42,835 bases of DNA from Bdellovibrio sp. (GTDB lineage: Bacteria; Bdellovibrionota; Bdellovibrionia; Bdellovibrionales; Bdellovibrionaceae). The notes under the pieces are model-generated. The model had not been told where the DNA came from. It worked only from the letters and a program-made list of their open reading frames with translations, and did no database searches. Every line of letters starts with the position of its first letter. The stretch's first letter is position 1. Shown here piece by piece: positions 1-42,835 of this stretch. The DNA lies in contig DYOP01000013.1 in assembly GCA_020720425.1 (NCBI GenBank), positions 1-42,835 on the forward strand, given 5' to 3'. Position numbers and translations under genes: made by a program.

Positions 1-1
1 T

Positions 2-1171
2 CTACCCACTTTCGAGCCTTTTCAAGACTTTCAAAGCCATGCTCAGGAAAGCTCTGATTCAGATTTTTTCATGCGAGACATTCAGTGTGCCACGAACAAA
101 CAGTTCATTAGAAATTTGTCAGCTAAAGTTAACGATGCGATGACCGCTAAAGCTGAAAATGGATGGTTTCCAAATAACCATGCACCGCTGGGTTACATTC
201 ATCAAAAGTTGAAGGACCAAAATGGTCGTGAGATGAAAAGGGGAGCAATTATTGTCCCTGACCCAAATCCTAAAAACATTGAGCAAGTTCGACGTGAGTA
301 TGAGCTAAGGTCTCAAGGCTATGGATACGAAGCAATTCGAGCCACAGTAATCGCTGAAGGCTTCATCGACCCCAAAAGAAAAACGATTTACAGTAAGAAC
401 TCGATTGAGAAAAGACTCAAGAATCCATTTTATTATGGCAATTTTCGATGGCAGGGACGTGAATACAAAGGAAAACACGAACTCATAATTGACCAAGAAC
501 TTTTGAAGGCGGTTCAGCGAACCTATATTTCGAGAGGTCAAAGAATCAGTCAAAAACAAGGCTCTGTTCCTACGGGTTGGCTTCGTTGCCATACTCCTGA
601 ATGTAATTGCCAGATTTGCTATGACCCAAAAATCAAAACGCTGAAGGTAACAAAAGAGAAAAGGCTGTTCGCTTACTATCGCTGTTCAAATTCTAGAGGT
701 ATCCACAAATCAATGCGAGGAATGTACGTCAAAGAGCCAATACTATGGGGTGAGCTAGAAAAACCTGTTTCTGATATTTCTATTGAAAAAACATTCGGTG
801 ATTCGATTTACAAGGAACTTGAAGCTCTTCACGAAATACATCGTATTGCTAAAAAGGCTGAGATTGCTGAATTCAAAATAGCACTCAAAGAATTGGAAGG
901 CTCAGAGGACAAGCTTTACGATAGTTTTATTCAAGGTGTTTTAGATGAGCATGGATATCGAAGACAAATTCAAAGAGTCAGGGAACAGAGAGTTCATTAC
1001 ACCGACCTTTTAGAAACTGCGAATGATGAAATTGATGGAGCTTATCTCAAATCTGCAAAAATCTTATTAGAACTGGCTACCACAGCGAAATCCCAATGGA
1101 ATTCCTCATCTTCAACTGAAAGAATCTTATTACTCAAAAAGATTTGTTCGAACCCACAATTAGATGGGTAA
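2..1171 (+). CDS. Large serine recombinase, C-terminal part (cut by window edge)
   Basis: Site-specific DNA recombinase of the large serine family, which integrates or excises mobile elements. The reading frame is open to the window edge, so the N-terminal catalytic (resolvase) domain with its serine lies outside and the first ATG at 71 is probably not the start. What remains shows the recombinase domain (NGWFPNNHAPLGY, then KNPFYYGNFRWQGREYKGKH), a cysteine-containing zinc-ribbon-like segment (LRCHTPECNCQIC, later YYRCSNSRGIHKS), and a charged, probably coiled-coil C-terminus rich in Glu, Lys and Arg. This order is normal for the family. The gene ends 63 bp before a 16-bp copy of the tRNA-Glu 3' end, so it probably belongs to an element whose body lies left of the window. 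Family assignment is firm; activity cannot be judged without the N-terminus. Confidence 0.85.
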   Translation, partial: LPTFEPFQDFQSHAQESSDSDFFMRDIQCATNKQFIRNLSAKVNDAMTAKAENGWFPNNHAPLGYIHQKLKDQNGREMKRGAIIVPDPNPKNIEQVRREYELRSQGYGYEAIRATVIAEGFIDPKRKTIYSKNSIEKRLKNPFYYGNFRWQGREYKGKHELIIDQELLKAVQRTYISRGQRISQKQGSVPTGWLRCHTPECNCQICYDPKIKTLKVTKEKRLFAYYRCSNSRGIHKSMRGMYVKEPILWGELEKPVSDISIEKTFGDSIYKELEALHEIHRIAKKAEIAEFKIALKELEGSEDKLYDSFIQGVLDEHGYRRQIQRVREQRVHYTDLLETANDEIDGAYLKSAKILLELATTAKSQWNSSSSTERILLLKKICSNPQLDG

Positions 1172-1233
1172 AGACTACGATATTCCTTAAGAAATCCACT
1201 CAGGATAATAGCAGATATGTCTGCTGATAAGAA

Positions 1234-1249
1234 TTGGCGTTCCCAAGGG
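1234..1249. repeat. 16-bp duplicate of tRNA-Glu 3' end (att-like)
   Basis: TTGGCGTTCCCAAGGG here is identical to bases 1419-1434, which span the acceptor and CCA end of tRNA-Glu. The copies are in direct orientation 185 bp apart. Such duplications of a tRNA 3' end are typical attachment-site scars of integrated elements, and a recombinase gene ends just to the left. The sequence identity is seen; the role as an attachment site is inferred. Confidence 0.6.
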
Positions 1250-1255
1250 ATTGCT

Positions 1256-1336
1256 TCGGGCTCCTGCCCTCAGCCCTCGCGCAGGAGCGCTCGGGTTATC
1301 ACGCAAAAATAGCTTCCTGCTATTTTTGTCGAACCC
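1256..1336. repeat. Structured tRNA-trailing segment with GTCGAAC hairpin
   Basis: Two nested inverted repeats: a GC-rich stem (GCTCCTGC against GCAGGAGC) and AAAAATAGC/GCTATTTTT, followed by GTCGAAC. The second hairpin plus TTTTTGTCGAAC has the same design as the 59-bp repeats at 25382-25440 and 27300-27358, one of which also lies 3' of a tRNA gene. On the tRNA strand it reads GTTCGAC, then a stem ending in T residues, so it may act as a terminator or as an element end. Function unknown. Confidence 0.45.
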
Positions 1337-1369
1337 CCTACATTAAGCGATGTCAACTCCCCATAAACA

Positions 1370-1420
1370 AAAAGCTTTTTATTAGAAACACTCTGCGAGT
1401 GCTGCTAATAAAAAGCTTTT
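1370..1420 (-). terminator. Perfect 16-bp hairpin abutting tRNA-Glu 3' end
   Basis: AAAAGCTTTTTATTAG at 1370-1385 is the exact reverse complement of 1405-1420. The 19-nt loop contains a further small stem (CACTC/GAGTG). The palindrome begins at the CCA end of tRNA-Glu, so it is probably the processing or termination structure of the Lys-Glu tRNA transcript on the minus strand. The stem is AT-rich, which is less typical of a strong terminator. Confidence 0.5.
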
Positions 1421-1495
1421 GGCGTTCCCAAGGGGATTCGAACCCCTGTATCCTCCGTGAAAGGGAGGTGTCCTAGGCCACTAGACGATGGGAAC
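1420..1495 (-). tRNA. tRNA-Glu (anticodon TTC)
   Basis: Read on the minus strand: acceptor GTTCCCA pairs with TGGGAAC, the anticodon arm is CCTCC-CTTTCAC-GGAGG with anticodon TTC, and the T arm is AGGGGTTCGAATCCCCT. Discriminator G and an encoded CCA are present, giving 76 nt. It follows tRNA-Lys after 5 nt, so the two are almost certainly one transcript. Its 3' end is duplicated at 1234-1249. Confidence 0.95.
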
Positions 1496-1500
1496 AGATT

Positions 1501-1576
1501 TGGTGGCTCGCGATGGATTCGAACCATCGACCCCTTCATTAAAAGTGAAGTGCTCTACCAGCTGAGCTAGCGAACC
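1501..1576 (-). tRNA. tRNA-Lys (anticodon TTT)
   Basis: On the minus strand the acceptor GGTTCGC pairs with GCGAGCC, including one G-T pair. The anticodon arm is CTTCA-CTTTTAA-TGAAG with anticodon TTT, and the T loop is GGTTCGAATCC. Discriminator A and an encoded CCA are present, giving 76 nt. It is the first gene of the Lys-Glu pair. The stretch between it and purA (1577-1838) is AT-rich and shows only the purA terminator. Confidence 0.95.
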
Positions 1577-1804
1577 GCGTGAAAGAGAAATCTCATTGAT
1601 TATTAGTTTTCAGTCAACCGATTTTTTTTAATGCTTTACTCCAAAATCAATATGCTTAAAATATAACCAATTAAGAAGAGTGAAGAAAAAATAAAAGTAA
1701 AATTTCTTAGAGACAAATTAACGAGAACTTGAAGCTAAAAAAAGCTAAATCAAAGATAAGTCAAGACCCACTTGAGGCCAAAAATAAAATCAAATCAATA
1801 GTGT

Positions 1805-1837
1805 ATAAAAAAATTAATATCTTATTTAAAGATAAGA
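1805..1837 (-). terminator. Probable intrinsic terminator of purA
   Basis: On the minus strand, just after the purA stop, TCTTAT-CTTTAA-ATAAGA can fold, followed by TATTAATTTTTTTATA. The stem is short and AT-only but the T-run is good. Confidence 0.5.
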
Positions 1838-1838
1838 C

Positions 1839-3134
1839 TTAGTTAGCAAATAAAGGTTTAACCCAAAGAGTTTGCTCGCGGCCCGGGCCTACTGAAATAA
1901 CATCAATCGGTACGCCTAAATGTTTACTAATAAAGTCAATATAGAGGGTTGCGTTTCTTGGAAGGTCTTTAAGGCTAGAGACTTGAGTTAAATCTTCTTT
2001 CCATCCGGGTAAAAACTCGATAATGGGTTTTGCCTTTTCCCAGTCAGATAGCTTAGTGGGGGCTTCGTGCACAGCCTTGCCATTAATTTCGTAGCTCACG
2101 CAAACGCCGATTTTATCAAGTCCCGAAAGAACATCAAGTTTCATTAGGGCTAAATGAGTAATCCCATTTAATCGGGTCGCATATTTCATGGCAACCAGAT
2201 CAAGCCAGCCGCAGCGTCTTTTGCGGCCTGTGGTAGCACCAAATTCAAAACCCTTGGTTTGAAGGTAGTCACCTAGATCATCTTTTAACTCCGACGGAAA
2301 AGGGCCGCTGCCAACGCGGGTAGCATAAGCTTTAAATACACCAATAACATCAGTGATCATATTGGGTCCAATACCCGTGCTTGTGCAGGCTGAGCCAGCA
2401 ATAGTTGATGATGAGGTAACATAGGGGTAGGTGCCATGATAAACATCTAACAGTGTGCCTTGAGCCCCTTCAAATAAAACACGCTTACCTGTTTTGATGG
2501 CTCGATAAATATTAAACCCAACATCTGGGGTTAGGTAGGGTTCAACTGATTGCAAGTAGCTTTGTGCCCATTCCATCATTTGTTTAACAGTAAACTGCTC
2601 TTGTTTGTAATATTTAAGGAGAGCATTTTTTTCTTCGAGAATTGATTTAAGTTTGGCTTTTAAAACATCAAGATCAAAAAGGTCACCTACTAAAATAGCT
2701 TTTCGAGCCGCATGATCTTCGTAAGCAGGGCCAATTCCGCGTCCTGTGGTGCCAATTTTGTTTTCTCCTAAAGAGCTTTCGCGGGCTTGATCCAAAGCCT
2801 TGTGAAAAGGAAATATAACAGTCGCTGTTGAGCTAATTTGAAGTTGTTTTGAACTCACTAAGTATCCAAGCTCAGTCACGGTTTGTAATTCTTTTTGAAG
2901 GGCCTCAATGTCAATCACTGTGCCAGAAGCAATTACGCAAGTTTTGTTTTCGTGTAAAATGCCAGAGGGAATGAGGTGCAAAACAACTTTTTTGCCATTA
3001 ACTACTAGGGTGTGACCCGCGTTAGCGCCGCCCTGAAACCTGACAACAAAATCAGAACGCTCTGCCAGAACGTCAACAATTTTGCCTTTACCTTCGTCTC
3101 CCCATTGAGCCCCAATTACAATCAGTCCTGACAT
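1839..3134 (-). CDS. purA: Adenylosuccinate synthetase
   Basis: Cytoplasmic GTP-dependent ligase joining IMP and aspartate to adenylosuccinate, the first step from IMP to AMP. The 431-aa length is normal. The N-terminal GTP loop is GAQWGDEGKGK with catalytic Asp13, and GGANAGHT supplies His41. The internal motifs TGRGIGPAYEDHAARK and LFEGAQGTLLD, and the C-terminal VGPGREQT, are all intact. The start has AAAGG upstream at reasonable distance. It is the last of three minus-strand genes, 78 bp downstream of the dehydrogenase gene, and is followed by a T-rich terminator. No missing residue was noticed. Identification is essentially certain. Confidence 0.98.
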   Translation of the reverse strand: MSGLIVIGAQWGDEGKGKIVDVLAERSDFVVRFQGGANAGHTLVVNGKKVVLHLIPSGILHENKTCVIASGTVIDIEALQKELQTVTELGYLVSSKQLQISSTATVIFPFHKALDQARESSLGENKIGTTGRGIGPAYEDHAARKAILVGDLFDLDVLKAKLKSILEEKNALLKYYKQEQFTVKQMMEWAQSYLQSVEPYLTPDVGFNIYRAIKTGKRVLFEGAQGTLLDVYHGTYPYVTSSSTIAGSACTSTGIGPNMITDVIGVFKAYATRVGSGPFPSELKDDLGDYLQTKGFEFGATTGRKRRCGWLDLVAMKYATRLNGITHLALMKLDVLSGLDKIGVCVSYEINGKAVHEAPTKLSDWEKAKPIIEFLPGWKEDLTQVSSLKDLPRNATLYIDFISKHLGVPIDVISVGPGREQTLWVKPLFAN

Positions 3135-3212
3135 AGTAGATACCTTTGTTAAAAGTTCGGCACAAGTGTAAAGAATCCTGCTTTTAAAAACAAGAAACTT
3201 TTATGACTCATG

Positions 3213-4229
3213 CTAATTTTGGTCTGAAAAGCCCATTGGATTGGTATACCAAAGTGCATTAGGGGGGAGGGTATCGGTAACAGATTGATTTTTCACATAG
3301 TTAATAACTTTATAAGCGGCATCCCAACTAACCTTACTTAAGGCCTCAGTTGTTGTTGCGCCAATATGAGGTGAAAATAGGCAATTTTGATATTTTAAAA
3401 TAGGTGAGTCTTTGGGTAAGGGTTCTTTATGAAAAACATCAAGCCCCGCAGCAAGAATGACCCTTGACTTTAAGCCCTCCTGAAGCAAAAGGGCGTCGAT
3501 CACGTCTCCGCGAGAGGTGTTAACAATAATGACTCCATGGTCTATATCCTCTAAGTTTGAGGCTCTAAGCATATGCGTAGTCTCTTTAGATTTGGGCACA
3601 TGAAAACTAATGATGTGACTTTGCAAAAGTAACTCTTGGTAGCTCATCATTTTAACATTCAATGATTGACTAAGCTTGTGGTCAATATAGGGGTCAAAAG
3701 CAATTACATTTAAACCTATGGCTTGAGCTATTTGAGTTACCTTTTTTCCGATTCTGCCAAGACCTACAATGCCTAAGGTTTTGCCGCAAAGCTCGGTGCC
3801 AGTCAGGCTTTGCCTGTCCCAAGAGCCCTTGATAACTTGCTCATGGGCTTTGGGTAACCATCTTGAACATCCAATCATAAGACCAATGGTTAACTCAGCT
3901 GCCGATTGTGTGTGTCCATCAGGTGTTACCATGACTTGAACACCCGCTTTTTGACAGGCCAATAAATCAATATGATCAAATCCCGCCGTGCAAGAGACTA
4001 TGATTTTTAACTGAGGGGCCCGCTTAAGCAGGCTCTCATTAATCTCTGTTTTAGACCTGACAATCAAGGCCTGAGCTTTTGATAGTTCTAAATCGGGAGG
4101 ATCAGAAGGGAGTACCGTTGAATCTAATACAACTAAATCTAATTCGGGTTGCACTTTAAGCCAGCTTAGAGCATTAAAATCAAATCTATCAGTTACCAAT
4201 ACATTAAACTTATTTATCAATGGACTCAT
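3213..4229 (-). CDS. D-2-hydroxyacid dehydrogenase, SerA-like short form
   Basis: NAD-dependent D-isomer-specific 2-hydroxyacid dehydrogenase, probably cytoplasmic. The Rossmann motif is GLGRIG at residues 156-161. The catalytic trio of the family is visible: Arg240 (NTSRGD), Glu269 (HKEP) and His288 (SPHIG). At 338 aa it lacks the C-terminal ACT or ASB domains of regulated phosphoglycerate dehydrogenases. It overlaps the upstream class V aminotransferase gene by 20 bp, so the two are translationally linked. Together they could carry out 3-phosphoglycerate oxidation and transamination in serine synthesis, or glyoxylate/hydroxypyruvate metabolism. The pairing favours serine metabolism, but the substrate cannot be read from sequence. 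Confidence 0.88.
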   Translation of the reverse strand: MSPLINKFNVLVTDRFDFNALSWLKVQPELDLVVLDSTVLPSDPPDLELSKAQALIVRSKTEINESLLKRAPQLKIIVSCTAGFDHIDLLACQKAGVQVMVTPDGHTQSAAELTIGLMIGCSRWLPKAHEQVIKGSWDRQSLTGTELCGKTLGIVGLGRIGKKVTQIAQAIGLNVIAFDPYIDHKLSQSLNVKMMSYQELLLQSHIISFHVPKSKETTHMLRASNLEDIDHGVIIVNTSRGDVIDALLLQEGLKSRVILAAGLDVFHKEPLPKDSPILKYQNCLFSPHIGATTTEALSKVSWDAAYKVINYVKNQSVTDTLPPNALWYTNPMGFSDQN

Positions 4230-5388
4230 AAGCTTCCTTTAAGGGAGTTAAACATTCTTGAACAACTTGTTTGTAAGTTTCAAGGCAGGGCACTGGTTGC
4301 TTAAAATCTATTATGGCAAAGTATAATCGGTCAGCCATTTCGATCATATCTTGCATTAAAATGTAACCCATATGGCCAATTCGAATAATTTTACCCTTAG
4401 CTTGATCTTGCCCGCCCATAACAATGAGCTGATATTTATCTTCTAAGTGTTGCCTAAACTTTTGACCGTCAAAAGGGGTTACTAAGGCTGTTACCGAAGG
4501 TGAAGGCGATTGAGTAAAAGGCTCTAAGCCCAAGGTTATACCGATATTACGAGTAAATTGAGCCCTTTGATTTATAACTTCAAGATGCTTATCAAGCTCA
4601 GTTGCTAATATCAAATCAAGCGATTTTTCTGTGGCCCGAATTAGATTAACATTTGAGCTAAAAAAAGTTTCACCCCTTTGGTTTGCTTGATGCTCTTTGC
4701 GGATATCAAAATAATATCGAGGCGTGGGGTTGTTTTCGATTTTGCTCCATGCCCTCTTTGAAAACGAAATATAAGATAATCCTGTTGGTAACATAAAAGC
4801 TTTTTGGGAGCCGCCAATAACACAATCTAAATCCCAGTCATCCATTAAAAGCGGGGTAGCCCCCAAGGCTGTAATGGCATCAATTAAAAATAAGGTGTCA
4901 GGAGATAAGTCCCGAATTATTTTTGAGAGTTCTTTAATTGGGTGTAAAACGCCAGTGGATGTTTCGCAGGCTTGGCATAAAACATGGTGGTAGGGTCCGG
5001 ATTTAACTAATTGGTTTTTAAAATCTTCAATATCAACCGATTGGCCCCATGGTACAGAAAGAACATCAACTTGGGCTCCAAAGACTTTTGCCATTTCTGC
5101 CCATCTTTGGCCAAACTTGCCAGAATCAATCGCCAAAACTCGTTCTTGCGGGGCAAGGACATTTATAATTGAGGCTTCCATGGCCCCAGAACCTGTCGAG
5201 GTCAGCATAAAACAGGGCTGATCGGTTATAAAAATTTTTTTTAACTTTTCAAGAGTTGACTTTAAAATCCCATCAAAAACAGGGGTTCTGTGATGAATCA
5301 TTGGCAGACTAAGACAAGATTGTACATCGGGGTGTAAAGGTACGGGCCCAGGGGTCATTAATAACATTTTGCGTGATGCTTGCTTCAT
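4210..5388 (-). CDS. Class V aminotransferase (serine/alanine-glyoxylate type)
   Basis: PLP-dependent aminotransferase of the alanine-glyoxylate/serine-pyruvate group, 392 aa. It opens with the family signature MTPGPVPLHP and IHHRTPVF. It carries STGSGAMEA for phosphate binding, LIDAITALG with Asp170, and GGSQKAFMLPTG with the PLP lysine Lys196. The start is supported by GGAAAGG about 8 nt upstream. It leads the operon with the overlapping hydroxyacid dehydrogenase and then purA. Some members of this class act as phosphoserine aminotransferases, and the dehydrogenase partner makes that plausible here (inference). Its start is only 27 bp from the divergent lptE start, so the two promoters must sit very close together or inside the coding regions. 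Confidence 0.88.
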   Translation of the reverse strand: MKQASRKMLLMTPGPVPLHPDVQSCLSLPMIHHRTPVFDGILKSTLEKLKKIFITDQPCFMLTSTGSGAMEASIINVLAPQERVLAIDSGKFGQRWAEMAKVFGAQVDVLSVPWGQSVDIEDFKNQLVKSGPYHHVLCQACETSTGVLHPIKELSKIIRDLSPDTLFLIDAITALGATPLLMDDWDLDCVIGGSQKAFMLPTGLSYISFSKRAWSKIENNPTPRYYFDIRKEHQANQRGETFFSSNVNLIRATEKSLDLILATELDKHLEVINQRAQFTRNIGITLGLEPFTQSPSPSVTALVTPFDGQKFRQHLEDKYQLIVMGGQDQAKGKIIRIGHMGYILMQDMIEMADRLYFAIIDFKQPVPCLETYKQVVQECLTPLKEAYESIDK

Positions 5389-5415
5389 AGTAAACCTTTC
5401 CGTACTCTGACTTGA

Positions 5416-6027
5416 GTGAAAAATTCTACAAATATTAAAGATACATTTAACCCATATAAATTAAATCAAATTGTTCTATTCATTTTTAATTTTGTCATCT
5501 TAACTCTTGTCATGGCTGGCTGCGCTTATCATCGGGGTTTGCCAAAAAGGGCCCTGCCTGGTGGTTTTACTAAAATTGCAATTCCTATTTTTAGTAACCT
5601 AACTCAAGAGCCAACGATTGAAGTTCCTTTTACTCAGGCTTTGATTGCTGAACTCGAAAAATCTAAAATTGCTCAACTGACAGACCCAAGATTTGCCGAA
5701 GTTATTGCCCTAGGTAAAATAAAATCTGTTGAATATCTGCCTTCCGGCCGACGAGAAGGGGGGGGGTTACCCTTAGGAGCGGTCTTAGCCTCTGAGTATC
5801 GTATTGTACTGACAATGGAGCTAAGTTTAAAAAAAGTGAGTGATCAAACAATTGTTTGGAGTTCTGTTTTTCAGGGCGAAAGAACGTATATAGCTCCTCA
5901 AGTAACACAGCCTGTTGTTAATACAGTTAATGCAAACTATAATCATTCAGCCCGAAGACTCAATATAGAAACCTTATCTAAGCAAATGGTTGCCGAAGCC
6001 TATAGCCAAATGACGGAAGGTTTTTAA
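5416..6027 (+). CDS. lptE: LPS-assembly lipoprotein LptE-like
   Basis: Outer-membrane lipoprotein expected to plug the LptD barrel in LPS export. A long N-region is followed by a hydrophobic stretch ending in LVMAGC, a good lipobox with Cys at about residue 36. The mature start AYHRGLP, then KIAIPIFSNLTQEPTIE and FTQALIAELEKSK, matches the LptE pattern. Length (203 aa) is normal. The GTG at 5416 directly follows an in-frame stop and is the only start that keeps the signal peptide, though no clear Shine-Dalgarno precedes it. The stop overlaps the holA start by 1 base; lptE-holA adjacency is widespread in Proteobacteria and supports both calls. Confidence 0.85.
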   Translation: MKNSTNIKDTFNPYKLNQIVLFIFNFVILTLVMAGCAYHRGLPKRALPGGFTKIAIPIFSNLTQEPTIEVPFTQALIAELEKSKIAQLTDPRFAEVIALGKIKSVEYLPSGRREGGGLPLGAVLASEYRIVLTMELSLKKVSDQTIVWSSVFQGERTYIAPQVTQPVVNTVNANYNHSARRLNIETLSKQMVAEAYSQMTEGF

Positions 6028-7064
6028 TGGCCAATCAAGTTTTAGACTATTTGAAATTTAAAAATCAATTCGAATCAATTGATGATTGGCAAAAGTGGCC
6101 TGATTGTTTATTGGTTCACGGCAGCGAAGATTATTTAATAAAAAAATCAATTCAGTTGTTTAAATCAAAAATTCAACCCGACAACAGAGAATTTAATTGG
6201 TCAGAGTTTGATTTTGTAAAAGCACCTATTGAAAATATTTTTGATCAAATTAAAAGTTACCCATTTATGTCAGATTTTCGAGTGATTGAAATTGAAAACT
6301 TTTTAATAGCTCCCCTTTCTAAACAGCAAGCGTTTATCGAAGCCCTTAATCAAATTCAAGATTTACAATTTGTAAAAATAATTTTTAATGAGACGGCAGC
6401 CGAATTAAAAAAAAAACAGGTATCACTTTCAAAAGTAAAACATTTATTTTATGAAGTGCAATGTAAAACACCTTATTCAAATCAAATTCCGATGTGGATC
6501 AAGCAAATGGCTAACTTTTATGGAGTCACACTTAATCAAGATGTCATTGCATTAATCCATAAAAGATTGGGCGATCAACTATCGTTAGTTGATAATGAGA
6601 TTCAAAAATTGGCACTTCATCCTAAGGCTTTACTAAGTCAGGAGTTACTTGTTTCAGATGTAGATAATATGATTTCATACTCGGATGAAGGACAGATTTT
6701 TGAGTGGGTTCAAAATTTTTTTTCAAAAAAAAGATTATTGACTGAAGTTCAAATGAATGGACTTTTTGATTCGGGTCAAAGCCCACAGCTCATGATTTCT
6801 CTTTTGGCAAGACATGCTCGTATTTTGGCTAAAATTTATGAAGGAAAAAATAAAAACCTAGATGGCCCCCAACTGTCGGCTTATGCAAAAGTTCCCCCAT
6901 ACTTTCTGAAAAATTATTTATCAGATCTAAGACGTTGGTCTTTATCTGAGCTTGATTATTTACTTGTCCAGCTTGCCGAGTTGGACTTTTTACTAAAATC
7001 GCAAAATCAACGTCCAGCAATTGTTTTTACAAATCTTATTTATAAGAGCTTGCCTGTTATCTAA
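6027..7064 (+). CDS. holA: DNA polymerase III subunit delta
   Basis: Clamp-loader delta subunit, which opens the beta sliding clamp during replication. The 345-aa length is usual. The N-terminal region has LLVHGSEDYLIKKSI, corresponding to the family's 'G.d.yl....' opening, followed by the mid-region helical part (LGDQLSLVDNEIQKLAL) and the collar domain (LISLLARHARILAKI-like segment). It has no Walker A motif, as expected for delta. The start overlaps the lptE stop by one base, giving translational coupling. The assignment rests on both family features and the conserved lptE-holA neighbourhood. Confidence 0.88.
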   Translation: MANQVLDYLKFKNQFESIDDWQKWPDCLLVHGSEDYLIKKSIQLFKSKIQPDNREFNWSEFDFVKAPIENIFDQIKSYPFMSDFRVIEIENFLIAPLSKQQAFIEALNQIQDLQFVKIIFNETAAELKKKQVSLSKVKHLFYEVQCKTPYSNQIPMWIKQMANFYGVTLNQDVIALIHKRLGDQLSLVDNEIQKLALHPKALLSQELLVSDVDNMISYSDEGQIFEWVQNFFSKKRLLTEVQMNGLFDSGQSPQLMISLLARHARILAKIYEGKNKNLDGPQLSAYAKVPPYFLKNYLSDLRRWSLSELDYLLVQLAELDFLLKSQNQRPAIVFTNLIYKSLPVI

Positions 7065-7091
7065 TTAAAAAACATTGCCGATACTTCTTTT

Positions 7092-7427
7092 ATGACAGAA
7101 TTAAACCAAGATATAAGACGAAAATATCCACGAGTTGCTTTTGCGGGAGTGCTGGGTGTTCTTTTTTCTGGTCAGTACAAAGTTTATCGAGGCATCGAAA
7201 TCGGAGAAGGCGGACTATCTTTTTTTTCTGATCAAATGATAATGTTAGCTCAAAAATTAGTTGTCACCATTCTTATACCCGATGTTGGGTATAAAAGTGT
7301 AATAGCAGAGGTTCGAAATCAAAAGGCCACCAATGATCAGTATTTTATTGGCGTGCAATTTATTGACCCTCCTTTTGAGCTAAAACGGCTGATTCGCTCA
7401 GTCGTGTCTAAAGCTGATGCAATTTAA
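7092..7427 (+). CDS. PilZ-domain protein with degenerate c-di-GMP motif
   Basis: Single-domain 111-aa PilZ-like protein, probably cytoplasmic. PilZ domains bind cyclic di-GMP through RxxxR and (D/N)xSxxG. Here RKYPR (residues 10-14) fits the first motif, but the second is IEIGEGG, with Glu for Asp/Asn and Gly for Ser, so ligand binding is doubtful. The later beta-strand pattern (LVVTILIPDVGYKSVIAEVR, then YFIGVQFID) fits the fold. It lies 27 bp after holA and 110 bp before the large exported protein gene, so it could belong to either transcript. The Shine-Dalgarno is weak. Confidence 0.72.
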   Translation: MTELNQDIRRKYPRVAFAGVLGVLFSGQYKVYRGIEIGEGGLSFFSDQMIMLAQKLVVTILIPDVGYKSVIAEVRNQKATNDQYFIGVQFIDPPFELKRLIRSVVSKADAI

Positions 7428-7537
7428 ACCATAAAAAGCTTATAAATTTTATAGACTTACAATAGAGGTGCAAGTTTAGGCATGAGCAATGCTAATCCCA
7501 TATTTGATTAATTAAAATTCCAATATGTGGGGTCAAA

Positions 7538-10500
7538 ATGGGTCTGCTTAATAGAAAAATTATTAATATAATTAATTTTAAACGATTTGCTTTGTTGGTT
7601 TTGCCACTTCTTGTACAAATAAATCTGAAGGCCGAGTCAATAAGTGTTACTTTGTCAGGCATAAAAAAACCATCATCAGATTTAATTTCAACAGAAGGTA
7701 TCGTTTTATCCTCTGAAGAGGCAGCCCAATTAGCCTTAAAAGGGTATGACATTTCAACCCTAGACCCTCAGCCAAATCGTTTTTGGCAGCCCTCCACAGA
7801 TAAAGGTTTTGATACAAACTTAACTCCGGAGGCAAGTTATTACCCTGCTGAGAGTGTCGATTTTGTTGATCACGAGATAACGGGGTTACCGCTTTATTAT
7901 ATGGGATTTGTTCAAAATAAAAATATTAAATATAGAATGACTTTGTCCCGTTTTTCTCATGCAGCGATGATAAGAGCTAGCTTGCTTAAGGAGTTGGGAT
8001 ACTATCAGCCGCTTCCTAAATATTATAAAAAATTAAAAATTAAATTTTCTTCTTTAGAACTCATGGAAGCATTTATTACTCAAGCAGAGCAGTCTACGTT
8101 AAGCGATTTTACCGATAGAAAGTGGATAGTAAGTAAAGATCAAAACCAAAAAACATTAACTTTAAGTCATGTCGTACTTGAACCAATTCAAACGGAGTAC
8201 TTTGATTTGCATTGGGGGTTTGCCCCCGATCCTAAAATTGCCGCTCAAAGAAATATTATTGAGCGTTACTCAAAAACACGGGCCTTTCGCGCGCTGATTG
8301 TTCCATTTATGTTAGTCGATATTCCTGAAAGCATTAATCGGTATTCTCCGCTCGGGGCCTCTTTGTTATCAGACCATGTTGTATTTTATCACCCTTCGGC
8401 TGAGGCCTTCGGTGCTGCGACTAAAGAAGATATTAAATGGATTTTAGCTAAAATTGCAAAACTGAGTCAGCCACAAATAAATCAGATAATAGGTCAAGCC
8501 CAGTTGCCTCAATCCCTTCATGATTTGGTTGTAGCAAAATTTATTTCGCGTTCTAATCAGCTTTTTTCACTTTTTGGAATGGATGAAAAATTAAATTCTC
8601 CTACTCAGCTCGATTTGACTTCAAAAGACGAAATCGTAATTTCCGGAAAAGTAGTTAAAGAGTGGGTTGAAGGTTACCCTGTTCGATTTTCTCATGGTGA
8701 TAGGCAAAGCCCAATTAACGACGACGATTTTTTAAGATATTTGCAAGTCAGGGGGATATCGGCGGCAATAGCGACCACTCTTTCTGAAATAACAAAAAAA
8801 CTCGAAGTTTTTACTTTTCAAGATACAGTTAATGACCGCATTTCTACTATTCAAAACCGAATTACTGAGCATGTTAAAAAATCACCTGACCAGCCCCTGT
8901 ACCAAAAGGTAGAGGCTTGGGGTGGGCCTGTGGGGGGATTTCAAGTCAGTGCGGCAAGACATATTACTTCAGGGAGTTACTATCAATCTCAGGCTCCTAT
9001 CCAGATGGTTGATAATCTGACTGTCGGAGCTAATCTTGGTTATTTTATGCTTGTCGATGGGGTAGATAAGATATTACCCCAGGCGTCTGCCAATGTCATG
9101 GTTGTTCGGGACTATACACATGTGCGTCCTTTGTTGTCAGTCGAAGAGGGGGCAAAAGTGAGCTGGACTCAGCTCGTGGTGCCCTTTTTTAATAAAGGCT
9201 TGGTTAAAAGTCTTTCATTGCCTACTGATACTGCTGAATTTACGGGTTATGATTTAGATGAAGTAATTAAAAATTTACGAGAGGGCGAAATATTTACAGT
9301 TACTGACAGTTTGGTGGCGGGAGGGTCATTAGGTGTGTCTTCATCTTTTGATGTTTTATTTGGATTTAGTCCTCTTACATTTTTAAATAAAATTTCGTTA
9401 TCAGTTGATTCGAGTCGTATTTTTTTAAAACAAACCAGCATTGCAAAAACAGCCTCTGGATTACAATTTTTTGTTCGAGGTCAAAACTCAACTGTTAACG
9501 GAGCAAATTTAGATGTTCACTATTATTTAAAAGTGCTAAATGCGAGATATCAAAATCAAAATACAATGATTAATACCGATGCCTTTGTTGTTGATTATGA
9601 CCCTGAGTTGCAATTGCAAAATGATAATACAAAAACACTTAAGCAGTCTTTAACTGTTGTTTTGCATGATTTACTAAAACTTAATAGTACGGATTCGTTA
9701 TATAAAAAATTTAAATATCAAAAATTTAAGTTTGAGCATGATTTAAAAACTTCGAGTTACCAGTTTAAGTTTTTAGCCCATCGTTTGTTGGGTTTTACAG
9801 AAGACCATACTTTGGTTGCTCAGTATCCTGAGGTTAAGGATCGTCCTGACCTAAAGCCTGAGGATGAGCAAATTACCCTTTTTGCTCACCGAAAAGGTGA
9901 ACTGATGGGAGTCGATCTTTTAGGTTTTTTTACTGATATCGTAGAATCAATTTTAAATAATAAATTTGCAAAAACGCAGTGGGATTTGGCGGGGATACCA
10001 AGCTCTAACCCTGCTAATACGCCCTTTGGGAATGCTTATTGGAGGTTGGTCAGGGTTGAAACGGATTTATCGCCCAAACCCCTATACCAATCTGTCGGTG
10101 TCATTGAACATGTTTGGTCAGGATGGCATATCAGCCAATCTTCATTACAAGATTTAATTGCTGAAATTAAAAACCAGTTTGAAATGAATGATAAAAGTTT
10201 TCAGTTAATTGAAAAAGAAAAATTTATGCTGGTTAAATCTATGGATTTTTATAAAATTGCCGCAATCTTTTCGGTTTTACCGACAGGAGTTACAAAAATA
10301 GAAGCCTTACTTAAAGATGTTAAATCGACCTATAATTTGAATAAAAAAAATTGGGTCGAGGGATTTTTCTCGGAAGTTTCAAAAAAAATGGGAAATGGTA
10401 ACTCTTCTAATGAGCCTTTAATTGTTGATAAAATTGCAAAAATTTTGGGTGCTGGGAATTTAGATTTGGGTTACCAAAAGATTAGTCACATGTGCCAAGA

Positions 10501-10915
10501 AGAATTTGAAAAATCAAATTCGGATGGTGCTTTTCCGGTGAGGGGAGTGTGGAGAAATGGACAAAACTATGAATGTTTAACGGGTTGGTTAGAAGAGCTA
10601 TTGGATCTGTCGCAAAAAAAGCCAATAAGCAAAAAAGAGCAAGCTAAATGGGTGAGCCAGGTTTTATCGATATTAGAAAAAAATATCCCCACTCGTCTTT
10701 TGATGAGTTTTTTGGATGAGTCTGATTATTTATTTGTTATTCGTTTTAACGGCTTTCGAACGGGAGACGAGGATGGCGATTTAGAAGTGTTTTCAAATAC
10801 CTACGGTAGCCCTAAACAAGACATCCCTTATGCAAACGGTTTAATGAGTGATTTATCAAGGCGCACTCGCGTGTTACCTGTCGAAATTGATCGTTCTCAA
10901 GGGGGATTTAACTAA
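7538..10915 (+). CDS. Large exported protein of unknown family (1125 aa)
   Basis: I do not recognise this protein. It starts with basic residues and a hydrophobic stretch (RFALLVLPLLVQINLKAES), a plausible signal peptide of about 33 residues, and shows no further membrane segment. The rest reads as a soluble, mostly globular protein. Two cysteines stand out near residues 986 and 1013, possibly one disulfide. No catalytic motif or obvious repeat was found. GGGG about 6 nt upstream supports the start. Its stop overlaps the start of the subtilase gene by one base, so production of the two is coupled. Roles as a substrate, partner or chaperone of the protease, or as a surface component, are all open. 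Reality of the gene is certain from its length and uninterrupted coding pattern. Confidence 0.85.
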   Translation: MGLLNRKIINIINFKRFALLVLPLLVQINLKAESISVTLSGIKKPSSDLISTEGIVLSSEEAAQLALKGYDISTLDPQPNRFWQPSTDKGFDTNLTPEASYYPAESVDFVDHEITGLPLYYMGFVQNKNIKYRMTLSRFSHAAMIRASLLKELGYYQPLPKYYKKLKIKFSSLELMEAFITQAEQSTLSDFTDRKWIVSKDQNQKTLTLSHVVLEPIQTEYFDLHWGFAPDPKIAAQRNIIERYSKTRAFRALIVPFMLVDIPESINRYSPLGASLLSDHVVFYHPSAEAFGAATKEDIKWILAKIAKLSQPQINQIIGQAQLPQSLHDLVVAKFISRSNQLFSLFGMDEKLNSPTQLDLTSKDEIVISGKVVKEWVEGYPVRFSHGDRQSPINDDDFLRYLQVRGISAAIATTLSEITKKLEVFTFQDTVNDRISTIQNRITEHVKKSPDQPLYQKVEAWGGPVGGFQVSAARHITSGSYYQSQAPIQMVDNLTVGANLGYFMLVDGVDKILPQASANVMVVRDYTHVRPLLSVEEGAKVSWTQLVVPFFNKGLVKSLSLPTDTAEFTGYDLDEVIKNLREGEIFTVTDSLVAGGSLGVSSSFDVLFGFSPLTFLNKISLSVDSSRIFLKQTSIAKTASGLQFFVRGQNSTVNGANLDVHYYLKVLNARYQNQNTMINTDAFVVDYDPELQLQNDNTKTLKQSLTVVLHDLLKLNSTDSLYKKFKYQKFKFEHDLKTSSYQFKFLAHRLLGFTEDHTLVAQYPEVKDRPDLKPEDEQITLFAHRKGELMGVDLLGFFTDIVESILNNKFAKTQWDLAGIPSSNPANTPFGNAYWRLVRVETDLSPKPLYQSVGVIEHVWSGWHISQSSLQDLIAEIKNQFEMNDKSFQLIEKEKFMLVKSMDFYKIAAIFSVLPTGVTKIEALLKDVKSTYNLNKKNWVEGFFSEVSKKMGNGNSSNEPLIVDKIAKILGAGNLDLGYQKISHMCQEEFEKSNSDGAFPVRGVWRNGQNYECLTGWLEELLDLSQKKPISKKEQAKWVSQVLSILEKNIPTRLLMSFLDESDYLFVIRFNGFRTGDEDGDLEVFSNTYGSPKQDIPYANGLMSDLSRRTRVLPVEIDRSQGGFN

Positions 10916-13900
10916 TGAAAAATGTATTACATAAAAATATATTTAATAGAGGCAAACTAAATAAAAATATAAAATCATTTATTCTTATCTCGCTTGTTTC
11001 AGGTTTTTTAATCAGTTCGAGAGCTGTGGCTAATCAAGAATATATTATTTATTCAGATTTTAATGCTACTCAACTAGCTGTTACCGTAGGCGCTTCGGCT
11101 AGTAATTTTAAACAGGGGCCCATTGATTTTTGTAAAAAAAATAAATTATCATGTCGTCCTTTTTTATCTTATGACGAAGGTCAAATTGCATTTAATTTAA
11201 ATGCGAGTTGGCTTGCCGAGGCTCAAATTGTTTCTACTCCAATAAAAATTGAACAAATGGTGGCTCTTGCTAAAAAAGGATCTTTTAAAAATCTTAAAGT
11301 TGATGCCTTTGATTTAAATTATAAATCTTCTTTAAAACTAGGGACAGCGACTGATGATTTTAACCAGTGGGGACTCAATAACCAAGGCTTGCCACAGCCT
11401 CTTGATTTAGAACCATTAAAAGCCTTTTCTATACAAGCAAGATTTGGGCAAGACATTCAGGTGCCTCAAAAACAAAGTCTTAAACACTTAAATAAAGTTA
11501 TTGTAGCGGTATTTGATACGGGAATTGATATTAATCACCCTCAATTAGCTGGAATAATCAAAAAAAATATAACCGAATGTCAGGCTCTAGAAAAATATAA
11601 AATTTGCTTGAGTCTGTCCCCTCAGGCTGAGTGCGATAGTATTTGGTTTAACTTAAAAAATCCTGAAGTCGACTTAGATAAAAATGGTTACCCGCTTGAT
11701 TGTAATGGTTGGTCAGTTGTAGGAGGCATTAACCCTGAAGGGATTAGAGGTCATTTTAATGTGCAAGATCAGTTAGGTCATGGGACCCATGTTGCAGGTA
11801 TTATTGGGGCTCAAAAGCTTTCGCCATTAAATGGGGGTATCCAAGGCGTATCAAGTCATATTGAACTGTTACCTATTCAAGTGATAAATGAGGCTCCTTC
11901 AGAGCCAATTAAACCATTATCATTAAACTCAGGGGTTGTGCTAATAAGGTCTTCAAAATTGAAATCTCAGGAACAGCTATCTTTAGATCCTCATGAGGCC
12001 AAGTTACCAAGGGGGCGATTTTTAGCGGATATGGTGGCGCGAGGAGTTTTGTATGCATTGGCTTCGGGTGCAAAAGTTTTTAACTTTAGTCTAGGGTGGC
12101 CTCAAAATCAGGACTCCGAATTTTTACGTCAACTGATTGCTTATGCCCAGTCTCAAGGTGTAATTGTTGTGGCGGCAAGTGGTAACGATTCAACTCGGGC
12201 TCTTTTAAGACCTTGTGCCTACTCAGGTGTTTTATGTGTCGGAGCCTCTCGGCCTGATGGGGCTATTGCCCATTTTTCTAACTATGGAGCGGGAGTTGAT
12301 CTTTTAGCCCCCGGAGTTCATATTTTATCAACATGGCCTATGGGGCTAAGAGCCAAAAGATTTAGAAATCAATCTGGTTATGAGTATTTGTCAGGCACTT
12401 CGCAGGCGGCTCCCTTTGTTGCAGGGGTTGCTGCCGATATGATGGCTCAAGGTTACTCTTCTGATCAAGTTAAATCATTTTTAATGGCGAGTGCTCAAAA
12501 ACCGCTTTCTCCATTGCCCTTAAAAGAAGGGCTGTCTCACGAATCATCGCCTCGATTTTTTGACCCATCAGAAAATATTAAAACTCATTATGTATCCTTC
12601 GGAAATATAAATTGGCAAAAGGCACAGTCGATATCAAAAGAATTTAAGTTACTTGGCTTAGCCAATAAAGAAAAAATTATTGTGCCTATTGATTTTCAAA
12701 ATCATGAGGTTCAATTTTCCCTTCCTCTAGTTAATTTGTCATTACAGGCTTCTAAAATTGATGATTGGGATTTTTCAGTAAAAGTTGTCCAGTCAAATCA
12801 CCCTTTTCAAAAAACAATATTAACTGATGTTTGGCCAGAAGTTGTTTCAGCTGTTATCTCTGACTCTTCTGGTTTACCTTGGCAATCATTTGAAACAAAA
12901 AATATAAATGTGGTTTTAAAACTTCCTAAGGAATTAGAAGCTCTTAAAAAAATGCCAGGTGAGATAACCTTATTTGTTGATGTTAAAAATAAATCTTTAG
13001 GGATGAAAGGATTGACCCATAATCAGTTTTATCCACAAATCGAGTTTATTAGGCCTATAAATCAGCTTTTAGCTTCAAAATCAGCTGATCATATTAAAAT
13101 TAATCAAACGATAAATCCCAACTCGCGCCTGTTACCAATTGATCAAATTTTTGATAATAACAAATATGATCGAGATTATTTAGGAATTGAGCAGGGGTTA
13201 AAAAAACAAACTCTATTTATTCTTAAGTTTAATGATCAGAGCTACAATAAGTATGATTTAAGTGGTTTTGATTACACCAAAGAAGATCTTTTAGAATCAA
13301 GGGAGCAGTATTTAGCCCGGGGTGATTTTAATGGGGATGGCAAATCAGATTACTTACTTGGCTATTATACCGAAAAGCAAGATGAGTTGCCATTGCAAAA
13401 ATTTTATTTATTTGGCTCTGAGGGCCAGATACTTAATAAGTGGGTCTATAGTAATCCAAAAGCTATTATGCCCTATGAGGTATCTTGGTATAGGTTACCC
13501 AGTGGAATGATGCGCCCTGCTTGGGTCGGCCCAGGGTTATTGCCTAATAAAACTCGGGGAGTTCGAGATTACTGGGAAAATCCTGACGATCAAGAGCCAG
13601 AAAAAGTGAGGCTGTATTATTTAGATCATAACTTTGAGCTAGGAGCCATATCGCCCGAAGAGTCAGAATATTTTGTTGATCTGATTTTTGATGAAAAAAA
13701 TATGAATGATGGTTTAGAGCTTATTATCGCTCAGCAAGGCGGCAGTTCATATAGGCCCGAATTTAATTATTCATTCTTTTCGGCGCGATTTGATGGCAAA
13801 AATATAATTAAAAAGAAAAATATATTATCTGCTAGATTTCATAATTTGTTAGAGACTCAATATGGACCACTCACAAATTTGGATACCCAACTGGGTACAA

Positions 13901-14478
13901 ATAATCGAGGTCTATATTGGTTTGGGTTTCACTCACTTAGAAATTTGCAAATTTCATTGTTAGATAGTGCGGCCCCACTGAGGCTTGATAGTGATGTGCT
14001 TAAGCCTCGTCAGCTTGACTTTGATGGAGCCTTATTTGTGAGGGCCGCATTTATGGGGCAAAAAACCAAAGGGGCTTTTGTGTTTACAAACTCAGAAATT
14101 CAATATCACGATTTAGTTTTAGATAAGACATCTTCAACAAGTTTAGAGCGCTATACTTTTTTTCCAAGCCGATTGATGACGAATTTGTATTTTCCAATTG
14201 CCATTCGAAATGGGTCAAACTCTGAAATGATACCTGGCCTATTTACTACAGAGGGGTCAAATTTACACCAAAGCTTGCAAATAGTTGTACCCATTTTTGC
14301 TAATGATAATTCTGAGTTTGAACTTTTGGCCCCAGCATGGTTCAAAATTCAAGCTCAAGGTGATAAGCAGGGGGGTTCTTGCTTATCACTTGAAACTCCT
14401 TTGCCTTTAAAACAAGGCGGGGTGGCTATGGACTATCTTTGTGGTAACCAAATCCTGAGGTGGCCTTTAGCTTTTTAA
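10915..14478 (+). CDS. Exported subtilisin-like serine protease (S8), 1187 aa
   Basis: Secreted serine endopeptidase of the subtilase family. The signal peptide hydrophobic core is FILISLVSGFLISS. The S8 catalytic domain is complete: Asp201 (VFDTGID), His289 (GHGTHVAG), oxyanion Asn424 (AASGND) and Ser496 (SGTSQAAP). About 200 residues precede the Asp, enough for an inhibitory propeptide. The long C-terminal half (about 650 residues) contains GDFNGDGKSD near residue 803, a calcium-loop pattern of FG-GAP/VCBS repeats, and paired cysteines suggest disulfides. The start overlaps the preceding gene's stop by one base. It probably acts in the periplasm or outside the cell; in a predatory bacterium it would be a candidate prey-degrading enzyme (inference). 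Confidence 0.92.
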   Translation: MKNVLHKNIFNRGKLNKNIKSFILISLVSGFLISSRAVANQEYIIYSDFNATQLAVTVGASASNFKQGPIDFCKKNKLSCRPFLSYDEGQIAFNLNASWLAEAQIVSTPIKIEQMVALAKKGSFKNLKVDAFDLNYKSSLKLGTATDDFNQWGLNNQGLPQPLDLEPLKAFSIQARFGQDIQVPQKQSLKHLNKVIVAVFDTGIDINHPQLAGIIKKNITECQALEKYKICLSLSPQAECDSIWFNLKNPEVDLDKNGYPLDCNGWSVVGGINPEGIRGHFNVQDQLGHGTHVAGIIGAQKLSPLNGGIQGVSSHIELLPIQVINEAPSEPIKPLSLNSGVVLIRSSKLKSQEQLSLDPHEAKLPRGRFLADMVARGVLYALASGAKVFNFSLGWPQNQDSEFLRQLIAYAQSQGVIVVAASGNDSTRALLRPCAYSGVLCVGASRPDGAIAHFSNYGAGVDLLAPGVHILSTWPMGLRAKRFRNQSGYEYLSGTSQAAPFVAGVAADMMAQGYSSDQVKSFLMASAQKPLSPLPLKEGLSHESSPRFFDPSENIKTHYVSFGNINWQKAQSISKEFKLLGLANKEKIIVPIDFQNHEVQFSLPLVNLSLQASKIDDWDFSVKVVQSNHPFQKTILTDVWPEVVSAVISDSSGLPWQSFETKNINVVLKLPKELEALKKMPGEITLFVDVKNKSLGMKGLTHNQFYPQIEFIRPINQLLASKSADHIKINQTINPNSRLLPIDQIFDNNKYDRDYLGIEQGLKKQTLFILKFNDQSYNKYDLSGFDYTKEDLLESREQYLARGDFNGDGKSDYLLGYYTEKQDELPLQKFYLFGSEGQILNKWVYSNPKAIMPYEVSWYRLPSGMMRPAWVGPGLLPNKTRGVRDYWENPDDQEPEKVRLYYLDHNFELGAISPEESEYFVDLIFDEKNMNDGLELIIAQQGGSSYRPEFNYSFFSARFDGKNIIKKKNILSARFHNLLETQYGPLTNLDTQLGTNNRGLYWFGFHSLRNLQISLLDSAAPLRLDSDVLKPRQLDFDGALFVRAAFMGQKTKGAFVFTNSEIQYHDLVLDKTSSTSLERYTFFPSRLMTNLYFPIAIRNGSNSEMIPGLFTTEGSNLHQSLQIVVPIFANDNSEFELLAPAWFKIQAQGDKQGGSCLSLETPLPLKQGGVAMDYLCGNQILRWPLAF

Positions 14479-14516
14479 CTATTGAGTCGTTACGTATGTA
14501 ACAAAAGGAGAGATGA

Positions 14517-15434
14517 ATGAAAACATCAATTTTTAAAGTAGGAGCTGTGATGGCTTTATCTACCATGGCCTTTATCGGTTGCGATGGCGGTGGGAGTGGT
14601 AGCGTAAGCATTGGTGGCAGTGGGGGAGTTATTTACTATCCTTATGAAACAGTTTATGGATCTGTTTGCCAAACCTCTGAACCAACCCCTGGTTGCACCT
14701 TTGACCGGATATCAGGTAAGCGAATTTCAGTGATGCAAGATCCTCATTATAATGATTATGGCCATGGTTCAGATGATGTATGGTTTGTTGAGTTTGATGG
14801 ATCAGGCTGGGGGTCAGTTTATAATGAAAAAGGTAAATTTCAGTATACGGCCAAAGCCAGTGAGTTTGCCGGTTGGGTTACAGGCTCTACCATTGGTGTA
14901 GGAACAACAGGTATGTTTTGGGAAAACGTAAATTATGGCTCTTATTGGTTAGGAAAAAACGGTGTTCTTTATTCAGCTAATTCTAAAAGTTCAAATTTTG
15001 GTCAAGCTATTAATGATAAAGATGCTCAAGATGCTACTGATCTTAATTTGGCCGCACTTAAATCAGATTCAAATAAAAAATTAGTCAGTATGGCGGCTAA
15101 AAAACTTGAGCAAAATTATGGATTTACTTCAGAAAAAGCTCATGCCGTCGCAAGCGCTCTTAACTCTTGGGCAATAGCTGCCGCGGATCGAGGTAAAACA
15201 ACAACTAAAGATATGGATAAAACTTTTAAAGCGGTTTTTGGTGTGCAGTTTTCTGATGCACTTGTAGCGGTTAAAGACCTTCAATCGGGTGATACGCAAT
15301 CTATGAAAGAGTTAACAAACCGTTCAGCTTCAGCCATGGGTTTAAAGCCTCACCAAGCTCAAAAGTTTATCAAAGAAATGTATAAATCAGCTTTAACAGA
15401 ATGGGGTTATAGTATCGATCAAATCAATTGGTAA
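14517..15434 (+). CDS. Lipoprotein of unknown function with Gly/Ser linker
   Basis: A 305-aa predicted lipoprotein. The signal peptide ends in MAFIGC, a good lipobox with Cys at residue 22, followed by a flexible Gly/Ser-rich linker. Two parts follow: an aromatic, Gly-rich region (about 35-155; VWFVEFDGSGWGSV, MFWENVNYGSYW) and an alpha-helical region (about 170-300; many Ala/Lys/Asp, ending ALTEWGYSIDQINW). I do not recognise either. A strong Shine-Dalgarno (AAAGGAGAG) lies 38 bp after the subtilase stop, and a terminator follows, so it is probably the last gene of the exported protein/subtilase/lipoprotein operon. It could anchor or inhibit the protease, but nothing in the sequence proves that. 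Confidence 0.82.
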   Translation: MKTSIFKVGAVMALSTMAFIGCDGGGSGSVSIGGSGGVIYYPYETVYGSVCQTSEPTPGCTFDRISGKRISVMQDPHYNDYGHGSDDVWFVEFDGSGWGSVYNEKGKFQYTAKASEFAGWVTGSTIGVGTTGMFWENVNYGSYWLGKNGVLYSANSKSSNFGQAINDKDAQDATDLNLAALKSDSNKKLVSMAAKKLEQNYGFTSEKAHAVASALNSWAIAAADRGKTTTKDMDKTFKAVFGVQFSDALVAVKDLQSGDTQSMKELTNRSASAMGLKPHQAQKFIKEMYKSALTEWGYSIDQINW

Positions 15435-15515
15435 CACTTATTAGAATAATTTATAACAAGTTTATAGAGTTTTTAAAATAGTTGCCTAAAAGTACTAAAG
15501 TAAAATTAAATTTTA

Positions 15516-15552
15516 AAAGTCAGTTTAGATAAATCTAAGCTGACTTTTTTTT
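15516..15552 (+). terminator. Intrinsic terminator after lipoprotein gene
   Basis: AAGTCAGTTTAGA pairs with TCTAAGCTGACTT around a short TAAA loop and is followed directly by a run of T. This is the clearest terminator in the window and closes the operon beginning near 7538. Confidence 0.8.
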
Positions 15553-15635
15553 GAGTAACACAAAAATAGAAATACGCCTTTGGATTTAGGCCCATGCATG
15601 CATGGCGGGGCAAGAAAATTATTTTTCAGCATCGA

Positions 15636-15947
15636 CTAGATAGAAAAAAGTTCTAACTTAACCCAGTTTGATTTTTTTTGATTTACTAATCCAATATAAG
15701 AATAATCTGAGTCAGCTAAATGGCAAATAAGGTAACAATGAGGTTGAACTTCAAAAAAATGCCACTCTAAAGGGTTGAGTCCAAAATTGGCTAATTTTGA
15801 TTTTAAAATAAAATTGGAAAAGCTTTTAGGCTTTTTTAAATAGGATTGAGAAGCGGGTAACTGATTGTCTTGGGTTAATAAATTGGTATTTGAATCAAGT
15901 TTTTGATTTGAATCTGCGATATAAATTTGGCTTTGTGTGAGGCTCAT
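15636..15947 (-). CDS. Small orphan protein (103 aa)
   Basis: I do not recognise this protein. It has no signal peptide or membrane segment. The N-terminal half is polar (Gln, Asn, Ser) and probably disordered; the C-terminal half (PLEWHFFEVQPHCYLICHLA onward) alternates hydrophobic residues as in a small beta-fold. A strong Shine-Dalgarno (AAAGGAG) sits at proper distance before the ATG, which is the main reason to call it real. It stands alone on the minus strand between two plus-strand genes. The 495-bp stretch to its right (15948-16442) has no gene; it is AT-rich and holds an 8-bp tandem repeat near 16327. Confidence 0.65.
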   Translation of the reverse strand: MSLTQSQIYIADSNQKLDSNTNLLTQDNQLPASQSYLKKPKSFSNFILKSKLANFGLNPLEWHFFEVQPHCYLICHLADSDYSYIGLVNQKKSNWVKLELFSI

Positions 15948-16326
15948 GGTGGGCTCCTTTGTTGTTGTATGAGATAACTTTGATTAGGCAATCTGCATAC
16001 CGGACAGAACCTGTGCAAAACCTACTTGTATTGGATTTGAACAAAAAAATTTCTAATTTATTATGATTTTAAAGACATTAATTCTTGAAACGCAGAAATA
16101 ATGAGTTTATTTGCTGATCAGACTAGATCTTATGGTTTTTTTATGAAAAATATACATTAAATCCTGATTTTGAACTCTTGGTAATATTAAGTTTTCACAA
16201 GTTTATTGCGTGACCTATCAATTCAATATGACAAAAGTCTAATATTTATTTTTAAGGCTAAATCGACTGATGCATAATTTTTACTTAAAGGTAAACTAAA
16301 TGCTGGCAGAGGTAATTAGTAATAGA

Positions 16327-16360
16327 TAGTGGAATAGTGGAATAGTGGAATAGTGGATAA
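16327..16360. repeat. 8-bp tandem repeat, about four units
   Basis: The unit ATAGTGGA is repeated four times without interruption, ending in a variant (ATAGTGGATAA). It lies about 85 bp upstream of the FGE-like lipoprotein gene, in its leader or promoter region. Such repeats can change length by slippage. Direct observation; function unknown. Confidence 0.7.
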
Positions 16361-16442
16361 GGGTTGGAAAAAGCATCCAGAAAAGCGGTTAGATCTACAA
16401 ATTCTATTGATCTCAATAGTTTTTTAAGAATTAAGGAATAAA

Positions 16443-17687
16443 ATGTATTATTTATTAGTACTTTTGATTTTGCTAATGGGTTGTTCGCAAGTTAAAAACA
16501 CAATTGACCGTCAGACAGCTAACCAGCCCAATGATTTGTGCCAACCCATAAATAATAAACTATATGATGATACGAGGATTAATCAATCAGCCCAACCGCT
16601 GCTATTGTTTGCCGAAGGTGGCCTAATCCATATTGTTCGCTGTGATGAGTTGGGTAACTCAAGTTTTTTGACTGAGTGTAAACAAGTTCATGGGAGCAAT
16701 CAAAAAATAGATATAACGACCTTTAAAAATCATCTTAATTGGTCTTTAAAATATATATCTCAAAATTCATTGCCATTAGATGCCTTATATTTAAAGCGGT
16801 CTATAGAACAGGTTAAATCTATTATTAATTATTTTGATGTCAGTTCAAATAAATTAGATTTATCATTTCGTGATTGGTCTAATCAATTAAATGAAATCGA
16901 AAAAAGAAGGAGCGCTTTGCCAGAGCAAAGCATTGATCAAAATCATTATAATAAATTTATAGATAAAATAATTAATCAATTAGCTAGCTCTATTATAAAA
17001 AGCACCGAATCATTTGTAATTGGGCCCAACCATGGAATTATGTATGAACTATTAAATACTTATTTAAATATTAGTTCAGATGTGATTTTTAAGGTCACAC
17101 GCGATAAAGATTATATTTTATATTCGCCTAATAAAAGTGAATTAGAGGGGCTGAATTTTAAAATTAAAAATCAGTTGATGTTAGATTTTGATAAAAAACT
17201 TTTTATTAACTTAAAAAGTTCTCAAATTACTCAAAGCCAGTGGTATGAAGTGATGGGGTATAACCCTTCGAGTGTAAGCCTATGTGCGGATGAACCTGTT
17301 GAAAATGTTTCGTTACCAGAAGTGTTAAGCTTTATAAATAAAATTAATCAAAATGATAAAAAGTATAACTATAGGTTACCAAAATTAGAAGAGTGGAATT
17401 ATGTCTTTGTTAAAAGCAGAAACTTACCTGTAAAAACCGAACTTGATGTTGTGAGCGAAAAGGGGTTGCCCCCAAACAATGTTCTGAGTGATTTTGCGAC
17501 TTCGGTAAATAATTCTTATGGATATTATTACTATAAATGTATGATTACAGATGGCGCTGCGAAAAAAAACTGTGAGATTATTCATAAAATTTCAAATTAT
17601 ATTAACTATAATTTGCCCACATATTCATTTTATTCAAGCGCCTCAAGTCGTAATGGTTTTCGACTTGTAAGAGAAATAAAACATTAG
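16443..17687 (+). CDS. Lipoprotein with C-terminal FGE/SUMF1-like domain
   Basis: A 414-aa predicted lipoprotein. A short signal peptide MYYLLVLLILLMGC gives lipobox LMGC with Cys at residue 14. The middle (about 20-250) is helical and not recognised. The C-terminal part (about 258-414) follows the formylglycine-generating-enzyme-like pattern: ITQSQWYEVMGYNPSS, PVENVSLPEVLSFINKIN, YRLPKLEEWNYV and a final NGFRLVRE. It departs from the consensus (LPKLEEW instead of LPTEAEW) and I see no clear catalytic cysteine pair, so a binding or structural role is more likely than sulfatase activation. AAGGA before the ATG supports the start. It converges on the hpf gene with a MITE copy between them. Confidence 0.75.
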   Translation: MYYLLVLLILLMGCSQVKNTIDRQTANQPNDLCQPINNKLYDDTRINQSAQPLLLFAEGGLIHIVRCDELGNSSFLTECKQVHGSNQKIDITTFKNHLNWSLKYISQNSLPLDALYLKRSIEQVKSIINYFDVSSNKLDLSFRDWSNQLNEIEKRRSALPEQSIDQNHYNKFIDKIINQLASSIIKSTESFVIGPNHGIMYELLNTYLNISSDVIFKVTRDKDYILYSPNKSELEGLNFKIKNQLMLDFDKKLFINLKSSQITQSQWYEVMGYNPSSVSLCADEPVENVSLPEVLSFINKINQNDKKYNYRLPKLEEWNYVFVKSRNLPVKTELDVVSEKGLPPNNVLSDFATSVNNSYGYYYYKCMITDGAAKKNCEIIHKISNYINYNLPTYSFYSSASSRNGFRLVREIKH

Positions 17688-17743
17688 CCATTTTTTTTTA
17701 AGCTATTCATACAGCCCTGAATTTGTCTTCAAAATATGCGGAA

Positions 17744-17882
17744 CTAGTACTGCGACCATTTAATTTTTTTCGGTTTTGGTCCTGCTTTTCTGCGGCTTAA
17801 ATCAAAAGGACCTTCTCGCGACGAAAGGCCTGTGTAGGGTTTAAATACAAAACCGGCAAAAATTAAATGGTCGTAGCACTAG
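17744..17882 (+). mobile_element. MITE-like palindromic element, copy 1
   Basis: A 139-bp element with terminal inverted repeats of about 35 bp (17744-17778 against 17848-17882). The shared core GACCATTTAATTTTT is followed by a GGTTTTG-type end, and both termini are CTAG. The centre contains GGTCC...GGACC and GGACCTTCTCGC...AAAGGCC, able to form inner stems. Two relatives occur at 36955 and 40876. There is no ORF inside. It lies between convergent genes. Confidence 0.82.
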
Positions 17883-17922
17883 CATTAACAGATTTGTAGT
17901 TCAGGCATCGCTTTCTATAAAC

Positions 17923-17953
17923 TATTATGCCCTTAAAAAATAAGGGCATAATA
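17923..17953. terminator. 13-bp perfect hairpin between convergent genes
   Basis: TATTATGCCCTTA and TAAGGGCATAATA pair exactly around an AAAAA loop, 28 bp after the end of hpf. No long T-run follows on either strand, so termination is likely but not certain. Confidence 0.5.
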
Positions 17954-17980
17954 AATTATAAAACTTAACTAAAAGTTTTT

Positions 17981-18355
17981 TTAATAGGTGTTTTTATATT
18001 CATTTGGAAAATAGTCAAAACCAGGACTGATTTGCTTAAATCGCCCTTCTCTTGATCGTTCTGGACTTTTGTGATTTTGAAGCTGCTGCTTTTTCTTTTT
18101 AATTTGGTTAACTAGTTTGTCACAAGCTAGGTCCACTGAGGTATAAAAATCATCATTTATTGAGCGAGCTTGATAGTAACCCCATGGGCTTTTAACTTTT
18201 ATTACAACCTGAGGTTGATTTTTAGATTTACTGATTTCTACGGTCCATTTTGAATTTTTCAGTAAAAATCTTGAAACACCTTCGAGCTGCTGATTTATGT
18301 ATGTTTCAAGTGATTCTGAAGCATCTATTTTTCGATATATGTACTGATATTCCAT
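17981..18355 (-). CDS. hpf: Ribosome hibernation promoting factor (short HPF/RaiA)
   Basis: Small ribosome-binding protein that stabilises inactive ribosomes in stress or stationary phase. The sequence follows the S30AE pattern: IDASESLETYINQQLEGVSRFL, a beta-strand (WTVEISKSKNQPQVVIKVKS), and SINDDFYTSVDLACDKLVNQIKKKKQQL with the typical basic helix. It lacks the long C-terminal dimerisation domain, so it is a short form. The frame extends upstream to an ATG at 18367, but GGGAG sits 5 nt before the ATG at 18355 and inside that extension, so I place the start at 18355. It is monocistronic. Confidence 0.87.
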   Translation of the reverse strand: MEYQYIYRKIDASESLETYINQQLEGVSRFLLKNSKWTVEISKSKNQPQVVIKVKSPWGYYQARSINDDFYTSVDLACDKLVNQIKKKKQQLQNHKSPERSREGRFKQISPGFDYFPNEYKNTY

Positions 18356-18656
18356 GAAAACTCCCATTTGGGTAGATTGAGTTAATTATTAGTGTTTAGA
18401 TTTTCTATTTAAACCTTAAGTCCTTACCCCTCCTTTCTTTGATGGCTCTTTTTTATCTTCTATCTAGACTTTCGGTGAGTTGAAATAATACTTAATAATA
18501 AAATTAAAAATATTTTAAATTTTTTTTGATATAAGCGCTTTTAGTTTAAAATCGAGAGGAGTGTATACTTTTGAGATATATTTTAGTCTTAAGTCTATTT
18601 TGAACAGATAGGGAGAGGCCGAATAATTATATAGAAGGTAGGAAACTGGATATAAA

Positions 18657-20666
18657 ATGAATAAAGAAAGTCATTTAAGATTAAACATTTTTGATTCTAT
18701 TTTAGAGCCGGTTATGTATGTAGATAAACACGCTGTTGTTGTCTATTGCAATGATGCGGCGGCTGAAATGTTGGGTAGTAGCAGTCGAAAAATTATTAGG
18801 TCTCATTTGCCCATATCACAGATCATAAAGTTTGAAAAATCTATAGCTGATTTAAATTTAATGGAGTTGATTAATGAGCCAACTCCTTATGTTGAAACAA
18901 ATTTCGAAAGCGTTTACGGAAAAATGGGGCGCGTTCAGGTTTCAATTCAAAAAGGCGGTGAGATTTTAAACTCATCTCAAATCATACAAGACAACTCGGG
19001 AATAGGTAACATTGACAATAAAAATTACCAATGGATCGTTTTTTTAAGAGATGTAACTTTAGAGCAAACTTTGCAAACTAAATATCGGTCTGAGTTAGAA
19101 AAAAAAGAGAATTATATCACCGAGCTAGAAGTGGCAAGGGCGGAGCTTGCGGATTACTCAAAAAACCTTGAAACTAAAGTGGAACAAAGAACTCATGAGT
19201 TAGCTTATATGAACCGGCTTATGGGAGCTCTTTTGGATAGCCTAGGACAAGGATTTTTTATTTTTAATGAACAAGGTCGGGTGCTTGATATATCAACTAA
19301 GGCTTGTGTCGAAATTTGTGGTCATGATCCAAAGGGTAAGTTAGTAACAGATGTACTCGGCTTTAATAATGATAAAGCTGATAAATTTAAAAAGTGGATG
19401 AAGACTGTTTTTGCAGAAATGTTACCTTTTGAGGATTTAGCCCCACTAGCGCCTTCTCAAATTACCTCGCCCAAAAATCGAGCGATTGAGCTTAAATATT
19501 ATCCAATTAGGTTAAATCAAGAGTCTATTGATGGAGTTGTTACTGTAGCGACGGATATTACAGATTTGATTCAAGCTCAAAATGATTTTGCTAAGGAAAA
19601 AGCAAATTCTGAAATGCTATTTAAAATGATCGCACATGAAAACCAATTTAAAATCTTTTTTCAAGACACTCAAAATCTAATTAAAATTTTAACTGATAAT
19701 CAAAAGGCAAACTATGATGCTAATGAGGTTTTAAGAATACTTCATACGCTTAAAGGGGGAGCTTTGCAGTTTGGTCTTATTGAGCTGGCAGAGCTAGCCC
19801 ATCAGGCCGAACAGTTACTTGTGTTAAATCCTCTTAATAACGACGATCAAGTTATTGAATTAAATCAGATGAGTCAGAATAAAATGTGTATTGCTAATAA
19901 AATTGATGAAATTAAATCTTCTTTTGATCGATTTACAAATGATTACTCGATGATCATTAGTAAATGGGGTCAGAATTCAACTTCAGGGCTTAACTTAGAT
20001 GAAAATAAGATTATAAGTTTTGCTAATAATCATTTGTCAGCTTGGCCCGGACTAAATGAGTTATTTTTAAATGAGTTTTTATATGAACCAATTAAAAATT
20101 ATCTTGAACCCCTTAATGAGGTTTGGATGGATACAGCCAAACAGTTAGGCAAGGCCGTTATGCCTATTCAAATTAATCATAAAGATTTAAAACTTTGGAT
20201 GACTCCTTATCGTAAGATTTTAAATACATTTATTCATGTTGTTCGAAACTCTGCTGATCATGGAATTGAGTTTAAAGTTGAGCGCGAAAAACATAATAAA
20301 TCAGAATTTGGATTATTTAAAATTGATATTCAGATCAGTAATCAAGATATTATATTTAAATTTTCAGATGATGGGGCAGGGATAGATCCTCAAATTATAA
20401 GAAATAAATTAATTGATAAGGGGGTTGATGTAGCTAAGCAATCTGATGAACATGTCATTCAACATATTTTTGACCCCCAGTTTTCGACCAAAAACAATGT
20501 TTCTTTAATTTCAGGTCGTGGAGTAGGAATGGATGCTGTTGCCTATGAGGCTTCTAGACTTGGAGGTCAGGTTTGGGTCAAGTCAAAAAAAGACCAAGGC
20601 TTAGAATTGTTTGTTCGAGTTTCTTATATTCGGCCCAATGTGAATAGCTATCATGTTGCGTCTTAA
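18657..20666 (+). CDS. CheA-like histidine kinase with two PAS domains and Hpt
   Basis: A 669-aa soluble signalling kinase with no membrane segment. Order: PAS (about 8-130; EPVMYVDKHAVVVYCNDAA), coiled coil (about 140-185), second PAS (about 190-310; GFFIFNEQGRVLDIS), Hpt domain with phospho-acceptor His363 in LHTLKGG, then a CheA-type ATPase: N box from His527 (HVVRNSADHGIE), DDGAGID near 571 and GRGVGMDA. It lacks the CheA P3 dimerisation and CheW-like P5 domains, and no receiver domain is attached. No response regulator or chemotaxis gene is adjacent, so its partner lies elsewhere. The PAS domains presumably sense an intracellular signal or cofactor (inference). Confidence 0.87.
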   Translation: MNKESHLRLNIFDSILEPVMYVDKHAVVVYCNDAAAEMLGSSSRKIIRSHLPISQIIKFEKSIADLNLMELINEPTPYVETNFESVYGKMGRVQVSIQKGGEILNSSQIIQDNSGIGNIDNKNYQWIVFLRDVTLEQTLQTKYRSELEKKENYITELEVARAELADYSKNLETKVEQRTHELAYMNRLMGALLDSLGQGFFIFNEQGRVLDISTKACVEICGHDPKGKLVTDVLGFNNDKADKFKKWMKTVFAEMLPFEDLAPLAPSQITSPKNRAIELKYYPIRLNQESIDGVVTVATDITDLIQAQNDFAKEKANSEMLFKMIAHENQFKIFFQDTQNLIKILTDNQKANYDANEVLRILHTLKGGALQFGLIELAELAHQAEQLLVLNPLNNDDQVIELNQMSQNKMCIANKIDEIKSSFDRFTNDYSMIISKWGQNSTSGLNLDENKIISFANNHLSAWPGLNELFLNEFLYEPIKNYLEPLNEVWMDTAKQLGKAVMPIQINHKDLKLWMTPYRKILNTFIHVVRNSADHGIEFKVEREKHNKSEFGLFKIDIQISNQDIIFKFSDDGAGIDPQIIRNKLIDKGVDVAKQSDEHVIQHIFDPQFSTKNNVSLISGRGVGMDAVAYEASRLGGQVWVKSKKDQGLELFVRVSYIRPNVNSYHVAS

Positions 20667-20764
20667 TTTTCATCCTTACGATCACTTCGATTTTTAAAAA
20701 ACCTGTTACAGAGCAGTGACTTTTTTAAAATTCAAACGATAATGTTACCAATCAAGGGTATATA

Positions 20765-22174
20765 ATGACTGTTAAAAATTTAAGTTGTGATCAGCTTTAT
20801 CAGATTTGGGTGAGTGACCCCGATTGGATTACTGTTGTTGATTTACGGAGTTTGATTGAATATGAATCGGGCCATATTCCGGGCGCTATTCATTCAAATC
20901 CAGAGAGCTTAGAAGAGTTTATTTTAAAGTCTTCTAAGCAAAAGCCTCTTGTTTGTATTAGTACAGATAAGCAACTAGAGGATAAGGTTTTAGAAATTCA
21001 AAAAAAATATGAGCAAGTGTTAATGTTAAAAAACTGTATGGATTGGCCTCAAAAAGGGTTCGCACTAACGGGGCAAAAGCCAAATCAATGGATGTCATCA
21101 AAGGAGATTCATATGAACTCATCTAATATATTTGTTTACCAACTGTTTGAATCGCAATCGTCAACTTACACCTATATCATTGGTGATAAGGTGACTCAAG
21201 AAATGGCTATTATTGACCCTGTTTTAGAAACAGTTGATCGTGATTTAAAATTTATTCAAGATCTAGATGGGAATTTGCTTTATGTTCTTGATACCCATGT
21301 TCACGCCGACCATATCACAGGCGCTGGTGAAATTAAAAAAAGGGTTCACGCCAAAACAGCTGTAAGCAAAGCTGCTCATGTCGATTGTGTAGATATTCCT
21401 CTGGAGGATGGCCAAGAACTCTTATTAGGGGATAAAAAAATTAAAGTTATATCTACGCCAGGGCATACAAGTGGATGTATGAGCTTTTATTTTGAAGGCA
21501 AATTGTTTTCTGGAGATGCCCTATTGATTAGAAGTTGTGGTAGGACTGATTTTCAGCAGGGATCAAGTGAAACTCTTTATTTGTCTGTTACCGAAAAACT
21601 TTTTACTTTGCCTGATGAGACAGAAGTTTATCCTGGCCATGATTATAGGGGCTTTACTCGTTCAACTATTGGGCTTGAAAAGGCCCTAAATTCACGGCTG
21701 GGACGGGGGATTAAAAAAGAGGAATTTGTAAGAATTATGTCTGAGCTTAAATTAGCTCATCCTAAAAAAATTCAAGAAGCGTTGCCAGCCAATATGGCTT
21801 GTGGAGCGCCAAAAGACATGCGGGTCTTGCATCCTCAAATTTCAGACGGCATTCCTGAAGTCAGTGTTTTTCAGGTTAATGAAGCAAAGCAAAATGTGTT
21901 ATTATTAGATGTTCGAAGACCCGATGAGTTTAATGCTGAATATGGTCATATTGAAGGGGCAAAGCTGGTTACTTTGGGTGCAGAGTTGACCGAATATTTG
22001 GCCCGGGGTGATAAATCAAATGAAATTGTTTTTGTTTGTCGAAGTGGAGGACGATCGGGCCAGGCAACTTCGCAGGCTTTGCAATTGGGTTACTCTAAAG
22101 TGGCCAATATGGTTGGCGGGATGATTACATGGAACTTACAAAAACTGCCAATAGTTAGGGACGGAGCAAATTAG
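20765..22174 (+). CDS. Rhodanese-persulfide dioxygenase-rhodanese fusion
   Basis: A predicted sulfide-detoxification enzyme of 469 aa. The N-terminal rhodanese-like domain (about 1-105) has DLRSLIEYESGHIPGA and a Cys64 loop (VCIST) that is not a typical active loop. A metallo-beta-lactamase domain of the ETHE1 persulfide dioxygenase type follows (about 120-350), with iron ligands in THVHADH (His178, His180, Asp182, His183), STPGHTSG, FSGDALL and YPGHDY. The C-terminal rhodanese (about 365-465) has DVRRPDEF, GHIEGA and catalytic Cys425 in CRSGGRS. Such fusions convert glutathione persulfide to sulfite and pass sulfane sulfur onward. The downstream YeeE/YedE and TauE genes support a role in sulfur handling. 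Confidence 0.92.
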   Translation: MTVKNLSCDQLYQIWVSDPDWITVVDLRSLIEYESGHIPGAIHSNPESLEEFILKSSKQKPLVCISTDKQLEDKVLEIQKKYEQVLMLKNCMDWPQKGFALTGQKPNQWMSSKEIHMNSSNIFVYQLFESQSSTYTYIIGDKVTQEMAIIDPVLETVDRDLKFIQDLDGNLLYVLDTHVHADHITGAGEIKKRVHAKTAVSKAAHVDCVDIPLEDGQELLLGDKKIKVISTPGHTSGCMSFYFEGKLFSGDALLIRSCGRTDFQQGSSETLYLSVTEKLFTLPDETEVYPGHDYRGFTRSTIGLEKALNSRLGRGIKKEEFVRIMSELKLAHPKKIQEALPANMACGAPKDMRVLHPQISDGIPEVSVFQVNEAKQNVLLLDVRRPDEFNAEYGHIEGAKLVTLGAELTEYLARGDKSNEIVFVCRSGGRSGQATSQALQLGYSKVANMVGGMITWNLQKLPIVRDGAN

Positions 22175-22291
22175 TCCAATCAGGTTTTAAGTTGATTTTT
22201 TTGAATATTACTTTGGGTCATGCTTTGAGCATTAATGAGCGCCATAGCAGCCCTTGATTTTTAAAAAAAAAGTTTTAAACTTAGTTTTGTT

Positions 22292-22321
22292 GAGTAGTTA
22301 AGAGTAGTTAAGAGTAGTAAA
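22292..22321. repeat. 10-bp tandem repeat upstream of YeeE genes
   Basis: GAGTAGTTAA is repeated three times head to tail, the last copy with one change (GAGTAGTAAA), about 57 bp before the first YeeE/YedE start. The pitch equals about one helical turn, so a stack of protein-binding sites on one face of the DNA is possible. Repeat seen; regulatory role inferred. Confidence 0.6.
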
Positions 22322-22377
22322 GTGAGCATTTGAGTTAGATTTATTAGATTAAGCATAATCGCAAAAAGGGAGGTTTT

Positions 22378-22800
22378 ATGCCGGTGGAATGGATGAATGC
22401 ATTAATGGGTGGAGTGCTAATTGGTTTAGCTGTTACTATTATGCTACTTTTTAATGGACGAGTTACGGGGATTGCTGGAATTATATACGGAGTTTTTAAT
22501 CCGCAAAAAGGTGACTTTCAATGGCGATTTTACTTTATGGCCGGGTTACTTATGGGTGGGTTTATTTTAAAAGGAGTTATGCCCGAAGCTTTTGAAAACA
22601 ATTTATCTACAGATTATTTGACTTATGTTATTGCGGGTTTACTTGTGGGCTTTGGTACAGTTTTAGGAAGTGGGTGTACAAGTGGTCATGGAGTCTGTGG
22701 TATCAGCCGGTTGTCTCCACGATCAATAGTATCAACGGGGCTATTTATTGGGGCTGGAATTTTAATAGTTTATATTGTGCGAAGCATGGGGGTTTTATAA
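22378..22800 (+). CDS. YeeE/YedE half transporter (first)
   Basis: Inner-membrane protein of 140 aa in the YeeE/YedE (sulfur transport) family, half-length, with about four hydrophobic segments. The conserved motif SGCTSGHGVCGISRLSPRS (about residues 98-116) contains the cysteines used by the family to pass thiosulfate-type substrates. AGGGAGG before the ATG is a strong ribosome site. The stop overlaps the next gene's ATG by one base, as expected for the paired halves. In other bacteria such pairs are found beside persulfide dioxygenases and rhodaneses, as here. The exact substrate (thiosulfate, persulfide or other sulfur species) is not shown by sequence. Confidence 0.9.
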   Translation: MPVEWMNALMGGVLIGLAVTIMLLFNGRVTGIAGIIYGVFNPQKGDFQWRFYFMAGLLMGGFILKGVMPEAFENNLSTDYLTYVIAGLLVGFGTVLGSGCTSGHGVCGISRLSPRSIVSTGLFIGAGILIVYIVRSMGVL

Positions 22801-23240
22801 TGACACAAGAAAATAAAGAAAGCGTTGTCGCCTTAGTTGTGGGTCTTGTTTTTGGTTTGGGTTTGGTTATTTCAGGAATGACTCAACCACATAAAGTTGT
22901 AGGATTTTTAGATTTATTTGGTAACTGGGACCCTTCACTTATTTTTGTTATGGGTGGGGCGGTTGCTGTGCATTTTGTTACTTATCGTATTGTGCGAAAG
23001 CGAAATTCGCCTATTGTTATGCCTAAGTGGCAAGTGCCAACAAAAACTGAAATAACAAAATCACTCATGGTTGGAGCTGTTTTATTTGGTATGGGCTGGG
23101 GGCTTGCTGGATTTTGTCCAGGGCCTGCGATAACAGCTGTTGCTAGTTTTCAAGTTGGGCCTATTTTATTTCTTGTCAGTATGTTACTAGGAATGTTTTT
23201 ATTTAAATTGATTGATAAAAAAATTAAATTTAACAGATAA
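22800..23240 (+). CDS. YeeE/YedE half transporter (second)
   Basis: Second half transporter, 146 aa, with about four membrane segments. It opens with VVALVVGLVFGLGLVISGM and TQPHKVVGFLDLFGNWDPSL, typical of the partner family, and ends with GMGWGLAGFCPGPAI, where the conserved Cys-Pro-Gly-Pro-Ala motif carries the key cysteine. The frame is open further upstream to 22674, but that part overlaps the first gene; the ATG overlapping the TAA of the first gene (TAATG) is the natural start. The two halves probably form one channel complex importing reduced sulfur compounds. Confidence 0.9.
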   Translation: MTQENKESVVALVVGLVFGLGLVISGMTQPHKVVGFLDLFGNWDPSLIFVMGGAVAVHFVTYRIVRKRNSPIVMPKWQVPTKTEITKSLMVGAVLFGMGWGLAGFCPGPAITAVASFQVGPILFLVSMLLGMFLFKLIDKKIKFNR

Positions 23241-23418
23241 TTGACTTAAAAAAATGCTGCCAGTATATATAAAGTTGGCGGTCAAAACTTGGTAACCTGA
23301 TAAGAACTTCAAAATAAAAAGGTCTCTGATAAATTAGTTAAAATATGATAAAACAGATAGAGTTAATAAATATAAACAAACAAAGAGTTTAGTAAAAAAA
23401 TACAGGAGAATTTTAAAA

Positions 23419-24243
23419 ATGGAAATTATTGGTTATTTATCAAGTATTTTAATGGGGTTATCATTAGGTCTTATTGGTGGCGGAGGATCTATTTTAACAG
23501 TTCCTATTTTGGTCTACTTGTTTAAAATTGATCCGATATTAGCAACCGCTTATTCTTTATTTATTGTAGGATTAACGGCACTTTTTGGAGGCGTTCAAGC
23601 TTACCTAAAAGGGCAAGTTGATTTAAAAAGAGGACTTATCTTTGCTGGTCCAAGTTTTTTAGGCGTGTATATGGTGAGAGCCTTTATTATGCCAGCCTTA
23701 CCTCAAGAAATTTTTTCTTTAGGGGGCTTGATTGTTACCAAGCCACTTCTGATAATGGGTGCTTTTGCCATTTTAATGGTTGTTGCTTCCTATTCGATGA
23801 TTAAATCGCAACCTGTTAAAAACGAACAAGATGAAAATCAAAATAAATCAAAAATGACTGATATGCAAAAATATATGCTTATTGGCCTTGAAGGGCTTGT
23901 TGTTGGCGGGATTACCGGATTTGTGGGAGCAGGGGGTGGTTTTTTAATTATACCCGCTCTTGTGTTGCTAACAGGTATGCCTATGAAATTAGCGGTAGGG
24001 ACTTCGCTGATGATTATTTCTTTAAAATCACTTTTTGGTTTTATCGGAGATATTCAGCACCAGGCAGTTATTGACTGGTTCTTTTTGGTGCAAATTGCAG
24101 TTATTGCCGTGGTAGGTTTATTTATTGGCGCACGATTAAAATCAATGGTCTCTGAAAAAGCATTAAAAAAAGGTTTTGGTTACTTTGTTTTGGTCATGGG
24201 TATGTTTGTACTCTGGGATCAGGTACAAAAAATATTGGGTTAA
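23419..24243 (+). CDS. TauE/SafE family sulfite/sulfonate permease
   Basis: Inner-membrane permease of the TauE/SafE (formerly DUF81) family, 274 aa with about eight hydrophobic segments. The two halves carry the related glycine-rich motifs LIGGGGSILTVPILVYL and FVGAGGGFLIIPALVLLTG, reflecting the internal duplication of the family. A cytoplasmic loop rich in Lys/Asp/Gln (about residues 132-150) separates them. AGGAG lies before the ATG. Members export sulfite or related anions. As the neighbouring persulfide dioxygenase makes sulfite, export of that product is the most economical role here (inference). A terminator-like hairpin follows the stop. Confidence 0.88.
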   Translation: MEIIGYLSSILMGLSLGLIGGGGSILTVPILVYLFKIDPILATAYSLFIVGLTALFGGVQAYLKGQVDLKRGLIFAGPSFLGVYMVRAFIMPALPQEIFSLGGLIVTKPLLIMGAFAILMVVASYSMIKSQPVKNEQDENQNKSKMTDMQKYMLIGLEGLVVGGITGFVGAGGGFLIIPALVLLTGMPMKLAVGTSLMIISLKSLFGFIGDIQHQAVIDWFFLVQIAVIAVVGLFIGARLKSMVSEKALKKGFGYFVLVMGMFVLWDQVQKILG

Positions 24244-24287
24244 AACTATTTTTAATAGCTTGGCCTATTGAAATAGTTATTCTTTTT
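24244..24287 (+). terminator. Terminator after TauE/SafE gene
   Basis: AACTATTT (24244-24251) pairs with AAATAGTT (24271-24278), with an inner AATAG/CTATT stem, followed by TATTCTTTTT. It closes the sulfur module. The rest of the gap to 24505 shows nothing clear. Confidence 0.6.
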
Positions 24288-24505
24288 AGAAGTGTTCAGA
24301 TTTTGAAGTTATTAGCTTTCACAGGTTGTGAGAGCCTCCTAGCTCTTTACTAAAGTCCTTTTAAAAATGATTTTTTGGCAAAAACAAACGTGATTAAAGT
24401 CTAGATCTTTTAAATTATTTAACCCTAAATTGCCAGATAGCAAACTTGGTTGTGAAAATTAAATTTATCACTGAATGAATCGGTGATAATTACCAAGGAG
24501 CATGG

Positions 24506-25300
24506 ATGCTGGCACAACTTTTTAAATCATCGTTATTGGTTCTTTTACTTTTCATTTCAACAACAGGTATAGCTCATACTCAAGCAAGCGAAACTCAGCT
24601 AAAACCCATGATAGTTGGCGGGGGAGAGGCTCAGCCAGGAGAGTTTCCATTTATAGTTTCTTTATATAAAGGTTACCATTTTTGCGGAGGATCGTTAATT
24701 GATAAAAATTGGGTTTTAACTGCGGCCCATTGTGTGACAGGTAGTAAATCATTTGAAGTACGTATTGGTTTATTTGATCAAAAAAATTTAAATCAAGTTG
24801 AAGTTCGAAAAGTAAAAAATGTAATGATTCACCCCCAGTATAATAAACAAGTTGATCATGATTATGATTTTGCGCTGGTCGAATTAGATGCCTCTTCAAA
24901 TACTCAGCCAATTGAGCTTAACCGTGTTGATTTTAACTCTCAGTCAAGAACGGGTGATGTTATGTTTACTGTTGCGGGTTGGGGCACCCTAAAAGAGGGA
25001 AGTTACCAATCTCCTAAAATATTACAAAAAGTTGAGGTTCCATTTATTGATTTAGACACTTGTGAAAAGTCTTACCCAAATCAAATGAGTGAACGCATGC
25101 TTTGTGCGGGTTACCAAGATGGTGGTAAAGATTCGTGCCAAGGAGATTCGGGTGGACCTTTAGTGACTCAAGATGCCTCAGGAAAAGCCATATTGGCTGG
25201 TGTCGTAAGTTGGGGTAAGGGCTGTGCTAGGGCCAAGTACTACGGGGTTTATGGCCACGTATCGACTGTATACGATTGGATTAAAGACCAAATTAACTAA
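24506..25300 (+). CDS. Secreted trypsin-like serine protease (S1A)
   Basis: Exported chymotrypsin-family protease, 264 aa. A signal peptide (about 1-27, ending IAHTQA) is followed by a short propeptide and the activation site before IVGG. The triad is complete: His75 (TAAHC), Asp121 (DFAL) and Ser215 (GDSGGP). Asp209 in DSCQGDSGGP occupies the S1-pocket position that gives cleavage after Arg/Lys. Cysteines for disulfides are present (FCGG/AAHC, GDSGG region, GKGCA). AAGGAG precedes the ATG. Activation would need another protease, since Met rather than Arg/Lys precedes IVGG (PMIVGG). Such animal-like trypsins are frequent in predatory bacteria; use against prey is inferred. Confidence 0.94.
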   Translation: MLAQLFKSSLLVLLLFISTTGIAHTQASETQLKPMIVGGGEAQPGEFPFIVSLYKGYHFCGGSLIDKNWVLTAAHCVTGSKSFEVRIGLFDQKNLNQVEVRKVKNVMIHPQYNKQVDHDYDFALVELDASSNTQPIELNRVDFNSQSRTGDVMFTVAGWGTLKEGSYQSPKILQKVEVPFIDLDTCEKSYPNQMSERMLCAGYQDGGKDSCQGDSGGPLVTQDASGKAILAGVVSWGKGCARAKYYGVYGHVSTVYDWIKDQIN

Positions 25301-25326
25301 GTTGTATTTTCACCTGACTTGCTAAA

Positions 25327-25366
25327 GTAAAATAGACCACCTCAAACAGCGCGTGGTCTATTTTAT
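25327..25366 (+). terminator. Terminator after trypsin gene
   Basis: A 14-bp perfect stem (25327-25340 with 25353-25366; TAAAATAGACCAC arm) around CTCAAACAGCGC, ending TTTTATTTG. It lies 26 bp after the stop. The preceding TCACCTGACT...CTAAA also occurs at 27361, next to the tRNA-Val terminator. Confidence 0.7.
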
Positions 25367-25381
25367 TTGATAAGTGCCCTC

Positions 25382-25440
25382 GCCCCCCTTCGGGGCTAGC
25401 GCTTAAAAAGGCCGTAGTGGCCTTTTTGTCGAACACAGGT
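25382..25440. repeat. 59-bp direct repeat, left copy flanking Fic cassette
   Basis: Matches 27300-27358 in the same orientation with only three differences by my alignment (56/59). It contains two hairpins, CCCCTTCGGGG and AAAAAGGCCGTAGTGGCCTTTTT, then GTCGAACACAGGT. The pair brackets the Fic gene, as element ends or recombination scars would. A shorter relative lies at 1256-1336. Confidence 0.82.
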
Positions 25441-25523
25441 AGAGCCATTTCTGCACAGTTTATTAGCATCACTATTTTTTTACTAACTTACTGATAGTAT
25501 GGGTTATAGTTTTATTTTTACAC

Positions 25524-25602
25524 TAAAATCTAGTAATATAACGCATTAAAATCTATATAATTTTTGCATTAAAATCTAGAAAATGTGGTACAATAAAGTC
25601 TA
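25524..25602 (+). promoter_or_regulatory. Four regularly spaced TAAAATCTA operator-like repeats
   Basis: TAAAATCTA at 25524, 25547 and 25570, and the variant TAAAGTCTA at 25594, give spacings of 23, 23 and 24 bp. Two copies share a wider GCATTAAAATCTA. The last copy ends one base before the AAGGA ribosome site of the Fic gene. AbiEi-type antitoxins are known to repress their own promoter by binding repeats, and the gene here begins with an AbiEi-like domain, so autoregulation is likely (inference). Confidence 0.7.
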
Positions 25603-25614
25603 TAAGGAATCGAT

Positions 25615-27204
25615 ATGGGAAATACAAATATGACTCCGAAATCTAAGAAATTGGGACATCAGATCCTAGGGGAAACATTAGCTAAAGCTAACCTTTCTTC
25701 AAATAAGGACGTCATTCGATCTGCTGATATCGACAGAACCACAAGAGAGCGTCTTGTTCGAGCTGGATATCTCGAAGAAGTAGTAAGAGGCTGGTATTTA
25801 CTAACCAACCCTGCAGGAAAAGGCACCAGCACTCTTTGGTTCAGTAATTATTGGGAGTTTGCGAAACAATATTTGGAGGATCGCTTTGGAGCTGATGGAT
25901 ATTGTTTATCTCCAGAATCGTCCCTCAATCTTTTTTCCGGCCAGGGAGTCATCTCTAATCAAATCGTAATTTTAACAAAGAAGACTTCGAATCAAGTTTT
26001 AAATCTTCCGCATGATACTTCGATTCTGTTTTATACCGAAAATAAAAATTTCCCTAAAAATCTATTTAAATATGAAGGTCTAAATACCTTTCCTTTAGCA
26101 GAAGCAATCTGCCGAGCATCACCTAATTTTTTTATCGAGCAATCCTTAAATGCAGAGATCTGCTTAAAATTAATAGGGTCAGCCGCAGAACTATCTCGTG
26201 TTTTATTATCTCAGAGTTTAGTTTCAGCCGCTGCACGTATTTCAGGAGCCTATCAACAGCTTGGAGATATCAAACGAGCCCAACAAATTATCGATGATAT
26301 GGCGGCAGCAGGTCGCCAAATTTCTCCGGTTAATCCGTTTGAGCAAAATATATTATGCCTTAAGGGAATTGAGCGATTAAAATCCCCGTATGCTGGGAGA
26401 ATTGAAGCTCTTTGGCATAAAATGAGAGATGATGTTTTGGCAAACTTCCCTATCAATCCTGATTTTGATGATAAGACCTTGTTAACCATTATGGATAGAC
26501 TATATCGAGAAGATACTTATCACTCACTCTCTATTGAGGGTTACCAGTTAACTGAGGATTTGATTGAGCGAATTAAAAACGGTCAATGGAGCCCAGAGAA
26601 TATTCAAACAGATAGTGAACAAAAAAATGCGCTAGCAGCTAAAGGATACTTAAATGCATTTAAAGCTGTTGGTGAAAGTGCCAAAAAAGTAATAGTAAAT
26701 AAATCCGATCCAGCCGAGGTCTTTTCAGATGATCTCCAGAATTGGTATAGGCAACTATTTACTCCTCTTGCTCAGGCCCAATTATTAAGAACAGAGGATT
26801 TAGCAGGATATCGAAACAACCAAGTCTATATTAATGGATCAAGACACGTTCCCCCACCTGTAGGTGCAGTACATGATTGCATGGAAACACTTGAGAAGCT
26901 TTTGAAAAACGAATCTTCTGCAGCTGTAAAAGCTATTTTGGGACATTTTATATTTGTATATGTTCACCCCTATACGGATGGAAATGGGCGAATTGCGCGG
27001 TTTCTTATGAATCTTATGTTTATCACTGGCGGCTACAATTGGACTGTCATTAGAGCCTCCGAAAGAATGAAGTATATAATCGCCCTCGAAGAAGCATCGA
27101 CGAAGGGTAACATTATTCCATTTGTAAATTTTTTGTTCTCAGAAATGGAGCATTGGGCCGGTACAGTAAAAGCCATAAGAGAATCACTTGAGATGCCAAC
27201 TTAA
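25615..27204 (+). CDS. AbiEi-like winged helix fused to class II Fic domain
   Basis: A 529-aa cytoplasmic protein predicted to attach AMP (or a related nucleotide group) to a target protein. The N-terminal part (about 15-200) resembles the AbiEi antitoxin winged-helix region: VIRSADIDRTTRERLVRAGYLEEVVRGWYLL. A helical middle follows. The Fic domain (about 295-515) has the full motif HPYTDGNGRIAR with catalytic His451. The self-inhibitory helix precedes it (SLSIEG, Ser304-Gly309, Glu308), which marks class II and explains why no separate antitoxin gene is needed. The start has AAGGA 6 nt upstream. It is alone between two 59-bp direct repeats beside tRNA-Val, consistent with a recently acquired, possibly phage-defence, cassette. 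The cellular target is unknown. Confidence 0.88.
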   Translation: MGNTNMTPKSKKLGHQILGETLAKANLSSNKDVIRSADIDRTTRERLVRAGYLEEVVRGWYLLTNPAGKGTSTLWFSNYWEFAKQYLEDRFGADGYCLSPESSLNLFSGQGVISNQIVILTKKTSNQVLNLPHDTSILFYTENKNFPKNLFKYEGLNTFPLAEAICRASPNFFIEQSLNAEICLKLIGSAAELSRVLLSQSLVSAAARISGAYQQLGDIKRAQQIIDDMAAAGRQISPVNPFEQNILCLKGIERLKSPYAGRIEALWHKMRDDVLANFPINPDFDDKTLLTIMDRLYREDTYHSLSIEGYQLTEDLIERIKNGQWSPENIQTDSEQKNALAAKGYLNAFKAVGESAKKVIVNKSDPAEVFSDDLQNWYRQLFTPLAQAQLLRTEDLAGYRNNQVYINGSRHVPPPVGAVHDCMETLEKLLKNESSAAVKAILGHFIFVYVHPYTDGNGRIARFLMNLMFITGGYNWTVIRASERMKYIIALEEASTKGNIIPFVNFLFSEMEHWAGTVKAIRESLEMPT

Positions 27205-27299
27205 ATACCGATGTACTAAATATAGTTAATTTAGAGACATGTGGAAGGTGCGATTTGATTTGATACTTTAGGATGTAGATGTTCCGTCTCACATATTCA

Positions 27300-27358
27300 G
27301 CCCCCCTTCGGGGCTAGGGCTCAAAAAGGTCGTAGTGGCCTTTTTGTCGAACACAGGT
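27300..27358. repeat. 59-bp direct repeat, right copy flanking Fic cassette
   Basis: Right-hand partner of 25382-25440, with the same two hairpins and GTCGAACACAGGT end. It lies 54 bp beyond the 3' end of tRNA-Val. On the tRNA strand the second hairpin reads as a GC stem ending in T residues, so it may also serve as a back-up terminator. The stretch 27205-27299 between the Fic stop and this repeat shows nothing else. Confidence 0.82.
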
Positions 27359-27377
27359 TCTCACCTGACTCCCTAAA

Positions 27378-27404
27378 ATAAAAAAAACCACCGTAGGGTG
27401 GTTT
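27378..27404 (-). terminator. Terminator of tRNA-Val
   Basis: On the minus strand AAACCACC-CTAC-GGTGGTTT is followed by a long T-run, 8 nt after the CCA end of tRNA-Val. A textbook intrinsic terminator. Confidence 0.85.
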
Positions 27405-27412
27405 GTTTTATT

Positions 27413-27488
27413 TGGTAGGGAGTACAGGATTCGAACCTGCGACGTCCACCTTGTAAGGGTGGCGCTCTACCAACTGAGCTAACTCCCT
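27413..27488 (-). tRNA. tRNA-Val (anticodon TAC)
   Basis: On the minus strand the acceptor AGGGAGT pairs with ACTCCCT, the D arm is AGCTCAGTTGGTAGAGC, and the anticodon arm is CCACC-CTTACAA-GGTGG with anticodon TAC. The T arm is GCAGGTTCGAATCCTGT, with discriminator A and encoded CCA, 76 nt. It marks the right border of the Fic cassette. The 259 bp to its right (27489-27747) contain no feature I can support. Confidence 0.93.
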
Positions 27489-27747
27489 GTAGAAAGAGAT
27501 GAATAGAACTATGAAGATATGCACTTGTTGTCAAGAGTGCAAAAACTGCTGCATATGGTTATACACGATGCGCTTTATATATAAAAAAGCAAATTAGACT
27601 TTTTCATATCTAGCTAGGCTTTAAGAGATGAATTGGCTCCAGATCAAGGAATAAAAGTTATGAAAAGAAATAGTAGGGTAATTTTTGAGTGCCCATTTTT
27701 TTAAATTGGGCGGAGGGGATTGCGCTGATTTAGGGTAATTAGCTATA

Positions 27748-28407
27748 TTACTTGCGATGGCTTAGCTGTTTTCCGTTTTCGCATTTATACTGAGTTGAAT
27801 CAGAAATATGAATAATTTGATAACTCATTTTTTTATCCCATTGTTTTTGAGGGAATAAAGATAAAATCATAACAGGTTTTTTACGAGAATCAGAATCATC
27901 TGATGAGTCCTGGTTATTGCCCTGATTAGGCGGGGGTTGGTTGGGGTTTGATGTATTTTTTTCGAGATCAGATGTTTTAAATCCGCGCAAAGTTAAATCA
28001 AAAAATTGATTATCAGGGGTTACCATTGAGGCTATAAAAACATGATTGTTTTCGTAGCCAATACCTGAAGAAAGAACTTCACAAGTTTCAGAGTTAAATT
28101 GTGTTACCTTTAAAAAGCGTTCCTTGTGATTATTAATAGTTTTAGTTGAAACGGTAAACAAAAAGTAACTATCACAAGCTACGCTTGTAGGAGCCCAAAC
28201 TCCTTTGATTCCATTTGTATTCATAGTTACTTCGAGTCCCCATGGTATGGGCCAAGGGGTAAAGTCTCCACCATCTCCTCCATTTACAGCTTTTGAGTCA
28301 ATTGGACAGCTATTTGAGTTTGATACGTCTGAAAAAGCATACGCATTAGAAAGTGCACTTAAAAGAAATGTAAATAAAAAAGTGGCAACCGTAAAATAAA
28401 ATTTCAT
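27748..28407 (-). CDS. Small exported protein of unknown function
   Basis: A 219-aa protein with a clear signal peptide (FTVATFLFTFLLSALSNAYA). I do not recognise the mature part. It has several cysteines (CPIDSK, VACDSY, ETCEV, YKCENG), suggesting disulfides, a beta-rich first half, and a Pro/Asn/Gln/Asp/Ser-rich linker (about 155-175) before a short C-terminal segment. Its ATG overlaps the stop of the upstream TPR/winged-helix regulator by one base (TAATG), with a G-rich ribosome site (AGGGGGGG), so the two are translationally coupled. The coupling hints that the regulator and the exported protein serve one response. Confidence 0.75.
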   Translation of the reverse strand: MKFYFTVATFLFTFLLSALSNAYAFSDVSNSNSCPIDSKAVNGGDGGDFTPWPIPWGLEVTMNTNGIKGVWAPTSVACDSYFLFTVSTKTINNHKERFLKVTQFNSETCEVLSSGIGYENNHVFIASMVTPDNQFFDLTLRGFKTSDLEKNTSNPNQPPPNQGNNQDSSDDSDSRKKPVMILSLFPQKQWDKKMSYQIIHISDSTQYKCENGKQLSHRK

Positions 28408-29639
28408 TATTCCCCCCCTAGGTCGATATCATTAGATTGTACTAAAACTTTGGCTGAACGATTCATAAAATAACCATTTTTTGCACGAAATATATATTTA
28501 GGCTTATCAAAATCGGGTTCAATCATTTTTCGTAAACGCTTGATGGTAACATAAACTTTATTGTCATGAATTAGAGGATCATAATTTTGTTGCCAGATAT
28601 GTTCGACAAGATATTCCTTAGAAAAAGTCGTGCCAGGGTTGGTAATGAAAAGTTTTAGAAGGTCTAAAAGTACAAACTGGTTTTTAAAATCAATGCGGCC
28701 TAGTTTTAATTCGGTTACTGAATTAAGATTTGAATTAAAAATTAGATCATACTGATTGTGTGTGTCTAGATTAAGCTGGGCTAATTCAAGTTCGATTTGC
28801 TTGTATAATCGGGGCATATTTATAGGGTCTGTCATTTTTGAAGCGATTCTTAATTGAACTATGGCTAAATCTGTTTGACCTAGCTTGCGATGCGCTTTTG
28901 CTAGTAGTCCCATAAGTTGAATAGGAAAAATAAATGACTTGTAATTTTTTAACATATCATATGCTTCCCATAATACTTCAATGGCTTCGTTATATTTTTT
29001 TTGATCAATTAAAATTAAACCATTTAGTAGTATGGACGAGGCTTGTAGTTCGAAATGCGGTAACACTTCAAAAAATACTTTTAAATTATAAATTTCTCGC
29101 AAAGCTTCCTGGTAGCGTCCTTGCATGCGGTAAACAATAGCTAAAGCGCTAATGGCGTAGCAAGTGTCGGTTTTGTTTTGGCTATCAAGTGCTAGTGCTA
29201 AACTTTTTTGGGCGTATTCAAGAGCAAGGGGGATTTGGTTTCTGTATCCAGCGCATAAGCATAAAATATAAAAAGATTGAGAAGAGAGTTGAAGGCCGTT
29301 ATTGAGTGCCAGATCCTGGATTTCCTCTTTGGCATTAGAAATCTTATCAGGCTGATTGGTCTCAGCGTAAAGATAAAGTAACCTATTTTGAATTTTAAAG
29401 TAGAGTGTAAAATCTTTACTTTCGAGGGCAAGCCATTTGGCTGACTCAAAAGAGATAAGAGCTTTTTGAAACTCGCCTAATTTGTACTGAAGATCAGCCT
29501 TTTCAAAAGCAAGATCGACAGATCTCTCTATTTTAGGAGAGGAAGAGGAAGAGGAAGGGGGGGCTAAAGTTGGTAAATCAAAATTTGTATTCATAAAATG
29601 GGGTTTAACCGAAGGACAAGCTAAAAAATCTGTACACAT
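28407..29639 (-). CDS. TPR protein with OmpR-type winged-helix DNA-binding domain
   Basis: A 410-aa predicted regulator. The N-terminal three quarters (about 25-290) are helical repeats of the tetratricopeptide type (LGEFQKALISFESAKWLAL, QGRYQEALREIYNLK, KKYNEAIEVLWEAYDML, LGQTDLAIVQLRIA). The C-terminus (about 305-395) is a Trans_reg_C winged helix: FSKEYLVEHIWQQNYDP, DNKVYVTIKRLRKMIEPD and YIFRAKNGYFM. There is no receiver domain, so control is probably by ligand or protein binding to the repeats, as in SARP-like regulators but with reversed domain order. The ATG at 29639 has no good ribosome site; the ATG at 29594 (MNTNFDLP) is an alternative. It is coupled to the exported protein gene downstream. 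Confidence 0.83.
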   Translation of the reverse strand: MCTDFLACPSVKPHFMNTNFDLPTLAPPSSSSSSPKIERSVDLAFEKADLQYKLGEFQKALISFESAKWLALESKDFTLYFKIQNRLLYLYAETNQPDKISNAKEEIQDLALNNGLQLSSQSFYILCLCAGYRNQIPLALEYAQKSLALALDSQNKTDTCYAISALAIVYRMQGRYQEALREIYNLKVFFEVLPHFELQASSILLNGLILIDQKKYNEAIEVLWEAYDMLKNYKSFIFPIQLMGLLAKAHRKLGQTDLAIVQLRIASKMTDPINMPRLYKQIELELAQLNLDTHNQYDLIFNSNLNSVTELKLGRIDFKNQFVLLDLLKLFITNPGTTFSKEYLVEHIWQQNYDPLIHDNKVYVTIKRLRKMIEPDFDKPKYIFRAKNGYFMNRSAKVLVQSNDIDLGGE

Positions 29640-29766
29640 CTGTCAACAGGGTTTTTCAGAAATCAGATATTTTTGAGGGATATCTTAATATGAAGTTGGT
29701 TTAATATCATTAAATCAAGTAGGGAAGAAGTCTATTGTAAAAAAGAAGTATAATCTGCCTAAGCAG

Positions 29767-29794
29767 GCTAAGGGCGCTATGCGCGCCCTTTAGC
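29767..29794 (-). terminator. Hairpin after lon
   Basis: GCTAAGGGCGC and GCGCCCTTTAGC fold into a GC-rich stem 30 bp after the lon stop. A second AT-rich palindrome (AAAAGCTTAAAAATTAAGCTTTT, given as arms AAAAGCTTAA and TTAAGCTTTT) overlaps the stop itself. The T-run is weak. The rest of the gap to 29639 shows nothing. Confidence 0.55.
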
Positions 29795-29822
29795 TTGGTT
29801 TAAAAGCTTAAAAATTAAGCTT

Positions 29823-32261
29823 TTAGTGAGTTTGGTGAGTGTGGCCCGTGTAGTGGGCCTTAATATGGCTGTCTTTTTGGTTTTTAGCCTTAAATAACTC
29901 TTTAGGGTTTTTAATTTCTAAAGCATTCACTAAAACTTGGTCTACATGATCAACCATAATAATTTTAAGATCTTTCATAACCTCTTTAGGAATGTCTTTA
30001 AGGTCTTTTTCATTTTCTTTGGGGACAATAATTGTGCGGATGCCGCCGCGATGAGCGGCTAGGATTTTTTCTTTAAGTCCTCCGATAGGTAACACTTTGC
30101 CTCTTAGGCTGACTTCGCCTGTCATGGCGACGGTTCTTTTAACGGGAATTTTAAGAATAGAAGAGACAATTGAAGTGGTTAAAGCAATGCCAGCCGATGG
30201 CCCATCTTTGGGAACGGCCCCCTCGGGAAGGTGAATGTGAATATCATTATTATAAAAATATTCTTTTTCGAGACCAAATAAGGGCCCTCTTGATCTGACA
30301 TAGCTCATGGCTGCCGAGCAAGACTCTTTCATGACATCCCCCAATTGTCCGGTAACAGTAAATTTACCTTTGCCGGGGACTACGGTGGCTTCGACAGATA
30401 ACAGATCTCCCCCTACCTCAGTCCAAGCCATTCCGTTGGTTAGGCCAATGTCATTGGTTGATTCGATTTTTCCGAATTTATATTTTTCGGCGCCGAGAAG
30501 CTCGACTAATTTTTTATGGTTCACGTTGTATGTTTTTTTGGTAACAGTCTTTTTTTTGTTAAGCTGATTTAAAGCTTCGTCTTTAACAATTTCATGGGCG
30601 AGCTTGCGGCAAACGGTTGCAATTTGTCTTTCAAGGCTGCGTACTCCCGCTTCGCGAGTGTAGTAACGAATTATGCTTCTTAAAGCATCGTCTTGTAGGG
30701 TAACACCGCGATCAATAAGTCCATGATTTTTAAGTTGTTTGGGAATTAAATATTGTTTGGCAATATTAAATTTTTCATTTTCGGTATAGCCTTCAATGGT
30801 AATAATTTCCATTCGATCAAGTAAAGGGCGAGGAATCGTGTGAAGAGAGTTTGCCGTAGCAACAAACATGACTTTTGATAGGTCATAATCAAGTTCTAAA
30901 TAATGATCTTGAAAAGAATTGTTTTGTTCGGGGTCTAAAACTTCGAGCATGGCGCTGCTGGGGTCACCCCTAAAATCTGAAGCCATTTTATCAATTTCAT
31001 CAAGCAAGATAACAGGGTTACCCTTATCCATTTTTCGAAGAGATTGAATAATTTTTCCGGGCATGGCGCCAACATATGTTTTGCGGTGCCCCCTAATTTC
31101 GGCTTCATCGCGAACGCCGCCTAAGGATACTCGGGCAAAGGGCTTATTAAGAGCCCGGGCAATCGAGCGAGCCAAGGATGTTTTTCCGACACCGGGAGGG
31201 CCAGCTAGACATAAAATAGGTCCTTTTAAGTCGGGGGCAAGTGAGAGAACAGAAAGATACTCAACCACTCGTTCTTTAACTTTATCAAGTCCCCAATGGT
31301 CTTCGTTTAAAACTTGATTGGCAAAGGTAATATCGTGTCTTTCTTTTGCGTAATCGTTCCAAGGAAGCGAAAGAACCCAATCAATATAATTTCTAACAAC
31401 GGTGGCTTCGGCTGACATGGGTGACATCATCTTAAGTTTTTTAATTTCTTTTTTAACTTTATCACGGGCCTCTTGAGGAAGAAGTTTTTTTTGAAGCCTT
31501 TCTTCGAGCTCGATCATTTCTTGTTGAAATTCATCTTTTTCGCCCAATTCTTTTTGAATGGCTTGCATTTGTTCGTTAAGATAATATTCTTTTTGAGATC
31601 GTTCCATTTGTTTTTTAACTCGGTTACGAATCTTTTTTTCGACCTCTAAAATTTCAATTTCGCTGCTCATTAGGCTTAAAATATGTTCAAGCCTTTTTGC
31701 AGGATCAAATATTTCTAAGATTTTTTGCTTATCCTCGAGCTTTAAATTGAGCTGAGCTGCGATAATATCAGCCAACTCAGATGGGGTTTCGATAGAAGAA
31801 ATACGCATTAAAATTTCAGGAGGAATGCGTTTATTAAGTTTTACATAAGACTCGAAAGTGTTTTTTATTGATCGAATCAGAGCGCTTGATTCAACACTGG
31901 CATCATTGTCGTCCGGGATAATTTCATGTTCAGCAATAAAAAAAGGATCAACTTGTTTGACTGATTTAATGCGAGTTCTTTGTTTTCCCTCAACTAAGAC
32001 TTTAACCGTGCCATCGGGTAACCTTAAAAGTTGAATAATGTTACCAATAGTCGCTATTTCATAAATCTCATCTGGATTGGGATTATTTGTCTTGGCATCT
32101 TTTTGTGCAGATAAAATAATTTCGATTTGTTGAGACATGGCATGTTCGAGGGCTGCGATACTTTTTTCGCGGCCAACAAACAGTGGCATCATCATGTGCG
32201 GAAAAATAATAAGATCTCTGAGTGGGAGTAATGGTAGCTCAGTACGAATATTTGTGGACAT
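29823..32261 (-). CDS. lon: ATP-dependent protease Lon
   Basis: Cytoplasmic AAA+ protease degrading misfolded and regulatory proteins, 812 aa. The N-terminal substrate domain begins [23 protein letters not shown]. The AAA+ module has Walker [10 protein letters not shown] with Lys360 and Walker [11 protein letters not shown]. The protease domain has the Ser-Lys dyad Ser689 ([10 protein letters not shown]) and Lys732 (GGLKEK). The C-terminal tail is histidine-rich ([14 protein letters not shown]), which is not part of the usual Lon core. AAAGGAGGGG precedes the ATG. It follows clpX by 90 bp on the same strand, the common clpP-clpX-lon order. Confidence 0.98.
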
Positions 32262-32351
32262 CAGCCCCTCCTTTGGGTTGTGTTACCAAAGAAGGGATGT
32301 TGTTACCAAGATCAGACTCTTTGCTTCCTTTAGCCCAAAATAAATCGGTTA

Positions 32352-33650
32352 CTAGGCCGATTCGGCTGGGTCAGAGGAAGAGGCTGTGGTTTGTTTCATC
32401 TCTTCTTCGGTTTTGTAGATTACCTGAGGCCTTTTAGCCTTAGTGATAACCTCTTCATCAATGATAACCTGTTTTATGTTATCCTTGGAAGGAATTTCGT
32501 ACATGATATCTAGCATTGCTGCTTCGATCACGCTTCGAAGGCCACGAGCTCCTGTTTTTCGTTTAAGAGCAACCTGGGCTATAGCTTTTAGACTTTCATC
32601 AGTAAATTTTAGATCAACTTTTTCAAATGACAAAAGTTTAGCATATTGTTTTGTTAGAGCATTTTTTGGAGTAACCAAAATGTCTATTAGGGTTGTCTCA
32701 TCAAGTGGGTCTAAAGATGTGATTATTGGTAAACGTCCAATAAACTCAGGGATAAGTCCAAACCGAGAAAGATCATCGGGTTCGATCATTTTAAGTAAGT
32801 GAGTATCTTTAACTCTCTCGTCTGCTGTTTTAATATCGGCAGCGATTCCCATGGTTTTATTTGAAATGCGGCCTTCAATTACTTTATCAAGACCTACAAA
32901 GGCTCCGCCGACAATAAATAAAATATTTGTGGTATCAACTTGAATAAATTCTTGTTGTGGATGCTTTCTCCCACCTTTGGGCGGGATATTGGCAACTGTG
33001 CCTTCTAAAATTTTAAGTAGAGCTTGTTGAACGCCTTCACCTGATACGTCTCTGGTTATTGAAGGGTTTTCAGATTTTCTTGCGATTTTATCAATTTCAT
33101 CAATGTAGATGACTCCGCGTTGAGCTTTTTCAACATCCCAGTTGGCCGACTGTAAAAGATTTAAAACAACGTTTTCTACGTCTTCACCGACATATCCAGC
33201 TTCGGTTAGGGTAGTAGCATCTGAAATGGCAAAAGGAACATTTAATATTTTTGCAATGGTTTGAGCTAAAAGTGTTTTACCAGAGCCTGTAGGGCCAATA
33301 AGCAAAATATTTGATTTTTGAATTTCAACGTCATTTTGATTTTTCTTGGTGGTTGAACCAATATGTTGAATTCGTTTATAGTGATTATGAACGGCAACAG
33401 AAAGGGCTTTTTTTGCATGATCTTGACCAATTACATATTGATCAAGGTGACGTTTAATTTCCATAGGACTTGGAAATTGAGAAGAAAAAGTTTGCTGAGT
33501 ATCTTTTTGACGTTCTTCGATGATGATATCATTACATAAATCAATACACTCATCACAAATATAAACGCCAGGACCTGCAATTAATTTTTTAACTTCGCGC
33601 TGGTGCTTTCCGCAAAAACTACAATTTAATCCGCTCGTATTTCGACTCAT
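32352..33650 (-). CDS. clpX: ClpX, ATPase subunit of ClpXP protease
   Basis: AAA+ unfoldase that recognises tagged substrates and feeds them into ClpP, 432 aa. The N-terminal zinc-binding domain is intact: CSFCGKH followed by [10 protein letters not shown] (about residues 10-40). Walker A is [12 protein letters not shown], Walker [11 protein letters not shown], and the ClpP-docking and pore-loop region GYVGEDVE is present. The ATG overlaps the clpP stop by 4 bp (ATGA), so the two are made together. The C-terminus has an extra polar tail ([17 protein letters not shown]). Function is certain by family. Confidence 0.98.
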
Positions 33651-34264
33651 GACTCACCACCTTTTGATTTTTTTCGAACATCAACAACAACATCTAATAA
33701 CCCCATTTTTTTGGCTTCTTCGGGAGTCATGTAAAAGTCTCTTTCCATCGTTTGAGATAAGTAATCAAAACTCTGGTGAGTGTGCTTAACATAAATTTCA
33801 GTCAGTTTTGTTTTTGTTTTTACAAGTTCTCTGGCATGAATTTCGATGTCGGTCACTTGCCCACCGATTCCGCCTCCGCCTAAATGGGGTTGATGAATCA
33901 TCACGCGGCTATTAGGAAGTGCATAACGTTTGCCCGCAGTGCCTGCAGTTAAAAGTAAAGATCCCATGCTGGCAGCCATTCCCATGCAGTAAGTGGCGAC
34001 TTCGCATTTAACAAATTGCATCATGTCATAAATAGCTAAACCTGCTGACACGCTACCGCCAGGGGAATTGATATAGATATGGATATCTTTTTCGGGGTTA
34101 TCGACTTCTAAAAACAGCATCTGGGCTATGATGGAGTTGGCCACATCATCAGTAACAGCTGTTCCTAAAAAAATAATACGGTCTTTTAAAAGGCGAGAGT
34201 AAATGTCGTAGCTTCTTTCGCCGCGGCTTGTTTGCTCAATAACATAGGGTATAAGTAGGGACAC
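33647..34264 (-). CDS. clpP: ClpP protease subunit
   Basis: Serine peptidase forming the tetradecameric ClpP chamber, 205 aa. The triad is Ser99 (GMAASMGS), His124 (MIHQPH) and Asp176 (MERDFYM). The glycine loop after His124 ([10 protein letters not shown]) is three residues longer than in E. coli-type enzymes, which explains the shifted Asp position. The start is GTG at 34264, with GGAG 8 nt upstream; no better ATG exists. It is the first gene of clpP-clpX-lon. A trigger-factor gene, often found upstream, is absent here and replaced by the divergent pepA. Confidence 0.97.
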
Positions 34265-34430
34265 GAAAATCTCCTTTGTTTGTCAATAGCTTATCGGTAG
34301 GGACTTAATTTGTAAAAGGGTCTTATAAAAAAAAGTGTATTAACAAAATAATTCTCGACTCGACTTTACTACAAAGGTCTGAAATGATATCGCCGATGTA
34401 CGGATTTATCTACAATTAAAGGAGAATTTT

Positions 34431-35960
34431 ATGAAAACTCAACTGATGCAAAATGAGACACAAATGAGTTCTGGAAAAAAATCAAACTCAACCCCTTCGA
34501 TTTTAGTAACTTTTTTAAAGCAAGATAAAGATAATAAAAAATCACCCTTGACTTGGGTAACACCAAGCGTTGCCCAATCTTTAGAAAATATAAATATAGC
34601 CAGTTTTTTTAAGGCGGCAAAAAATGAAACAACCCTAATCCGAGGGGTTTCGTATAAAAGTTACCAAGGCGTTATGCTGGCGGGAATGGGAAGTGAAAAA
34701 TTTGATCAAGAAAGCTGGCGTCAGATGGGCGGAGCTTTGATGAAAGCCATTAAAGCTAATAAGCTAAGTCATGTTACCTTTTTATTTGATGGTCTTGAAT
34801 CTTTTTTGCCTCAGGATTTAGGAGCAATGACTGAAGGTCTGTGTTTAGGGGCCTATGATTTTAATCAGTTAAAAACAGCTTCAAAAGAGTCCAGCGAGGT
34901 CACATTTAATTTTGTGGCCACCGCATTTAAAAACAAAGAATATAAAACTAGCTTTGATCAAGCTCAAATGGTTGCAGAATCAGTTAATGAGTCAAGGCGC
35001 CTAGGCGATTTACCGGGTAACTATTTGCCCCCTCGGGTTTTGGCTTTAGAAGCTCAAAAACTTTTTAAAGGTTTGCCCAAAACAAAAGTAACCGTATGGG
35101 ATAAAAAACGAATCGAAAAAGAACGTATGGGAGGTCTTTTAACCGTCGGTAAAGGATCAGCAGAAGACCCTAGGTTTATTATTATCGAATACAAAGGGGC
35201 TGCGGTCTCTGAAAAACCTATTGTTTTAGTTGGTAAGGGGCTGACCTTTGATTCGGGCGGAATTAGTATTAAACCGAGTGCGGCTATGGAAGAAATGAAA
35301 TACGATATGTGTGGAGCTGCCAATGTCATAGGCGCTTTGCACGCGGTAGCCAAGCTTGGATTAAAAGTAAATGTTGTAGGACTGATTGCCTCTGCTGAAA
35401 ATATGCCAAGTCACACAGCTGTAAAACCGGGTGATGTTTACACATCTCGAAATGGCAAAACAGTTGAAGTTAATAATACCGATGCCGAAGGGCGTTTAGT
35501 TTTAGGTGAGGCTCTTGTTTACGCTAGTGAGCTTTCGCCTCAGTTAATTATCGATGCAGCCACATTAACGGGAGCTATGGCTGTGGCTTTGGGTAACCTT
35601 TACACGGGCTATTTTACTAAAAATTTAGAATTAAAAGCAGATATCGAAAAGGCTGCAAAAGTATCGGGTGAGTGGGTATGGAATATGCCTCTTTGTGATT
35701 TTCATAGCGAAGATATGAAGGGGATTTATGCTGATTTATCTAATATCTCATCGGGCAAAGGCGCCGGCTCATCAACAGCTGCAGCTTTTTTAGAGCAATT
35801 TGTTGGGCAAGATAAAAAGGGAAATAAAATTCCTTGGGCTCACTTTGATATAGCGGGTACCGCTTGGGCTGTTGGTAACCGTTTAAATTATTGTCCTTCA
35901 AAAGGGGCCAGTGGTGTAATGGTTAGAACTTTTTTAGAGATCATTAAATCTAAGGTTTAA
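34431..35960 (+). CDS. pepA: Leucyl aminopeptidase (M17)
   Basis: Cytoplasmic dizinc/manganese aminopeptidase that trims N-terminal residues from peptides, 509 aa. The C-terminal catalytic domain has GKGLTFDSGGISIKPS with the metal-binding Lys and Asp, and the signature NTDAEGRLVLGEAL. The N-terminal domain (1-170) is divergent, as usual. AAAGGAG lies 6 nt before the ATG. It is divergent from clpP across 166 bp, so peptide release by ClpXP and Lon and its final trimming are encoded side by side. A perfect hairpin closes the gene. Confidence 0.96.
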   Translation: MKTQLMQNETQMSSGKKSNSTPSILVTFLKQDKDNKKSPLTWVTPSVAQSLENINIASFFKAAKNETTLIRGVSYKSYQGVMLAGMGSEKFDQESWRQMGGALMKAIKANKLSHVTFLFDGLESFLPQDLGAMTEGLCLGAYDFNQLKTASKESSEVTFNFVATAFKNKEYKTSFDQAQMVAESVNESRRLGDLPGNYLPPRVLALEAQKLFKGLPKTKVTVWDKKRIEKERMGGLLTVGKGSAEDPRFIIIEYKGAAVSEKPIVLVGKGLTFDSGGISIKPSAAMEEMKYDMCGAANVIGALHAVAKLGLKVNVVGLIASAENMPSHTAVKPGDVYTSRNGKTVEVNNTDAEGRLVLGEALVYASELSPQLIIDAATLTGAMAVALGNLYTGYFTKNLELKADIEKAAKVSGEWVWNMPLCDFHSEDMKGIYADLSNISSGKGAGSSTAAAFLEQFVGQDKKGNKIPWAHFDIAGTAWAVGNRLNYCPSKGASGVMVRTFLEIIKSKV

Positions 35961-36007
35961 AGATTTGAATAAATCTGAATTTAAAAAGTTTAAATGTAAA
36001 TAAAGCT

Positions 36008-36052
36008 AAACTTTATAACCAAATGAAATAAAGAAATTTGGTTATAAAGTTT
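36008..36052. terminator. Perfect 17-bp palindrome, bidirectional terminator
   Basis: AAACTTTATAACCAAAT (36008-36024) and its exact reverse complement (36036-36052) flank an 11-nt loop. It lies between convergent genes (pepA and the 228-aa protein). AT-rich stem, weak T-runs. Confidence 0.6.
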
Positions 36053-36101
36053 GATATAGAGGATTTAATTTAAAGTTTTATTTAGAGACTTTGATAGAGA
36101 G

Positions 36102-36788
36102 TTACTGATTCCAGAAAAAGCCAAGTGGTTTGGGGCGATTTTGAATGATATCATTTAACGATATTTCGATATCCGTTTGTTCTTGAGTGTTTTCAAACAG
36201 TACACCAACTAAGGCCCAATCAGTAGGTAGAGATGTCTGTAAATCTGAGGCCGAATTATTTTCAAGACTCACATTGGTATTGAAAAACCGAAGTAAAGCT
36301 TGATTTGATTTTTGATCTTTAAACTCGAAAATATTATTTTCATATGAAATTGATTTTTTTAATAATTGATTGAGCGGGATTTCGGCGCTTTGTCCAAGAG
36401 TAGGGTGAGAGTTTAAAGTAAGGCAGGGGGATTCAAACTCAAAGCGGGGTTTAGCTCCCGAATGGGCAATTCCTTCGGCCTGAAAAATAAAAATTATTTT
36501 AGGGTGAGATTCGCATAAATGCTGATTTTTAAAAAAGGGTAACGAATAGCGAGTATTAAATTGAAGGTAGCTGGTTTGATTAAGGTTAAAGGTGGCAAGG
36601 TTACTTAAAAAAAGCTGCTTAAAAATTTGTAATGTTGATTCGTCAAGATCTTCAACTTGACTTATGTTACTGGGTGTCCGATTAAACGATTTATTATTGC
36701 TGTTATAAAAAAAGAGAGAAGTTAAAGCTCCGATAGCTACAAAGGAAAATAAAAAAATGGAGAGAATGGTTTTTCTTTTAAAATTCAT
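36102..36788 (-). CDS. Membrane-anchored or exported protein of unknown function
   Basis: A 228-aa protein that I do not recognise. One hydrophobic segment near the N-terminus (ILSIFLFSFVAIGALTSLFF) follows basic residues, so it is either a signal anchor or an uncleaved signal peptide with the rest in the periplasm. The remainder mixes Asn/Ser-rich loops with beta-strand patterns, has two cysteines (HLCESHP and ESPCLTL), and ends KPLGFFWNQ. No motif suggests a catalytic role. The ribosome site is weak. It stands alone, with a MITE copy about 165 bp upstream of its start. In the 360 bp between it and the next gene (36789-37148) that MITE is the only feature. Confidence 0.65.
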   Translation of the reverse strand: MNFKRKTILSIFLFSFVAIGALTSLFFYNSNNKSFNRTPSNISQVEDLDESTLQIFKQLFLSNLATFNLNQTSYLQFNTRYSLPFFKNQHLCESHPKIIFIFQAEGIAHSGAKPRFEFESPCLTLNSHPTLGQSAEIPLNQLLKKSISYENNIFEFKDQKSNQALLRFFNTNVSLENNSASDLQTSLPTDWALVGVLFENTQEQTDIEISLNDIIQNRPKPLGFFWNQ

Positions 36789-36954
36789 TATTGACTAAGA
36801 CTAACATTAAATGCAGAGGCGATCTAGTTTCAAATAAAAAGGCTTAAGATTAAGGACTAAGGTCATAAGTTTTGTTTGGCATGCAGACTTAAAAGATCAT
36901 GCTAAATTTATTTGGATAAATAAGTTTGGCATGAATAAAAATTTGATTATGCTA

Positions 36955-37092
36955 CTAGTACTGTGACCATTTAATTTTTGCCGGTTTTGGTCCTGCTTTT
37001 CTGCGGCTTAAATCGACTGGACCTTTTCGCGAAGAAAGGCCGTGTAAAGTTTAAATAAAAAACCAGCAAAAATTAAATGGTCGTAGTGCTAG
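36955..37092 (+). mobile_element. MITE-like palindromic element, copy 2
   Basis: A 138-bp copy in the same orientation as the one at 17744. Both termini are CTAG, the inverted ends share GACCATTTAATTTTTGC, and the centre carries TCCTGCTTTTCTGCGGCTTAA, then GGACC and GAAAGGCC. It lies between two minus-strand genes. Confidence 0.82.
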
Positions 37093-37148
37093 CCCCCTAT
37101 AAAAGATTTAAAAATAAAGTTTTCAAATATTAAAGGCTAGAAGGTAAA

Positions 37149-38732
37149 TTACCACTTACCATTGCTTAAACATCTAGCTTTTAATGGTTCAAGAACAGAA
37201 TACTTATCCATAGGTAAACAAAGCGAGTTAAGGCCAGAGTTGACAGCGTTTGGATTGCTAGCAAAAATATCTTTGATTTGTTTTTCAACTGCTGCAATTC
37301 CATTTTTTTCTGCATCTTTAACCCAGTACTCGAGTCCCTCTCGTTCGGGGCAGCGATTAGCAGAAATTTGGCTTGCTGAAGTGTAAATATCAATTATTTT
37401 TTGTTGCAGATCAGGTCGAATAATACTCGAATCAGGTTTACAAATGGTGTCCCTTAAGACTGAGTAGTTGGGTCTAGGAGGCAAATTTGTAACTTCTTTA
37501 TTTGTGTACACTCTTTTGCAAAATTCAGTATTGGCAATATAAGTATCTCCAGAAAAACAAAGATTTGAATGGGATGTTAAAGATTTAATAGAATTTTCAA
37601 ATGCAATTTTAGATGCCCCTTCGCCCTCTTTTTTTGCGATATAACTCCAGTATTCCATGCCGGCAAAATCGGCACATCGATTATCTAATTGGCTTACATT
37701 TGACATCGTTCTATACCAGTTTTGTACGGCCGAATTCTGAAGACCAGTCCATCCTGAAAAGATGTCTGAAGATGAGCAGAACAAGGGGATAATAGTTTTG
37801 TATTTTAAAGTGCAACTTAGGTTATTAAAGCTGCCTGAAAGGTTACCATTAGTACATCTTCTGACTTCAGCTATACAATTAGTCGAAGGATTTCCTGATG
37901 CAAGGACTTCGCTTTGTTTGTAGGTAATTATTGAGTTACCATCTAGTAATGAAACTCCAGCAATATGGCATGGCATAGCTGGATCAACGACAAAGCATAC
38001 TGGTGTTAGAGGCCTAGCTTGAGGCCTATTTGAAGAACTATCTAAAACGCATTCAAATGATGTGATGCAATTTCCTTCTTTGAATTCAATTTTTTCTCCA
38101 ATATTAAATTTCCTGCCTTGAACCTCACAAGTGGTAGGAGGAGGTGGGGGATCAATGGGAGGTGGCGGGCATGATGGTAAAATTCTCTCAGTTTTTGGGA
38201 TATTTGAAGAGCTATCTAATACGCATTTTACAGCATAATGAGAACAATAATGATTAGGGTCGCCAGGGATTTGAATTGCTTCACCAATTTGAATTTTTTG
38301 ACCTTCGTATAAACAATAATTTGGTGCTGGTTCGCGCTCCATACGGCAAGGACCAGTGCTTTCTGTAAATTTCATTTCAAATAAATGCAAACTTTCATTA
38401 TAGGTGCAAGTCCCTTTTTTATGTAGGCAATTTTCTAATTCGCCAGGCAAATGGGTCGAGCTATAAACAGATTCACCTTCGTTAACTCTGTCACTATTAT
38501 GATGACAGTAGGGAAGAGGATCTGAAACATTTCTTGGTTCTTGTTCAGAGTTATTGCTATTAGAGGCAGTTGCATTAGAGTTAAGCGTCTGATCATCACC
38601 ACTATCTTCTATTGACGAAGATGGTGAATCAAATCCCCCTTCACCACAGTTTTGAAAGGTAACTATCATCCCGAAAGCAGTTGTTAATGCCAAGAAATAT
38701 TTAATTGAAGATCGTTTAGTTAGAAAACTCAT
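37149..38732 (-). CDS. Cys-rich surface protein with DUF4214-like repeats
   Basis: A 527-aa exported protein. The signal segment (FLALTTAFGMIVTFQNC) ends in a cysteine preceded by Asn, an unusual lipobox, followed by an acidic Ser/Asn linker. Residues about 75-310 contain four imperfect Cys-rich modules; two of them share CVLDSSSN, and a proline-rich stretch (CPPPPIDPPPPPTTC) separates them. Residues about 320-515 hold two copies of a DUF4214-like pattern (FAGMEYWSYIAKKEGEGAS and REGLEYWVKDAEKNGIAA). AGAGGGGG precedes the ATG. A surface-attached binding protein is the best guess; no enzymatic motif is seen. Confidence 0.75.
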   Translation of the reverse strand: MSFLTKRSSIKYFLALTTAFGMIVTFQNCGEGGFDSPSSSIEDSGDDQTLNSNATASNSNNSEQEPRNVSDPLPYCHHNSDRVNEGESVYSSTHLPGELENCLHKKGTCTYNESLHLFEMKFTESTGPCRMEREPAPNYCLYEGQKIQIGEAIQIPGDPNHYCSHYAVKCVLDSSSNIPKTERILPSCPPPPIDPPPPPTTCEVQGRKFNIGEKIEFKEGNCITSFECVLDSSSNRPQARPLTPVCFVVDPAMPCHIAGVSLLDGNSIITYKQSEVLASGNPSTNCIAEVRRCTNGNLSGSFNNLSCTLKYKTIIPLFCSSSDIFSGWTGLQNSAVQNWYRTMSNVSQLDNRCADFAGMEYWSYIAKKEGEGASKIAFENSIKSLTSHSNLCFSGDTYIANTEFCKRVYTNKEVTNLPPRPNYSVLRDTICKPDSSIIRPDLQQKIIDIYTSASQISANRCPEREGLEYWVKDAEKNGIAAVEKQIKDIFASNPNAVNSGLNSLCLPMDKYSVLEPLKARCLSNGKW

Positions 38733-38884
38733 TTGTTGCCCCCTCTTGAATTTAATATCACTTATTTATAATACTCTTATTTTGAAAAAAAAAAAGACTA
38801 AATTTCAAAGTGCGAGGTATCGTTTCAGAATGAGGCAAAACTTTAAATTAAAAAAAGAGTTTATGTGGATTAAAAGTGACTGAC

Positions 38885-38920
38885 TCTCCCACAATTAATT
38901 TTATTTAAATTGCGGGAGAG
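38885..38920 (-). terminator. Hairpin after htpG
   Basis: CTCTCCCACAATT and AATTGCGGGAGAG form a 13-bp stem with one mismatch, 14 bp after the htpG stop. No long T-run follows. Nothing else is seen between 38733 and 38884. Confidence 0.6.
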
Positions 38921-38933
38921 AAGTTAGAAGATT

Positions 38934-40802
38934 CTATCCTAAAATAGCCTGACTGACCAAGTTTGAGTAGTGGTGAGGATCTTTAAGCGTTATGCCCTCG
39001 TGGATTAAAGCTTGGTAGTAAAGCATTTCAGCCCAGCTCGTTTGGCTCTCGGGTTTTAAATCTAGCATTTTTTGAGTTAAAGGGTGCTTGGGGTTTAACT
39101 CTAAAACATATTTAGTATCAGTCCCGCCGAGCCCATTTGAATCAGGGCTCATTTGGGCCAGAATTTTTTGCATATGAGGAGACATATCTCCTTGTTCAAT
39201 CACAACGCAGGATGGGCTTTGGGTTAGACGTTTAGAAAGCTTAATATCTTTAATTTTTTCTGATAAAGTTGACTTTAAATGACCAAGTAGGGTTTCATAT
39301 TGTTTTTGATATTGATCCCATTCTGATTGCTGGGCGGCTTTTTCTTCTTCAGTATCAAGATCTAGGCCATCCTGGTTAATAGCCTGAAAAGAAATTTCTT
39401 TGTAGGTCGTTAAATCGCGCATAACCCACTCATCAACAGGGTCAGCGAGTAACAATACTTCAAGGCCTTTTTCTTTAAGTTTTTCAAGATAGGGGCTGTT
39501 TTGAATGCGCTCAATCGAATCTCCGATGATGTAATAAATAACTTTTTGGGTTTCTTTTTTTCGGGCAATGTAATCGTCTAAGCTAACCCACTTATTTTCG
39601 GGGGTTGAAGCCGTCGATTTAAATAATAAAAGTTCAGCTATTTTGTCTTTATGTGTGGGCTCAAAAGCAATTCCTTCTTTGAGGGTAGATCCAAACTCAG
39701 TAAAAAAGGCTTCGTATTGAGGGCGTTCCGAATTTAGCATTTCTTTTAGAGTTGATAAAATTTTATTTGTCAGATTTTTTTTGATCACTTGGATTTGTCT
39801 ATCATGTTGCAACATTTCTCTTGAAACATTGAGGGGTAGGTCTGCACAGTCAGTTAGACCTTTAATAAAGCGAAGAAACGCAGGTAACAGGTCTTTACTG
39901 TTATCCATAATAAATACTTTTTTAATATAAAGACTTAGACCAAAATCAAAATCTTTATAGTGATAATTCCAAGGCTTTTTTGCTGGGATATAAATCAAAT
40001 TTGTAAATTCAAGGCTGCCCTCGGCCTTCCAGTGAATATGCTTTAAAGGCTCTTGCCAGTCATGGCTTATGTGCTTGTAAAACTCACTATGTTCTTCGGG
40101 TGTTACCTCCGAAGGTGATTTCATCCAAATAGCTTTTTGGCTGTTGATAACTTCGTCCTCTTTTTCAGGCTGCCTTAGGAAAATAGGATATGAAATAAAA
40201 TCAGAATATTTTTTAACTAAATTCTTTAATACGAAAACGTCTGAAAAATCTGAAATATTTTCTTCTTCTGAAAAACTTTTTAGATGAAGCAAAATGGTTG
40301 TCCCGGCTCCTTCAGGTCTGGGAACAGATTGTGTGGTGTAATCGCCTTGGCCCTGAGACTCCCAAAGTAGGCCCTCAGTTGAGCCGGCTTTTTGGGTATG
40401 GAGCTGAACTTTATCAGCCACCATAAAGGCCGAGTAAAACCCAACCCCAAATTGACCAATAAGCTCAGGTGTTTTTTGGATATCTTGGGACATCTGCGAG
40501 AATTTTTTTGTTCCTGATTTGGCAATGGTACCGATAAATTCAATGACTTCTTCTGGGTTCATGCCGATGCCGTTGTCGATAATTTTTAAAACTTTTTCTT
40601 TTGGGTCGGGAGAAAGTATAATTTTATATTCTTCTGAATTAGCTAGATCAGGCTGAGTCAGAGATAAAAACTTTCTTTTGTCCATTGCGTCTGAAGCATT
40701 CGATACAAGTTCTCTTAAAAAAATCTCTTTTTTTGAGTAAAGAGAGTGAATAACAATATCAAGTAATTGCTGAATTTCGGCATTAAAAACGTGTTTAGAC
40801 AT
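38934..40802 (-). CDS. htpG: Chaperone HtpG (bacterial Hsp90)
   Basis: Cytoplasmic ATP-dependent chaperone, 622 aa, normal length. The N-terminal GHKL ATPase is complete: LRELVSNASDAMDK, DNGIGM and GQFGVGFYSAFMVADK. The middle domain has NVSREMLQHDRQI with the conserved Arg used in ATP hydrolysis. The C-terminal dimerisation region is shorter and divergent, as usual. GAGGAG precedes the ATG, and a sigma-70-type promoter lies 20-50 bp upstream. A MITE copy ends 25 bp beyond the -35 box. Identification is certain. Confidence 0.97.
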   Translation of the reverse strand: MSKHVFNAEIQQLLDIVIHSLYSKKEIFLRELVSNASDAMDKRKFLSLTQPDLANSEEYKIILSPDPKEKVLKIIDNGIGMNPEEVIEFIGTIAKSGTKKFSQMSQDIQKTPELIGQFGVGFYSAFMVADKVQLHTQKAGSTEGLLWESQGQGDYTTQSVPRPEGAGTTILLHLKSFSEEENISDFSDVFVLKNLVKKYSDFISYPIFLRQPEKEDEVINSQKAIWMKSPSEVTPEEHSEFYKHISHDWQEPLKHIHWKAEGSLEFTNLIYIPAKKPWNYHYKDFDFGLSLYIKKVFIMDNSKDLLPAFLRFIKGLTDCADLPLNVSREMLQHDRQIQVIKKNLTNKILSTLKEMLNSERPQYEAFFTEFGSTLKEGIAFEPTHKDKIAELLLFKSTASTPENKWVSLDDYIARKKETQKVIYYIIGDSIERIQNSPYLEKLKEKGLEVLLLADPVDEWVMRDLTTYKEISFQAINQDGLDLDTEEEKAAQQSEWDQYQKQYETLLGHLKSTLSEKIKDIKLSKRLTQSPSCVVIEQGDMSPHMQKILAQMSPDSNGLGGTDTKYVLELNPKHPLTQKMLDLKPESQTSWAEMLYYQALIHEGITLKDPHHYSNLVSQAILG

Positions 40803-40822
40803 AATTGCTCCTCATAATGAAC

Positions 40823-40851
40823 GTTAATAGTAACTCTACGAAAGATGTCAA
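40823..40851 (-). promoter_or_regulatory. Predicted sigma-70 promoter of htpG
   Basis: On the minus strand TTGACA (40846-40851), a 17-nt spacer, and ATTAAC (40823-40828; or TATTAA with a 16-nt spacer). The -35 box is a perfect consensus. No CIRCE-type inverted repeat is seen near it. Confidence 0.65.
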
Positions 40852-40875
40852 CGGTGGCCTATTTGTCAAGTTGAG

Positions 40876-41014
40876 GTAGTACTACGACCATTTAATTTTT
40901 GCTAGTTTTGTATTTAAACTATACACGGGCCTTTCGTTGCGAGAAGGTCCAGTCGATTAAAGCCGCAGAAAAGCAGGACCAAAACCGGCAAAAATTAAAT
41001 GGTCGCAGTACTAG
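40876..41014 (-). mobile_element. MITE-like palindromic element, copy 3 (inverted)
   Basis: A 139-bp copy in the opposite orientation to the other two: the GGTCCTGCTTTTCTGCGGC arm is on the right here. The left end is GTAG rather than CTAG. It lies in the divergent htpG / outer-membrane protein promoter region, so it could influence transcription. Confidence 0.82.
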
Positions 41015-41152
41015 GTATTGATGTTAGCCGCATTTTGTCATGAGTTTAGAGTTTAACAAGTTGATATTCAGCCCTAGCATAAGGGGCGAATAATAAAAAA
41101 GTAAAAAAATAAATTGATTAGGTAAACGTAAACTTAAAAAGGGAAATTCAAG

Positions 41153-41680
41153 ATGTCATTTAAAAAGCTTCAAAAAATTCGATTCCATTTAAATATTAAA
41201 AAATTATATATTTTTTCTGTTTTTGCCATAATCGTAAGTTTTTCAGTAAGCGCCTTAGCAAAAGATATGACACATCGACTTGGTATTGGAGTTTCGCAAT
41301 CGAGCTATGGGATTGCCCAGCTCACAGTTAATTATTATCCAAGTTACCAGTATACTTGGGTGGGACATTTAGCTATTGATACAATAGACACAAATTCGTA
41401 TTTTATTATAGGAGGAGAGTTAAGAAGGCATTTATTTTTTGAAGATCAGCTTAACTTTTTTATCGCTGCTAAAATGGATGCGATTTCATCGAAAGTTAAT
41501 CAAATTCAAGAGTCAGGTTTTTCAGTCGCAACACTTTTTGGGGCTGAGTATTTTTTAACGGGTCTTGATAACTTAGGGTTACAGTTAGAGGCAGGTCTTG
41601 AAATGAGTTCATTGGGCGGATCTCGATTTAAAACTGTGGGCGGTAATCTTTTACAGGCCGGAATGATTTTTTATTTTTAA
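41153..41680 (+). CDS. Small outer-membrane-like beta-barrel protein
   Basis: A 175-aa protein with a signal peptide (IFSVFAIIVSFSVSALA). The mature part alternates polar and hydrophobic residues in several strands (YGIAQLTVNYYP, WVGHLAIDTI, SYFIIGGELRRHLFF, NLGLQLEAGLEMSS) and ends in aromatic MIFYF with a terminal Phe, the usual end of an outer-membrane barrel. About eight strands would fit a small porin or OmpA-like barrel without a periplasmic domain. AAGGGAAA precedes the ATG. The family cannot be named. It stands alone; the 161 bp before ridA show nothing clear. Confidence 0.7.
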   Translation: MSFKKLQKIRFHLNIKKLYIFSVFAIIVSFSVSALAKDMTHRLGIGVSQSSYGIAQLTVNYYPSYQYTWVGHLAIDTIDTNSYFIIGGELRRHLFFEDQLNFFIAAKMDAISSKVNQIQESGFSVATLFGAEYFLTGLDNLGLQLEAGLEMSSLGGSRFKTVGGNLLQAGMIFYF

Positions 41681-41841
41681 TCTAACTAGGGATAAAGATA
41701 AAAAGCGCACCTAAATATAAGTTTTAGATTACTGTGTCTGCAAATAAAATGAGTGTTACCTGATTTCCATAGATAGTTGTCAGGCGGACGCTTAGGTTAA
41801 TAATTAAATTTTAAATATAAACCCAAATAGAGGAGGTATTT

Positions 41842-42291
41842 ATGAGTACAGATAATCATCACCACCATCACCCGCATCATTCGCACTCTCGTAACCATGC
41901 AAAAAAAGCGATTCAAACAGATCAGGCGCCCGCTGCTATAGGGCCCTATTCGCAAGCGGTTCATGTTGGACCTTTGTTGTTTTGCAGCGGTCAAATTGCT
42001 CTATCAGCCAATCCTCAAACGCCTATCCCTGAGTCTGTAAAAGATCAAACCCTACAAGTTTTAAAAAACATTGATGAAGTTATAAATGCGGCTGGTTTTA
42101 AACGCGATCAGATTGTAAAAACAACAATTTTTTTGGTCGATATGGCAGATTTTCAAGCTGTAAATGAGATTTATGGTGAATACTTTGCGGGCTTAACTCC
42201 GCCGGCTCGTTCGACAGTTGCTGTTGTGGGTTTACCCAAAGGTGTTAAGGTTGAAATTGAGGTAACAGCATTTGAAGCTGTCACTAAGTAA
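41842..42291 (+). CDS. ridA: RidA family deaminase with His-rich N-terminus
   Basis: RidA (YjgF/YER057c) proteins hydrolyse reactive enamine/imine intermediates made by PLP enzymes. Residues 22-149 match the family: AIQTDQAPAAIGPYSQAV, FCSGQIAL, VKTTIFLVDMADFQAVN and PPARSTVAVVGLPKGVKVEIE, with the arginine (PPARST) that binds the substrate carboxylate. Unusually, about 20 residues precede the domain, beginning MSTDNHHHHHPHHSHSRNH, a natural histidine cluster that could bind metal ions. AGGAGG lies 7 nt before the ATG, so the extension is translated. The 3' end overlaps the next gene by 20 bp. Confidence 0.92.
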   Translation: MSTDNHHHHHPHHSHSRNHAKKAIQTDQAPAAIGPYSQAVHVGPLLFCSGQIALSANPQTPIPESVKDQTLQVLKNIDEVINAAGFKRDQIVKTTIFLVDMADFQAVNEIYGEYFAGLTPPARSTVAVVGLPKGVKVEIEVTAFEAVTK

Positions 42292-42832
42292 GGTTTTATT
42301 AATTATATCTTTTGCGTTTGTAGTTTTTATTTTCGAAAAAAATTATCGAAATGTATTATCTACCCCTGTTAGTTACTGGGACTTAGGTCCTCCGGCCGAT
42401 TGTGGGGTCGTCTTGACCGGAGGCAAGGGCCGAGTTAGGGCTGGTCTTATGCTACTACGTCAGGGGCAAATTCAAAGATTAATTATTTCAGGTGTTAATC
42501 CTGTTACTCAATACGAGGATTTGCTCGAGTGGCCTGATTGGATATGGGGTAAAGGGGTTGACCCTATTGTGCTTGAAAAGCAAAGCCAAACCACCTTTGG
42601 TAACGCACAACAAAGTTGGCCCTTGATTGATGCCTTAAAATGTCAGTCAGTTTATTTGGTAACATCTGAAGTTCACATGTACAGAGCTTATTTAACTTTT
42701 TTAGCTCAGAAGACCAATCCCTATATCTCTCTGCACCCTAAAGCAGTAACGGCTCCTGAAAATGAAAAAACATTTTTAAGTATATTTTACGAAGTCATTA
42801 AGACGATTTTTTATTCGGCTTGGGTTTTTTAG
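42272..42832 (+). CDS. DUF218/YdcF-ElyC-like membrane protein
   Basis: A 186-aa protein with one N-terminal membrane segment (VLLIISFAFVVFIF) and a DUF218 domain in the periplasm: CGVVLTGGKGRVRAGLMLLRQGQ, LIISGV, the conserved SQTTFGNA segment, then VYLVTSEVHMYRAYLTF. ElyC-type members act in envelope or peptidoglycan-precursor metabolism, but the reaction is not settled. The only usable start is TTG at 42272, inside ridA, with GAGGT about 9 nt upstream, so translation is probably coupled to ridA. It is complete; its stop lies 3 bp before the window end. Confidence 0.8.
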   Translation: MKLSLSKVLLIISFAFVVFIFEKNYRNVLSTPVSYWDLGPPADCGVVLTGGKGRVRAGLMLLRQGQIQRLIISGVNPVTQYEDLLEWPDWIWGKGVDPIVLEKQSQTTFGNAQQSWPLIDALKCQSVYLVTSEVHMYRAYLTFLAQKTNPYISLHPKAVTAPENEKTFLSIFYEVIKTIFYSAWVF

Positions 42833-42835
42833 ATC

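Follow-up and report, generated by a model that had tools for sequence, protein, structure and literature searches.

The locus raises the question of whether a gene that stands alone between two near-identical direct repeats, beside a tRNA gene, is a portable unit combining DNA binding, self-inhibition and toxicity in a single polypeptide. The window analyzed here, a stretch of 42,835 bp, is a complete contig of a 2.6-Mb draft genome. Within it, an open reading frame on the forward strand (25615..27204) encodes an AbiEi-like/Fic fusion protein of 529 aa, defined by the ORF itself, the Pfam family PF02661, homologues of the same architecture and structure models. As the initial annotation had described, two 59-bp direct repeats differing at three positions flank this gene (25382-25440 and 27300-27358, both on the forward strand; 56/59 identical), it is the sole credible gene between them, and a tRNA-Val gene (TAC; 27413..27488, minus strand) adjoins the right copy. 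No other credible ORF was found in 25300-27413, and no recombinase gene is present between the repeats.

The C-terminal half (residues 290-515) contains an intact class II Fic domain together with an SLSIEG helix. Pfam places the Fic domain at residues 372-468 (26728..27018, forward strand; PF02661, E 1.3e-13), and its catalytic motif, HPYTDGNGRIAR at residues 451-462 (26965..27000, forward strand), is of the HxFx(D/E)GNGRxxR type with a tyrosine at the phenylalanine position. N-terminal to the Fic core, the inhibitory helix SLSIEG occupies residues 304-309 (26524..26541, forward strand) and follows the pattern (S/T)xxxE(G/N) as S304-LSI-E308-G309. Across 20 homologues, nine residues of the helix and the motif do not vary (S304, E308, H451, D455, G456, N457, G458, R459 and R462); the intact motif and the helix, with its glutamate at position 308, are exactly as first proposed. 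In the whole-protein model (pLDDT 81), FICD superposes with a Z of ~23 over 234 residues, within residues 272-525, and among solved Fic structures FICD/HYPE and C. elegans Fic-1 come closest. Judged by anatomy, as given by its motifs and predicted fold, the Fic half belongs to the self-inhibited Fic enzymes of class II (classes after PMC3667792). In this class, AMPylation is released when the inhibitory glutamate is changed to glycine. Further Fic genes of other architecture are found elsewhere in the same genome (G000:C47:33025-33342 and G000:C49:30281-30541).

The N-terminal half was characterized from its predicted structure, in which residues 1-230 comprise a winged helix followed by a nucleotidyltransferase (NTase)-like domain; residues 1-245, modelled alone, reached a pLDDT of 84. 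The winged helix, on whose presence the initial proposal had been staked, is found in the AlphaFold2 model at about residues 12-64 (25648..25806, forward strand) with the element order H-H-E-wing-E and a pLDDT of 75-84 for residues 31-60, and many winged helices of the PDB superpose on it at 1.7-2.0 Å over about 50 residues. It is followed at about residues 73-231 (25831..26307, forward strand) by a domain that Foldseek and VIA relate to the AbiEi C-terminal or NTase fold. With residues 1-245 as query, the top Foldseek match in the PDB was AbiEi from Streptococcus agalactiae (6y8q, E 4e-4) and the second was Rv2827c (1zel, E 2.5e-3), while VIA alignment of the N-terminal model gave a Z of 8.3 for MenT1 and of 8.0 for 6y8q over 129 residues; Z values of this size are middling, so that the resemblance to AbiEi is drawn from the Foldseek ranking and the order of the structural elements. 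A sequence profile provides a hint in the same region (PADLOC AbiEi, E 0.0065, residues 32-71), and Pfam returned no AbiEi match in the protein or in any of the 20 homologues. By eye, the middle domain appears to lack the catalytic G(S/T)...DxD motif of NTases. The claimed union of an AbiEi-like region and a self-inhibited Fic domain in one polypeptide is therefore borne out by fold for the former and by motif and fold for the latter. Since there is no AbiEii partner, the AbiEi-like half may not serve as an antitoxin at all.

The strongest signal at the locus, one that the initial annotation does not mention, is an array of direct repeats 5' of the fic gene, where four CANTAAARTCTA units follow one another at steps of 23, 23 and 24 bp (25521-25603). 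These candidate operator units, all on the forward strand, are CACTAAAATCTAG (25521..25533), CATTAAAATCTAT (25544..25556) and CATTAAAATCTAG (25567..25579), which form the 23-bp periodic series, and CAATAAAGTCTAT (25591..25603), placed at the 24-bp step; the p value of the periodicity is the lowest that the shuffle tests could return. Periods were sought across the family in the 220 bp upstream of each gene, allowing any period of 15-35 bp and comparing with dinucleotide shuffles, in a sample of 28 members taken from chromosomes, plasmids and viral contigs of several phyla. A significant array was detected in 25/28 homologues, with a period of 23 bp (n=11) or 24 bp (n=14). Such a period was present in only 1/30 other Fic genes, in 0/29 AbiEi_4 genes, downstream of one of the same 28 genes, and at 4/202 neighbouring ORFs, two of which share the fic promoter region by position. 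The array is conserved and specific to this family, and its repeat sequence varies between lineages while the 23-24 bp period remains constant: the unit is CATTAAAACCT in Pseudoalteromonas (six copies), TAAAAGCTAAT in Saccharobesus, CGTAACTRAGA in Vibrio breoganii, ACTTGCAGGCG in Acetobacter, and of the TTAGTG type in rhizobia (five to seven copies). Placed as a label on the protein tree, the period requires 3 changes, compared with 8.7 for shuffled labels, and 0/500 shuffles were as low. Repeats that vary by lineage, together with a period that clusters on the protein tree, are as expected for an operator that co-evolves with its binding protein.

The exact spaced repeat pair occurs twice in the genome, both times at the fic promoter. 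A regulon-wide motif was considered and rejected, the other genomic matches carrying one or two mismatches and being about as numerous as those of a reversed control pattern. When the repeat unit was compared with TAAAAGCAACA, the half-site published for the abiE operator, the similarity in nearly all cases did not rise above shuffled controls, and the consensus sigma-70 promoter gave fewer matches than shuffles. The simplest reading is that the array serves the gene as a private operator that co-evolves with the protein, whose own winged helix binds it. This binding is proposed from the pattern of conservation, and the repeat letters differ greatly between lineages, so that the array might instead be bound by a regulator of the host or be a by-product of AT-rich DNA. 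We regard that explanation as very improbable: the array accompanies the gene across phyla and replicons without a change of period, control genes have practically none, and a factor of the host would not be carried along with the gene.

The family to which the gene belongs is widely but patchily distributed. Full-length homologues were found in 74 plasmid records (at least 80% cover), with about 35-42% identity among the matches listed, and in 8/291 genomes of the phylum, its own genome included, with identity of up to 59%. Others lie on chromosomes of Algoriphagus and Spirosoma and on five viral contigs, while no full-length homologue was detected among annotated phage records or in the searched relatives from the same bacterial family. 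The plasmid copies stand as single genes, and the description of the gene as a portable single gene agrees with its single-gene context on plasmids, chromosomes and viral contigs. In a slot of conjugative plasmids bounded by traH on one side and by HTH and traM on the other, S. meliloti has the fic gene (L087:2309-4729), and Agrobacterium sp. MA01 (L231:2516-4364) has a PIN-like/DUF433 pair in its place; a megablast search with the flanks of the plasmid homologues returned no clean single-gene empty site. These distributions, read from sequence comparison, support the view that the fic gene is horizontally mobile.

The spread of the family also bears on whether the protein is a toxin or defence factor at all. 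It could be a stress or housekeeping regulator, in which the Fic domain tunes a host protein by AMPylation or de-AMPylation and DNA binding serves autoregulation only, with neither toxic nor anti-phage activity. Such a role would suit the resemblance to FICD/HYPE and C. elegans Fic-1, FICD being an AMPylase and de-AMPylase rather than a toxin, as well as the invariance of the inhibitory helix and the fact that many Fic proteins are non-toxic. It sits poorly with the patchy occurrence in the phylum and the lack of a full-length homologue among the family relatives searched; moreover, carriage on plasmids and viral contigs, and a plasmid slot shared with a PIN/DUF433 pair, are more in line with a selfish or defensive gene. 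We therefore consider a purely regulatory role unlikely, and favour a gene of the selfish or defensive kind.

At the present locus, the surroundings record how the gene may have arrived. The tRNA-Val gene marks the edge of a neighbourhood with the order lon, TPR/winged-helix regulator, orf219 and tRNA-Val (27748-32261 plus the tRNA), and the grouping of lon or the TPR/winged-helix gene with orf219 and the tRNA is conserved in nearly all loci examined in the bacterial family. Its 3' side is variable among the same loci and looks like an insertion hotspot. No match to the fic protein was found at any tRNA-Val locus examined in the family, in keeping with the expectation that the gene is not fixed here; as it is missing both at this site and from the family relatives searched, the gene was probably acquired in the present lineage. 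The terminator block at the 3' side of the tRNA has a diverged copy at 25307..25372, likewise not mentioned in the initial annotation, which aligns with 27358-27420 at a score of 61; about 1000 random pairs scored 42 at most. With T for the terminator block and R for the 59-bp repeat, the order of elements is T'-R-fic-R-T-tRNA. In one relative (G158, locus L049), a hairpin is flanked by two terminator blocks and there is no gene, an arrangement that, by weak analogy, may resemble the state before insertion. The classical form of a tRNA-integrated genomic island does not apply, as no integrase lies between the repeats, a gap of 55 bp separates the right repeat from the 3' end of the tRNA gene and the repeat contains no tRNA sequence, and only the diverged terminator block is duplicated. 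In several relatives (L045, L043, L048, L050 and L057), tRNA-Val is followed first by a leader of the ATTGGTAGAAA type and then by a small ORF that is similar among them, perhaps recurrent cargo of the hotspot.

The 59-bp repeats themselves occur in two copies in the whole 2.6-Mb assembly, the second one matching at E 6.8e-21, and have no copy in 65 other genomes of the family, and are therefore neither a chance similarity nor a dispersed element; their occurrence as a dispersed genomic repeat is excluded by the count of two. A different repeat, a palindromic MITE-like element of 139 bp with 35-bp terminal inverted repeats, lies elsewhere in the window (17744-17882, 36955-37093 and 40877-41014) and is present in roughly a dozen genomic copies that are 88-92% identical. 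Each 59-bp copy contains two hairpins, one of the GCCCC type and one formed by AAAAAGGCC and GGCCTTTTT, and on account of these the preceding trypsin gene may be closed by the left copy and the fic gene by the right one. Such a function as terminators is plausible from the hairpins; the repeats are not among the terminators listed by the terminator scan. An integron attC site was considered as well and discarded, as neither repeat region contains core sites (GTTRRRY/RYYYAAC).

Whether the repeats are a working part of a cassette was assessed at the other loci of the fic family. Flanking direct repeats scoring at least 40 bits occur at 4/27 fic loci and are missing from the other 23, and none of 702 mismatched flank pairs reached that score, a control that is generous since repeats are likelier within one genome than between genomes. 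Besides the present locus, they were detected at G139 (34 bp, 94%), L151 (75 bp, 92%) and L029 (196 bp, 70%), and the repeats of the four loci have no sequence in common, by which a recombination site shared across the family is ruled out. The left copy at G139 lies 37 bp past the stop codon of the preceding gene. On the phage-like contig L151 (2830-4650), the fic homologue follows a terminase large-subunit gene (phrog_38), and the repeat consists of the last 75 bp of that gene, repeated behind fic with differences that are almost only synonymous; the second copy thus probably derives from the coding gene of a diverged relative. Recombination beside the 3' end of a gene, leaving a copy behind, accounts for these cases.

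The near-identity of the two repeats on either side of a single gene in a tRNA hotspot, and the recurrence of flanking repeats at three further loci but at no mismatched pair, could nevertheless mean that they are functional recombination sites, and that a site-specific recombinase acting in trans mobilizes the interval as a non-autonomous cassette. A recombinase acting on the repeats is possible in principle and unsupported here: the repeats of different loci are unrelated, most loci have none, neither a recombinase nor an attC core is present, and the near-exclusively synonymous differences at L151 point to recombination with a diverged relative. We judge this alternative unlikely. The scarcity and unrelatedness of the flanking repeats, and the copied terminase end at L151, give them instead the appearance of insertion scars, and the 59-bp repeats, which had been described as framing a cassette, are most likely the scar of an insertion beside tRNA-Val with no working part in the unit. 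The conserved companion of the gene is the upstream array.

Taken as a horizontally acquired gene with its own operator, the locus is probably a one-gene toxin-antitoxin-like or defence unit based on array-bound self-repression, a self-inhibited Fic domain and growth arrest upon release. The AbiEi-like half, comprising the winged helix and a presumably catalytically silent NTase-fold domain, would bind the array in its own promoter region, and the bound protein would repress the fic gene and so remain scarce. Meanwhile, the SLSIEG helix would hold the Fic active site shut, in the manner of class II self-inhibition. A trigger, possibly gene loss or phage infection, would lift this inhibition, and the released Fic domain would AMPylate a host target and arrest growth, with phage defence as the putative benefit. 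The array could also act as a titration device, in which DNA-bound copies are inactive and a change in array copy number, or stripping of the protein from the DNA, frees the Fic domain; copy number might change through plasmid loss, gene loss or phage DNA replication. We offer this second possibility as speculative and rather doubtful, although, if true, a single gene would monitor how many copies of itself are present and need no labile antitoxin to do so. For the self-repressing unit that we favour, the AbiEi-like half and the portable, conserved repeat operator define a family across several phyla, whose control is directly testable with short DNA probes, and two known toxin-antitoxin or defence modules, AbiE and Fic, are joined in one self-contained gene.

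Among known systems, CccR, SoFic and AbiE come nearest to this arrangement. In the open-access literature (most subscription journals lay outside the search), no account was found of the pairing of AbiEi-like and Fic domains or of the 23-24 bp array; the plasmid genes are annotated as 'Fic family protein' from the Fic domain only, with the N-terminal half and the array unannotated. A true homologue is BT_RS24275 on plasmid p5482 of B. thetaiotaomicron, which shares the architecture at about 40% identity and has the array. AbiEi represses its own promoter by way of inverted repeats and has AbiEii as its partner (PMC3985639); the present protein resembles it in the succession of a winged helix and an NTase-like domain, as reflected in the match to 6y8q, but has a fused Fic domain in place of the AbiEii nucleotidyltransferase partner. 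The AbiE operator is one inverted-repeat pair, whereas that of the fic family would consist of direct repeats at 23-24 bp, and AbiEi_4 genes, unlike the fic family, are without a periodic array. RptR, the repressor of a defence island, binds several successive direct repeats within the promoter of its own gene (PMC12255303) and is thus similar as a defence-associated regulator acting on its own promoter, yet it is a separate regulator protein with 9-bp repeats containing a TAGCTA palindrome and no Fic domain.

Two further parallels come from Fic proteins. CccR of Yersinia pseudotuberculosis represses its own promoter (PMC9755527) and likewise unites a Fic AMPylase and a DNA-binding autorepressor in one polypeptide, autorepression here being suggested by the conserved array. 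Its domain order is opposite, with Fic first and the HTH last, its operator is an inverted repeat (AGATAATCAT-N26-ATGATAATCT) rather than a direct-repeat array, and it is reported as a secreted effector whose DNA-binding part, as described, is not AbiEi-like. SoFic, a toxic, anti-phage class II Fic protein (PMC12249575; also PMC3667792), corresponds to the Fic half and its N-terminal inhibitory helix: the PADLOC SoFic model matches residues 293-515 (E 6e-26). The match stops at model position 264 of 361, and the SoFic-type C-terminal domain is absent, the protein ending at residue 529, about 15 residues past the match; the locus also lacks a downstream small AS1-type gene, and has the AbiEi-like N-terminal half and the array instead. 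The fic family would, as we infer, resemble CccR in its control and possibly SoFic in its effect, while belonging to neither of them nor to AbiE.
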